64,000 bases of DNA, taken from the NCBI GenBank assembly GCA_014925825.1, contig JACGCK010000208.1:1-64000 (forward strand), in the 5' to 3' direction. Positions 1 to 64,000 of the stretch are shown here, in pieces. The DNA comes from Pholiota molesta. Taxonomy: Eukaryota > Basidiomycota > Agaricomycetes > Agaricales > Strophariaceae. The position numbers and the translations under genes are program-made. The notes beneath the pieces were generated by a model. It worked only from the letters and a program-made list of their open reading frames with translations, made no database searches and had not been told where the DNA came from. Within the stretch, counting starts at the first letter, position 1, and each line of letters starts with the position of its first letter.

Positions 1-39
1 TGTACAGGCATGTATTTCTTTTTCCTTTGGTGTTCTGGG

Positions 40-598
40 TAGGGCTGCGTAAAAAACCTCCCCACCCTTTTTTACCGGTAATTTACTAGCAAAAAATCTC
101 GGCCCCTCCAGAAGGGGTGTAATTTACGGTAAATTACTGGTAAATTACCTCTTCACGTGATTTTTCGCCCCCCAAACGTGATTTACGGTTTCATTGGGTG
201 GTGCCGGAATGCCGTGCTTATGTGAGGGGCGATCAAGCCCTCGGATCATGCCGCCTGCTCCGGCACACGCTAATTTTGGACGCGCGGCGCTTGCGCGTGT
301 GCGCTGGCACCTTTTTAGCGGGTGTGCACGCACGCGCTGGGGTTTGCTGGACCTGGGAATGAGATGGAAGACCCTCTGCCATTTCAATATTTCTTCTGAG
401 GGTAGAACCTCATAGACACCACTGTAACAGATATATGAATTGAATTTATGATGTCCCTGCTGTGCACCGTGGCACGTGACTTATATCTGTGGTAAATTAC
501 CTACCAGATCCCAAGGCGGTAAATTACTGGTAAATTACTGGTAAATTACCGGTAAAAAACCTCGAGGTAAAAAACTTCGAGTTTTTTACGCAGCCTTA
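40..598. mobile_element. hAT-type non-autonomous transposon (MITE), 559 bp
   Basis: The ends are terminal inverted repeats: the left begins TAGGGCTGCGTAAAAAAC and the right end, read in reverse complement, begins TAAGGCTGCGTAAAAAAC. Both sides are flanked by the same 8-bp word GTTCTGGG (32-39 and 599-606), a perfect target-site duplication. An 8-bp duplication and a TIR starting TAGGG are typical of hAT transposons. Subterminal blocks of the repeated word GGTAAATTACT occur near both ends (about 130-150 and 490-555), as expected for transposase-binding repeats. No transposase frame is present, so the element is non-autonomous. The perfect duplication suggests recent insertion. Confidence 0.88.
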
Positions 599-606
599 GT
601 TCTGGG

Positions 607-1999
607 CGTGGCCTTCGGCTTGGGATGTGACGAGTGGGCGGTGATTTGACGTGTTTAGGGCGGTGGGCGATGATGTGTGTTGGGCTGGTGTAGGGCGGCT
701 GTCATTGACACGACACTCCTTTTACTTTTCATTTTGATTTCGATTTGTGTGTATCTTCTTTCCCTTGTTCTTGTCCTCGTAACGCAACCCCAAACCCCCA
801 CAACGACACGAATGCACGAATATATCCGTCCTTCCTTCCTTCCTTTCTGTATTCTTTTTTTTCCTTGATAGTACATATATGATTTTTTCTTCCTCTCAAA
901 CGAATCCTCCTTCCGGCTCTTCCTTCGAATTTATTCCTTACTGGCTGGCTTCACTGTTCCGCTGTTACTTATGCCTCTCTCCTTATTGTATGCGTTTGTT
1001 CTAGTAGCGGATATTCAAGCAGGTTTTTATGGTGGACAGATAGATAGAGCCCCTTCTCCTTCCTTCCATTATTCTTCCCTCCAAGGTCTCCGATAGCAAT
1101 ACTTTCCTTAAATTTTCGTCGCGGTGTAACACCCTCTCTCGAGCCCTGGATTACAACATACACATCCCTTTTCTCGCCTGATCTCCGTTGTAGGTGAATT
1201 GCTGTGTTGTGGCCTTTTTTATAACGCGCTCGCTGTCTTTTTTGCTACTTAGCTATGCCTCCTTCTGGGACTGTTGTTATATTGTTTCTTCCTCTCTTTA
1301 TTTGCTTTCTTCCCTTTGTCTGAGAAAATCCTGTTGATGATGATAAAAATGACGCCGGTGATGTTTTTTTTTGCTAGTATTTTACTCGTTTCCTGTTCAT
1401 TTTGATCTGTCTGTGCAATGAATTTATTCGCCCAAGCTCTTGCTCCTAGAACCTCTCCGGATGGCTGGATATACTTACTAGCATAATGCATTGCAGCCAT
1501 AAAGGCGCATGTGGTCTTTCCTTTCCGCTATCCTCTTCTCAATAATATTCTACGCACGACTTTCCTATACTTTACTTATCTATAGTTTTGGCTTTCTCTT
1601 TCTCTCTCAGAAGGCGCTATAAATTTAGTGCTTTCTGTCTTCTCATGTCTTTCCGTGTCTCCGTGCCCGCTTCTGCTTCTTTTGCGCGTGGCGATATTTG
1701 ACTTTTTGGTATTTGTGGGCACCGAGGAGCACCTTCTCGCTTTGTCGGTGCATCTTAGTCCTTGGAGCGGGGTGGAATAGCTTGTTAAAATAAAGGTGAA
1801 GGTGATGTCGTCGGTCGAAGACATAATCTGCTCCGGCCTTCAGAGTAACTCATGGACGGGTGTATATATAGGTCAAATGGGTTAGAGATGTATTCCATGT
1901 ATAGGTTGGTGGGATATCATGCAGTACTAAGGAGCATGCCTCTTTCTCTTCTTTTGCGCCGTTTTATCTTCCTCGTCTAGGTCGTCCTCGATTCTCGGC
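607..1999. other. Intergenic, no gene recognised
   Basis: AT- and pyrimidine-rich sequence downstream of HIS7. Only short frames without recognisable protein character occur on either strand. Part of it is probably the HIS7 3' UTR. Confidence 0.6.
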
Positions 2000-3739
2000 T
2001 TACTGGCGCACATTGATACCATTCGCCTTCAACAGACTCTTCACCTCCTCGATGCCCACCTCGCTCCGGTGGAAAATACCCGCCGCGAGCGCCGCCTCGA
2101 CCCCCGTCTGCGCGAACACGTCCACGAAGTGCTGCGCCGTGCCCGCCCCGCTGCTCGCCACCACCGGGATCCCCACGCTCTGCCGGATCAGGCGCACGAG
2201 GTCGACGTCGAACCCGCGCCCCGTCCCGTCGCGGTCGATGCTGTTCACCAAAATCTCGCCGGCGCCGAGCATCTCCACGCCGCGCGCGAGCTCGACGACG
2301 GACACGTCGCGCGCCTCGCGCCCGCCGGACACCGTGCACTGGTACCACCACGCGCGCCCGCGCTCGCGCACATCCGCCGCGTCCGGCGCACCGCGCACCA
2401 GCTCCGCCCTCCGCGGGTGGCCGTCGCACGCCGCGGGGTCGTCGACGTACACGCGCCGCGGGTCGATGGAGACGACGACGGCCTGGTTCCCGTACGCTTC
2501 CGCGATCTGCTCGATCGCGCTCGTGCCGTCGCGCGCGTACCCGGCGGCGCGCAGGCGCTCGACGGCGTAGACCGCCTCGGAGCCGACGGAGACCTTGTCC
2601 GCGCCCGCGCGAAAGTACGCGGCGGCGACCTCGCGCGCGGGGCGCGGCGTGCCGTCCGGGTCGACGCTGTCCTTGATCCCGCCGCCGATGGTGAGCGGGA
2701 CGAAGATGGTCTCCGCGGCGGCGCGCACGACGGCGAGCATCGGCTGGTCGCGCAGCGGCGAGTGGCGGAAGGAGGTGATGTTGAGGAGGCAGAGCTCGTC
2801 CGCGCCTTCGGCGTAGTAGCGCGCGGCGAGCGCGACGGGCTTTCCGAGGTTGCGCACTGCGCCGGCGGCTTCGACAGTGGTGGTGGTGATGGAGGGTGTG
2901 GATTTTTCGCGCACGTCGTATTGATCGCCCTTGGTCACGACGAGATCGCCTTGGTCATTCGCGCGCACGTCCATGCAGGCGACGATGCGCTTTGTCAGCT
3001 TGTGCTCGGGTGCTGGTACACGGGTGATGAGGGGGGCAGCAGGTGCATGGGTGTGCGCAGACTCGGGTTGGCGCAGCCATTCGTCAAGGAGCGCCAAGCC
3101 AGCCTTTCCTGATTTTTCAGGATGGAATTGAGTTGCAAACACGTTCCCTTTCTTGACAGATGACAAGAAGAGCTCATGACCGTACTGCGTCGTTGAATGG
3201 GCCCAGCGCATGGCCTCTGGGTAAACATCTGGTTTATACTTGGCACAGTACGAGTGGACAAAGTAATAATAGGCCGAGGTATCGACGTCCTCGCTGGCGG
3301 CTGGCGTGCTGGCGACGAGCTCGGCGGCATTCCAGCCCATGTGGGGGACCGCCTTGTCTGTGTTGTCGAAGCGCTCTATGGGACACGGGATGATGCCCAA
3401 GCCCTTGCAGGACGCTTCGGCCGAGGATTCAAAGAGGACCTGCATGCCGATGCAGATTCCAAAGTAGGGCCGCCCGGAGAGGATGTAGGCGCGCAGGGGC
3501 TCGAAGAGGCCGCGTTCATGGAGGCCGCCGATGGCTGAGGCGAAGGCGCCTACGCCGGGGAAGACGAGGGTCTGCGGAGGGAGTCAACGACTGCGGCGCA
3601 GGGAAAGAGAAGCACTGACGGTGGCCCTGTCGAAGTCCGCGGGGTCTTTGATCCACTCAAATGCGTGGCCGAGGGCGGTGAGGGAGTTGGCGAGGCTCTG
3701 GACGTTGCCTGCGCCATAGTCGAGCAGAAACAGCCCCAT
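2000..3739 (-). CDS. HIS7: Imidazole glycerol phosphate synthase, bifunctional HisH-HisF
   Basis: Converts PRFAR plus glutamine into imidazole glycerol phosphate and AICAR in histidine biosynthesis, in the cytosol. Two exons: 3620-3739 and 2000-3571, with a 48-nt intron (3572-3619); 563 aa, close to the about 550 aa of yeast His7. The N-terminal half is a class I glutamine amidotransferase (start MGLFLLDYGAGNV, nucleophile cysteine in GICIGMQ). The C-terminal half is the HisF barrel (LTIGGGIKD, SIDRDGTG, ASSGAG). The start ATG at 3739 is the first in frame and gives the conserved DYGAGN motif. The gene is divergent from the SER3-like gene across a 123-bp promoter carrying a Gcn4-type site. 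The HisF half is very GC-rich, which creates a long meaningless frame on the opposite strand. Confidence 0.97.
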
Positions 3740-3803
3740 CGTGGTCGCAGAAAGAGAGGCGAGTCACCGGATCTACGGCCCGCGCAAATTTTGGCGTGCT
3801 AAT

Positions 3804-3810
3804 TGAGTCA
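3804..3810. promoter_or_regulatory. Gcn4/Cpc1-type amino-acid control element
   Basis: TGAGTCA, the core bZIP (Gcn4/CpcA) site, lies in the 123-bp gap between the divergent HIS7 and SER3-like starts, 65 bp upstream of the HIS7 ATG and 53 bp upstream of the SER3 ATG. A one-mismatch version, CGAGTCA, lies at 3760-3766. Placement between two amino-acid biosynthesis genes supports general amino-acid control of both; binding itself is inferred. Confidence 0.6.
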
Positions 3811-3862
3811 TCGCATTTTCCCCTTAAATTCGCCATCGTCCATCCCTCCTCCCCAGTCCCCA

Positions 3863-5280
3863 ATGTCCAAGCCCCTCGCCGTCGCCGCCTCTGCGTCCCC
3901 CGCTGCCGCCACCAGCATCCACGACCGCTTCCGCGCCCACCTCGAAGGCGCCAACCTCCGCCAGCCCAAGGTCCTCCATCCCCTCGAGAACGAGGGTCTC
4001 CGTCTGCTCCTCCTCGAGAACATCAGCCAGGATGCCGTCGCCATCTTCCGCTCAGAGGGCTGGCATGTAGACCACCTGCCCAAGGCCCTCTCTGAGGACG
4101 AGCTCGTCGCCAAGATCGGCACCTATCACGCCATCGGCATTCGCAGCAAGACAAAAATTACCCAGCGCGTCCTCAAGGCTGCTACCAAGGCATGTATTCA
4201 TCGATAGCCATTCTTACCATATACTAAACTATATCATTTAGCTCCTCGTAATCGGATGCTTCTGCATCGGCACCAACCAAGTCGACCTCAAGGCCGCTGC
4301 GCAGACCGGTATCCCCGTCTTCAATTCGCCCTTCTCCAACTCGCGCTCCGTCGCTGAGCTCGTCATGTCCGAGCTCGTCGCCCTCTCGCGCCAGCTCTTC
4401 GAACGCGCCTACGAGTTGCGCACCGGCATCTGGAACAAGCAGTCCAAGGGCTGCTGGGAGATCCGCGGCAAGACCCTCGGAATCGTAGGCTACGGCCACA
4501 TTGGCGCCCAGCTCTCCGTCCTCGCCGAGGCCTTTGGCTTGCGCGTCCTTTTCCACGACGTCGTCAACATCATGCCCCTCGGCACGGCGCGCCAGGTCGA
4601 GAGCCTCGAGAAGCTCCTCCAGGAGTCCGACTTCGTCACCCTCCACGTCCCGAGTCCGAGGACACCATCAACATGATCTCCACGGAGCAGCTCGCGCAGA
4701 TGAAGAAGGGCGCGTACCTCATCAACAACGCCCGCGGCCGCGTCGTCGACATCCCCGCGCTCATCGAGGCGCTCCAGTCCAAGCACCTCGCCGGCGCCGC
4801 GATCGACGTCTTCCCCGCCGAGCCGGGCGCGAACGGTGCGCCCTTCGACGACCAGCTCAACCCGTGGGCGAGCGTCCTGCGCGCCCTCCCCAACGTGATC
4901 CTGTCGCCGCACATCGGCGGCTCGACGGAGGAGGCGCAGACAATGATCGGGCTGGAGGTCGCGCAGGCGCTGTCGCGCTACCTCGGCTACGGCTCGACCA
5001 TCGGCGCGGTCAACTTCCCGAGGTCGACCTGCGCTCGATCATGGCGGAGCAGGCGGGCCATATCCGCGTGTGCCATGTGCACAAGAACCAGCCGGGCGTG
5101 CTGAAGCTCGTCAACGAGGCGCTGTCGCCGTACAACGTCGAGAAGCAGTACTCGGACTCGAAGGGCGAGATCGCGTACCTGCTCGCGGATATCGCGGACG
5201 TCGGCGCGCGCGACCTGCCGGGCCTGAAGGACCGCATCAGCTCGACGGAGGCCAATATCATCACCCGCCTGTTGGCGTAG
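3863..5280 (+). CDS. SER3: D-3-phosphoglycerate dehydrogenase, with two apparent 1-nt deletions
   Basis: Catalyses the first step of serine synthesis (3-phosphoglycerate to 3-phosphohydroxypyruvate, NAD). Exon 1 is 3863-4189 and exon 2 is 4242-5280. The 52-nt intron uses a GC donor (AAG|GCATGT) and has a clear branch point (TACTAAAC); no GT donor keeps the conserved LLVIGCFCIGTNQ frame. Visible features are the Rossmann motif GYGHIG, the catalytic segments NARGR, FPAEP and SPHIGGSTEE, and a C-terminal ACT domain (HVHKNQPGVL). The frame breaks twice, at CCC runs 4649-4651 and 5017-5019. In both places one missing C before GAG would restore the conserved protein. The identical context and otherwise perfect conservation point to homopolymer errors in the assembly rather than a pseudogene. 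Confidence 0.9.
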
Positions 5281-5929
5281 ACGCGTAGACGCTTAGACTT
5301 CACATTCCCTACCCTCACACATCGTTTTCAACAAAATCAACCCCACGCAACAAAGTAATGTAAAAAGTATGTATGTGTATCTCCACCCTCAAAAATACCG
5401 ACAACGGACGGCTCTATTTTCTCTGTTTTTCCGGCAGTTTCGCTGCTTTCCTTTCTGTTCACGCCATCATCCATTCTCCTGCATTTCGTACTCATAGTCC
5501 CGGATCGCGCTGGCGCACTCAACTGCGCACGTCATCATCCCATTCAACTGGACCCTCTCCACGCGCTCATATCGCTTACATACTTACATCTTAGTTGCTC
5601 ATATATCTTTCGCCGTTAAACAGGGCATGGAATTGTAATCTCAAAAGTGTACAGCTTGTATTATATTAATATAATCATCCAATGCGGAATCCAGTGTGCG
5701 CGATCCTCGGGTCAGTTAGCCAAAGATTTTAAAATATGTGAGCGTGCGGTGCGGAGGGAAGCGTAAGTAAAAGTAAAGAAGTATGCAAAGGTAATGGTCA
5801 TAAGTCGGTGCAGAAGAATACAGGGGGGAAAGAGGTTGAAGCATGAATACGAACTTGACGCGAAGAGGCTGGAGAGTGGCGAGCGATATCCCACCGAAAA
5901 CGAAGCGCCGCATGAGGTGGGGGGGCGTT
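5281..5929. other. Intergenic between convergent SER3 and RAD51
   Basis: Holds the 3' ends of two converging genes. I see no gene-like frame here. The long minus-strand frames over 5712-6578 are read-through of RAD51 exons and introns. Confidence 0.6.
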
Positions 5930-7439
5930 TTACGTCTCTTCCTCGGGATCGCCAATGCCAGAGGCCAAAATGGCGAAATGCGTCTCGGACTCTGGCAGAC
6001 AAGGCGAATCGTAAATCTTGCACGACCGCGTGTTGCCTCGTGCTTTCTTCAGTTGCAGCCTGGCCATCCACGATTATCAAGTTAGTCACAAAATTCATCA
6101 CAATCGTGTCGTTCGCTAAAATAACGACGGGGGAGGTCCCCGAAAGACAAAAGAAAAATAGGGTGCAGATCGAACACATGATAAAAAAAGAACGAAAAGA
6201 GGGAATGGAGATAAAGAAAGAAAAAAGATGGAAGGACGTACCGTGTAGTTGAGGCGTGTGCCATGATGTTGCCTCCAATCGGTTTCTTTTCGTTTCCTGC
6301 GTAAGGGCCTGCAGATGCGTCGGGGTTCGACATAACCTGATTCGTGACGACAACAGCAATACCAAACTAAAGGCAAGCACATCAGATATCATATCGCTAG
6401 GCTCGAGATAACGGGATGCGTGGCTGCGATTGCTGCAGGCGAACAGTGAATCCATTACACACCTCGTCCGCGAGGCGTTGCAGGGTGCGCAAGAACTTGC
6501 CCAAATGGTTCTGGCGAGAAGAGAGCTCTCCGCGTCCGCTAAAGTCCGTACGGTACAGCGCCGTACACGAGTCCACAATCAAGAGACAGAACCTGCACAT
6601 TGAACGGTCAGCATTCTCCGCCATACGCATATATGCACCTGCCCCCTTGCACGCACCGTGACTCGGACATCAACGCGCTCGCGCTTGTCAGCAGCGCATT
6701 CTGATGGTCAGCGTTATACGCACGCGCATATGCGACGTTGTCCAGCACCTCCTCGCCGTTCAGGCCGTAGCGCTCCGCGACGGCGAGGAGACGCACGGGA
6801 CGGAAGGTGCCCTCGGTGTCGATGTACAGACACTTGCCCTCGCCGCCGCCCATGTTCACCGGCAGCTGGCACGTCACCGCAAGCGTGTGGCAGAGTTGCG
6901 ACTTTCCGGTCCTGAACTCGCCGAAGAGCTCCGTGATGGCGCCGGTTTCGATGCCACCTGCGAGTAGGAAATGGAGAGCAGCAGGGTTGAGATCTGGTAG
7001 CTGAGATGCTACAGTGAATTGAGCGTACCTCCGAGAAGGGCATCTAGCTGCTTTGACCCAGTCGTAATATGCACTAGCTCTGAGCGACGCGCATGCACCT
7101 CTGTAGCGCTTTGGAATCCTAGGGGCACGATTTTATGTGCTTGATCATCCGACCCAGATCAATATACCGCATATACACATCGACCACAAAGAAAGAGCAC
7201 CCACCCTCCGCCAGAATCTTGTCCGCCTTCTGCTCTGAGATGCCCTTGATCGTCAGGAGCATCTTCTTCGGCGTGAATGCGACAGCCTCGACCGTGTTCA
7301 GCCCGAACTCGGCGAGCTTCTTGATGTCGTTGGCGTGGATGCCTGCCTCCTGGAGCTTGTTGACGAGGAGCGGACCCGTCATCTGGAACTGCTCCTCCTC
7401 CTCTTCACCGGGCTGCTGGGACTGGGATAGTTGCGACAT
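5930..7439 (-). CDS. RAD51: RecA-family recombinase Rad51
   Basis: Forms the filament on single-stranded DNA that performs strand exchange in homologous recombination (nucleus). Six exons: 7205-7439, 7029-7139, 6657-6957, 6463-6592, 6242-6366 and 5930-6059. All phases agree and the product is 343 aa, the usual fungal size. In order it shows the N-terminal helix-hairpin-helix domain ([13 protein letters not shown]), Walker [10 protein letters not shown], the conserved [10 protein letters not shown] segment, Walker B LLIVD, the polymerisation-type stretch ASTTR and a C-terminus with [10 protein letters not shown]. It is Rad51 rather than Dmc1 because of [19 protein letters not shown] and the Rad51-like N-terminus. 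Two MluI cell-cycle boxes lie within 100 bp upstream. Confidence 0.96.
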
Positions 7440-7465
7440 GGTGGTAGTCTGATGAATAATCAGGA

Positions 7466-7539
7466 ACGCGTAGCGCGGACGCGGGCTGGTTGGTGTGCCA
7501 AAATGGCGATATTCCCACGCGAATAAAACGCGAACGCGT
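7466..7539. promoter_or_regulatory. Two MCB (MluI) boxes upstream of RAD51
   Basis: ACGCGT occurs at 7466-7471 and 7534-7539, 27 and 95 bp upstream of the RAD51 ATG, with further ACGCGA near-matches at 7517 and 7528. In yeasts MBF binds ACGCGT to drive G1/S expression of replication and repair genes including RAD51. Function here is inferred from position. Confidence 0.5.
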
Positions 7540-8010
7540 CTCCCTCACGTGTCCGTGACCGTGAAGGCGACGGCAAGCGACGGCCCGGCACTGCGCTGCA
7601 GGCTGCAGCTGCAGTCGAAATTTATCCTCACCGAGCTAACTTACAGTATCTGGGTCTTGTCTGCAAATGAATCAATGAGCAAGCGACACAGAGCTTGAGA
7701 GAAAAAAACCCAGAAGACCAAAAAAAACCCCAATATAATTCAAACTTGTCTACGAAGGGAAACACACATACTTGCACATCCGCTACAAATGCTTAAAATT
7801 TCATAACACATCCTGCTTTCCCCAACTTGCGTTGAAGCAGATTCATCCGTTCAAAACTACTGATCATTGTACCAGGCCAAATGTAATGAAAGGGCTGAAC
7901 AGCGCTAGAAGTGTTGGAAAGATCCCGATATAATGACTGGATAATATTATGAGCGATGTAAAACATACTTATGAGCAAAGAAAGCATATATAATGTACAA
8001 GGTATCAAAG
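7540..8010. other. Intergenic, RAD51 promoter side and uL4m 3' side
   Basis: The left part is GC-rich promoter sequence of RAD51; the right part is AT-rich 3' flank of the mitochondrial L4 gene. No coding frame is recognised. Confidence 0.6.
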
Positions 8011-9029
8011 CTAAGCGGAGAGTGGTTGAACAGGAGTTTGTTCAGAGGTAGAGACAGATTCAGCAAGAAGCTCGGGGGCAGGTTCGGAGATGGTAGGTTC
8101 GCTTTTCAGCAATTCAACGGGCACCACTGGGACATTCTCTTTCTTGAGTTTTTTCTCGAAGTAATCCACCGCCTTCAAGTCCAAGATGACTCTCTCCCAC
8201 TTCATGAGTTCGTAGACGTTGACTGCATCGGCGGTGGTAAGGTCGACTAAAGGGATGTTGCGGATAGCGCGTCGCAGTCCTTCGTGCACAATGGGCTCGC
8301 CAGTTACAAACAGTGTCTTGCGAAGACCGAGGAAGTCGATCTTCTTGGACAGGTATTTCGTTTTGCCATTGGGCCAGTAGAGACGAGCCATGACACCAAG
8401 TCGCTCTTCCCGAAGTTTAGCGCTCAGAGCAACACGCATGCCCATCTCGATAACCTTCCTCGGCAGCTTCGTGCTAAAGTCCCGTGGTTTAGGACCGAAA
8501 GCAATACCTCCTCCTCTCAGCATAGGACTTTGGCCATCACCCAAACGAGCTTTGCCAGAACCTTTCTGTCGGCGGATCTTGATGCCAGAACCACGCACTT
8601 CTCCGCGCGTCTTCGTGTTAGCAGAGCCCTGGCGTAATGAGTCAAGGTAATGAGTAACGCAGAGATGGAGGATGTCGCGTCGTATTGGATGTCTGAACAC
8701 AGTCGGCTCGAGAATGGCAACGCTGCCTTCCGCAGGAGGATCCCAGCGGCCACGTTTGAGAGAGGGTGTAAGGGAAAGGTAGACAGGTTCAAGAATGGGA
8801 GTTGCTGTTATTTCTTTCTAGTCAATGGTCGTTTTCCACAAGGAACTGGAATAGCATACCGGCTACAGGCACTGGAAGACGTGGCTTCACATTTACAAGG
8901 GGTCTCGTCACGCCCTTAGGAACACGGCTTTTCCGAGGTGCAGCGAAACGAGATGCCTAAGAAGCGGATAAGAATATGGCCAGTTAAAGAATAAAGGATA
9001 TTTACAGAGGAGGCGGCCTTTCGAAGCAT
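8011..9029 (-). CDS. Mitochondrial ribosomal protein uL4m (YmL6-like)
   Basis: Component of the large subunit of the mitochondrial ribosome. Three exons: 9006-9029 (24 nt), 8860-8956 and 8011-8804; phases agree; 304 aa. The start MLRKAASSASRF is basic and hydroxylated, as for a mitochondrial import sequence. The L4 core is plain: RQGSANTKTRGEV, then the loop KIRRQKGSGKARLGD, GGGIAFGPKPRD and LPRKV. The C-terminal tail (about the last 30 residues) is Ser/Glu/Pro-rich and not conserved. It is divergent from the cytosolic uS9 gene, with 288 bp between starts. The first two exons were found by splice-site reading and fit the conserved PVYLSL-PSLKRGRWDP segment. Confidence 0.9.
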
Positions 9030-9317
9030 GATGGCGAGCTCAACGTCGACGACAGCGAACTCGGTAGCCGGGCGCTCGCGGAGCAGGTGACGGTTCGGGA
9101 GAAAATTGCTTAGTCAGCGGCAGAACCGGAATGTTCCGGTTGGAACTGGGTAGTTGATCAAGCCACAGTCCAGTTTGGCCTTGCAATATTACCGGCGCTG
9201 GCCTCAACGACCTCAAGAACAAGGTAGGCGCCGCCAGTCCACATTTCCGACGGAATCTCATCCTTGTCGTTTGTTAGAATCAATTGACCCGCCCACTCGC
9301 CCGGGACTCTTCAAAAA

Positions 9318-9876
9318 ATGGCAACATCAGTCAAGGCCGTTCAGACGTTCGGCAAAAAGAAGGTGTGCTACAGTGTTTCTGAAGATAGAGAAATATCGAT
9401 TGAGTGCAGTGGCTGGTGTAGACCGCGACTGCTGTCGCCCACGCCAGGGAAGGTCGTGGCCTTATCCGCATCAACGGCTCCCCCATCAACCTCGTTCAAC
9501 CTGAGATTCTCCGCTTGAAGGTTTACGAGCCCGTCCTTGTCGCCGGCGAAGAGTCGTTCGCTCCCCTCGACATCCGTGTGCGCGTGAAGGGTGGAGGACA
9601 CACCTCGCAGGTCTACGCCATCCGCCAGGCCATCGCCAAGGCCCTCGTTGCGTACTACGCCAAGTACATCGATGCCTACAGCGCTATGGAGTTGAAGAAG
9701 AAGCTGGTCGCCTACGACCGAACACTGCTGATCGCTGACCCCAGACGGATGGAGCCCAAGAAGTTCGGTGGTCATGGTGCCCGTGCCCGCAGACAGAAGA
9801 GGTGCGTCACTTTGATCTCTGCCAATGTGCGGGCAATGCTCATAGATTTCCTCCTTACTACACTAGTTACCGTTAA
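9318..9876 (+). CDS. RPS16: 40S ribosomal protein uS9 (S16)
   Basis: Small-subunit ribosomal protein whose C-terminal tail reaches the P site. Three exons: 9318-9362, 9422-9801 and 9867-9876. The last exon is only 10 nt and supplies the terminal SYR and stop. Product 144 aa, the standard length. Conserved segments are [54 protein letters not shown], and [19 protein letters not shown] followed by [11 protein letters not shown]. Codon choice is strongly biased to C-ending codons, as for highly expressed genes. Confidence 0.97.
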
Positions 9877-10310
9877 GCGGCCCTCTCTTGTATTTTATAC
9901 ATCTGCATTATCATGTTTTCCATTCTGTTTGCCCATGCTCCTTATGCAACTTTATGAACATGCCATTCCGGTCGAATGAGGAGCCGTACTTATGCCGCGC
10001 TAACGAGAGTTTTGGTCACTTTGATGATGCTACATATTTAAATACTGATGGGCCTGGGGCATCACGTCTCCCCGGGCCCGCGTACGTAGTTCTTTTCTTC
10101 CTTATCTCGAGTCTCGACTGCAAATTGGCTGTAGTAGCTTCGAGTTGCCAGATGCTCGCGGCTCAGCTTCAAGTTTGAGGACTCTTTTGTGAAAAGCATA
10201 CTGTGACGTGATGTGACGAGCGCGGGCCGAATTTAAGGCAAGTTGAATTTAGCATGAACTAAGTAGCCAGGTTGCACATAATCACTGGCCTGCCACCTAC
10301 ATGTGTTGGC
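9877..10310. other. Intergenic between RPS16 and the BRCT gene
   Basis: 3' flank of RPS16 and promoter of the following gene. Short frames only; nothing recognisable. Confidence 0.55.
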
Positions 10311-12997
10311 ATGGATCCCCCACCTGCTACCCAAATATCCGAGCCTGTTCCCAATATCTTTAAAAACAGTGATGGCTCTCCACTCCAGATCTTTGCAGAA
10401 GCAGGCCATATCCAAAATCGCCCACAGCTCGTGAGGCGACTAAAAGTAACTTTTCTGTTAATGATTCTTGTTGTAACTTAACTGAGCACGTTGTTGCAGA
10501 AATTTGGCGCCGCGATCTCCATCGATCCTAGGGACGCTCAGGTCATTCTTGTAAACCCTGAGTCAACTCAAGGCCGGCTCTTCGTTCGCAACTGGGGGCA
10601 TGATACAGACAAAGTTGTGCTGGATTCGGCGTGGGCGAAGAAGTGTTTTGAAGCTCAGAAAGCTTTACTAGAAGATGATGAATATGGAGGCTATCTGTTG
10701 ATGGATGATGGCCGGCCCCTCGAAGGAGATGAAAACGAGGAAAGTGAGGACGAAATCAAGCAGTCAGTATGTTTTGTTCACATGCGATGTCTAGGAACTA
10801 AGTCCTTATCTGCCTTGCACGTTAAGAAGTCCTTTGCCTACACCACGGGCAACCCCAATCGAACCTGTTCAATCGCGATTAAAGGCTGAACAACGGCCAT
10901 CCCCGATTCCTCTGAATCCGCCGTCTGCTAGGGTTTCTCCACACTTGCCAATTCCTGGACCCAGCATAACTCCTGAAGCACCAGCAGCAACCCCGACTTT
11001 TAATGGCATGGACATGGCAGCTATGGCCCAATTTATGCAGCAATTCGCTGCCCCGCCTCCACCTACGCAGCTTCCGCTTATGATGCAGCACCAGGCTGCT
11101 ATGCTCCAGATGTTTCCCTTCGCCAATCCTCAACAAAACATGCAAAATGATCCTTTCTGGCAAGCCGTGAGAGACACAATGATGAACAAAGGCCTGTATC
11201 CATCTCAGACACAACCGCCTCCGTCACAACTCCCACACAATATTTATTCTCAGCCATTGGCAACTTCTCCTGTTCAGCAGCAAGTGCTCCCCTTCCCTCC
11301 TGTACCTGCCGCCGGCGAGCCTCTAGATTATTATGCAGAGTCTTCCTCTCATCGATCGTCAGCAAAATCTAAAGAAAAACGCAGAGCCATGTCTCCATCG
11401 GCAAAACGTCGCAAGACGTCATCGGGCTCTTTTCAGGAAGCTAGTTCGCGTTCAAAGGCTGCAAAGACTAATGGCTCAACTATGGGACCTCCTGCTGACA
11501 GAAAATTATTCACGACGCGTTCGGGCAGGGAATTGGCATTCTTCGTTCAAGTCGGCGGGCACAATCGGTTTCAGCTTGTCCAAGATATCAAGGTAACAGC
11601 ACTCTACATTTTTGAGATATCGGCAGGTAGATTCTGACACTTTTATGGCAGAAAAATGGAGGCACCATCGTTAGCAATATCGCCGATGCCGACTATGTCA
11701 TCCTTTATCAAGTGCATGGGTATAGGACTGACAAGATGCACGAGAGTTTCTTGTACCAGGCACAGTCAGCAGATCTGCCTGCTGTTCCGGCGCGATTTGT
11801 GATTGATTGCATGGCGCAACGCACTCTGCTGGACCCAACACCTTATCTTTTTGAGCCTGGCAAGCATAAGCGCAAACGAGGCTTAGCCGCAAGGTCAATT
11901 TCCCCTATGAGTCCAGAATCGGAGGATGAGGACGATGTCGAAGAAATTTCGGATCGAGAAGCAAATTCATACCTTGAAGATAGGAAACGACATGATAAAC
12001 ACCAAGATTCAACAGTGGATCATGAAAACCTCAAAATATACATACCAGCGGAGAAAGACAGGACAGCTTCAACTCCATCAATAAAGGCGAGTACTAGTTC
12101 CAATGGCAACATAGCAAATGAGCCCTCGGCTCCAAAAAAAAAGCGTGGACGACCAAGGAAATATGATCCTACAACCACAAGTGCAGGGCCAAGGTCAATT
12201 TCGCTGAGTTACCCGCCATCGCCCAGAGTACCAGGAGCACATACTCAAGTTCCATATGGAAAAGGGTTCAAGTTTTCGCCGGAAGAAAATGAATTTGCTA
12301 CTGCATATGCCAAAGTCCTGATAGAGCGCGACTACACAATTTCCACGAGCGCCATAGGCAATGCAATGTACCAAAAAGTAAGCATACACCCACATCCTCT
12401 TTCTTTATATGTGAGTTAACGCAAAGACCTTAGCTCCCCCACCACACTCAGAAATCCTGGAGAGCCCACCTGCCGACATTGCTCGGCAGCAATCTCGATG
12501 AGTGGAGAAAACGTGCAGGCATAGCTTTCCGCAAGGCGCAGAGTGCCACACGAACTTCATCCTCTGGCACTCCGATAGCTTCAACCTTCACTCCGTCGAC
12601 TACTACATATGCGCAATATGCGCAGGTGTCCGACCCTGAGGAACCGCCGCCGTCTGCTCGTGTCACGGCGTCTGTATCCCCACCTATTCCCGAGTCCAGC
12701 AGAATCACAAATCAAGTCCTCCGAGATGCATATGAGGACGATCTTGGGATCATCTCTGCATTTTTCGCAGAGGGTAATGATGACCAGACTGAAACGGAAG
12801 AGGTCATCTGGGCCAAGTTGACTGCACAGGTACCTCTATTTGCTCCAGGAATTAGTTGTGTAAGTTTTATTAACTTGTGGTATTTGCAGGCCCGTTGTCA
12901 AACCGAAGCTACCTGGGAAGAGTTTTATCAGAAGCATAGCGAGGAGGTCCAAATTCGATATCAGAGCCTTATCGATGCACAAGCCTTGCAATCTTAA
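10311..12997 (+). CDS. BRCT / AT-hook / Myb-like protein resembling Rap1
   Basis: Likely exons: 10311-10445, 10500-10766, 10888-11592, 11652-12377, 12452-12829 and 12890-12997; about 772 aa. Residues about 10-110 form a first BRCT (QIFAEAGHIQNRPQLVRRLKK; VLDSAWAKKC). A Pro/Gln/Met-rich linker follows, then a second BRCT (LVQDIKKNGG, ADADYVILYQV, PARFVIDCMAQRTLL). An AT-hook (KKKRGRPRKYD) comes next, then a possible Myb-like helical region (FSPEENEFATAYAKVL; KKSWRAHLPTLL). The acidic C-terminus holds a second tryptophan helix set (TEATWEEFYQKH). This order recalls Rap1 telomere proteins (BRCT-Myb-C-terminal domain), but two BRCTs are unusual. Intron 2 (121 nt) is the weak point: only the acceptor at 10887 keeps phase. 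Confidence 0.72.
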
Positions 12998-13302
12998 GGG
13001 ACTTTTCTTTCCCGTTGTACTATACAAGTATCTACCACCGACTTTTAATTATCCGAAATCATTACACCTCCACCAGATGACCCTCAATTACCATCAGTCA
13101 GGTATTCCGGTATCTTGTGATAGGACAACCTCTAATGCACGAGCCCTTTCTTGGACACCAGTCCAGCACCAGTCCCACATAGAGATAACCTCGGCTTAGA
13201 ATTCCTTAGCTGTATGGGCCGCTGAGCCCAGGCATAATAAAGAGGTACTTAATGGAATGGTATGGGTTATATAGTATGATGATTTTTGAATTTGTAAGGA
13301 AG
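12998..13302. other. Short intergenic between convergent genes
   Basis: 3' flanks of the Rap1-like gene and the complex I subunit gene. Nothing else is seen. Confidence 0.6.
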
Positions 13303-13909
13303 CTAATCGCTCGACGGAGACCCTACTATGGGGGGTGGTGGTGTCTTGAAGAACCTCCTTCGCCTCTCCTCTCTTGTTTCTGATTGGTCACCCATGAGTT
13401 GGCCCGTGTAGTCGTATCCGCCTATCGTGCCACCCAGGAGAGCGCATCCGGCCAGTGCCATGGGTATAGAGCGTGCTAGATTCAATCCATGAGTATTTCA
13501 TGGCGCGCCGAAAGATAGACAGTATAGCGTACATCGTACACCAGCCAGGAATCCTGCAGCACATCCACCAGCAGCGCCGTTGAGAGCGTCGTTCTTCTCC
13601 CGTAGGTTGGCAACGTATGCCTCCGTGAACGCAAAGGTTCCTCCCATAGCGGCTGTTCAGTCAAAACAGACACTAGGTTAGACACACAATACGATATTGC
13701 AGAATGGTAGCATGCCGCGCACCAAAGAACCCGATTGTGCCTCCAGTCCTGGTCAGGATACCCATCGCGCCACGGTTGTGTTTGTCCAGCGCATTTTGCA
13801 CGGCGCTCAGGACAACACCGACGGTCCCAGACTGGAGTGTGACATTTGCGGCGTATTTAAGGACAGGTCGAGGCGTGTAGGTGGGGGCAGCGTCTGCTGC
13901 CTCTGACAT
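13303..13909 (-). CDS. Mitochondrial complex I accessory subunit NDUFA11/B14.7 (Tim17-like fold)
   Basis: Membrane-arm accessory subunit of NADH:ubiquinone oxidoreductase in the inner mitochondrial membrane, counterpart of the Neurospora 21.3-kDa subunit. Exons: 13723-13909, 13533-13652 and 13303-13475; 159 aa. The Tim17/Tim22-type pattern of small-residue membrane segments is visible: QSGTVGVVLSAVQNAL, GAMGILTRTGGTIGFF, GAAGGCAAGFLAGVRSRS and MALAGCALLGGTIGGYDY. For exon 2 I chose the donor at 13532 because it yields the family-typical GVRSRSIP junction; an in-phase donor a few codons upstream also exists. The ATG overlaps an ATG on the other strand in the 4-base word CATG. Confidence 0.82.
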
Positions 13910-14030
13910 GGTCGTTTTTCGAACGGCGGAGAGCGGATTGGACGAACGGGATACAGGTGATCGACTGCCTTTTTCGGACTCGAACCGACGCGATCTGTTC
14001 TCACCTCCAACGTCTTCCGCGCAGACGTCC

Positions 14031-16389
14031 ATGTCCAACCCGCAACCTGGATACGACAAACAGGAAGAGGACCACGAGGAGGAGTATCGTCCGTGGTACA
14101 TCCATCCCGAAAACCCACACCCATTCAAGCTCGTTCGGAAAATAAATGTTGGTCTCGTTCTGTTCTGGAGCTCGACTGCCTCGCGACAAAATGAGATTGA
14201 TCTACTCATCAGCTAGGAAAACCAGACGCACCTGCCTTTCGCGCGCTCGCTATTTTTCCTTGGGACTCTGACTCTCTGAATAAACTGTGGAATGGCCATC
14301 ACTATTCGCCTGAAGCTCAGAATCTCTGGCAAAATGTTATCGCTGAATACTGGGATGCGGTTGCTGTTACCTCTGATTACTCGCTTTATATATTCTGGAC
14401 TCAGCAAAAGAGATCTCCATTATCTGTTAAGCTGCCTGAGGTATGCTGACGTACCCTCTTAGCTCGTCTTGCTTCCTCAGTCTTTGCATGTATTCAGGAC
14501 ACGCAGAAACTCCTCGAAACTGACAAGATGTGTGTATCATGGGCAATAAGCCAAAACGAGCCATTGGATCCGCTTGTCCTCTTTTCTCGAGGAAGTTTAT
14601 TGTATACCTACAGCCCCGTACGCAAGGGAATCCGAGGGTACATTCGCGGTCATGGTGGTGTACGTATACGCCATCATAACATTGGACATTATAGCTGAAA
14701 CAAATCTTAAAACAGGCCATTACATCCATAGCTGTGCACCCAACCAACCCACATCTGACATGCACAACATCGCGCGACTACTCCACGCGCATCTACAACC
14801 TCGATCTAGACGCAGATATACCTGTACCGACCTCTGTGGCAAAGACAACAAAGGCGAAGGATGAAAAAGTGGACAATCCCGTCTGGCCACCAAATCTGAA
14901 ACCGAGTCTGGCTGGTGCAGCCCATGGACTGCGACTTCCTATATCGGAACAGGAGGGCATGGGCAAGGGTAGGTGTATTTGTGTGTTAATGGGCGGACGA
15001 TCCGGCGGGCATCAAGCCGCTGTATTGGCTGCTGTAAGTTCAAAGAAGTTTAAGATATGCTCTATTGCTGATGAATTTATGTAGGCTTTCCATCCCAGTC
15101 TCCCCATTATTGCCACATCTGGGGTGAATGTTACGTTATTATTTTCCTTTTTTGCGTCACCGCTGACGACGCAACTTAATAGATGGACAGAGCGGTCAAA
15201 ATCTGGCCAGTACGACCGATTTCAGAGACTATGATCAAGCGTGAGGACAAACCGCTGTTCAGTAGCACGAGAGTGCACAAAGCACGCGTTATGTCTATTT
15301 CATGGTGCGACATATAATATAGCTATACTTTATACATGACTGACGGTCTTTCATAGGTTGCAGGATGATCTTTTGTTGACGCATAGTGCTCCAGCCATAA
15401 TGCGCAAAGACCCCGACAATCCATCTGCCAAAGAAACCTATATCGAAGCAGGAGAGCTAACCATATGGCGCTGGTTGAGCCTCTTTCGTTTCTTCCCAAA
15501 TGATGAGATTCATATGTCCAATTTGCGTGGCATATCTTCAGTAAGTAACTTTTTGTTCCTTCTATTTGGTAGCAATCGTGTTTACCACAAATTTCGGATC
15601 CTTTATAGGACTTTCAGGAAAGTTGTAAGTCTCACAAGCCAACAGCACGCCAATAAATCATATTAACGCCTACTACCTACAGCATCGTTCAAAGTAATCT
15701 CGACACACGCCTTCCCACCCGTCCCATCGCAATTTTTCGCCCCACATCTTAGCTTATACCACACCCCGATCCACGACCCGCTCATCCTCCTGCTCTACCC
15801 CAACAGCACCACCTTCATCCTCTTCAATGTCAAATTCATGAAACCCCGCACGCCGTACCCCTTCCCGCGCAACGTCACCGAGACGCTGCTAGGCACCGCC
15901 AACGCCCCAGCGCCGCCCCCGCCGCCGCCGCCAACGACCCAAGCGCCCGACACCTCGGCACCGGATCCGAATCATCCGTTCGCCATTCCCGAGACGCAAC
16001 CCCAGACGACGACAGCAGCCACGGCGGACATACCGATATACGCCCTGCGCGTCAGCGGGCCCGACGGAGAGCTCGACAACGCCGATGACGACGACGACGA
16101 CAACGATGATGATGACGGCAGCGAGAAAGGGCCGGCGGCGGGCGCAGAGGAGGAGGAAGACGAGGGGCAGGGGGACTTCGAGGAGGACGACGGCGAGCCG
16201 CTGGTCGTCCTCCGCCGGCCTGCCGTCGCGGTGCCGCCGATCCACGGGTGGATCATCGGTGTCGAGGCGCGCGAGGGCGAGCGGGACGCGGGGAGGAAGG
16301 TGGTGGGGTGTGCGATGGGCGTCGGGGGCCGGATTGTGGTGGGCGTCGGGACGCAGGGCAGTGTGTGGGTGTGGAGGAATGATGGGTGA
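14031..16389 (+). CDS. EED/ESC-like WD40 protein, candidate Polycomb PRC2 subunit
   Basis: Nine exons: 14031-14147, 14213-14440, 14498-14659, 14716-15033, 15085-15123, 15183-15304, 15357-15540, 15609-15624 and 15683-16389; phases agree; 630 aa. The WD40 blades read like EED: YSPVRKGIRGYIRGHGG, then ITSIAVHPTNPHL with SRDYSTRIYNL, then LMGGRSGGHQAAVL with AFHPSLPIIATSGMDRAVKIW, then REDKPLFSSTRVHKARVMSISWL and a closing repeat VVGVGTQGSVWVW. In PRC2, EED binds H3K27me3 and activates the methyltransferase. An insert near residues 430-590 is Pro-rich then acidic (long Asp/Glu runs) and not family-typical. The 121-bp gap to the complex I gene makes a shared promoter. EED identity is inferred from blade motifs; a different WD40 family cannot be excluded. 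Confidence 0.68.
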
Positions 16390-17854
16390 TGTGCGCGGAG
16401 GAGAAAGGTGATTTTTGGCATTTTACCTTTAGTGTTATGGGCGTTGCCCATATACAGATGAGCATGGGATCTAGAGAGGCGGTGTTGACGTGTATTCGTA
16501 TGTTCCTTGCAATTGTACTCAAATTTAACGCGCTGTATATATATGTAGATTTTTTTCCAACTACTCTTTGCTGCATAGAACACCCTTGACATGTTTTTTT
16601 TTATCCCGACTTTGGAAAGAATGCATATACTACAATAGCTATCATTCGAGGTTATTTCCATGACATAGCAAGGAACAGTTCTCGCACATATGAAAGGAGA
16701 GTCGTGAAGTTTCATTCAACATATATATTCTACTAGTAATATGTTTGTTTACAATAAGAGCCAACAGGGGTACCTTTCGATGGAAGGGCAGTACACCAGG
16801 GCAATGCCAAAAGGTGTTGTATGTACATGTCCGTGGTATGCAATAAGAGAAAAGAGGCGATGCAAATGCAAGGGATGTATGTACAAATGGAAGCACAATG
16901 AGATGTAGAAGCAGAAAGGATGATGTCCATGAAAGCAATGCAAGTGGTGTGGAGGAAGGAAAAGATATGCGTATGGTTCATGATAAATGAAGATGCGATG
17001 TATATAATGCAATGCTGAGGACGGCCATGCTACGTGGAAAAAGAAAACGCCCGGGAAAGGAAAAAAGAAGAATGCGGCTCGTGGATGGTATATCGTGTCA
17101 GAACAATCTATCTATCTATGTAATAAGAAAAATTGGAAGAAGATGGATGCCAAATATATGAAATGAATACCATGTAACGAATCGCGTCCATTCGGCAGTC
17201 GTCCCGACGTCAGATGGAGACGTTCCGAATAGCGCATAACCCAATAAACAAAATACCAAAATACCCTGAAGGAGGTCTTGATACAGGAACGGTGCGAGCG
17301 AGTACAAGGCAATGTGGATCGCTCGTGGACCTGCGATTTTGTTTCATCCGCCACAACGTGCAAGACCAGCAAGATGCGCCATCGGTGGCGTCAAGGTACT
17401 GGAGCATTTTGCACCTGCAGCTGGGGCGATGTGTTGGAGAGCGTGCACCCGACAACGTGGGCGGCAGGGTTGCCACCAGTGCCATGACGAAGTGGGCTTT
17501 GGGTTTCGCGGCACTTTCGTACACGTGGTGGTGGTGTGCCCTGTGTCGTTTGGTTTCGTCGTTGGAGCAAGTATGATTATGGGCGAGACTAATTTCTGAT
17601 TTAGAGAGTGTAGGGGGTGCGTAGGTGGATCGATGAACGGGACATCGGCGGTGGGTGTGATATGAATACAGTGCGAGATGCGCGGAGACCAGGCAGATGA
17701 GGCAGACGGTGCGCGATGCCGATAAGGATACAACTCAGAAATACTAGAGAAAAAAACGGCAAAAGTCAGATCTGGTATGGTTTGAAGGTTGAAGGAGGCG
17801 ACCAAGTAGATGTACTAGTACTCAGTACCAGCAACACCCAGGGAAGAAGCCTAT
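16390..17854. other. 1.46-kb intergenic region without a clear gene
   Basis: Low-complexity A/G-rich plus-strand sequence with several short minus-strand frames lacking protein-family character. The minus-strand gene that follows may end in a spliced 3' exon here (AAG|GTGAGC near 17866), but I cannot place a supported acceptor. Confidence 0.5.
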
Positions 17855-18586
17855 TCAACGAGAAATATTGCTCACCCTTAGAGGAGCCATCTGCATCGGA
17901 CGATGTCCAGACTGCGGCGGCATGACAAAGTATCCAGGGTTCATCTGCGGCGGATACGCCCCACCCGCAGCAGGCCCATACTGGTACGCAGGCGACACAG
18001 GCGGCGACGCGACGTAATACCCGCGCGAGCGCGACGTCGTCGACGAGTGCGAGTGCGCGTGCGCGTGCGAGCTGCGGTGCCGGCGGTGCGGCGACGGCGG
18101 CTTGTACAGGTACTGCAGCATGTGCGGGGACGGCGCGCCCATCTGCGGCGCGTACGCGGGGTGCTGCTGCGGCGCGTACGCCATGCCCATCCCGGGGCTG
18201 ACGAGCGGCGTCGGGCCCGGGCCTGCGCCGTACTCGTCCGACGACACGGACTCCGGGCTTGGGGGCGGCATGTACATCGGGCGTTGGGGCGCCTGCAGCG
18301 GGGCGCGCGCGCCGTAGTACGCCGCGCCGCCCATCTGTGGCGCTGGGTATTGCGGGTGCAGCCCGGGAAGGGGCAGCGGCGGGGGAGGGGGCGCCTTGCG
18401 CAGGCGCTGCTGCTGCTGCTGCTGCTGGCCGGACGACGGGTGCGGGGGCGACGCGGGGGGGCTGGGCCCGACGGCGTTCTCGAAGGCGGGCCTGTGGTGC
18501 TCCGTGTTGTCGACCCAGTTGGCGATGCGAGTCTGGGTGGCGAGGTAGCGGTCGTACGCCTCTGGGGAGTAATCGTATTCCGTCAT
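17855..18586 (-). CDS. Proline/glutamine/histidine-rich protein of unknown function
   Basis: An open frame of 243 codons plus stop from the ATG at 18586. The first 40 residues look ordered and acidic (MTEYDYSPEAYDRYLATQTRI, then NWVDNTEHHRPAFENAVGP). The rest is low complexity: a run of seven Gln, Pro runs, repeated PQMGAP/APQ words, a His/Ser/Arg stretch (RRHRSSHAHAHSH) and Tyr-Pro-Gly-rich repeats. No known domain is recognised. A GT donor lies at AAG|GTGAGC just before the stop, so the true C-terminus may be spliced elsewhere. Such sequences are common in intrinsically disordered fungal proteins; no role is proposed. Confidence 0.55.
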   Translation of the reverse strand: MTEYDYSPEAYDRYLATQTRIANWVDNTEHHRPAFENAVGPSPPASPPHPSSGQQQQQQQRLRKAPPPPPLPLPGLHPQYPAPQMGGAAYYGARAPLQAPQRPMYMPPPSPESVSSDEYGAGPGPTPLVSPGMGMAYAPQQHPAYAPQMGAPSPHMLQYLYKPPSPHRRHRSSHAHAHSHSSTTSRSRGYYVASPPVSPAYQYGPAAGGAYPPQMNPGYFVMPPQSGHRPMQMAPLRVSNISR

Positions 18587-19345
18587 ATCGAATCGAATCG
18601 GTCGACGATATCGATGGGCTGCGCGAGAGAGGAGGAGAAGGAGGGCGGAGAGAGGAGAGAGAAGAATTGGGGAAAGCGCGGGGGCTGGGGAATCGCCGAA
18701 CAAGGACGAATGGAGCCTTTTATAGCGAGTCGGGTTCGGTCGCCTGGCGACCGGAGCGGAGAGAGGCTCTGTTTGCGGAACAAGGCAGTTGAACGCATCG
18801 TAAGTTCAGGAATCAGCGTCATATCAACGGGGCAGTGCAGAGTGCACCGGATCTAGCCCACAGAGGCGACGCACGACCTCGCATGACTAGCAGCACATCC
18901 CTGCACAACACCCTCACATCATCCACAGTGCACCCAGCAACGCACATCTTCCGAGTCTTCGCAACTACCACCCACTTATCAATGCTTTTGTTCACTTTTT
19001 GTTAGCTGCATTCCAATCAATCCGATTCTTGAATTAAGAAAATAGCCACGACTATCGACTGGCGATCGACGCCTCGTATGTAAGTAGATACAACAAAATA
19101 CACTAATGAAAAGGGACCAGCGTCATCCAGCCACGCGCAGCAACATATCTAAGCAAGTATAAAAAAACACGCTCCTTCCATTGCATCAAAACGACAACAA
19201 TAACTCATTTACCCTGGAACCAGTGCTACAACAAAAAAAAATTGACGACAGCGTGGGTCAGCATATCAATTATCCTTGGAGAAGACACCGTCATGCGCAG
19301 CTGGCAATGACCCGGACTCACCAATACAGAGTACCCGTAGCTGCT
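18587..19345. other. Intergenic between the Pro-rich gene and the KEP-like gene
   Basis: Promoter of the Pro-rich gene on the left and 3' flank of the repeat-peptide gene on the right. No gene seen. The plus-strand frame entering from 19181 is an artefact of the 63-bp repeats. Confidence 0.6.
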
Positions 19346-20301
19346 TTAGTAGGGCACAATCGTTCCCTGGGGGGATTTGACCGGGTCTTCCGCGGGGATC
19401 TGGCGGCGGGCGTAGGGCACAATCTGGCCATTGGGCGCCTTGACGGCGTCTTCCGCGGGGATCTGGCGCTTGCTGTAGGGCTCGATGGTGCCGTTGGGGG
19501 CCTTTACTGCCTCCTCCGCTGGGATCTGGCGACGAGAGTAGGGCACGATCGTTCCCTGGGGCGACTTGACGGGGTCCTCAGCGGGGATCTGGCGCTTGGC
19601 GTAGGGCACAATCGTTCCTTGAGGCGACTTGACGGGGTCTTCCGCAGGGATCTGGCGACGAGAGTACGGAACGATCTTGCCATCGGGCGCCTTGACGGCC
19701 TCTTCCGCGGGGATCTGGCGCTTGCTGTACGGGACGATCTGGCCGTTGGGCGCCTTGACGGCTACCTCCGCCGGAATCTGACGACGACTGTAGGGCACAA
19801 TCGTTCCTTGAGGGGATTTGACGGGGTCCTCGGCGGGGATTTGGCGACGCGCGTAGGGCACGATCTGGCCGTTGGGCGCCTTGACGGCGTCCTCCTCAGG
19901 AATCTGCCTCTTGGCGTAGGGAACGATCTGGCCATTGGGGCTTTTGACGGGGTCTTCGGCGGGGATCTGGCGACGAGAGTAGGGCACGATTGTTCCCTGC
20001 GGCGATTTTACTGGGTCCTCGGCGGGAATTTGGCGCTTGGAATAGACGGGGATGGTCTCCAGAGGGTCAAGAGAGCGCGCAGCGAGGTCTGCGTCGCGCA
20101 TGGCAACCTAGGAGAAGGGAGGAATCATAACGTGTCAGATGCATGACGGAACAAAGTTGGATAGATGAGCGCGAAAGATGGATAGATGGCGCGGAAAAAA
20201 AGATGGCAACGTACCCTCATAGGCATGGGGATGGTGGCGGCGAGCGCCTGGCCGGCGAAGACCAGCGTCAGAAGAGCGACAAATGCGGTGCGGGAAAACA
20301 T
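19346..20301 (-). CDS. Secreted kexin-processed repeat-peptide precursor (KEP-like)
   Basis: Two exons: 20215-20301 and 19346-20107; 282 aa. The start is a textbook signal peptide (MFSRTAFVALLTLVFAGQALA, then ATIP). A short pro-region ending VYSKR is followed by eleven tandem units of 21 residues. Each begins QIP(A/E)E, continues with VKSPQG or VKAPNG, ends (T/Q/K)I(V/E)PY plus S or A, and closes with KR or RR. The last unit ends at PY and the stop. Kex2 cuts after KR/RR in the Golgi, so about eleven near-identical peptides of 18-19 residues would be secreted. Their N-terminal Gln could cyclise to pyroglutamate. No Cys is present. Related designs are alpha-factor, Ustilago Rep1 and fungal KEP/dikaritin precursors. 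No UstY-type or other tailoring gene is adjacent. An AATAAATA element lies about 260 bp upstream. Confidence 0.88.
19349..20032 (-). repeat. Eleven tandem 63-bp coding repeats
   Basis: The repeat array of the precursor: ten full 63-bp units and a final 54-bp unit. Two unit types are interspersed (SPQG-type and APNG-type), and KR and RR sites alternate irregularly (five KR counting the pro-region, six RR). Identical units are not simply neighbours, which suggests past unequal exchange or conversion. Confidence 0.93.
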
Positions 20302-20794
20302 GGTTGGAAGTGAAATGGTAAAGAAAGTCGAGTTGCGTAGGCTGGCGACGAAAATAAAAGAGTATTGAAGGGGTGTTGTTGTAGAACTTGCAAAAAGAGG
20401 CTCCAAGTCGGATAGGGCACGCCGGGCGCCGAGCTTGTAGAACGAAAAACTAGAATTACGAAAGGGTCAGCGGGGACAGCGAGACGGAAGGGACATGCTT
20501 ACAGGAAGGAAAGGAAGAAGGGGGAAGAAGGGAACAGGTGGCGGAATGGCAGACGGTGTATTTATTCAACGGGGGTCATTGGAGACGACTGATAGATGAT
20601 GGTCGCGACCCGTGCTAAGAAAAGAATGCAACACCATATTTTTAGACACACACGTGATGGCGACTTTTTTGGCCGTCGGCCTGATCCCAGCTTGCACAAC
20701 GACTCAATCATCCTGCAGCATTCTGCCAGGCAGTGTCTGTTCTCTCTCTTCTGGTGAACTGTCGGCGTTGGTTCTCTGATACCCTACCAACAAG
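20302..20794. other. Divergent promoter region of the KEP-like gene and ESF1
   Basis: 493 bp between two outward-facing start codons. It includes the AATAAATA box (about 20559-20567, minus sense). No gene is seen. Confidence 0.55.
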
Positions 20795-23385
20795 ATGTCG
20801 GACCCCCGTTTCGCCAGACTCAAGTCTGACCCCCGTTTCCGCCGCCCCAAAACAAAAACGAACAAGGTCGTCATCGACGAGCGCTTCAAGAGCGTTCTCG
20901 CACAGGACAAAAAGAAAAATGGTGTGCCGCCCGGCCTTACACCCATCTCGTTGTCTCCATCTACTAATACCTTCTGATCCCTAATTTTAGCAGGTCGCAA
21001 AGTTGACAAATACGGCCGCCCCGTTTCGAAGACACAGTCGCAGGACAATCTGCGCCGGTACTACCGTCTAGAGGGCGATGACGCCGATGAAGACGGGCCC
21101 AGAATCCCGGATCTCGCGCGCGGAGAGGTCATGCTCGAGTCCTCCGACGAAGACGACGACGACGATGCGAAAGGGAACGACGACTCGGACTCGGACGACG
21201 GCGGCTTCGTCACCCTCGGGCGGGACTCCTCGCGCCCTATCGCCGTGCACGACGAGGACGAGGAAGCAGAGATCGACCTCGACGAGGACACCTTCGCCGA
21301 CCTCGACGCACAGGCCGTGGCTTATGCCCAAACCCACGACGACGACGCCGCGGAGGACAGCACGCCCGCGGTCGCGCGCACCGCCCGGCTCGCGATCGTC
21401 AACCTCGACTGGGACCACGTCCGCGCGCACCACCTGTACAAGATCTGCGCGTCGCTCGTGTCGCCCACCGCGCCCGTCGTGCGCGCGTCGGCGACGTCCT
21501 CGTCGTCCACCGCCGCCATCGACGCCGCGGACCGGCTGCGCGGCAAGGTCAGCTCGGCAAAGGGCCGTGGCGGGAAGGGCGCGGGCGCGACGACTGTTGT
21601 GCGCGGGCAGGTGCTGAGCGTGAGGGTGTATCCGAGCGACTTTGGGAAGGCGCGGATGGAGCGCGAGGAGAAGGAGGGCCCGCCGGCGGAGATTTTCAAG
21701 AAGAAGGACGTGGAGAATCCGGAGGAGGTGGATGAGAAAAATGTGTACGAGGTGGGCGGAGAGGACGAGTACGATGAAGATGCGTTGAGGAAGTATCAGT
21801 TGGAGCGGTTGAGGTAGGTGTTTTTGATTTTTCTTTGTGAGAGCTTGTGCTGATTTCGGGGATAGATATTATTATGCGATCGTCACATGCGATACGGTTG
21901 ACGCTGCGTCGCATATTTACAACGAGCTAGAAGGCACCGAGCTCGAGCGCTCTGCGAATGTGTTTGATATGAGCTTCGTTCCTGAAGACATGACCTTCGA
22001 AAACGAGCCTCGGTACGCCGCCGGTGCATCTTATGTGATCGCATGCATCTAATTAGCCTATGTAGAGACGAAGCCACAGACGAAGCTAACACCGAATACA
22101 AAGCAGTCGAATTCGTCACAGACGTACGTCCCAACCACATTCTCCCCAAAACCAACTAAATAACATTCCTTGAAAACAGGCCCTCCGCCACTCCAAGGTC
22201 AAACTAACATGGGACGAGGATGACCCGGAGCGCAACCACATCACACGGCGCGCACTCACAAAAAAGGAGATCGAGGAAAGCGACTTCCGCGCGTACATCG
22301 CCAACACCTCCTCCGAGTCCGAGTCCGACGCCGACGCCGCCGCCCCCGCCGCCCCCGCCGCCCCCTCCAATAAGAAATCCAAAAAGGACAAGAAAAAGGC
22401 CGCGCGCGATAAGATGCGCGCGCTCCTCCTTGAGGGGAACGACGACGCGATGCCGGAGGGCTGGGGCGGCGATGACGCGCAGGGCGGGGGCGATGATGGG
22501 GACGATGTGGATATGGAGATCACGTTCACGCCGGGGCTGAGCGCTGCGGCGAAGGAGGGCGAGGAGACGACGCTGGAGCGGTACCAGCGCAAGATGCGCG
22601 AGAAGCGGAAGAAGCGCAAGGAGCAGATGAAGGAGCAGGGCGAGGAGAAGGAGGAGAGCGGGAAGAAGGGGGAGAGGAAGAAGGAGAAGAAGGTGGATGA
22701 TGAGTTCTTCGAGGCGGATAGTGAGGCGGAGCGTCCTGCTGAGGAAGGCGAAAGGTCGCATAAAGACAAAGGCAAAGATAAGGGTAAAAGCAAGAGCAAG
22801 AAAGCACGTCATGCGGATGCTTCCGACGAGGAGAGACCGGCTGCGCGTAAGGAGGCTACGGAAGAGGAGCTCGCGCTGCTCGTCGCGTCGAACGACCCGG
22901 ACGCCGAGCCGAAGCACTTCAGTCTCAAGTCCGTGATCAAGGCCGAGAAGGGCAAGAAGCACAGGAAAGGCCGCAAAGAGAAGAACAAGGAGGACGACGG
23001 CGAGGCGCAGGAGGACTTTGTCGTTAATGTCAAAGACGAGCGGTTCAAAGTATTGTTTGAGGATCATCATTTCGCTATCGATCCTACGAACCCTCAGTGC
23101 GTTTCTTTTTCTTTTCGGTTCAGAGGGAAGACTGGTAGCTGATAAGATGCATTGTTATCTATTTATTTCAGTTTCAAAAGGACGAAAGCGATGGGTGCTC
23201 TACTGGAAGAGCGACAAAAGCGCCAGCGCGAGCTGCGCGACCAGCGCCCCGAAGGCGAGGCCGCCAAATCGAAGCCGACAGAAGGGACAAATGCGAAGAG
23301 CCTACAGAGCTTGGTGGAGAGTGTGAAGCGCAAGAGTGCCAACGCCGACCCACCTGGCCAGGGAAAGCGCAGAAAGCTGCTGTAG
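20795..23385 (+). CDS. ESF1: Nucleolar pre-rRNA processing protein Esf1
   Basis: Small-subunit processome factor needed for early cleavages of 18S pre-rRNA. Exons: 20795-20921, 20994-21813, 21866-22012, 22066-22123, 22180-23096 and 23172-23385; 760 aa. Diagnostic segments are the N-terminus (MSDPRF, FRRPKTKTNKVVIDERF), DKYGRPVSK, the central RRM-like block (ARLAIVNLDWDHVRAHHLYKI; VLSVRVYPSDFGKARM; YYYAIVTCDTVDAASHIYNELEG) and the C-terminal NUC153-type motif (DERFKVLFEDHHFAIDPTNP, then HFKRTKAM). Long acidic Asp/Glu tracts and Lys/Glu-rich coiled segments lie between them, as in other Esf1 proteins. It converges on NUDC. Confidence 0.95.
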
Positions 23386-23588
23386 ATAGATTTGTTATTT
23401 GCGTGGCTTATTCTGGATTTTTCATGTACTTAGGGTGTCAAACACTGTATACACGTTGCTTTCGGCGTTCATGAGAACTTGGTACAATTTGGTACAAGTG
23501 AGAAGGATAAATTTCGGCAATCCATACATTGAGAGCAACACTACTACTTGGTAATGGTACCAGTATCACCGCAGTCCTATCAGAAAGG

Positions 23589-24495
23589 CTATGAGATCTT
23601 GGCGTTAGAAAAATCGAGTTCAGGATGAGCGGCTTGGAATTTCTTGAGCGCCTATTTTTTTGGTCAGGAAATGAAGAAAAGAAGCGGGATAAATATCGTA
23701 CATCCATCTTCTTCAACTCGTCGGATGTGGGTTTACCCATTTGCTATTGAGTAAACTATTAATGACAGATCTATGTGAAAAAATACGTCAACCTACTTTC
23801 TGTGCGTTGTCGAACTGGTCGGGGGCGAGTAAGGATTAGAACATGAGAAAAAGATAAAGGGAGATCATACCATCATTTTCTCAACCATTCCTCTGTAAAA
23901 ATGGATAAGCAGTCCAATCGAAGGAATTCTCAGCCGGTAGGCGTACCTAGTTTCGTTATCAAGATCGCTCAATTTGCTGTTGGTGGGCTCGATTTTCTTG
24001 GTATCGATCTTTGGGTGGTGGGTGAGGACGTTCTCCCACCAAGTCTGATTGTTTATTTTCTCGAGATGAATGAGAACAGCTTTGTTATCCTCTAGATAAA
24101 TTCCACATTAAACGTCCTAGTCTTTGGGAAGACAAAGTCTAATTAACTCACGGACAGTCCAGGTGCTATCTTCGACCTTGATCTCCTTGCATAATTCACC
24201 AGAGATAATGGGCTCGGCGCCTTTCAGACCGACGCTGAGCTTCTTCTTCTGGAGAACGACCACAAGATCCCTGCCGCGGGTGCCCTGGGGTACAGGCACA
24301 GTAACGTCTACTTCGCCTAATTCTTGCGTCCAAGTATATGGGAGCGCTGTAGATCAAATAGATGTTGAGACAAATTAATCCGCAAGGCTACGGGCGCATA
24401 CCAGCCTGCTCTTGTTCCTCGCGGGCCTTTGCCTCTGCGTCGGCGGCCTCGCGCTGCTCAGGGGTGAGCTTGTCGTAGTCCGAGAGCTCGGACAT
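23589..24495 (-). CDS. nudC: Nuclear migration protein NudC
   Basis: Hsp90-associated chaperone with a CS/p23-like domain, required for dynein-dependent nuclear movement in fungi. Seven exons: 24402-24495, 24152-24346, 23947-24091, 23871-23892 (22 nt), 23797-23814 (18 nt), 23702-23743 and 23589-23651; 192 aa, matching Aspergillus NudC (198 aa). Conserved segments: [85 protein letters not shown] and LDFSNAKIS. Acidic N-terminal coiled segment. Two very small neighbouring exons could easily be missed by gene finders. Confidence 0.93.
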
Positions 24496-24720
24496 GATTA
24501 TGGCGGTGTGTGGGTTGGGGAGAAATGAATTTTGGATTCTACGAGAACCATCTTTAAATTAGGGTGCTTGGATGACTAAGCATAGAAGTGGATGATGCGG
24601 ATGATGGCAAGCTTGAAGAGGGCAAACAAACATCGCCACACAGCCAATAGCACTTGACTTTGCGGCCACACTGCGAACTCCTTCGTCTTCAAGGTCCACC
24701 ACCCCCCAGGCTCGCGTCGA

Positions 24721-27310
24721 ATGGCTTCTCCGGATGCATGGCTAGACTTTGAGGTCCGTCGTCTCTGCTTCGATCTGCACTATGTTTGCTTACAAAACCA
24801 CGCCTGCTGCAGAACATTCGCCACAATATCAAGAATAACACCGTCGACAGGTTGAAACAGATTTTGGCGGGTTTCAACGAGGAGTGCGGCACGCATTTCG
24901 CCAAGTCGGGCAAAAAGCAGGACATCATCGACAGGATATGCGGCGTGCTGGATCTCTGGCGCAACTCGCTCGCTGAGGATAGATGGAATAAGGCCAAGGC
25001 GGTGGTCTATCAGGTGCGGCAAACTGGAATGTAAGTGCCGTTTTGACGGGGCATTTTGACCTATTTGAGAGAGACGCCCGTGCTGAAGCGTCCTGCTTTG
25101 GCGGTACTCATTGTTGATCTTCTTTTGTAGATACACCCCTACTCGGTCGATGCCACTATCCGGCCTGCTTCCTACCCCTCCTACTAGCTCTCACGCGACG
25201 TACGATCCACCGAAGCCCGTTCATTATCCTCATGTTTCCGGTTCAAGTAATATTGCTCACTACGATCCTTACGCGCCTCCACGCCGACCTTTAACGATTC
25301 CTCTTCCTGGTCCTTCAACCTCCACGCAAAAACCCACAGGTATTTACATTCCATCTCACTAAACAGGCTATATGGCCTGACCTCGCCGTGTAGCAATTCG
25401 CTTCAAGGAGTCTCCCTTTTTCTCAATTGACCAAGCTGTTACATCAGTGGTAGAATGCCCAGGTAGGAAGGCTTTGTTTTGAGACATGGCTATATGCTAA
25501 GTTGGTTTACAGAATCCACAAGCCCCACCGATCGACGACAGCAAACCCTGTCGTTCACATTAAATGCAGATCAGTTGACGAAAATGAAAACCCCTGGGTA
25601 CGTGCCTCCGTGTTCCCTATCTATGCTCCTAACCCGGTTCTCGTCCATTTCGGACCCATCAGATCAAAGTATCAGCTTCGCTTGTTCTGCACTTCATCCA
25701 TTTTCTACGGTGGTGTCAACTCTTTTCGATCCACTAATATTCCGTGTCCAATGGAGTTTCCTCCTACGTGCGAAGTACGCGTCAACAGCACGCAGATAAC
25801 CGCAAACTTGAAGGGGCTGAAGAAGAAGCCTGGGACAGCGCCTCCGCCGGATATTGGCAAATATTCTAAATTGACGGGCCACAACAAAATTGAGATGGTC
25901 TACGTGAATAGTCAACAACCCGTGCAATCGAAGGTGGGCGCTTTTTTTTATAGCTTTGTTTGTTTGATGAGTTACTGAACAGCTGGTCCCAGAAATACTA
26001 TATGATCGTGATGCTTGTTGAATCAACAACTATTGATGCGCTGGTGGAAAACTTGAAGTCGCAGCATCTTCGAACTGCCCATGATGTCCGACAGAAAAGT
26101 ATGTCTTGTTGTCAAGGTTTTTTGGCTTTCCTTCGGCTAACGCGTGTTTAAAAGTGATTCAAACCATGTCAGCAGATGACGAGATTGTAGCGGGGCCTCA
26201 GAAAATGTCTTTGAGGTGTCCGGTTAGTAGTGTTATGTTTCTCTAAAGCAGAACAAGTTATTGACCAAAATCATAGCTTACCTTTGTGCGAATATCCATT
26301 CCCTGTCGTTCGTCAAAATGTGTGCATCCACAATGCTTCGATGCCACCTCGTGGTTTACCATGATGGAACAAACTACGACATGGCTGTGTCCTGTGTGTG
26401 AACGAACATTGGATCATAAGGATCTGATCATGGACGGGTGAGTTTAACTTAGTCTCCATTAGGCATGTGTCTCATCGAAGGCCCTAGGTACTTCAATGAA
26501 ATATTGCAACAAACGCCCGAGAGTGTAGAGGATGTGATTGTGGAGGCTGATGGACAGTGGCATACTTCTGATAACAAGTATGGATCCCCCGAGTGGAAGG
26601 AGAGCCATCGTCCACCTGTCAAGCCACCATCGCCAGTGAAGAAACCCACCAGTCCGCCTCCGAACACCACTTGTCCGCCATCCAACGCAAATGGGTCCGC
26701 TCAGGCTAATGGAAAAGCCCGTGCTCCTAATGTCGAAGTATTGGTGCTGGATGACACGGACGACGACGAAGACGAGGGCCAAGTGAAACGAGAACTATCT
26801 CCGTCATATGCGTCTTCCGCCAATCAGTCTTTCGACTCCCGACCGCCGCCATTAACGCAAACACAATCACAGTCACAAGTACCATCCAGCAACGTAATAG
26901 ACTTGACGTTGGATTCGGACGACGATGAGCCGCCACCCGTCCAGTCCAACGCGTATGGCAAGCGGAAGGCCACCGAGGCTGACCTCGAAAGCTCCGCGAG
27001 CAGCGACCAACTGTGGAAAAAAGGGAGGATGGACCCATCCCGTATATTGCCCGCACCAAGAGTGTCTTCTACGGGCAGCATGAACGGCAGCAGCGCGCCG
27101 CCCGCATCGCACTCGTCGCCGATCAACGGCCACCCACCGTCGTCGCCTAACCGCTATCCGTCCTCGTTCGCCAATAACACCCTGCCACCGGTCTACCCTA
27201 CTAATTACCCGAGGCACGGGTCGAGCAATCCGTCGTTGCAGTTGCCGCCCCTGATGGTCCCTAATTATCCGCCAACACGGCAGCCACCGCAGAATGGGCG
27301 GTGGTCGTAG
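24721..27310 (+). CDS. PIAS/Siz-family SUMO E3 ligase
   Basis: Transfers SUMO from Ubc9 to nuclear targets. Ten exons: 24721-24753, 24813-25030, 25131-25339, 25394-25462, 25513-25597, 25663-25933, 25993-26098, 26155-26222, 26277-26437 and 26488-27310; 680 aa. An N-terminal SAP DNA-binding motif is visible (DRLKQILAGFNE with KSGKKQDIIDRI), then a PINIT domain (YQLRLFCTSS; FPPTCEVRVN) and the SP-RING (MSLRCPLTFVRI; CRSSKCVHPQCFDATSW; WLCPVCERTL). The disordered tail carries two SUMO-interaction-like motifs followed by acidic residues (VEVLVLDDTDDDED and VIDLTLDSDDDE). Divergent from NUDC with 225 bp between starts. Confidence 0.95.
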
Positions 27311-27428
27311 CTTTTTTGTGCAGTACTCTAATAGGATTATCGATAACTATCACGCGTAGAATAATAACTGTACCGTCTAATATTGAGCGCCAGTTGAGCG
27401 CAATATCATTATGTCTTGCCGTTGACAT

Positions 27429-27560
27429 GGGATTGACACACACGAGGGAGGAGTTCGAGGTGATGGATGAACTCAGGGCTGTGCGCCTCGCTGTTGCAAT
27501 ACGGGATTGACACGAGGGCGAAGGTCGCGAGCCGGTAATGAGAAAACTCAGGGCTGTGCA
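27429..27560. repeat. Imperfect direct repeat in the SUMO ligase-AAC gap
   Basis: Two copies about 74 bp apart, each starting GGGATTGACAC and ending AACTCAGGGCTGTGC (27429-27484 and 27503-27560). It lies in the otherwise empty 27311-27709 interval, upstream of the ADP/ATP carrier, so it is probably promoter sequence. Function unknown. Confidence 0.6.
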
Positions 27561-27709
27561 GTTTACATATTGAGAGGGTCGGCAGACGCGTGCCGGATAG
27601 GGAAGAGCGGAGTTGAAAGCGACCCGGTGCTTCCCGAAAGCCTTTTGACGCGAAAGTTTTTCGCCATTGCTTCTTTACCTGTTCCTCCACCCCCACTCAT
27701 TCTACTAAA

Positions 27710-28972
27710 ATGGCCGACGTAAAGAAGGGCAAGACTCCTCAAGAGTTCGCTAGTCAGTATATCTTCTGCTATCATACATTCCCGTCTTCACCGTCCACGA
27801 TGCAGTCGACTTCTTGATGGGAGGTGTCTCCGCTGTAAGCACTTTTCTGGTTTGAATTTTGAACTATGCTCAAATACCTCCAATAGGCTGTTGCGAAGAC
27901 CTCCGCCGCTCCCATTGAGCGCATCAAGCTCCTGGTGCAGAACCAGGATGAGATGGTGCGTCTTTTGCTCTCGTGCTCACCGCCAGCGCTGACACGTCAC
28001 GCGCACAGATCAAGCAAGGCCGTCTGGCTACCCCCTACAAGGGCATCGGCGACGCCTTCTCGCGTACTTACCGCGAGGAGGGTCTCCTCTCCCTCTGGCG
28101 TGGAAACACCGCCAACGTCATCCGTTACTTCCCCACCCAGGCGCTCAACTTCGCCTTCAAGGACTACTTCAAGTCCCTGTTCGGCTTCAAGAAGAATGAA
28201 GGTTACTGGAAGTGGTTTGCTGGCAACGTCGCCTCCGGTGGTGCCGCTGGTGCTTCGTCCCTCCTTTTCGTCTACTCTCTCGACTACGCCCGTACCCGTC
28301 TCGCCAACGATGCCAAGTCCGCTAAGGGTGGAGGTGCTCGTCAGTTCAACGGTCTCGTCGATGTCTACAAGAAGACCCTCGCCTCCGATGGTATTGCTGG
28401 TCTCTACCGTGGATTCGTCCCCTCGGTCGTTGGTATCATTGTCTACCGTGGTCTCTACTTTGGTGTCTACGATTCGCTCAGTGCGTATTTCTTTCATCCG
28501 AAAATTTTCACAATTTCCTAATATGGTCTGCAGAGCCTGTTGTCCTCGTTGGTGCTCTTGAGGGATCTTTCCTCGCTTCCTTCGGTCTCGGATGGGGAGT
28601 TACCATCGGTGCCGGTCTTGCCTCATATCCTCTCGACACCATCCGGTATGTTCCTTTGCTTGAATCAAGTTTTCACGTGTAATCTCATAATCTCGATCAG
28701 TCGTCGTATGATGATGACCTCTGGATCAGGAGTGAACTACAAGTCCATGTTCGATGCTGGTTCCCAGATCGTCGCCAAGGAGGGTATGAAGTCGCTCTTC
28801 AAGGGTGCTGGTGCCAACATCCTCCGTGGTGTTGCTGGTGCTGGTGTATTGTCTCTCTACGACAAGCTCCAGGAGGTCATGTTCGGCAAGGTCTACTCCG
28901 GTGGTAAGTTTTTGTTATCCATCGTCTCCTTCCAATATCTGTATGCTCATAACGTTCTTAGGATCTGGCTAA
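27710..28972 (+). CDS. AAC: Mitochondrial ADP/ATP carrier
   Basis: Inner-membrane antiporter exchanging matrix ATP for cytosolic ADP. Seven exons: 27710-27752, 27806-27834, 27887-27955, 28009-28480, 28534-28645, 28701-28903 and 28962-28972 (last exon 11 nt); 312 aa. Three mitochondrial-carrier repeats are visible, with signature motifs [27 protein letters not shown] and YPLDTIRRRMMM. The RRRMMM hexapeptide is diagnostic of ADP/ATP carriers. Six membrane helices are implied. Strong C-ending codon bias fits very high expression. Confidence 0.97.
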
Positions 28973-30307
28973 ATAAAAGGCTGATTTTCATCTGCTGGCA
29001 TTGGCTGGGGATGAGGGACGGCTACGCATCACTTACATTTATTACGCATAGAGTTTGTTTTTTATCTTTGATTCGCATTGGGTATGGTACACTATACCCT
29101 CGTAACAACCCATATATCAGTAGAGCAAACCCAATACATAATCTGCCCACTGGACTCGGTATTGAAGCGGGATTGAGTGAATTTACTTTGCTTTGAATGA
29201 GCATGATGTGGAGTGGAGGCGCCTATAGTCTATTGAACCTATATTATAGTCTGGCTTTGCGAGGCCTTCGCACTGTTCGACTACAAGTCAATTGCCGCTC
29301 ACGTTCTGAGTGTTAGACGTCGGCGAGACGTCAAGGCAATATAGTATACGGTGCATCCAAGTCCAGCGCCTACAAGTATCCATCTCGCAAACTCACATCC
29401 TCAAATCGAGTGACTTTCCAACAAGACTCGCGCTCCCCGTTGAACCGCACATCACCAGCTCACTAATCCTTAAGTACGGACGACGAGCAATAGCTCGCGT
29501 TTCACCAAATACACTCAAAACGAAGCCTGAGGCATTCTCTATAACTATGAGGTGCCATGACGCTGGTTTTGGCTCTGAAATCATGCTTAGACTCACAATA
29601 ATGGGCGTTGAAACGTTGAGCTGTCTATAAGAAGGTTACTACTTATGGCCCGACAGAAATCCGAGAAATCGCCAGCCTCGTTGCGTCACCCACTCTAAGT
29701 AACTCAAGTAACTCATCAGCATGTAATCTGCCGCGCGAGGTTAATGTGATGTATTGAGAGGAGCGACTTGCCAGCTTCTTAGCCACACTATATCGACATG
29801 CTTATGATGGTAGATAACGTTTCTTGGACAAGCAGTTGGTATACCTAGTAAGTTGAACGCCGCACCGTGGGCTCCAGTCTATGGAGCGCTTATTATAAGC
29901 AAAGATCGTGCGCAGCGCAGTATGAGCTATTGAAGTCTATGCAAGACACGAAGCTAACATATCATAGCTGCAGGAAGGGCCAGCTTGGGTGTTTCTTTAG
30001 CCAAAGAGAGAATCGAGCGGCCGAAATTCTGAGGCAGAGCAAAGGATACTTGAAAGCTCTGGTGGCAGTTGAGCAACATCTGTGGGGTTCTGGTTCAGTC
30101 AACCCGAAAGCATGAGCATGTCCAATTTTTTTATAGAGTAGCAGAGACGCCTCAAATCATTGGAACTCGCGGCGTCCTGAGAGAGAGAGATGGTGGTGGA
30201 AGCAAGAGAGCGTCGATCACGATGTCTCCTATCTAAGACCCGACGCGTATCAGATATGGTGGTCACTCACTCGACGGACTGACACACCGGGTCACCTTTC
30301 TACTTTC
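28973..30307. other. 1.3-kb intergenic region, only orphan small frames
   Basis: A minus-strand frame of 67 codons (29393-29596) has balanced composition but no recognised family. A plus-strand frame at 29867-30115 is similar. Neither has clear splice partners, so I do not call them genes. Confidence 0.5.
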
Positions 30308-33300
30308 ATGCCTTACCTTCGCGGCTTGAAGCTCCCCAGGTCACCTTTACGACGCTCCCACTCCTCTTGGCCCACACTCCATGCCGTCCGCGCCAGAAAC
30401 GCGCCCATCGACCTCCACCCCGAGGTCGAGGACGCCCTCGCGCACAACCAGCCCGTCGTCGCACTTGAGACAGCGCTCGTCACGCACGGGCTGCCCTACC
30501 CGCAGAGCCTCGAGGTCCCGCTGATGCTCGAGGACGTCGTCCGCTCCACCGGCGCGGTCCCCGCGACGATAGGCATCCTCGGCGGGCGCGTCAAAGTCGG
30601 CCTGGCGCGCGACGAGCTCGACAGGCTTGCGGGGCGGAAGGCCGGAGCGAAGCTGGCCAAGGTCTCGCGGAGAGACATCGCTGCTGCTCTTGCGACGGGT
30701 TCCGATGGAGGTGGGTGTTCTGGATGGCTTGGTTGGCCTTCTGCGACTGACGGTGGACTGGGAAAATAGGGACAACATGTAGCGCCACGATGATCTTTGC
30801 GGCGTTGGCTGGAATCAAGGTGCGGGCTTATTCGACTTGTCAATTTCTTCCCTTTCTAATGGACTTCTTACTTGTATAGGTATTTGCAACAGGCGGGTGA
30901 GTACCTGTATTGGATGCAATTCAGGGATCACTGAATGGCTTCCTCAGACTTGGAGGGGTACATCGCGGTGGCGAAAACTGTACGAGATACTCTCGGTATG
31001 CTCAACGTCTTGTTGCACTGTCTGACACTCGTCTTTAGCCATGGACGTGTCCGCCGATCTCCATGAACTCACTCGTTGCCCTGTCGGAGTGGTATCTTCT
31101 GGAGTCAAATCCATCCTGGATATCAAGAGGTTAGCTCTCATGATTTCGCGAGATCAGCCCAGGACTAATTATCACTTCACAGAACACTCGAATATTTGGT
31201 GAGCCTTACCCACAGAATATAGAAATCTAAAATCGTTCTTAATGGTCTACAGGAAACACTTGGAGTCCCCGTTGTAACATATGGTAACTCGCGTGAATTC
31301 CCGGCATTTTATTCTCGTCATAGTGGTCACAACGTAAAGATTCTTCCAGCGCACTTTATATATTTCCCGGGCTGATTCTTCCACTTTTACAGGTTCCTTG
31401 GAATTTCGAAGATCCAGCAACAGCTGCCCAGTTCCTTTGTAAGTACTCGCACGTACGAAAGTCAACGAAACTAGCTAAAACACCATTCTCAGACACCCAG
31501 TGGCAACTAGGCTTGCAAAACGGCGCGTTAATCGCAGTTCCTATCCCCCATGAGTATGAGACAGCCGGAGAGCAAATACAAAAATTCGTGACGCAAGCCG
31601 TCCTCGAGTCAGAGGAGAACGGGGTCAGCAAGAGCGGCAAGGATGCTACGCCCTGGCTTTTGGACCGCGTTGCGCAGCTGACGGGCGGTAGTTCGCTGGT
31701 TTCGAATATTGCGTTGTTGAAGAATACGGCGCTTATTGGTGAGCTATAATTGATAGCATTTTGTTGAATCTTGTACTTGGTCATTAATTTTTTCATAGGT
31801 GGACAGATTGCGGTCAACTATCAGAAACTGGCGAATGAGTCTGTCAGCAATGCTTTATTTTAAACCTGGATTTCCTTTATTGACCTTGTTTTTTCGCACT
31901 GACATTTCCAGGACTCTGCGGACAATGCACCTCCACCTATTTCGCATGGAAAAACAACCTCGCCTGCCAATATATTCAAGTTCCAGGATCACGACGTGAA
32001 ACAACCCGATAATCAGGTAAGGTCCAATCTATACATCTGACCAAAATATACCACCATCTAACTAAATAACCACCTAACCCACAAGGCCCCAGCCAACGTC
32101 GTCATCATCGGTTGCGCCGCCCTCGACATCACCGCCCAAGAGAACCCAGACACCAACGCCGCCCTCGCGCGGCACTCCACCGCCCCCGGCCGCGTCCGCC
32201 TCTCGCTCGGCGGCGTCGCGCGCAACATCGCCGAGGCCGCGCACCGCGTCATGCGCGCCAAGTTCCCCGCGCTCTCGTCCGTGCTGCTCGCCCCGATCGG
32301 GCGCGACGCGTTCGGGCACCTGCTCGTCGACGAGCACGCGGGCTTCGGGATGCGCGCGGACGGGCTGGTCCGCCTGCGCGAGGTGCCGACGGCGGTGTGC
32401 AATATGGTGCTGGACAGCGCGGGCACGCTTGTGGGCGGCGTGGCGGATATGTCGATCATGGATTCTGTGACCGGTGCGGATGTGAGTGGCACTCTTTTGA
32501 GTCTGAGTTGCGAGTATAAATTTTGACCTCTTTTGCTCCGTGTTTAGGTAGTTGCCCATCTTGCAAAGCATACACCAAGCATAGTTGCGCTTGATGGAAA
32601 CTTTGCTCCTACAACTATCGACGAGATTGTCCAGCATTGCAACAAAAACAAGATTCCCAGTATGTGTTTCTTTTCGCAAACTACAGGCTATAACAACTAA
32701 TGGTTCTCAGTTCTATTGTAGGTCTAACCAGCATTTTTATCGCACTGCTGGTGCGCAAAAAGAAATACTAATCCGACTTACAGCGAACCAACCTCAGCAA
32801 TCAAATCAACCACCATCCTACCTGCTATCGCGAGCGCTCTCAAAAACAAAGAATCATGTCCTGCACCAATCGCATACTGCTCTCCTAACCTACTCGAACT
32901 AACACAGCTCTACGAAACCGCCCAGTCGGATCTCTTCGGCCTCACAGAGCATGCCGCCTGGTGGTCAACGATCAACAGCCTCAACCTCGGCACCGCCTTC
33001 CGCATGGACCTCGACCAGCTCGCGCGCAGGCCCGTGTCCGACCAAGACGAGGCCCAGGGCAACCTCGCGTTCCTCGTCGACGAGGGCATCGCGCAGAAGG
33101 CCGTGCACCTCCTGCCGTTCTTCCAACACATCGTCGTCAAGTGCGGTATGCAAGGTGTGCTCGTCGCGATGTGCATCGACGGCAAGGACGCCGCGAGCTC
33201 GGGCTGGGCGAACGAGCGCAGCAATCCGCGTCTGCGTTACGTCGTGGCGCGCGGCTCCTCGCAGGAAATTGTCGTGCTGCAGCATATCCCGTCGCTGCCG

Positions 33301-33501
33301 ATTGAGGCGGTGGCCAATGTCACTGGTGCCGGCGATTCCTTCGTTGGTGCATTGCTAGCGACCCTGGCGGACAACCCGCACGCGTTGTACCACCCCAAGA
33401 CCCTCCAAACCGCGATACACACCGCACAGAAAGCAGCTGTATTGACGCTACAAAGCCATTCTGCTGTTTCTCCCTTGCTCTCCTCAATAGACGAGCACTA
33501 A
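30308..33501 (+). CDS. Fused pseudouridine-5'-phosphate glycosidase / PfkB pseudouridine kinase
   Basis: Pseudouridine salvage: the PfkB half phosphorylates pseudouridine and the PsuG (IndA-like) half splits it into uracil and ribose-5-phosphate. Fifteen exons: 30308-30710, 30770-30819, 30880-30896, 30948-30979, 31039-31129, 31183-31198, 31253-31333, 31393-31438, 31493-31738, 31799-31842, 31912-32016, 32086-32481, 32548-32659, 32711-32717 and 32784-33501; 787 aa. PsuG motifs: VVALETALVTHGLPYP, FATGGLGGVHRG and TGGSSLVSNIALLKNTALIG. Kinase motifs: GRVRLSLGGVARNIAE and, near the C-terminus, NVTGAGDSFVGALL with the catalytic Asp. A 7-nt exon (32711-32717) is required to keep the frame. The N-terminus is basic (LKLPRSPLRRSHSSWP), possibly mitochondrial. 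Confidence 0.93.
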
Positions 33502-33525
33502 TTCGAAAACCAGGTGGACATCTCC

Positions 33526-36384
33526 TCAATCCAAGTTTTTGTGAAGGTGACTACTATCCGCAAAACTACAGCCTCGTTTGGCTTTCATCTCAGCGGCTAA
33601 GATGTCTGCCTTCCTTTGGGCCATGGAAGTAACCTTAGCTTCCGCCTTCTTTTTCTTCTTGAACCGGCGCTATATATGTAAAAGGGATGTGAGCATGATA
33701 TATCTTTTTTTGTATTTTTAGGAGAAAGACAAATGAATGAACAACTTACCACTGCACCGTGCTTAATACGCGTGATTATTGTTGCCGCCTGACCTTTCGT
33801 CAATGTCTCGAGGCACACTTTGGCAAGCTCTTTGTTTGATTTCTGCATTTTCTTGATGATTTCCTTCTGCGCGTCGCTTGCGTCCGCCTTTCGCCACGGG
33901 GCGTTGACATAAAACCTATTCATGGCGGGGAGAGCCTGTCAGTACAGAGCCCAATGCGATGTACGCGTCTAAGCGCACGGCAAGGCCAGAATGGATAGAC
34001 CCACATAGATGCAGGAGCTCCTGAAGACTCTTTGAATATCTTGTTCACGACAAAGTGGTCGCATGCACGGATGGCATCGTCGAGCGGCATATTGGACAGA
34101 ATGATGCGGCTGGCCCAGAATCGAATACTCGAACTCGAGTCGGGGTTCCCAGGTGTGAAATGCGCCTTGAACCAAGGCCCAGGTCGCGCGCCTGCAGTAC
34201 TACTGCTGCTGCCCGTGTCCGACCGCGCACTCTCCTGCTCCGTGCCCCCAGCCTCGGCGTCATTCCCGGGTACAGCCGCCTCTGGGTGAACAAACGTCGC
34301 CAACCCGTCGCCGATTTCGTTGGGCTCGACGCGGATGAACCCGTATGTGTGCAGCGTCAGCACCCACACGCCCTCGCCGCAGTTGACCCACGCGAAGCGG
34401 CTCGAGACCGGCCGCCCCGCGTTGTCCTTCGCGATCTCCTCGACGAACCCGAACGCGTCGTCGTGGTCGATGTAGGTGACGGTGAACGGGTTCGGCACGG
34501 AGTAGTTGGCGTTGGACAGGTTTTGCAAGGGCTCGACTCCGCCTGCTGCTTTGAGCTCCGCAGCTATCCGCTCAGCTTCACGCGCGGCTTCTTCGCGTTT
34601 GGCCTCCTGTTCGGCCATGCGTTGTTCGAGGGTTTCGATGGTTTCATCTGATAGAGATTTAATGTGTTTAGAGTGTTGGGTAAATGGAATATAGGATAAT
34701 ATGCACCGTTGATATCAAATTCTCCAGGATCCAGTCCGAAGAGGGTAGGCACAGAAATCACGCCGCCGCCCACTCGGCTATGCGCATCGACGAAATCGAT
34801 AATGCGGCAGTCCATCTTCCCGGTGCCAGGTGATAGCCTCATACCGCGGCCAACCTAGTGCACAAAAGTAAAAAGATTCGTTGGATGGATATTGGAACTG
34901 TTCAAGACGGAAATTCTCTCACCATTTGCGCAAATAAATTCCGCGAACGCGTCGGTCGAGCAAGGACCACACAGTCAATGTTTGGTATATCAGCGCCTTC
35001 CGTGAGAATAGCTAATTCGCGACCGGTCGTCAATATATGCGTGATCGATGGGCTTTACGAATGACGCTACTTACCACAGTTAATAAGCACAGGGAATTCG
35101 CCATCCTTGAACGCTTGTATCAGCTCTTGTCTGTCAGCCTTCGCAGTAGCCGCAGTGATGTATCTCGCATCAATCCCATAACCACGAAATGTTTGCGTTA
35201 AGTCTTTGACGTGCGCTATGTTGACGCAAAATACGAGAGTGGATTTACGTTCCGCTGTACACAAAAAAAAGGGGTTGGACAAGCAAAATTATAAGTGCAT
35301 AGATGGAAACGTACATGCACGATCAAGCCAGGACCTCACGACGAGATGGTTCATGTCTGGCGAATTCACGGCACTGGCCAGACTTGCAGTGTTGAAATCT
35401 TTTGTAACAGGGTTCAGCGCGACGTTACTCAAGTCCAGCTTGGCTTTCACAGACGTGAAGCGTACGTCGCATAGCCTATGAACAACGTGTTGGCCATAGA
35501 TAGTGCCATAAATGAGAACATTACACACCATTGTTCCTTGATCATTTCCAGAAAATCGCGATGATATACTATTCGTTCGAACACCGAACCAAGGGCAACG
35601 CCGTCGTGACGGCTGAAGGTAGCAGAAAATCCAATAATGGGTATCTTATGCGGCGGTGGGTTTGCTACCTCGATACCCTCTGGGTGCTTGATATCCGGAT
35701 CAAACTGGGACAATAAACGTCGATAACTGAGAAGAGGAGGCCATCAGTCGCGGTGATTGACTGAAGGGAAGAACACCTACGATGGTGCAGCGGCGTGGTG
35801 GGCCTCGTCAATAATGATGGCCTTCAACATTTTGGTATCGAACTTCATAAGTCGCTGCTCGTTATTCAGTGTCTGATAAGTCGCAATTGTCCTACAAACC
35901 AAAACCAAAAACTCGCGTCAGCACCTCTTCTTTGCCCACGACAGAAAAAAAAAATCAGGCGCGAACAACAAAGCAGGACCTACACGTCCGCAAGCCCAGT
36001 CGCATGGTTCTTCGCCCCCTGCTCGAGCTCCACCACCCACTCCGGGAACATCCGCCCCACCTGCGCCGCCGCCTGGCGCGCCAGCTCGATGCTGTTCACC
36101 ACGATCAGCGCACGCGTCGCGTCCTTGTTCGTCGCCGGGGGCGGGATGCGCGCGAGCAGCGAGATGAAGACGGTCGTCTTGCCCGAGCCCGTGGGCAGGG
36201 AGACGCCGATGCGCGTCGAGCCGCTCGCGAGCGCCTGGGTGCAGGACGCGAGGCAGAGCTCCTGGTACGGGCGCAGGATGACCTGCGGTGGCGCTGCCGC
36301 CGGCTCTGGCGCGGGTGTCGAGAGCGTGCGCCTGGTGAGGCGGGTGCTAAACGAGGAGAGCAGGGGCCTCCAGCGACATAGCAT
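33526..36384 (-). CDS. IRC3: Mitochondrial SF2 helicase, Irc3-like
   Basis: Branch-migrating double-strand DNA helicase that maintains mitochondrial DNA in yeast. Ten exons: 35984-36384, 35781-35891, 35529-35726, 35315-35475, 35075-35254, 34923-35011, 34707-34854, 34005-34647, 33750-33915 and 33526-33669; 746 aa. The N-terminus is Arg/Ser-rich without acids ([19 protein letters not shown]), a mitochondrial import signal. Helicase motifs in order: Q-like LRPYQ, Walker [14 protein letters not shown] box IIDEAHHA, motif III GFSATF, motif [13 protein letters not shown], motif [12 protein letters not shown] and motif VI QMVGRGMR. A Lys-rich tail closes the protein. Its stop lies 24 bp from the stop of the convergent pseudouridine gene. 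Confidence 0.92.
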
Positions 36385-36566
36385 GGAGAATGGTGTTGGG
36401 CCCTAGTGGTGGTCAGTGGCAAGAAGAGACGTGATTAGATAATTAAGCAGCTTTTCTCCCAAGTCACGCTCTTCCGCGGAGACTTGAACTCGACGTCGAT
36501 GTATTATTATACGAATAGATAATCCACATCCATATCATCGTCAAGTGTGAGACTGATACATTCCCC

Positions 36567-37288
36567 ATGTCGTTGACACCAGAAGCCTCCGTCGATGCCT
36601 TCCTCGAGACCCCGCAGGTCATGTGCGCTATAACATATACGCCCCTCGACGCGCAGAGCATCATCGCGTCTGTCCAGGACGGCCGCGCAGGCGCAACAGC
36701 GGTCTTCATCGGTGTCGTTGTCTTCCACCCATAGAGCACCCTACAGATTGCTTACTGATTCTACGGTCTACAATGAACAGGCACAACGCGCAACTCGTTC
36801 AAAGGTCCATATGATTGATGAGCTCAATATAACACGCGTATCGCTAAAGATATCCATCCGCAGGGAAAGCAGTAACGCGGCTAGAATACCAGGCCTACTC
36901 CTCGCTCGCCATCAAGACCATGTCCACCATCGCCCACAACGCAATCAAGACCGCCTCGCGCTCGGAGCACCACCCACCACCCCAAACACAAGCCGAATCT
37001 CAAACGAACAACGTGCAAGCCATCATCAAGTGCGCCGTACACCATCGACTAGGCACAGTGCCCATTGGAGAACCCTCCATCGGTATGTCAAGTGCCAAAT
37101 TGTCCCATACGTGGGTTCTGACCTGTCTTTCCCTGCAAGTCATCGCCGTATCTTCGCCACACCGAAAAGAAGCCTTCGTCGCATGCGAAGAAATTCTAGA
37201 AGAGGTCAAGCGTAAAGCCCAAATATGGAAGAGGGAGTATTATGAAGGTGAAGATGAGAGCCAGGCAGAGTGGAAGGCAAACGCCTAG
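36567..37288 (+). CDS. Molybdopterin synthase catalytic subunit (MoaE/MOCS2B/CnxH)
   Basis: Inserts dithiolene sulfur into cyclic pyranopterin monophosphate, using sulfur from the small subunit, in molybdenum cofactor synthesis. Four exons: 36567-36711, 36781-36804 (24 nt), 36864-37082 and 37140-37288; 178 aa. MoaE landmarks: TAVFIGTTRNSFKGKAVTRL with LEYQAY, CAVHHRLGTVPIGEPSI with VIAVSSPHRKEAF, and the catalytic-lysine region IWKREYYEG. A linker of about 25 residues between the first and second helices (HHPPPQTQAESQTNN) is a fungal insertion. Divergent from IRC3 with 182 bp between starts. Confidence 0.94.
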
Positions 37289-37447
37289 CAGAGAAAGATA
37301 AAATATGATGTCGATAATGATGATGATAATGGTGGTGGTGATGATATGTCTATTGGAGGTTACAAGTGTTCCGAGAGTAGCGATAGCGCAGATTAAGAGA
37401 GAGGAAGGAATCATAACCAAGTTCATGTAGCCAAAGTTGCCGCATCG

Positions 37448-38856
37448 TTAATCGACTTTCCATTCTTTTTCCACGGCGTCATCTTCTGAGCTGACAATAA
37501 GCTCTATCGACCAGATGACGAGGGTGAAAAAGATGTTCATCCATCTCCACCATATTTGAGATGAATGATCCAGCACTACAAAGTGGGAATAAGTAAAGCT
37601 TACCAAAAACAAAAGAACATAATATGTAAAGACTCACATAGCAGATGTGAGTAAACAGTTACAAAGATCGATTGACGATAAGTTAGAAGAATTTTAGTCA
37701 ATGTAGATGTCTGTAAGCGGGCATTAGAATGAGATTGAAAAGCCACCCAGGACAATGAAAGTAAAGCAAAACGTACCGGTCTATCACTCCACATATCGTC
37801 AACACCTTCCTCCGACTCCCAGCTGTCCGCACCGATAGTGGGCAATATACCCGATGCAAAATGCAGAATAGCCAGTCGATACAGAAGTGCGATCAGAACT
37901 GGCTTTGGTAAGGTATTGATGACGAAATTAAGGAGCGTCTGGATATGGGGAAGGATGTTGGGCAAAAGAGGAGCACTGTAAACAACAAAGTAATAGTTAG
38001 TTTTAACACGGAGATCCTGACAAGCATCCAACTCACTATGAAGAAGCAGGATCGGTAAACGATTTTTGGTCAAAGCCGCAAAGCCAAACATTATAAGCAA
38101 TGAACACGGCAAGCCCAGACGACTCGATGATGTTTGTCCGACGCATGACGAAACCAATGATAGTGAGGAATAAGAAGGCGGTAATGGCGACTCCCAGCAG
38201 CGTAGACGACAAAGGCGACGATGCCGCAGTGGGATACGACTACGAAGAACACGACGTCGTGTGAGCATCAACAAAAATAGCCAGTTCAAAACCCAGGCCA
38301 CGCACGCTAACGATCCACCACGCCGAGGCGACATACGCCACCGCCGTCGTAATGAGCAACCCAAGCTGATACGTCTCCCCCCGCTCAGCGAGCCTCTTCC
38401 CCGCCTGCCCGAGCTTCTGCACGACCAGCAAGCTCGACAGACCCTCCATCGCAATGAACAGCGGGCCCGAGAGCGTCAGCAGCGTGCCCCACCACTCCGC
38501 TGCCGCCGCCAGCCACGGGTGGGGCGACGATGCGAACACATTGAAGCAAACGAGCAGGAGGAACGGGTGCATCGGCACCTGCAGCACCGCCAGCGCGCGC
38601 GAGCCCCAGAAGACGGACAGCGTCCCGTGGATGAGCGCATGCGACGTGAGCAGCAGCGAGAGCAGGAGGAAGGCCTGGCGCGAGATCGTCGCGAGCGTGA
38701 GCGGGAGGAAGATGAGGATCTGGAGCGCCGTCGACAACCTGCGGCCGACGAGAGTGATTAGCCTTATGCGGAGGTAAAACAGCTTGTAAGTTTTCAAACA
38801 CACCTTGCTGTATTGGTGATTGCACTCCAGAGGAACCATGGATTCAGGACGGGCAT
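37448..38856 (-). CDS. ICE2: ER membrane protein Ice2
   Basis: Polytopic ER protein which in yeast regulates phospholipid synthesis (Nem1-Spo7/Pah1 axis), ER inheritance and cortical ER shape. Six exons: 38804-38856, 38306-38738, 38037-38239, 37777-37975, 37638-37710 and 37448-37575; 362 aa. About eight hydrophobic segments are visible, for example ALQILIFLPLTLATIS, FLLLSLLLTSHALIHGTL and LLGVAITAFLFLTIIGFVM. The conserved block PLFIAMEGLSSLLVVQKLGQ marks the family. The C-terminal exon adds a last helix (MNIFFTLVIWSIELIVSS) and an acidic tail. A long minus frame at 37600-38454 is the wrong frame of this gene. Confidence 0.85.
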
Positions 38857-39867
38857 GGTTAGGCCGCTAGAGATAGAAGAAAGAAAGGACAGAGAGCGTT
38901 GGTGAATGAGAGCAGCAGGGGAAGGCGCCACTGCTCGCCGTCATGCACAGGGCGCTTCAAGGCCACAAATCAGCGTCTTGACAAGTGACACCGCGTGACG
39001 TGACAAGTCGTGGATGCCACGCCCAGAGGGATCTCAAGTTTATTCTTAACATTCATGTTCGTCTCTACTTAGTCTTACCACGTTTTCATGAACCATATAT
39101 CTATTGCTGGCCTCATTCATTTCACTGCGAACTCGCGTCAAATTCTGAACTGTTTTCATTGCGACCATTCAACGACCGTCCAAAGGATGATTGATTCGAA
39201 GTGGACGCAATTCCGACGTCGACTTGCAACTGCTCTCTATATCCTTCTCGAGCATCAAACACCATATATACCGCAATCTATGCAGCAACCTCACCATTTA
39301 CTAGGTGAATCTCTTCCGACATCGCGCTATCTGGATTCCGGACAGATCCTTTGCCTGGCGCGGGACGGCTTCGATATTGGTATCTCCGCCTTGGTTTTTA
39401 TTTTTATTTTTTATTCCCACTCAACTGCGACCGCATTGACGAAGTTTCTTCGTTATTGAGCAGCCTACTAAGAGAAGCTTTCACGATGCTGCCTCTACCA
39501 CGTAATACAAAGTGTTCTGCTCCAACCCGCGCATGCTGGGAGTGAACTCATCGAGGATTCGACGAGGATACGTTCAGTTATGTGCACCTGCAAAAAAAGC
39601 TCCGGCCATGGCATAAGGGCCATTGGGGTCAAATGTTGTGGTGCCAGAGAGTGCCATAGCACTTAAGATGTGTAGTCTATTTTTCCTGTAATCATATAAC
39701 CAGAAACGATGGATGCATGAAAGTTTTGGGTCTAAACATCATCGAAGTGGGAGTGGGAGAGTAGTGATAAAAATATAACACTAAAATAGGTTAAACTACA
39801 TCTTGGGCGCTTATTTGCTGAACCACAACAAATAGAAGAATTGAACAAAAAAATGTGCCACAGAATT

Positions 39868-39905
39868 GCACTGTGTGGAACCGAAGCAACCACAGCTGCA
39901 ACTGA
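39868..39905 (-). repeat. SINE-like fragment, copy 1 (degenerate)
   Basis: Shares GCACTGTGTGG-ACCG and the downstream ACCACAGCTGC with the copy near 40180. The A-box half is absent or decayed. Lies in the gene-free 38857-41231 interval. Confidence 0.4.
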
Positions 39906-40159
39906 GTACCGCAACAACATTCGTTGTTCATTGCCGGTTATGCGTCACTTTGTATCATGTCACAGTAATGTCTCTTTGCATTTCTGGTTCAAGATTATAT
40001 GGTCATTGTTTTTGTAATGCCAATATCATTTATGCGGTTTAAGCAGTTTATCATCAACGATGTTATCATTATATGCAGGTTATCATTTGTCATTTGGTTT
40101 ATGCAGCAGGTTTTCAATTATCATCGCGGTGGCAATGCGTAGACGCCTCAAGTCAGTGG

Positions 40160-40270
40160 GACGCAAATGGGTCACGGTAATCGCACTGTGTGAGGTTCGA
40201 AAGAACAACCACAGCTGCTTCACCACCACGACTTCACTGACGCTTTAACCCACTGGGCTACATGAGGGCC
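40160..40270 (-). repeat. tRNA-derived SINE-like repeat, copy 2
   Basis: Read on the minus strand it starts with an A-box-like word (TAGCCCAGTGGGTTAAAGC, 40242-40260). About 40 nt further comes a B-box-like TTCGAACC (40194-40206) followed by CTCACACAGTGCGATTACC. This is the internal RNA polymerase III promoter layout of tRNA-derived SINEs, but the sequence cannot fold into a proper tRNA cloverleaf that I can draw. Confidence 0.55.
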
Positions 40271-40458
40271 CGCAAATAAAGATATGTATTACTCTTAATA
40301 TCGTTTTTTTTCGGCAATATCCGAGACATTTGACCGCTCAAGCGCTCACAATGCTATGATCAGCGCTTCAATGTATATCTGATTTGGTTGCAGTTTGAAT
40401 TTTGATTGTGAAAGATCATTATTTAAAATATATATGCACAAAGAACAAGCAACGGAAA

Positions 40459-40492
40459 AGAGAAAGAAAGAAAGAAAGAAAGAAAGAAAAAA
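40459..40492. repeat. (GAAA)n microsatellite
   Basis: About eight consecutive AAAG units between the SINE-like copies. Confidence 0.9.
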
Positions 40493-40567
40493 ACAGGTTC
40501 GGTAGGGAATAATCCTACCTACATCCTGTAGATTTAGCAGGCGCCCGCAGCCACCATATAAATGAAA

Positions 40568-40647
40568 GGAACGCCGTAGCATTCACCAGTGTGAGCAGGT
40601 GCCTGCGGGCACCTTGCTTAGACAGAGGGAACGTCGTAACATTCACC
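40568..40647. repeat. 60-bp direct repeat with hairpin
   Basis: GGAACGYCGTARCATTCACC occurs at 40568-40587 and again 60 bp on at 40628-40647. Between them lies a perfect 6-bp stem hairpin (GGTGCC-TGCG-GGCACC, 40598-40613). Repetitive, probably transposon-derived. Confidence 0.6.
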
Positions 40648-40739
40648 GTTGAGAGCGGCCCTGGCTGAGGGTGTGATCAAACCCCCAGGTATCCTGGACT
40701 GCATTCACCCGCCGAAGCGGTCGCGCAGGTCATGCGTAA

Positions 40740-40840
40740 GGGAAGCAGAACTGCACTGCGTGAGGTTCGAACGAACGACCGCAAGCGCATTGATATCCAC
40801 TGCCCACTCACACACTTCTATAAACCTACTGGCCTATGCA
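40740..40840 (-). repeat. tRNA-derived SINE-like repeat, copy 3
   Basis: On the minus strand: A-box-like TAGGCCAGTAGGTTTA (40821-40836), then a B-box-like GTTCGTTCGAACC (40764-40776) and CTCACGCAGTGCAG, parallel to copy 2. The spacing of about 60-70 nt matches tRNA promoters. Remaining sequence of 38857-41231 holds no gene I can support. Confidence 0.55.
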
Positions 40841-41231
40841 TCGACCTAATACTTCTTCTTCATTGTGTACTTTGTCATATGACTTTGCACTCCCTAATTT
40901 ACGCTACAAAATGTTCGCAACCCATTAGATCGCCCCCTTGACTTGTGGTTTGTTCAAAAAAAATCTTCCGAATTTTGCCTATGATTTTCTCATATATATC
41001 TACTGAAACTTGTTCTCTAGCTCTAGATATGATTAAAAGGATTTTATATGTACACTATTTACAGAAAACTTGACTATATGACAACAGAAAAATGGACTAA
41101 GAAGTACAGACAATAAAATAAGATTGCTACTTATACGCAGAGGAAAACTCGATAAAACAAACCATCGTTACCAACCAGGCACTTCGAGAACAAAAGATAG
41201 CGTGTATGGGACAGAAAGAAACAAGACAAAC

Positions 41232-42970
41232 TCAGCCCGAAATAGCTAATGCTGATGCAGTATCAACGCGCTTGGCCGGAGGTCTGTTACTCTTCGCCGG
41301 CTCCTTGGGTGTAACACCTTTTCGAGGATTTAGGAGGCCCTTTTCCTGCGCGAACTCCGTCGTGCGCGGTGCGGCCGCAGGATCCGACGGTGGGACGTAG
41401 AACTTGTCCTTGATCGGAATTTGCAAGAGGTTCATTTTGGGCGTGATGACCACCATATGGTTTGTCTTGATTTCCATCCAGTCGGCTGTTAGGGTTCGTG
41501 TCTGTCAGCACTGAACGCGAAAACATGCAAAGCAATTGAGTGCACGTACCTCTCTCGAACGTAAGGGGTTCACTCGCAATCTAGAATGACGATGAGCCAT
41601 GGCGTCTCAGAAAAATGTAGCTCAAATTTTGCATACCATGATAATGTTCTCTCGCTTGTCAGCTTTCGACATCTTGTAGTGACCGCCTTCGGCATATTCG
41701 CTGAAGTCCGTTCCAGATGAAAACCACTGAGATGTAGGTCAGCACACACAATGATGTTGTAAAAATGACTTTCAGGACTCACAAGAGAAGCAGCTTCGTC
41801 CGTCTTTGATGAGATGTACCGCGTTACCACGACGCTCTCGCCATCCGTAACACAGAAATTCATCAAACTGGGCTGCAGCACAATCGCGCATCAGCATAAA
41901 CTCTAGATACAAAAATAAGGCAGTATTAGGAGTACCTCGGTAATGTTAAATTCTTCGGCATATCCATTTAATGTCGCGATCGTGCTTTCCATAGCCTTGC
42001 GTAGGATTTCGGGTGTAAACGACCGGGCATTACAATCAGGGAGCTGTTAGATAGACCGCCTCGTCAATCCACGCGCACATATCGTGTGATATGTGAAGAT
42101 ACGCACCTTTGATAGGAACAATGCGAACGCCCACTCTGAATCTTCATTTCGGGAGAGGATGAACGAAGAAGTGAGTGGCAGGGCCAAAAGAAGATAACGG
42201 ATGTCGCTCCGGAGATCTGCCTACCTGTGTTCCCCTGCACCATATCAAAAGCCACATCCGGAAGGTCCTGCTGCAGTCGCCGCTTAACGGTTGGGAATTC
42301 CGCAATCCCGCCATTGTGCATGAACTAAGTTTCATTGTCAGAAACTGGAAAGGCAAAGTAAAAGTACCGAAGAGGACTCACCATGAGCTTTCCATGAACA
42401 AAAGGATGGCAGTTATCTAGAGATAAGGATCCGGCGGTAGTAGCCCGAACGTGTCCGCTAGGGAAAGAATTAATATGTTGGGTAAAAATTTGGCGTTAGA
42501 AGAGACCAAGACGCACAAGACCAGAGGCGACTTGATTTTTTCCGCTAGTCGAGTCAAGTTGACATTATTCCATGCCTAGAAGCGATGAATGTCAGATAAA
42601 GCACCAAAGCAAAAGCCAACAGACTGACAGGTGTAACAGAGGTGAAGATGCATGGTTGACTGCCGAGCTCTTCATCGTATACCGAGTCATACCATCCTAT
42701 GTGTTCGAGCAAGACAATCAGTTCCTTTATCCGTGCCTCTACAGGTGGCCAGCGAAAACGCACCAACGCCAAATCCATCCCCATTCATAGGCCTCCGCCG
42801 GTCGAGGCGCAGGCGCGAATCGAAAGCCTGGTTGATGATAGAGTGGCATGGCCGAGTGAGAAGCTGTGAGAGAAAGTGTTACCTGGAGTGGACCCGGCTA
42901 TTAACAAATGATGACATACATGGGATAATTGGACTGGTGAGGTGCCCTTGTATATCACAAAGCGGCACAT
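41232..42970 (-). CDS. DUG3: Class II glutamine amidotransferase, Dug3-like
   Basis: Dug3 is the amidotransferase-fold partner of Dug2 in cytosolic glutathione degradation. Twelve exons: 42920-42970, 42764-42863, 42629-42696, 42517-42575, 42382-42457, 42225-42324, 42107-42141, 41936-42043, 41783-41872, 41637-41726, 41550-41580 and 41232-41485; 353 aa, the size of yeast Dug3. Met is followed at once by Cys2 (MCRFVIYKG), the Ntn nucleophile. Further motifs: RPCHSIINQAFDSRL, MNGDGFGVGWY, FGHVRATTAG with NCHPF, FMHNGGIAEF and SEWAFALF. The last 60 residues (PPSDPAAAPRTT onward) are a basic disordered tail. Confidence 0.94.
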
Positions 42971-43459
42971 GTTGGGTTTGGAGGCGCAGAGGTGAAGTGA
43001 ATGTGGGGTAGAGAGGAGAATAAATAAGCAGGCGCTAATTTATTATACAACTTTGTAAATGACTCCTGATTTACGGGTGGAGCGCGAGTTACCATATAGC
43101 GCATACTGTACCTCCTTATTACGTGCGATCGCGCAAGCGAGGCTATTTCCGGTCGGACTCAAGATTATCGATGAACCGGTGACATTCGGCCTCCTGCTTT
43201 CTTCCTACTTACTACTTTTCAATTGGTGCAGAAAAAGCTCTGGCAGCTGCTGTTCATATCTGCCAAAGTCGTGGGGAAAACAAATTTCTAGGGAATTTGT
43301 TCTGGATCGCGACCTGCTTCATCGAACCTCGAGGACAGGAAAATTATGCTCTACCTACCTACCATGACGAAACCTCCCTTCCATTCTAAAGCTTCTGAAG
43401 TATCACCATGATGGCCTAGGCGTAGAATCAAACTACACCCTCTATTTCACCAGGCCTAA
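42971..43459. other. Intergenic, DUG3 promoter side
   Basis: No gene or repeat recognised. Confidence 0.55.
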
Positions 43460-43895
43460 AGAATGACTGGTACATCTTCCGGCTTCTATTGCACACCTGA
43501 AGGGCCAAGATCTGTCGAATCTCAAATGCGTTTCTATCGCTTCTTGAACCCATTAAATGACTTTCATGTACCGGTTTTTCGAGCCAGCGGATCCCGGCCT
43601 ATTACAACTCTGCGTATCGTGAACAAGAATGCCTCTGCCCAAGCATGTCTGGCAGTATATCCTTCGCATTTCGGTTAACAATTAATTCACTACGTCAACT
43701 TGATCAGGTGCTTTCAGACAGTTGACCTAGACTCAGCGGACCATTCTCGTCGAAGGTCTCCCAGATACTGAGATAGCCGGCGAGAACAAGACAAACGCAT
43801 GACCACTTTCGCGTCAAAATGGACTTCAAAATCGATGGCCTGGTGCATAACGCCTGTGAAAACATACATTCTTGACAGGCGACGCTTCGGGTGTT
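43460..43895 (-). pseudogene. Decayed fragment of phosphoacetylglucosamine mutase exon 5
   Basis: Alignable by eye to exon 5 of the intact AGM1 gene 2.3 kb away, same orientation. Shared words include TTGATCAGGTG...CAGTTGAC, TAGCCGGCGAGAA-AAGAC, AAGCATGTCTG-CAGT and CTTCAAAAT. Many substitutions and indels destroy the frame, and the other exons are not recognisable. It looks like the relic of an old tandem duplication. Confidence 0.75.
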
Positions 43896-45008
43896 ACCAC
43901 TATCTCATATATACATACCGCGTATGCCTGGACTCAGCGGGATATTTCCTCAGAGTGCAGGCGATCTGCAGTGTCGGTCCTTAATTTCCAAAGTCAGTCA
44001 TGGTTGAAGCAAATCATTCCTCTTCCTCGATTGAGGGTCCCTTTTCAGCATTCGGGTGTTAATGTGGGCTCTGATGGGGATAAGGTGAGCTTACTGCCAG
44101 TGTCCACTTGAGATATCTCAACTGACTTGATTGAAAAATAGCGATCTTTCAATTATCACTCTTATCTAGGTGCTAACCTCCGCAAATGATAGACACAAAA
44201 CATCCCAGGGTATGCCTAAACTTGTCAATCATGATCATGTCTTGACTCACGCGGTCGAAACCCATCCATTGCCTATTCAGAAATTCAGAAATATCTGACC
44301 ACCCTATCGTTCCTTCTTAGAAACTGGTACATATTGAGGACAAGGTCCAATATGTGGATCCATTTCTCAGTAACATAATCTCCGGAACACTACTTCTGCA
44401 AGCATAGTGCACTGTCCTCACCGACGCGCAGACGAATTTCACGCGATATGTCCTCCTGTCTCTCTGAGCGCCCTCGTTTCGACGTGCGCCCACATGTCTA
44501 GAAGTCACTAGCCAAGCTTGGCACTGTACATAACTCTAACGACACTGTGCGAGTTCTATTATGAACCTCGAATATCTTGTCTATCTGCCAGGCTTGGGAT
44601 CCTCGGGCTTAAATGCTTGGGGTAAAAGCTGTCACATCTCAATGTGAAGAGGTCGAACACAGGGCTCCTGTATCACAGCGCGTTTTTCATGGAGCTTGTT
44701 CAGAGAATCTTCGGAATTTGCACATTCCACTGGCAGATTATACGACCTGCGCTGGATAGTAGGTATTCGAGGTCGCTGGCCTGCTCAAGACACTCTGAGG
44801 ACCTCCTACACTTTCCGTAATTGCCGGCAAAGTTATGTCTGTGGGATATTTCTTGGATTGATGCACCCACGTCCTGGCAGCGCTAGAATGATGTTGATAT
44901 CCTACCTGGATAACCATGTAGAGGTATAAAAACCGTAGCGAGGGTGATATTTCCTTAACGTCACACAGCTTGCCCCAAGTCGACGCTTTAGACTCGGACC
45001 ATCCTACG
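43896..45008. other. Gene-free stretch ending in a TATA-type promoter
   Basis: No coding frame recognised. TATAAAAA at 44925-44932 lies 77 bp upstream of the ATG of the small secreted protein gene and is a plausible TATA box. Confidence 0.5.
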
Positions 45009-45331
45009 ATGAAATTCACCGCTATATTCCTCCTGTCTGTACTCAGTATCTTCCCAATGCTCGCCTCATCTGCGGACCTTAGATGTAATACAGGACCTGG
45101 CTCACAACAGGTCAAGAAATTTGAACTGAATTCATGATGATCCATCTACTGACCAGACTTCTGTCATGCAGAATTGTGGTACCTTCTGCTCGCAGTGTTG
45201 TGCTGAATTTCCGACAGCCGACGCATGTGTAGGCAGAACCTGCGTCGCGGATTGCTGTATGTTGTTTCCGCGGATGTTCCCAAACCTTATCATACACATC
45301 TGACATGTCCTGTTCCACAGTGGATTTATAG
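45009..45331 (+). CDS. Small secreted cysteine-rich protein, 8 Cys, 65 aa
   Basis: Three exons: 45009-45110, 45172-45256 and 45321-45331 (11 nt, ends TTG-GAT-TTA-TAG in phase). The start is a clear signal peptide (MKFTAIFLLSVLSIFPMLASSA). The mature part of about 43 residues contains eight cysteines: one in RCNTG, then NCG, FC, QCC, ACV, TCV and DC. That is enough for four disulfides, with a central CC pair. Both introns have GT-AG ends and phases agree. A TATA box lies 77 bp upstream. This is the profile of fungal small secreted (effector-type or defensin-like) proteins; family and role are unknown. No unspliced frame exceeds 35 codons, so automatic annotation may miss it. Confidence 0.68.
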
Positions 45332-45659
45332 TCGATGTTCAGAGCGAAAACTGAACAGTGGTGGTGGATAAACGCAGCTAAAGATGAAATTTGAGATGAA
45401 GTGACACCAGAATCTAAAAAAATGTATAATATCTTATTGTATACGTCTGCAATTGATGATAGTGAATTTATTCAAGGATCAGACACGGTGCTTTATCAAG
45501 GCAGTTCATGAAATGACAAGAAACATCCCTGCAGATTGTTGTAACTACCAATTCAGTCGAGGAAAATTTTGGGTATCATTTTGCATATCTGTTAAAAGTC
45601 CCTGAAGTAAACATACACTGCTAACATATACACTGCTCAACTATTCCAGTCCTTTCGAA
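45332..45659. other. Intergenic between convergent genes
   Basis: AT-rich 3' flanks; nothing recognised. Confidence 0.6.
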
Positions 45660-47598
45660 TTATATGAATTCTTTGGGACGTTTGGCTGGATCACCACCTG
45701 CCTCGTCATAAACAAGGCCTGCAACACGGAAGGCAAGCTCTATCAACGATGAAGGTAAGTCACATTGAGCCTTCTTCCACTCTATAATAAAGTGGCTTTT
45801 ACGTACCGTCTGCCTGGGCTTTCAGTAAGGCCTCAGCATAGACTCGCACTACGTCTTCTGTTCCACTAGGTCGAACGAAAGACCGACCGCCTTCATATCT
45901 TTGGACAAGCTCGTTGATCTTCGCTTGCAGGCCTGGGGGGCTCACGAGAACGCGCTCGGCATCCTCTGTCTTGAATGCATTTCTGTCGCTAACGACGACC
46001 TTCACGAGCCGGTTTGGTAAATCACCGTATAACGAGTTCCACTCCACTCCCGAGTACGATTTGTGCGCAAGAACAACCTCGACCAAAAGCATGTCTGACA
46101 GTGCATCACCCACAGTTTGATTAATCAATTGCGTCAAATTGATCAGGTGGTTCAAGGCAGTTGACTGAGCTGGAGTCGAAGGTTCATGTTTGGCGAGGAT
46201 CTGCTGCGTAGCCGGCGAGAATAAGACAGTCCCATGGCCATTAGCTTCAAAATAGACACCAATATTGTAGTGCTCGGCGGCGTGGTGAAGATGCTTGACA
46301 CCTGTAGGCACACATTTGACTGGCAGGCGCTGCATCACGTATCAGCATCTATCATCCAAAATTTGAGCCTAACTCACCTCTGCTAGGTATTTCGTAGACG
46401 CGCCGTTAGCGTATGCGGTCTGCACTACGCCGACCTTGATTTCCGACTCCAATCCCGCAAGTTTAACCTGATCGACGATGAAAGCAGCCACCAAAGCAGC
46501 AATCTTATCACCATCGAGCAGATGGAATTGTCCACGTTCATCGAGACAATAGTAAATTAAGCGATCGGCGTCTCCGTCAAGACTGCACGCCCTCTGGCCA
46601 GGCTTCATGTCGTCCACCAGGTTAGGAGGCAGTCTTTGCATGGTCTTGACGTAGTCCGCACCGCAGGAATCATTGAGCTTTCCACGAGTAGTTGTATCGG
46701 TGTTTTCTAAAATCAGAGGAAGACTTTCGCCTAGATATTCTGTAAGCTTTTTGGCAGCCTTTGCACCCACTCCATTTGCACAATCAATGACAATGGGATC
46801 TGGTTTGGCCTTGCCGCTCTAGGTAAATTCGAAGTAAGGAAAGGTTTATGAGATCAAGCAAAGAACTCCTCACGATGAGTTTTTTGAATGCTGTGCTAAG
46901 CTTCGTATAGTAGCCTTCCTCTGAGTCTTCGCCATAGCTTTCCTTTGTTCCTTTTGTGTTGATGGCTTTGACTAGGTAATGGAGAATGGGCGTCGTCGTA
47001 ACACCACCATCGCGAGCTTCCACGCCTAGAGCTTTGAGACCATCCTCCAATGCAGCGATGAGAGCAGGTCCTGAAGGTCGGGTATCCCTGGCATACACTA
47101 CCCTCGCGGGTTTCGACAGATCAATCTTAGCATTCGCAACAAGGTTGCCCAGTGCCTCGATGAACGCCTCAGTGGTAGGAGCATTCGCGAGTACCGACGC
47201 GTGGGTTTCCCAAGAAGCCTCGAGCATCTCTCCGCGTGGATCGACCAGCTTCACGCCGTTATCCTTCATCGAACGCGTCAATACGTACATCGACACCGCA
47301 GATGAATATAGCTCTTACCTGTTCTGGGTTATGCGACGCGGTGACCATGACACCTATCGTCTTTCCATCTAGGCGTTTGCTTCGGAGGCCAGCGAGAATT
47401 CCAACGCGAAAGAGTACGGAATCGAGTGTGCTCCCTCTGTGGATGGTTTAGAACAATTACAGAGTGCGATCTCGGAGACAACGGAGGCGACACTCACAAC
47501 GTTCTGAAGCCCGCTGTTCCGTACTGAAAGGTCAGCTCGGATGGCTTTGGATGGGCATCGGACAAGGCCTGGATAGCTTTGGTAGGGAGTTCGGTCAT
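45660..47598 (-). CDS. PCM1: Phosphoacetylglucosamine mutase
   Basis: Converts GlcNAc-6-phosphate to GlcNAc-1-phosphate on the way to UDP-GlcNAc, needed for chitin, glycosylation and GPI anchors. Six exons: 47498-47598, 47319-47436, 46874-47263, 46378-46818, 45807-46329 and 45660-45781; 564 aa (yeast Pcm1 is 557). Alpha-phosphohexomutase landmarks: the active-site phosphoserine loop [18 protein letters not shown], the metal-binding loop [12 protein letters not shown], the sugar-binding loop FEANGHGTV and the phosphate-binding loop [21 protein letters not shown] decayed partial copy of exon 5 lies at 43460-43895. Divergent from SEC17 with 132 bp between starts. Confidence 0.96.
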
Positions 47599-47730
47599 GG
47601 CGATGGTTGAAGAAGAAAGCACTGACGTCGTCAGTAGATTTCGTGTAGGAGGAGCTGATCAGATGACCCCTTTTAGGATATGCAGTGTCTGGTCCCAAAC
47701 CTGTCACAGCCTCTGCTCTTTACAACCACC

Positions 47731-48768
47731 ATGCCCGCCAAGTCTCCTGCCCAAACTCTCCTCGAAAAGGCAGACAAGCGTGCCAACTCATCCGGCGGAT
47801 GGTTCACATCTGCATCGACGAAGTACGAGGAGGCAGGTGATCTCTATCAGCAGGCTGCCAACTCGTTCAAGATCGAGAAACTCTTCAAAGAAGCCGGTGA
47901 CGCTTTCGCCCGGGAGGCAGAGTGCAGGGAACTCTGCAAGGAAGAGAACGAGGCTGCTAATGCCTGGTGGAATGCATCCAAAGCCTACAAGCGAGGATTC
48001 CCAGACCGTGAGTATGCTATTCGTGGCGAGGGCCAAAGCCGTCGGAGCTGATAACCCTATAGTCGCCATCCAGGCGCTTACGCAGACTATCGTCCACCTC
48101 ACGAAAGGAGGCCGCTTCAGACAGGCCGCAGACCGAGAGAAAGAGATTGGACAGATCTATCTCCAGGAATCTAACGACCTGAGGAAGGCTTGCGAAAGCT
48201 ACGTACGGGCTGGCGAGTGGTATTCCCAAGAAGACGCCGCTGCGTGAATTTCCATCTCTCTCCATCACCCATTTCATGTGAAGCTAACCCTATTCAAATA
48301 TAGAACTGCAAACGCTTGCTTCAAAGATGCTGCTGATCTTCATGCCGAACTCGAGGAATACCCTCAAGCAATTGCTCGCTATGAACAAGTTGCTAACCAC
48401 TCTCTTACTTCTGCGCTGACCAAGTACAGCGTCAAGGAGTACTGGCTTAGGTCTAGTCTGTGCGCACTTGCCATGGGTGTAAGTTCTCGTTCTTATCCAC
48501 TTCTCCTCGATAGCTGAGAACTCGGTTACAGGACTCGGTCACAGCCAGACGAAATATGCAAAAGTACAGCAACCAGGACGTGACCTTCGCTTCGACCCGC
48601 GAAGCCAAATTTGTCAATGCTTTATTGGAAGCGATCGAGGCTGGCGATTTGGAAGCGTTCACAGCTGCTGTGTTCGAATTCGACCAAATCACGAAACTCG
48701 ATAACTGGAAGACATCCATCTTGCTTAAAATCAAGAAAGAGATCGGTGATGACATGCGCCTTACTTAA
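47731..48768 (+). CDS. SEC17: Alpha-SNAP, SNARE disassembly adaptor
   Basis: Links SNARE complexes to the NSF/Sec18 ATPase so that SNAREs are recycled after membrane fusion. Four exons: 47731-48007, 48063-48243, 48304-48478 and 48532-48768; 289 aa (yeast Sec17 is 292). TPR-like helical hairpins are evident: YEEAGDLYQQAANSFKI, FKEAGDAFAREAECR, ACFKDAADLHAELEEY and IARYEQVA. The family C-terminus KLDNWKTSILLKIKKEI is intact, including the final Leu-rich segment that stimulates Sec18. Confidence 0.96.
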
Positions 48769-49144
48769 AGGAACGAACATATTTGTAGTGCGCTACAGGG
48801 TGACTGCTGACTGAATGGAAATACATATATAACAGCATTTACGGCGCTCATAGTGACAAGTTTGTGGTGGATGAATACATATTTAATAACACTAATTCCG
48901 ATTCTTTGTTGACTAGGATCTGAAGCATCCTTATTGCAAACTCGTCATCAGTGAATGAGCAAAGTTTTTCTCCGTCGCAGGACAACGGTTTAGATTCGAA
49001 GGATCCAACTGCATACGACATTATACGGTTGTAGAAACGTGTAATTTGTTCAGGACCATGGCGAGATTAATTCCTGACTACCGATCAAAGATGTAGTGAC
49101 TTGAAGCTCTCTGGTAGTATTGTGGAAAGCTATATATATAGCTA
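48769..49144. other. Intergenic between SEC17 and the F-box cluster
   Basis: No gene recognised; 3' flanks of converging genes. Confidence 0.6.
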
Positions 49145-50596
49145 CTATCCCTCCTGCGATGGGATATCTACTTTCTTCCATCCTCCACATTTAAAGGTTA
49201 ATTCCGTTGCATCTGAGCGATCCCTGGGCTTGGTTATAATAACATTATAAGAAGGTGAAGTGTTCTGTCTCGACTTTGTAAACTTTGGAAGTGGGGCTGA
49301 TAGTAAATGTTTGTGAAATTTCACTAGAGCGTCGCCAAATGAATATCCGCCCCTTTTAATGAAATAGTTGAGGATGATATTGACTTGCGGGACGGCATTA
49401 AACATTGGCTGCACCAAAACAGAATCCATTACAGGCCATTCATTGGGCGTATTCATGGTGAGATATGGGGCATTGTAATTATGCGATGCTGTCATTTCCA
49501 GATTGAACTTCCTTAGCGATCGAGGAAATGAGCAAGATTGGAGGACACGGCAAAAAGGATCAATAATATCATGCAAATATATCCCAATGTCTTTGTATGA
49601 TATTCGCAATGAGGATAGTCTGCTGAGAAGGTGGAAAGGGTATATTGCAGTAGGCAAAGAGTGGGATGGACTAGAATTCTGAAGCCAGTCATGTCCGATG
49701 AGTTGGATATGGAGTATATGAAGGGTGTTTACAGCGTTGCCCGCGATATTGATTATGTTTTGTATCCCCCCAGTCAGTTTGGCTTGAAAATATAAAGTGT
49801 GGAGTTCCACGAAAGCTGACTGATATCGTGATACTACGTTGGCCGATCTATTGCCCAAATGAAGCAGATCGACAAGAGAGAAGGATTCGTCGAGGCCTAT
49901 GGATTCCAAGATTGTGACATGAGGGGCGTCGACTTCAATTTTACTTCGTGTCAGCCGAGTCTCATATAACTCCAGATTTTTGAAATGGATGCCATGGAAG
50001 AGAGACCTCGGAATACCGAAGAGTCCGCAGAGTCGCACATGCTGCAAATTTGGAGAGCGCAATATGTTTTCAAAAGCGCAGATGAGCTGATTATCCATTT
50101 TCGTATATTCCAATGTAAAGTGTCCAATCCTAGCGTTGAAGCGTAGAGATTCGATGCCGTGGTTGGGTCCATGCAAAATATCGATGATACGATGCACGGT
50201 TGCATCTCGAAGAAATTTGTAGGAATAACTTGAATCATGACTCGGAGCTCCTGAGATAGTTAGACAGAAAGAGCGTATGTGATAGATCATCCCAAGGTTT
50301 GGAAAGTTGAGGCTATCTTGCAATAAGGTGACAAAGCGTTGAATAACTTGAACTGCTGATGCGAAAAGCCTTTTATTGAAAGCTGGTGAAGAAACCTTCA
50401 GGCGCAAAATTGCTGAGGAAAAGAGCCTCGAATATGCAGCTACACAAAAAGAACGCGAGACCATTGCGTAGGCACGCAATATCGCGCGATTTTCAGCGGA
50501 TTCCAGAGTGTCGCGATCATGCCAGGCAGTGGGAGGAGGGAGAACGAAGTAGTCAAGAATAAGGTCATGGATTTCCTGTGGTATGTCGACTTTCAT
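49145..50596 (-). CDS. F-box-like protein, tandem family member 1
   Basis: Intronless, 483 aa from the ATG at 50596. The N-terminus (MKVDIPQEIHDLILDYFVLP) is F-box-like, expected to bind Skp1. The rest consists of irregular Leu-rich strands (for example FKNLELYETRLTRSKIEV; LVDLLHLGNRSANVV) of the type seen in the expanded Agaricomycete F-box families. Clearly paralogous to the gene at 51010-52518 over the whole length (shared RFVTLLQDSLNFPNLGMIYH, LHGPNHGIESL, MDSVLVQPMFNAVPQ). Substrate unknown. An upstream in-frame extension lacks an ATG, so this start is preferred. Confidence 0.75.
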   Translation of the reverse strand: MKVDIPQEIHDLILDYFVLPPPTAWHDRDTLESAENRAILRAYAMVSRSFCVAAYSRLFSSAILRLKVSSPAFNKRLFASAVQVIQRFVTLLQDSLNFPNLGMIYHIRSFCLTISGAPSHDSSYSYKFLRDATVHRIIDILHGPNHGIESLRFNARIGHFTLEYTKMDNQLICAFENILRSPNLQHVRLCGLFGIPRSLFHGIHFKNLELYETRLTRSKIEVDAPHVTILESIGLDESFSLVDLLHLGNRSANVVSRYQSAFVELHTLYFQAKLTGGIQNIINIAGNAVNTLHILHIQLIGHDWLQNSSPSHSLPTAIYPFHLLSRLSSLRISYKDIGIYLHDIIDPFCRVLQSCSFPRSLRKFNLEMTASHNYNAPYLTMNTPNEWPVMDSVLVQPMFNAVPQVNIILNYFIKRGGYSFGDALVKFHKHLLSAPLPKFTKSRQNTSPSYNVIITKPRDRSDATELTFKCGGWKKVDIPSQEG

Positions 50597-51009
50597 GGCG
50601 GCCAAAGTCGTAATCGTGACGTGTGAAGGTCGGTGGAACAAGGTTGCAAGCCTACAAAAGCGGCAGGTTGATATGTTTCACGATATAGTTCGTGGATATA
50701 AAACAGATCACAGCATACCTCAGATTACCTGAAGGCCAAAAGCTTGCAAAAAGCTTGAAGAGTTTGAAATTTGGGCTTGAAGTTTCGATCAAGGATGGAC
50801 TCGGTTGCTCGTTGGTTACTCGGTTCTTTGCCTTGAAGACGGTTGGAAACAAGAACAAATGCAGAATATTTTTTGAATCATTTCTGACATACACAGTCAA
50901 TCACTCACATGGTTCAACTCAATTGAAACTCACTAGTACTGCAATTTTTTCAACAAAATTAAGGTTGATGTTCTGATCACGGGTAGGACATGTAAAGATC
51001 AACATGGGA
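50597..51009. other. Spacer between tandem F-box genes
   Basis: Promoter of member 1 and 3' flank of member 2. No further gene. Confidence 0.55.
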
Positions 51010-52518
51010 TCAACATGGAATATCTAATATCTTCCTCCCTCCACACTTCAAGGTCACTCCCTTCCGATTCGATTCCGAGTGATTCATATTCTGATGCCCC
51101 GAGGACTGATCAGGGTACCTTTGAATAACAACAACACTGATACAGGGTAGTGAGCTGCCTCTTCTCGATTCTGAAAAGTTGGGAAGGGCGTCCAACGACA
51201 AGAAATCTTCGATATTAGTTTTCTGCAACTCCGCATACTCGTTTGATTGATATCCATAAATGGGGTATTCGAGGATAATCTTGGTTTGCGGAATGGCATT
51301 GAACATTGGTTGCATCAAAACAGAATCCATTGCAAGCCATTCGTCGAGTTTATTTAACTGATAATGTCGGCCATTGAAGCAACCTGACGCCATTGTCTCC
51401 ACGCTGAGCATTTTCAGAGATTCAGGGATCGTGCTTGATTCAAGTATGCAGCGGAAAGGATAAATGACATTATGCCAGCCTAGCCCAATGGTTTTGGATG
51501 ATAATCGTAGCGAAGAAAGCCTAGGGAGAAGGTGAAAAGGGTGTATCGGATCTGGTGAAGAGCTGAATTTTTGCCCACGCCATTCGCCAAAAAGGTGGAT
51601 GTGAAGTGTTTGTAAGGTGTTTGCCGCGTTGGCGGCAATGTTTATCGCCTTTGGAATCCACTTGAGCAGGTGAACTACAAAGTACAACGCTTTGAGTTCC
51701 AAAAAAGCCGCCTGATACCGCGATGTAGTGTCAATGGACTCATTGCCTGAATGTAGGAGGTCGACTAGCCGAAAGGGTTCGTCCGCACCTATGGATTCCA
51801 TTGTGATTATTGGAGGAGCATCGAGTGTATTTCCGTTGCATTGTATCGCGGTGTTATATAATTCGATGTTTTTGAGCTTCGTACCGCGGAGTAGAGTTCT
51901 TGGAAAGCCAAGGAGTCCATTGAGCCGCAAATGCTTTAGGCTGGGAGAGCAAATTATATTTCGAAAAGAGCAGAGAAGATCATGTTTGATATAGATTTCT
52001 CTGTATTCTAACTTTCCGTAGCCCATGTCCAAGGCTAGAGACTCGACACCATGGTTAGGTCCATGCAAAACGTCAATCAGATGATGAATGGTCGCATCAT
52101 GGAGAAAGCTGTCGGCCTGGCTCAAATTGCAATCTATCTGAATAATGAGAGCAAAAGACCGAATGTGGTAGATCATCCCAAGGTTCGGAAAGTTGAGGCT
52201 ATCCCGCAATAGGGCAACAAAGCGTCGAATGACGGACGCAACAAGCCTTGCGTTTCGAATCCGCGAAAAGGCCTTCATGCGAAGAACTACTGAGGAAAAC
52301 AGCCTCGAGTTTGCATTAGCACAAAAGGAGCGCGAGACCATCGAGTAGGCACGCAATGTCGCTCGATTTTCAGCTTGCGGAGACTCGCGATCATCCCAAG
52401 CTGCGGGAGCTGGGATACAGAAATGATCAAGAATAAGGTCGTGGATTTCGAATGGTAAGGGAGTTGGATCGCATCGTGGGTTGGCTAAAATAGCTTTTCG
52501 AGCTTCATGGAGGTCCAT
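51010..52518 (-). CDS. F-box-like protein, tandem family member 2
   Basis: Intronless, 502 aa from the ATG at 52518 (MDLHEARKAILANPR). F-box-like helix pair PLPFEIHDLILDHFCIPAPAAW at about residues 19-40, followed by RATLRAYSMVSRSFCANANS and a long Leu-rich repeat-like region. Full-length paralogue of member 1 in the same orientation, spacing about 410 bp, so a tandem duplicate. The C-terminal GGRKILDIPC matches GGWKKVDIPS of member 1. No assigned substrate. Confidence 0.75.
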   Translation of the reverse strand: MDLHEARKAILANPRCDPTPLPFEIHDLILDHFCIPAPAAWDDRESPQAENRATLRAYSMVSRSFCANANSRLFSSVVLRMKAFSRIRNARLVASVIRRFVALLRDSLNFPNLGMIYHIRSFALIIQIDCNLSQADSFLHDATIHHLIDVLHGPNHGVESLALDMGYGKLEYREIYIKHDLLCSFRNIICSPSLKHLRLNGLLGFPRTLLRGTKLKNIELYNTAIQCNGNTLDAPPIITMESIGADEPFRLVDLLHSGNESIDTTSRYQAAFLELKALYFVVHLLKWIPKAINIAANAANTLQTLHIHLFGEWRGQKFSSSPDPIHPFHLLPRLSSLRLSSKTIGLGWHNVIYPFRCILESSTIPESLKMLSVETMASGCFNGRHYQLNKLDEWLAMDSVLMQPMFNAIPQTKIILEYPIYGYQSNEYAELQKTNIEDFLSLDALPNFSESRRGSSLPCISVVVIQRYPDQSSGHQNMNHSESNRKGVTLKCGGRKILDIPC

Positions 52519-53594
52519 GGAAAACAAGACTGGAATGCAACTGGAAGCTTGCTGGAAGGAGGCCAAGCAAAAGGCGTACAAGATGATTTGGGTGGCTGCC
52601 AAACAGATCAAAACAATATTAACCTAACTTGAAAGAGACCCTTGCAACGTTGTTGCAACGACCTTGCAGCAATTCGAACAAGCCTCTGACTCAATGATAT
52701 CTAGGTCATCAATAAATAAATTCCTGAGCCTGCGAAGTGGAACAAAAACGCAAAGAAAAAAAAATCCCGACGCTATAACATATGCCAGTATTTATTCCTC
52801 TTATAAAGGGATATACCCAATGCTTTTTCCCCTCCACAGCTCAACCACATCCCCGAGACCAGGTCAATTTTAGATGTCTCTGAGCGACCACGACTGCTGA
52901 GAACGGTTCCCGCCCTTTTGATAATTAATAACGTCGATAAAAGGCAATGGCCCACATTGTCTCGTGTTTCAAGACTCTGGAAGGTTATCCAACAATGCAT
53001 TTCAGGTCCTGTTCTGCAAGTTCAAGTTAGCATCATTGACATACGGAGGTACGTACGTCGGTAGAATACTGTAGGACGACCAAAACAGAATCCATCGCAA
53101 GCCATTTGTCGCGGATAGGCGGTTCATTGAATTGAAAACTAGCGGTATTTCAGAAATGCCATACTTCTGGCTCAACACTGAAGATTTAGAGTGATGGAGA
53201 AAGTGTGCGCGATTCGGATAGTCGACGTAGATGTTGGATTATAAACTGGTCAACAAAATATGACCCAACAATTTTGGAAATGCGCAAGGAAGAAAGCCGA
53301 ATAAGAAGATGAAATGGGTATTTCGGAGTAGGCGAAGAGTGGAGATGAACTCAAGTGGGACCAAGGTGGATGTGAAGTGTCTGGAGCGTGTTTGTCGCAT
53401 AACGCATTGGTGGCAATATTAATCGCGTTCAGCACCATATAGCAGTGTCGATATGGTATCTGGATCGTTTACAGAATAATCCACCAGTGACGGAAAAGGA
53501 CTCATACAGATTGATGGATTCCATGTTGGGAACAACGAGTTCTTCTCCTATCTGAATATGATATAACTCGAGTGTTTTATATGACATTATTTAT

Positions 53595-54934
53595 CGGCAA
53601 ATATTCGAACGCCTGTAAGCTGTTGCATGGTAGATTACTTTTGGGTTACTTAAGCAGGGTTGGGTTGCATGGTCGGGTTGCATGTAGAATTTGGATTTAC
53701 GGTCCGACGGTGATCCGGCTGATCTGTCCCATATTTGGGAATATCTCGAGATGCCGCTGCTGCTGCCGTTGTTCGGACAGTTCCCGGCCTCCTCTGTGCT
53801 CACTGTTTCGATAGCGAGAACGCGTTTTTGCTCCGTTCCTTTTTTTTTTTTTTTGCTTTCATAAATTTACAAAATATATAAATGAAAGTGTCCTTCCAGT
53901 GGAGTGCTCAGTGAATACATATAGTATGGCAGGTGGAAATTAGAATGTCTTCAAATGTGCAGAAAGAATAGTATAAAATGACATTCTCCTTGACATTTAT
54001 TCCCTGACACAGACATCATTCATAGAAGTTCCTATTATTGTGTCCTTCTCTTAACATTGGTTTGTAGGATAAAGCTTGAAAATCATATGCTTGGGATCTC
54101 TTTGGATATACTGTACAATTTCGACCAAGTGCTCGCATCACGCGTCACAGAGCAGATCGAGCCGAGCACTTTGGGCAAATTGTCACGCTCACAAGCAAAA
54201 ATCGAGCACTTTTTTTCCAAAAAAATCTCTGGTAGAGCTCTATTTTCAGTCAATTACCTGCGAAAAATGCTAAAAAATCGAGCACTTTTGGCCTTCGTCA
54301 CGCAAATTTTTTCGAATCGAGCCGTCGAGCACTTGACAAAAACGTGTCACACAAAATTTGGGCCGAGCACTTGGTCGGAATTGTACAGTAGACAGACATG
54401 TGTTCCTCCTCTCCCCCTTCCCATCAGCCCTCCATGCCTGTATATTCAACTATTCAAACATTCAATCCAGTATACAGATATTAGAATACCTTGAAAATAT
54501 TTACATGAAGCTGCAGTGGCCATAGATAGCACCCCAAAGCATTAAATATATTCATAAGAGAGGTTTCAAAATGAACATTTTACATATTTTAGGATGCTTC
54601 TAGAGCATTTTACACCTATTGAATATATTATATATCATGTAAATTTATAAAAGTAAGAAAAATAAGCAGAAACGGAGCAAAAACGCGTACTTGCTATCGA
54701 AACAGCGAGCACGGAGGAGGCCGGGAACTTTCCGAACATCGGCAGCAGCAGCGGCATCTCGAGATATTCCCAAATATGGGACAGATCAGCCGGATCACCG
54801 TCGGACCGTAAATCCAAATTCTACATGCAACCCGACCATGCAACCCAACCCTGCTTGAGTAACCCAAAAGTAACCTACCATGTAACAGTTTCCTGGCATT
54901 TAACAGCATTTAACAGGCGTTATAATTTTTGCCC
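53595..54934. mobile_element. 1.34-kb element with about 290-bp terminal inverted repeats
   Basis: The left arm (53595-53878) and the reverse complement of the right arm (about 54638-54934) match over nearly their whole length. Shared words include GGGTTGGGTTGCATGGTCGG, CCGTAAATCCAAATTC (in complement) and GCGAGCACGGAGGAGGCCGG with few differences. Outer ends read CGGCAAATATTCGAACGCCTGT and GGGCAAAAATTATAACGCC. No transposase frame. The target-site duplication is not resolved. It interrupts the F-box pseudogene and contains a second element. Confidence 0.85.
54111..54388. mobile_element. 278-bp mariner-like MITE nested in the larger element
   Basis: The inverted ends CTGTACAATTTCGACCAAGT and, from the right, CTGTACAATTCCGACCAAGT differ at one base in the first 20. 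They are flanked by TA on both sides (54109-54110, 54389-54390), the Tc1/mariner target. The interior carries many copies of TCGAGCACTT in both arms. Non-autonomous. Confidence 0.82.
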
Positions 54935-55373
54935 ATGAATCATGTCATAGTTTTAAAATCCATGGTATGCAAAAGAGCATGCAAAGCGTTGATGATATAC
55001 GAAATGGTTGCGTGCACGAAAAATCTGTAGCCTTGATTCGCGTGCCAATCCATGGAGATCGTTAGAGTGAAAGACCGGATGTGATGGACCATTCCAAGGT
55101 TAGGAAAGTTTATGCTGTCTTGTAACACGACATCATAGCGCTCAACCAGCGTCTTCGTGAAGTAGGTCGGACACGTAGAATTATCGAGGAGAACAATATC
55201 TGATGGGCAAGGATACAACAGGAGGGGGAGTCAATAGAATAGGCACGCAATGCGGCTTGGTTTGCAAAGGATTGCTGGAATTTGCGATCATACCTGGCGG
55301 CAGCTGGCGGCAGAAAGACTGAGGTGATCAAGAAGACGGTCATGGATTTCGAGGGTATGGTGTGCAGCTCCAT

Positions 55374-56003
55374 GTTCGCTTAGATTCAGGAAGTTAGAAG
55401 CCTACAGATGTACGCAAGTTGATGTCAGGTGGAAAGTTTGGAATCAAAGTCAATACCTCAAAACGCACCTTAAACTTCCTAGCCCTTTCAGACCTCCCAA
55501 GACCCATTGGTCCAACAGCGTTGAGATTCAGGAGTATGCATGTGTAGAAGGAGCATCGTTTTCTGGATCTATGTTTAGTATGGGGTTCGTAAGGGTTCTA
55601 GATACAATTTCCACCAGTCTAGGTCAAATCTGATCCAGGCTTATCAGGCTCGATTAAACATTACAGTTGCTTGCGAAGGCTTGCAACTATCCTGAAGTCG
55701 GACACAGCTAGCAGTATTTGTTGGCAGGCAAAGGAAATGAAATCAGATTCTGTTCGGTGGCAAGAAATGTATATGAAATTAGAGTCGCGTTTGAATGGGA
55801 CTAGAAGGAAGTTCATGGCTAGAGGCTAAGAGAGAAAAGTCTAGTGGTGGTAATTGACAGAAAGCATGCAGGATGATGATGGTGGTATCGTGGGAGTCGT
55901 CATCACGGTGACGCAAATAGAATAGGCCCAGCGCCTCCACGTCGACATAAATTGCTCGCAATCCACATTCCTTTATTTCTTCATCAAGCGCCCCAATCTC
56001 GCT
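55374..56003. other. Intergenic between F-box pseudogene and NUS1
   Basis: No gene recognised. A minus frame at 55779-56144 overlaps the NUS1 start and is not supported by any family. Confidence 0.55.
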
Positions 56004-57239
56004 ATGAGCGTTATCTACGCAATCATCTTGCAGTTTCTTCATTTGATCTATGCCGTCATCCTCAGAGTGCGTTCGCTCAGGAAACGCCTCTTCGCGTCGC
56101 CTCCGCAGCAACTTCGGGCTCATCGTCGACGAATACCGAAACATCTCGCTATCATCTTTACGGTGGACCCCTCAATACCTTTGGAATCAGCCCGAGAGGC
56201 CCTGACGGAGAGCGTTCTAAACGCGGTCGAATGGTGTCGTACTATTGGTGTCAAGAAACTGACCGTTTACGAGGAGAATGGTATGTTTTGGGCCATTCGC
56301 TCACTTTAAATTCACCTCTGAACTAGGCCTATGTGTTCCGTCTAGATATGCTTTCCGGATGTGCCGAAGCTATCAGTGAACAACTTCCAGTGCATGGGCG
56401 CGAGAACGATTCCTGCGAGTCTGAAGTCGAATACCTCTTGACACCCCCTCCATCCGACCATTCGGAATCGCGTCCCTTGTCGCCTAATGATTTGCCACGA
56501 AATTATACCCCGATGACAAAACTTAGGATAGCGGACGATATCTCTCGAAAGCTAGCGCAAGATGCAGGCCCAAAACTTATCCAACGGAACCATTCGAGAA
56601 GTCCGTACCCTGCCGAAAATCACGCACCTAATACTGACTTTTAGCTCCCATCAACATAGAAATGGTTGAGGGTTCCCAGCAAAAATCTGACCTACTTCTC
56701 TGCATGATATCTGCAGAGGCTTCCAAACCCGCAATAGCAGCCGTAGCCCAAGCCCTGGCCAACAGAGAGCGCAGGCGATTGCTATCAAGCCCTTCGACAA
56801 CAGGTCAACCGTTTAAAATTACCGTAGATGAACTCGACGAAATTCTAGAAGGTCGGTTTCACGTCGTGCCTTGCGCGCATCCTCAGCCTATTTTTAACCC
56901 ACTTTCTTCCAAAATTAGACGAAGATGGGCTCTCCTCGCCAGATTTCATGATCATCCACCCCCTTGATTCCTCGTATTCATCATCGGCACCTACAGAGCT
57001 CCATAACTTCCCTCCATGGCATATCAGACTGACCGAGATCTTGTGAGTTCATTTCCATTTCCACTGGGCCAGGCATTGGATGTTTATGACCTTCTCTCAG
57101 CCAAAATCAGCCCCATAACAGCCGCGCGCAGCCACTTTTCAAATGGCGGCGATCATGTCGCCCGATTCCTCTGGATGAACTAGGATTTAGGGAGGCACTA
57201 GACGAATTCGCATCTGCGGAGATGCGATTTGGAAAGTGA
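56004..57239 (+). CDS. NUS1: Dehydrodolichyl diphosphate synthase subunit Nus1 (NgBR-like)
   Basis: Non-catalytic partner of the Rer2-type cis-prenyltransferase making dolichol precursor at the ER. Five exons: 56004-56280, 56346-56600, 56645-56851, 56919-57042 and 57101-57239; 333 aa. Visible: an N-terminal membrane segment (SVIYAIILQFLHLIYAVIL), the undecaprenyl-synthase-like fold (PKHLAIIFTVD, ALTESVLNAVEWCRTIGVKKL with TVYEENG), a long serine-rich insertion (about residues 105-165), LLLCMISAEASKPAIAAVAQ, and the conserved PDFMIIHP and LHNFPPWHIRLTEI. The usual terminal RxG motif is not obvious; the last exon ends RRSCRPIPLDELGF and EMRFGK. Confidence 0.87.
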
Positions 57240-58140
57240 TAAGCAGTATTTTCGACGCATTATAATTATATACCAAACACGACCTTGAGGGTTATAATAT
57301 CTCACCAATTTGAGCGGATCTGTCAGATCCTTCACTGGTTTTGATTCAATGGTGGAGTTATGTATTCTACATATTTGCAAAATCCCTCGTTCAAACACCT
57401 CAAACTGATCGGCCCAGGGTGTATCACCAGATTGGTATCACTTCGTCTAAACCCCCATTGTGGGCAGTTACTGCCACTGGTCACCAGATTGCGAAAACCG
57501 GACATCGTTGGCTGTGGGTAGGCTGTGGGCGCCTGATCGAAACAAAAAGATTTCCATATGATTGTAGCAAATGTCAACATTGGTGATGGGACATAGTCTC
57601 AAATAATACTACTTATGAATTATCTTTTGTTGTCCCACAAGTCATAATGGGTATTCAGGGTATGGTTTGGGCAGTTCTCCTCAACCTCATGATCACGGCG
57701 CTGATCCTCGATTCATGAAGACCTCGTCTAAACCCTTAATACAAGTATATTTACTTAGTCTATCTTTAAAATAAGGCAATGCAGACATCATGCATCATGC
57801 GTCATCATGTTAATTGTGAACGATACTTATATTTGGCTTCCTCTACCTTGCTCCCGAGCAAGTAGGTTCTAATCGAAGCAGAAAAGGCAGCTGAGCTGCT
57901 CAGACCAATTAATATCGGTATGCTCATCGGCCAAATCAGAGGCCGTCCTGGACATTATTGATATTAATTCTCATTCGGAAGAGATTTGAAAGATTCCGGA
58001 TATCGCGATGATCATTCCGCCCACAAGGAGCTCGTGCTATATATAAGCTTCCCAACTACCATGACTTTGTTATAAAGTTTAGATCGACACTGCTTGTCAC
58101 TGTATCTCCACCGCCCACCATAGGCATACATACTCCTACT
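57240..58140. other. 0.9-kb intergenic region
   Basis: No gene or repeat recognised; the right end is the promoter of the DUF2235 gene. Confidence 0.55.
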
Positions 58141-60833
58141 ATGCAAAAAACCGACCCCTCGACGTCCTCTCCACCAGCCACGTCTCTTGAATCCGAACAG
58201 AGCTTGCCGAGGGGTCCCAACCCCAGTGGTTCCCCTTCACCGCGTCGCGTTGAGACTGCTCCCGACTTGCAGCCTGAGCACGAACACAATGATCAGCCAA
58301 GATCATTCAAGAGAATACTCGTTTTTTGCGACGGGCAAGTTGTTATTCTTCAATGTCACCCTCTTTACGAAGAGTGACGATCCTCATGTTACGGTTGAGT
58401 TAACCCTGAGTTAACCGATGTCTCTTTCAGAACCTGGCAAGACGGCATTGAAAACAAACGTTCGGCATACACAAACGTTCTCGTAAGTCTCCCCACAGAC
58501 CCTTCAGCTCGGCCGCCATTCTTTATGGGACACAAATGTCGCTTACACTGGCTTATTGTTATTTTCCAGCGCTTAGCTAGGTCTGTGCGACATGAAGATA
58601 CTAGGAACCTCAAGAATGGCCTGCCAGTTATGCAGGTGGTTTTCTATCAGGCTGGGATAGGCTCAGATAAAAATCTCTACTCCGAATATATCGAAGGTAG
58701 GGTCAATTCATATCACGAATAGAAAAATAACGGATCCTGATTCCTGACCTATTGTGTAGGAACAACTGGTAGCAGCCTCCGTACGTGCACGAGCGCCCAT
58801 GGTTTATGACCGTATTCAATGAACATTCATTTTCAGCCGACAAGGTGGAAGATGCCTATGCATTTATTGCTCAGTAAGCCCTTCTGTCGAATCTCAGGAA
58901 GCCACATAGCATTCTCATGCAATTTTTTTTCTTTTAGTAATTATCATCCTGGAGATGAAGTAAGTCCCAGTCGTTCTTGGCGCTTGACTTCCAGAATTCT
59001 AACTAAGCATATCAGATATATCTTTTTGGCTTTTCCAGGGTAAGGCGATCATAAATAGGACTTCAGATATGGGCGCCTATCTAAATCACATCACTCTCCT
59101 AATAGGGAGCATACACCGCACGCATGGTTGCAATGTTTATAGTGCGTCTCTTACCCATTGCACTTTCTAGGTACATGCAGACAACTTATCCCATGTTATA
59201 GGATGCCATCGGCGTCCTCAGCCGATGTGATATGGATTATTTCGCCACCATTTTCCTCAACTTTCAAAAGTTAGCGAAGTGTAAGAATATAGAGGGTGAG
59301 CATTTTATTTCTCTCTTTTGTTGTGATCATCGTCAAACATGGAATACCATTGTAGACAAGGACCAACTACAGGCCTATTTGGACCCTTGGCTTAGTCGTG
59401 ATTCCAAGGGACATAAGCGCGCATCCTTCAACGGAAAGAAGAAATTCACAGTCAAGTGCGCCAAGTTGCATAATTCTTCTCAGTTGTCGAGCTCACGATT
59501 CTCTAGATGCCTAGGTGTTTGGGACACGGTCGGGTCGCTTGGACTACCTGACGAGTTGCGAATGAAGGACAAGAAAACACATCAATTATTCGGTTTTCCA
59601 GACCCTATACTGGGCGAGCACATTGAAGCCGCCTATCAGGCTCTCGCGATCAATGAAATGCGTAAAGACTTTGTAAGTTTCTTATTAGTATGGAACGACT
59701 CCGGTTGGCTCATTGACTGTTTTTATTATTATTATTATTTCAATTCACGCTAGGTCTGCAGTAAATTTATTCAATCGCCAAAGGGAAAAGCGAAAGGTCA
59801 GATATTGAAGCAGGTGAACAGAGTTTTTGTCTTCCATTCACGTTTTCTGCTGGCTAACCGTTGCATTTTTATTAGACCTGGTTTACTGGTGAGTAAGCAA
59901 GTTCACAGCAGGCCGATATTGCTGAAAATAGTCGATTGTTCTAGGTTGTCATTCTGATGTGAGTATTGTCACAATCGTATCGAAACGCACGTTTATAATT
60001 ACCTGCTCGGAATAGATCGGTGGTGGTTATCACGAACATGATCTCTCTGACCTCACTCTGATCTGGATGGCGGTATGTAACTCTGCCCCCATAACCATCA
60101 ACTTTCTGACGCGCCCAATTCAAGTCTAACATTAGTGCTGATCTATTCATTGACACCGACTACCTACAAAAGTTAATCAAACCGGTCGCTCCATGGGGAG
60201 CTCAGAAAACTCACGAGTGGGTCAAAGAGTAAAAGTTATTATGACATTCTAGTTTATTGATGTCCCATATCAAGCTCCAAAACGGGCGTCTTCCTACTCG
60301 CCGATACGTTACAACGCACACTGCCAGTAGCGCTGAACCCAGAAACACACGAAACAATTCACAGCTCCGTCCTAGAGCAGACCAAGCTCAACCCTGCGCT
60401 CGCGACGCTCGCCAAGAACGTCAGGGCCTGTCCCGAGCTCGTGGCCGAGCTTATGGAGCTCGAGAAACACGTGAAGGCTACCTGGCCATACGACGCGACC
60501 TCGCCCCGCGCAAAGAAATACGCGGAGACCCCCAAGTTTACGACATCACTGATAGAGCAGATGACGGAGGGCAGGAACTCGTTTCTTGGGACCATCAGCC
60601 GCTCGCTTTCATGGCGCTCGCTCTCGTGGCGCTCGGGCGGCTCGTCGAGTTCAAGCAGCACGGACCACAGTCGGCGCGTGAGCGTCGCGTCCACGGCTGC
60701 GACTGAGGTTGAGGACGTGGAAGAACAAACACGGAAGATGACCCAAGCAAAAGGCGTTACTACCATTAGTACTAGTACTGTGAGTACGAAGTTCTTGCGG
60801 GTGGGACGATGGCGACGAGGGCAGGATGCATGA
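58141..60833 (+). CDS. DUF2235 alpha/beta-hydrolase (Tle1-like lipase fold), 17 exons
   Basis: Exons: 58141-58334, 58431-58482, 58570-58696, 58760-58780, 58837-58873, 58938-58959, 59016-59039, 59106-59141, 59202-59295, 59356-59455, 59507-59672, 59754-59813, 59876-59888 (13 nt), 59945-59958 (14 nt), 60016-60072, 60125-60216 and 60275-60833; all phases agree; 555 aa. DUF2235 motifs: RILVFCDGTWQDG, VVFYQAGIG, the nucleophile elbow YLFGFSRGAYTARMV (GFSRG Ser), VKCLGVWDTVGSLG with an Asp, TWFTGCHSDIGGGY with the catalytic-type His, and PHD-type THDSKTGVFLL. Intron 1 has a GC donor (GG|GCAAGT). The C-terminus is Ser/Arg-rich with LSWR repeats. Bacterial relatives are phospholipases; fungal function is unknown. 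Confidence 0.88.
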
Positions 60834-62495
60834 ACGGGACAGTGTTGCCCGTTGAGCAAACGACGCTTGACTCCATTTTCTTGAAACTATGCCATTTACC
60901 ACTATGTACCTATTATGTGCCGCTGATTCCCTGTATATTATTATCTACATATGTAATTACTTTCCAATGCTCACTACATCAATGTTGACTGCGATGCAGT
61001 ATTTCCGCACCTTTCAACACAACATGTATCTTATTCTACGATCTCCCAGTTTCTTCAGTGGCTGTGGCTGGGCGCCTCCTGGAAGGGCTGACGGGCGCTT
61101 AAACGAGGACAACTCCGCACAGCCACATCCTGCAGTCCATGCAATGGAAGGCCGTATCTCCACTTCCATTCATCCATCCATTGCAGGCAGTGAAGCACTA
61201 CTGTCGAGGAAGATGGGTAGATGGATGGACGGATGGAATAGCCAGTCATCGCTTGGTCGAAGGAAAATATGTCAAGGTCCCATGGACACGCACACAAGAA
61301 AAAAACAGCCACTCGCCCAAAAAGAACAAAATCCCAACCAGCATGCAACTCAAATAAGCTAGACTACACAGCAATGGACAAAAAGAAAGATGGATGGGCG
61401 TCGATGGATGGATGGGGCGTTGCAGATGCAGATGCAGATGCTGTGGCACGCCACAAGCGTTCACAGCAGGAGGGTCACAGGAAAGAAGCCAACTAACGGA
61501 AATCATAAAAGCGTAGAGTAGAGTAGCGTATGCTAAATATCCAAGGTAACAGAATGTCCAAGTCCGTCCATTCAAGTCCGAGTTCGGGGTGTGTCGTGTC
61601 GCCGGGGCATTAAACCACCGGCGCAACCACGATACCCATAATACACGCGCGCGTGGTAGGCGATAGTAATAATCTAAAAAGTAAGTAGTACAGAGGCCAA
61701 CACAGTCCGCGGACTGTGCGTGCGGCTCGAGCGCAGGGGAATCTAAGTAGGGTCCGCGCAGGGGAGTAAAATAGGGCAGGGTAGGGCAGGGTGGGGGCAG
61801 CGGCGCCCACCGCCATTATTACATAGGAGTAAGCGTGTGCAGCGCACCGCATATTCCGATTCGGATCAGTTTGAGGACACCTCATATAGAGTAGATGAGG
61901 CGCCGCACACAAACGGTTTTTGGGGGGGCATGTACCGCAAGGGGGCTGGATGGAGCGTAGTGCGGTGTACGGGGCGTGGTGTGCGGTTTTGTATGGTGGG
62001 TGGGTATATTGTGGCGTGTATGATTTCAGTGGAATGCGGGCAGGCTTGATACCCGCGTATGCGTGCGCACAGCCCACACGCAGGGCGATATCAAGCAGTA
62101 AAGGATGAGTCGTAAGTCGTAAATGCCAATGATGCCGTGTATGTGTGAATGATGAGCCGGGTGCATGTATGCTTGTCGAGAATTTTGTTTTGTAAAGGCA
62201 GCCGAGTTGGCTTATAGCATGGAGAAAAAGAATGACAAGGCCGAAAAAAGGAGAAAGAGGCAGTCTCGAGCAATGTATTATGTAGACGCGACTCGATATA
62301 TCCAGCCGAATAAACGGTTGTGGCGACAGCATCAATGGAGAAGACGAATGACCCAGCGAGTGGTAATTCCAGCCTACGGAACAGATCGTTCGCTCACTGC
62401 ATCAGGTAGATTCCGGACCTACAAATCCCAGAGGAAACATAAAAAATACCATCAGCATCATACTTTCTCTCTTTTACAGAAAAAGAAAAAAATGA
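60834..62495. other. 1.66-kb intergenic region with simple repeats
   Basis: Contains GGATGGATGG and GCAGATGCAGATGC short tandem repeats (about 61200-61445) and GC-rich low-complexity sequence. No gene-like frame is supported. Confidence 0.55.
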
Positions 62496-64000
62496 TCATC
62501 TCACCCCAAGCACTCTCCGCGAATAATCCTCCTCATCCCTCAAACTCAGCTCTCTCCCAAGCTCAGGATGGCGTCCAAAGCCCGCCCACAGCCCCGGCTC
62601 CAGCCGCGCATCAAGGCCGCCCGTCCCCACTGATGGCGCGCGCGAGAGCGGCGGCGGCGGCTGCGCCCCACCACCCAGCGCATCCGGCGCGCCCGCATCG
62701 CCGTCAAAATCGATGAGCGCCTCCTGGCTCGCCTTCTTCCCCGCGGCGCGCTGCGAGCTCGTTCGCGACGACGACAGCGCGTCCGACACGCGCCGCGGGC
62801 TGCGCGCCGGGATCACGGGCGGCACGCTCGACGCCGTGCTCGTCTTTTTCGGACGCGCATCATCCCCCGGCGCCAGCCCACCCGCCGCCCCGCCGGTACC
62901 ACCGCCACCCGCTAGCAGATGCGCCGTCGAGTTGCCCTCGGAATTGCTCCCCGACCCAGAGCCCGAGCCCGACGCGGCCGCGGCCCCGCTCGCGGGGTCG
63001 TACCCCGCAAGCAGCGGCTCGTAGCTCCCGCTCGGGTGGTGTCCGCTCCCCTGCGCCGTCCCCAGCGCCGCGCCCATGCCCATCGCCCCGAGGTCCGCGC
63101 TCGCGCTGGAGTACCTGTCGTGCGCGCCCCCGCCAGGGAACGCGCTCGGCGGCGGCGTGGAGGTGTACCCCGCGCGCGACCCCGCTGGGACGACGTAGTC
63201 CATGTACGGGTTATACAGGTCGTCCGAATGCGAGGAGGCGAGCGTATTGCGGTTCGCGTTCGTAATCGAGTTGTTTGGGTGCGCGTATACCCCAGCGGCC
63301 GTGGCAAAATCGCCTGCGACGGGAGCGGTATAGAACGGACTCGCGCGCCCAGCTACTGTGCGCATACCCATCCCCGCGGCGCCTATCCCTGCGCCGCCTC
63401 CATCCTCCTCGTCGTCCTCGTCATCTAGGGGCGTGCGGTGGAATCCCGCGGCGGCGAGAGTGGCGGAGACCGCGGAGTCGTGCTCGATGCGGCGCGTGCG
63501 GCGGCGGCGGCGAACTGCGAAGACCACCCAGAGAACGATGGAGGCGCCGGCGAGTCCGACGAGGACAAAGACGCCTGCTACGGCGCCGGTGTTCCGGAAG
63601 AAGCTGAAGGAAATAATCATGAGTATATGTATTGTAGATAGAGAGCCTAATGAGATAAGGTTGAAGATGATAAGAGCAATACGCACGCATTGCTCTTGCC
63701 AGTGTTATTCTCCGAGCTGAGCGTAGGGTTGGCGAAGGCGGTCGTGACGGTGACGACGGACCCATTTGCTTGGGTTGAAGTGGAGGTGACTGTGACGACC
63801 GCGGGCGCAGTCGACACCGTCTGCCCGCGGCTGTTGGTCGTAGTGACGAACACAGGGCTGGTGAGGGTGCTTCTGTGAGGATGTCGAGTTAATGATAGGG
63901 AATGATGACATCGTTAATGACATAATAAATGAGATAGACAGGGTCGAGAACGACGTACGAAGGGGGCGGGGCCGGTGGGGCAGTACTTTTGGTGGTGGAT
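62496..64000 (-). CDS. Mucin-like single-pass membrane protein, C-terminal part (5' end off window)
   Basis: Exons visible: 63959-64000 (partial), 63687-63872 and 62496-63603. The outer part is Ser/Thr/Val-rich (STTKSTAPPAPPPSSTLTSP; VTVTSTSTQANGSVVTVTT), typical of O-glycosylated stalks. A single membrane helix follows (AVAGVFVLVGLAGASIVLWV) with a basic stop-transfer (RRRRRTRR), then about 330 cytosolic residues. These are Gly/Ser/Ala-rich with short acidic runs (DDEDDEED), NPYMDYVVP and a charged end (RELSLRDEEDYSRRVLGVR). The topology resembles fungal Mid2/Wsc-type sensors and many Agaricomycete membrane proteins, but no ectodomain is visible, so no function is assigned. Confidence 0.72.

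Follow-up and report, generated by a model that had tools for sequence, protein, structure and literature searches.

The locus described here raises the question whether a secreted repeat precursor of Pholiota molesta represents a peptide family of its own, as had been proposed in the initial annotation of the sequence, or whether it belongs to a family that is already known. In this work we analysed the precursor within a window of 64,000 nucleotides of the P. molesta genome. With high confidence we assign it to the agaricomycete KEP 497993 family of KEX2-processed repeat proteins, an assignment that covers homology and processing.

The gene lies on the minus strand at positions 19346..20301; these coordinates had been given correctly before, and the strand, then left unstated, is added here. 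It is composed of two exons with a predicted product of 282 amino acids. Exon 1 (20301..20215, minus strand) carries, in our splice model, the signal peptide MFSRTAFVALLTLVFAGQALA, whose hydrophobic core and cleavage site between ALA and A were assigned by eye, followed by ATIPMPMR, with which the pro-region opens. The intron (20214..20108, minus strand; GTACGT...TCCTAG) measures 107 bases, and 108 in the other haplotype. Four candidate GT-AG introns retained the open frame, and this one was picked as the predicted splice because of its borders, namely GTACGT, a pyrimidine tract and CTAG. Exon 2 (20107..19346 including the stop codon, minus strand) encodes the remainder of the pro-region, a degenerate first peptide, LDPLETIPVYS-KR, and eleven cores. 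The spliced frame bears out the signal peptide, the short pro-region and the lack of cysteine (0 in 282 residues) that had been noted initially.

The core array (20032..19349, minus strand) contains eleven 18-residue cores of the pattern QIPxExxVKxPxGxIxPY, the dominant form being QIPAExxVKxPxGxIVPY. Eleven of the 18 core positions are invariant among the eleven units (Q1, I2, P3, E5, V8, K9, P11, G13, I15, P17 and Y18). The initial annotation had counted eleven 21-residue units, each closed by KR or RR. The number of cores stands, as do ten of the closures, each made of Ser or Ala followed by a dibasic pair (6 RR, 4 KR); the eleventh core lacks a dibasic closer and terminates in IVPY followed by the stop codon. 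An additional SKR lies directly ahead of the first core. With Tandem Repeats Finder the array scored 546 to 663 at periods of 63, 126 and 189, as against 50 to 71 for the remaining eight rows found in the window. A long plus-strand frame at 19181..20146 was taken for a by-product of the repeat. Rfam and tRNA scans gave 0 matches, and Pfam found nothing above its curated cut-off in the window protein.

A search of the P. molesta assembly (65.6 Mb, 625 contigs) with the precursor gave at least four matches falling in two loci, which are mutually allelic. The second copy lies on contig C223 and is read as the other haplotype of the dikaryon, since the flanking neighbours on either side, and segments farther away at 27.9 and 45.7 kb, appear there in the same order; a paralogue was rejected on the same grounds. 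Six collinear blocks of more than 800 bases link the window's contig to C223 with 92-97% identity. Between the two alleles 35 of 849 coding bases differ, as against 1 of 282 residues. The sole change, R179K, falls within a dibasic site, which is still dibasic. The Nei-Gojobori method gave dN 0.007 and dS 0.16, with a nonsynonymous step count of 4.5 that exceeds the one changed residue because the method averages over paths. Since so many bases and only one residue differ and the dibasic site is preserved, we consider this a real, selected gene. Among the eleven units (55 pairs, pooled) pS was 0.56 and pN 0.11, the frame being kept while silent sites diverge. Elevated allelic divergence at the locus, suggested by a first look (95% vs 99%), was discarded after a 1-kb profile, in which the locus had 3.6-3.8% mismatches vs 0.7-8.7% across the bins of the window and was nothing special. 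The C223 haplotype carries approximately 8 kb of extra DNA at window position ~7562 and approximately 22 kb at ~43344, possibly mobile elements. The haplotype cross-matches also revealed two adjoining long frames on the minus strand, 49145..50641 and 51010..52611, that are approximately 67% alike in DNA and appear to be a tandem duplicate of a candidate F-box protein.

The closest described counterpart is KEP 497993 of Coprinopsis cinerea, which resembles the P. molesta protein in its repeat precursor, its kexin-type sites, the N-terminal Gln and the PY end of the peptide core on which the comparison was based. By mass spectrometry KEP 497993 was found to yield pyro-QIPAELPTKSINGNIEPY and the same peptide extended by K (Vogt et al. 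2022, PMC9769878). As reported there, these QIPAE peptides occurred mainly in premature caps and were not detected in the culture supernatant, and a further product of the same precursor, pyro-QVPVDEPA, was found in both supernatant and mycelium. All three peptides (3/3) were pyroglutamated, were otherwise linear, and disappeared in the knockout; they persisted in those kex knockouts where this was testable, a persistence that the authors explain by supposed redundancy of the three KEX2 proteases. The same paper counts at least 13 agaricomycete homologues of KEP 497993 (PMC9769878).

Unit 2 of the window, QIPAEDPVKSPNGQIVPY, and the C. cinerea core QIPAELPTKSINGNIEPY agree at 13 of 18 positions, whereas the best of 100,000 shuffles reached 10. 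The P. molesta precursor thus contains the homologous core QIPxExxxKxxxGxIxPY, and two features of a KEP, a signal peptide (assigned by eye) and similar repeats parted by KR, RR or KK (here KR or RR), are present. The proposal of a new peptide family has to be given up accordingly: as regards structure and peptide products, function aside, the search places the precursor in a characterised family. A text search of the literature outside subscription papers and preprints found no further paper containing the letters of the peptide or the name KEP 497993.

The family probably also corresponds to one of the KEP types of Umemura 2020, type #7 (G-1/P-2), which comprises 64 KEPs from 62 strains in 49 genera, Coprinopsis among them, more genera and a wider distribution than any other type, at 1.03 copies per strain (PMC7329392). 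Odd Pfam labels given for type #7, namely DUF2188, TruB_C, DUF1648, TubC_N and CSD2, recurred in our Pfam scan of the precursor family, and on these five common labels we take the two to be the same. The Pfam matches themselves, of which DUF2188 reached E 5.8e-08 and occurred in 3 of 37 members, were put down to chance on short repeats. Three matches of the family profile to solved structures (E 0.06 to 0.89, all named PRP43) were treated as chance as well. The precursor copies in P. molesta, approximately one per haploid genome in a search that gives a lower bound, agree with what is expected of the KEP 497993 family or type G-1.

Relatives were collected in two protein searches, with 17 and 29 matches (19 of the latter new), amounting to at least 36 different related proteins; as each search scored approximately 8000 candidates sharing most words, these counts are lower bounds. 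Sources are named for 11 of the 36: Amanita thiersii, Hymenopellis radicata, two Lentinula, Macrolepiota fuliginosa, Russula decolorans, Serendipita vermifera, Tulasnella sp., Thelephora ganbajun, Agrocybe chaxingu and Rhypophila decipiens. All are Agaricomycetes, with Serendipita and Thelephora outside the Agaricales, except for the ascomycete Rhypophila, whose protein P0033 contains three family units (E 5.8e-13). The genera listed for type #7 we take to be agaricomycetes except for Cyphellophora. With a loose pattern, the 36 relatives and the window protein together gave 113 distinct units with the consensus QIPAEVAVKSDNGVIVPY.

The precursor is flanked by two genes. Downstream and in the same orientation lies an open frame at 17855..18586 (minus strand) that starts with MTEYDYSPEAYDRYLATQ and encodes 243 amino acids, with further exons possible; at E 0.01 Pfam gave nothing for this frame. 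It belongs to a family of at least 55 proteins with a conserved N-terminus, whose named members we take to be agaricomycetes. In the A. thiersii model P0002 a repeat precursor is joined to the N-terminus of this neighbour family, and a shared order of the two genes may be proposed from this one species. A search for fused models among the 55 proteins, which missed P0002 itself, found no repeats joined to them, and the loose motif matches that it gave were judged to be chance. Upstream and divergent, at 20795..23142 on the plus strand, an ESF1-like nucleolar protein is encoded, with RRM_ESF1 in 21131..21817 and NUC153 in 22414..23142; Pfam matched nothing in its first frame, 20795..20977.

A rival reading is that the gene is a dikaritin-type RiPP precursor whose cores would be cyclised by UstYa-type oxidases. 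The precursors of ustiloxin, phomopsin and other dikaritins are built on a similar plan, the P. molesta cores contain Tyr, and the genome has 11 UstYa matches. None of the 11 lies on the window's contig (only 75.7 kb long) or on the allelic C223, so that the initial argument against a dikaritin cluster was borne out on both haplotypes. Likewise 0 of the 64 type #7 members are reported within 15 genes of a DUF3328 gene (PMC7329392), and the peptides of the C. cinerea relative are linear apart from the pyroglutamate (PMC9769878). We therefore regard a dikaritin precursor as very improbable and retain the assignment to the KEP 497993 family. UstYa-family matches elsewhere in the genome include those on C33, C79, C94, C135 and C168, two of them within approximately 1.5 kb of each other on C135, and may mark dikaritin-like clusters.

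A mating pheromone of the alpha-factor type would likewise be secreted as a repeat precursor with kexin-type sites, and ascomycete alpha-pheromone precursors share the signal peptide, the repeats and these sites with the P. molesta protein. The motif IPAE occurs in yeast alpha-factor leaders too. This likeness was examined by ranking the leaders of yeast MFalpha1 and MFalpha2 among 1000 shuffles with the profile of the 113 units. MFalpha1 came 7th of the 1002 sequences and MFalpha2 fell outside the best 15, so that the likeness is ascribed to chance and the yeast leader was rejected as a relative. The P. molesta precursor differs further from alpha-pheromone precursors in having another core, and all its cores begin with QIP right behind KR or RR, without the XA/XP dipeptides of STE13. 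DPPIV-type genes are present in the genome, yet the cores lack any XA/XP stretch. MF_alpha is not among the 25 of 41 Pfam families listed for the 37 members; MF_alpha_N and STE2 gave no match in the P. molesta genome, and none in the control genomes either, so that this negative carries no weight. Taken as an alpha-factor, the precursor is hardly credible, and we proceed with the KEP 497993 family.

The enzymes that processing of such a KEP would call for have candidates in the genome. The P-domain of kexin-like proteases gave five matches: a pair on C333, a second pair on C315 that looks allelic to the first, and a single one on C444. Two of these frames were queried, one from C333 and the one on C444, and yeast kexin was the best solved match of both. 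Among nine M28 matches, one on C444 is a glutaminyl cyclase according to its 34 solved matches, 29 of which are glutaminyl cyclase or cyclase-like, four fly CG32412/CG5976 and one a peptide hydrolase. S10 carboxypeptidases gave 47 exon matches, in which KEX1 is not separated from other S10 enzymes. The initial expectations on processing agree with these data and with the C. cinerea peptides: the kexin-like exons fit the anatomy of a precursor that is secreted and carries repeats bounded by kexin-type sites, cyclisation of the Gln cores has its counterpart in pyro-QIPAELPTKSINGNIEPY and a candidate enzyme in the glutaminyl-cyclase exon, and the published QIPAE peptides do end at or next to PY (PMC9769878).

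Processing may thus be pictured as follows. The signal peptide would direct the precursor to the ER and the secretory pathway, where a kexin-type protease would cleave after each KR or RR and a carboxypeptidase, for which the genome offers candidates, would strip the basic residues. The N-terminal Gln would be converted to pyroglutamate by glutaminyl cyclase or by spontaneous chemistry, the product having been seen in C. cinerea by others, and the leftover Ser or Ala would probably be removed, leaving PY at the end of many copies. Each precursor would then yield for secretion about eleven linear peptides of the form pGlu-IPAE..VK.P.G.I.PY together with one N-terminal LDPLETIPVY(S). The computed [M+2H]2+ values of two predicted peptides, pGlu-IPAEDPVKSPQGTIVPY and pGlu-IPAEVAVKAPNGQIVPY, are 961.499 and 939.012, respectively.

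The end of the mature peptide can be approached through the ends of the precursors. The last residue is exactly Tyr or Phe in 26 of 37 precursors (Tyr in 21, Phe in 5), and these two amino acids make up 5.9% of their residues. After grouping at 60% identity the Tyr/Phe end is found in 11 of 18 groups, one group holding 18 of the 37 precursors. The eleven precursors with another end are P0002 (the model fused to the neighbour gene), P0007, P0009, P0013, P0014, P0017, P0027, P0030, P0033, P0034 and P0035. The frequency of this terminus suggests, from the precursor sequences, that the aromatic residue is the C-terminus of the mature peptide. In Pichia the peptide was trimmed at its C-terminus (PMC9769878), so that the PY end could also be plain wear.

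As to function, with GRAVY values of -0.62 to 0.14 the cores are largely hydrophilic; their side-chain charge of -2 to 0 makes them neutral to acidic, and they contain 3 or 4 Pro in 18 residues. Hydropathy and charge argue against a cationic antimicrobial peptide; synthetic KEP peptides are reported not to inhibit five bacterial strains (PMC9769878). The same core chemistry argues less strongly against a fibril former. As such the product would have a structural or repellent role at the surface, in the manner of Rep1 of Ustilago maydis, whose repeat peptides form fibrils on the hyphae. Rep1 has the same repeat plan and kexin-type sites, the introduction of PMC9769878 describes amyloid-like fibrils made of its peptides, and the location of the C. 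cinerea QIPAE peptides in cap tissue instead of supernatant would suit such a role. Given the Pro content and hydrophilicity of the cores, and the extraction of the relative's peptides as defined 18-19-mers (PMC9769878), we consider a Rep1-like protein unlikely. For the KEP 497993 family member assumed here, our preferred guess, a tentative one, is that the peptide may carry a signal outside the cell, either among hyphae or to other organisms. In C. cinerea the knockout of KEP 497993 is reported to show no visible growth or fruiting phenotype, and six kep knockouts no visible phenotype (PMC9769878). A more specific and more doubtful idea is that the family would serve mushroom-forming fungi as a core extracellular signal, encoded by approximately one copy across the Agaricomycetes with an ascomycete outlier, in which the peptide would be blocked at its N-terminus and a receptor would read the fixed C-terminal aromatic carboxylate.

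The P. molesta precursor with its eleven cores therefore opens no new family, since the family is already in print. New in the present analysis, as far as we have seen, are the P. molesta member, the allele test, the common aromatic end and the neighbour adjoining the precursor in Amanita P0002. The alleles differ at silent sites while the protein is nearly the same, which points to selection on the peptide sequence itself. If the family is type G-1, it is the KEP type with the most genera in the survey of Umemura 2020, and one whose peptides have been seen by mass spectrometry in C. cinerea. The common Tyr/Phe end offers a definite structure for synthesis and testing, and, should the idea of a core signal be true, this end in 26 of the 37 precursors would mark the receptor-binding end of the peptide.
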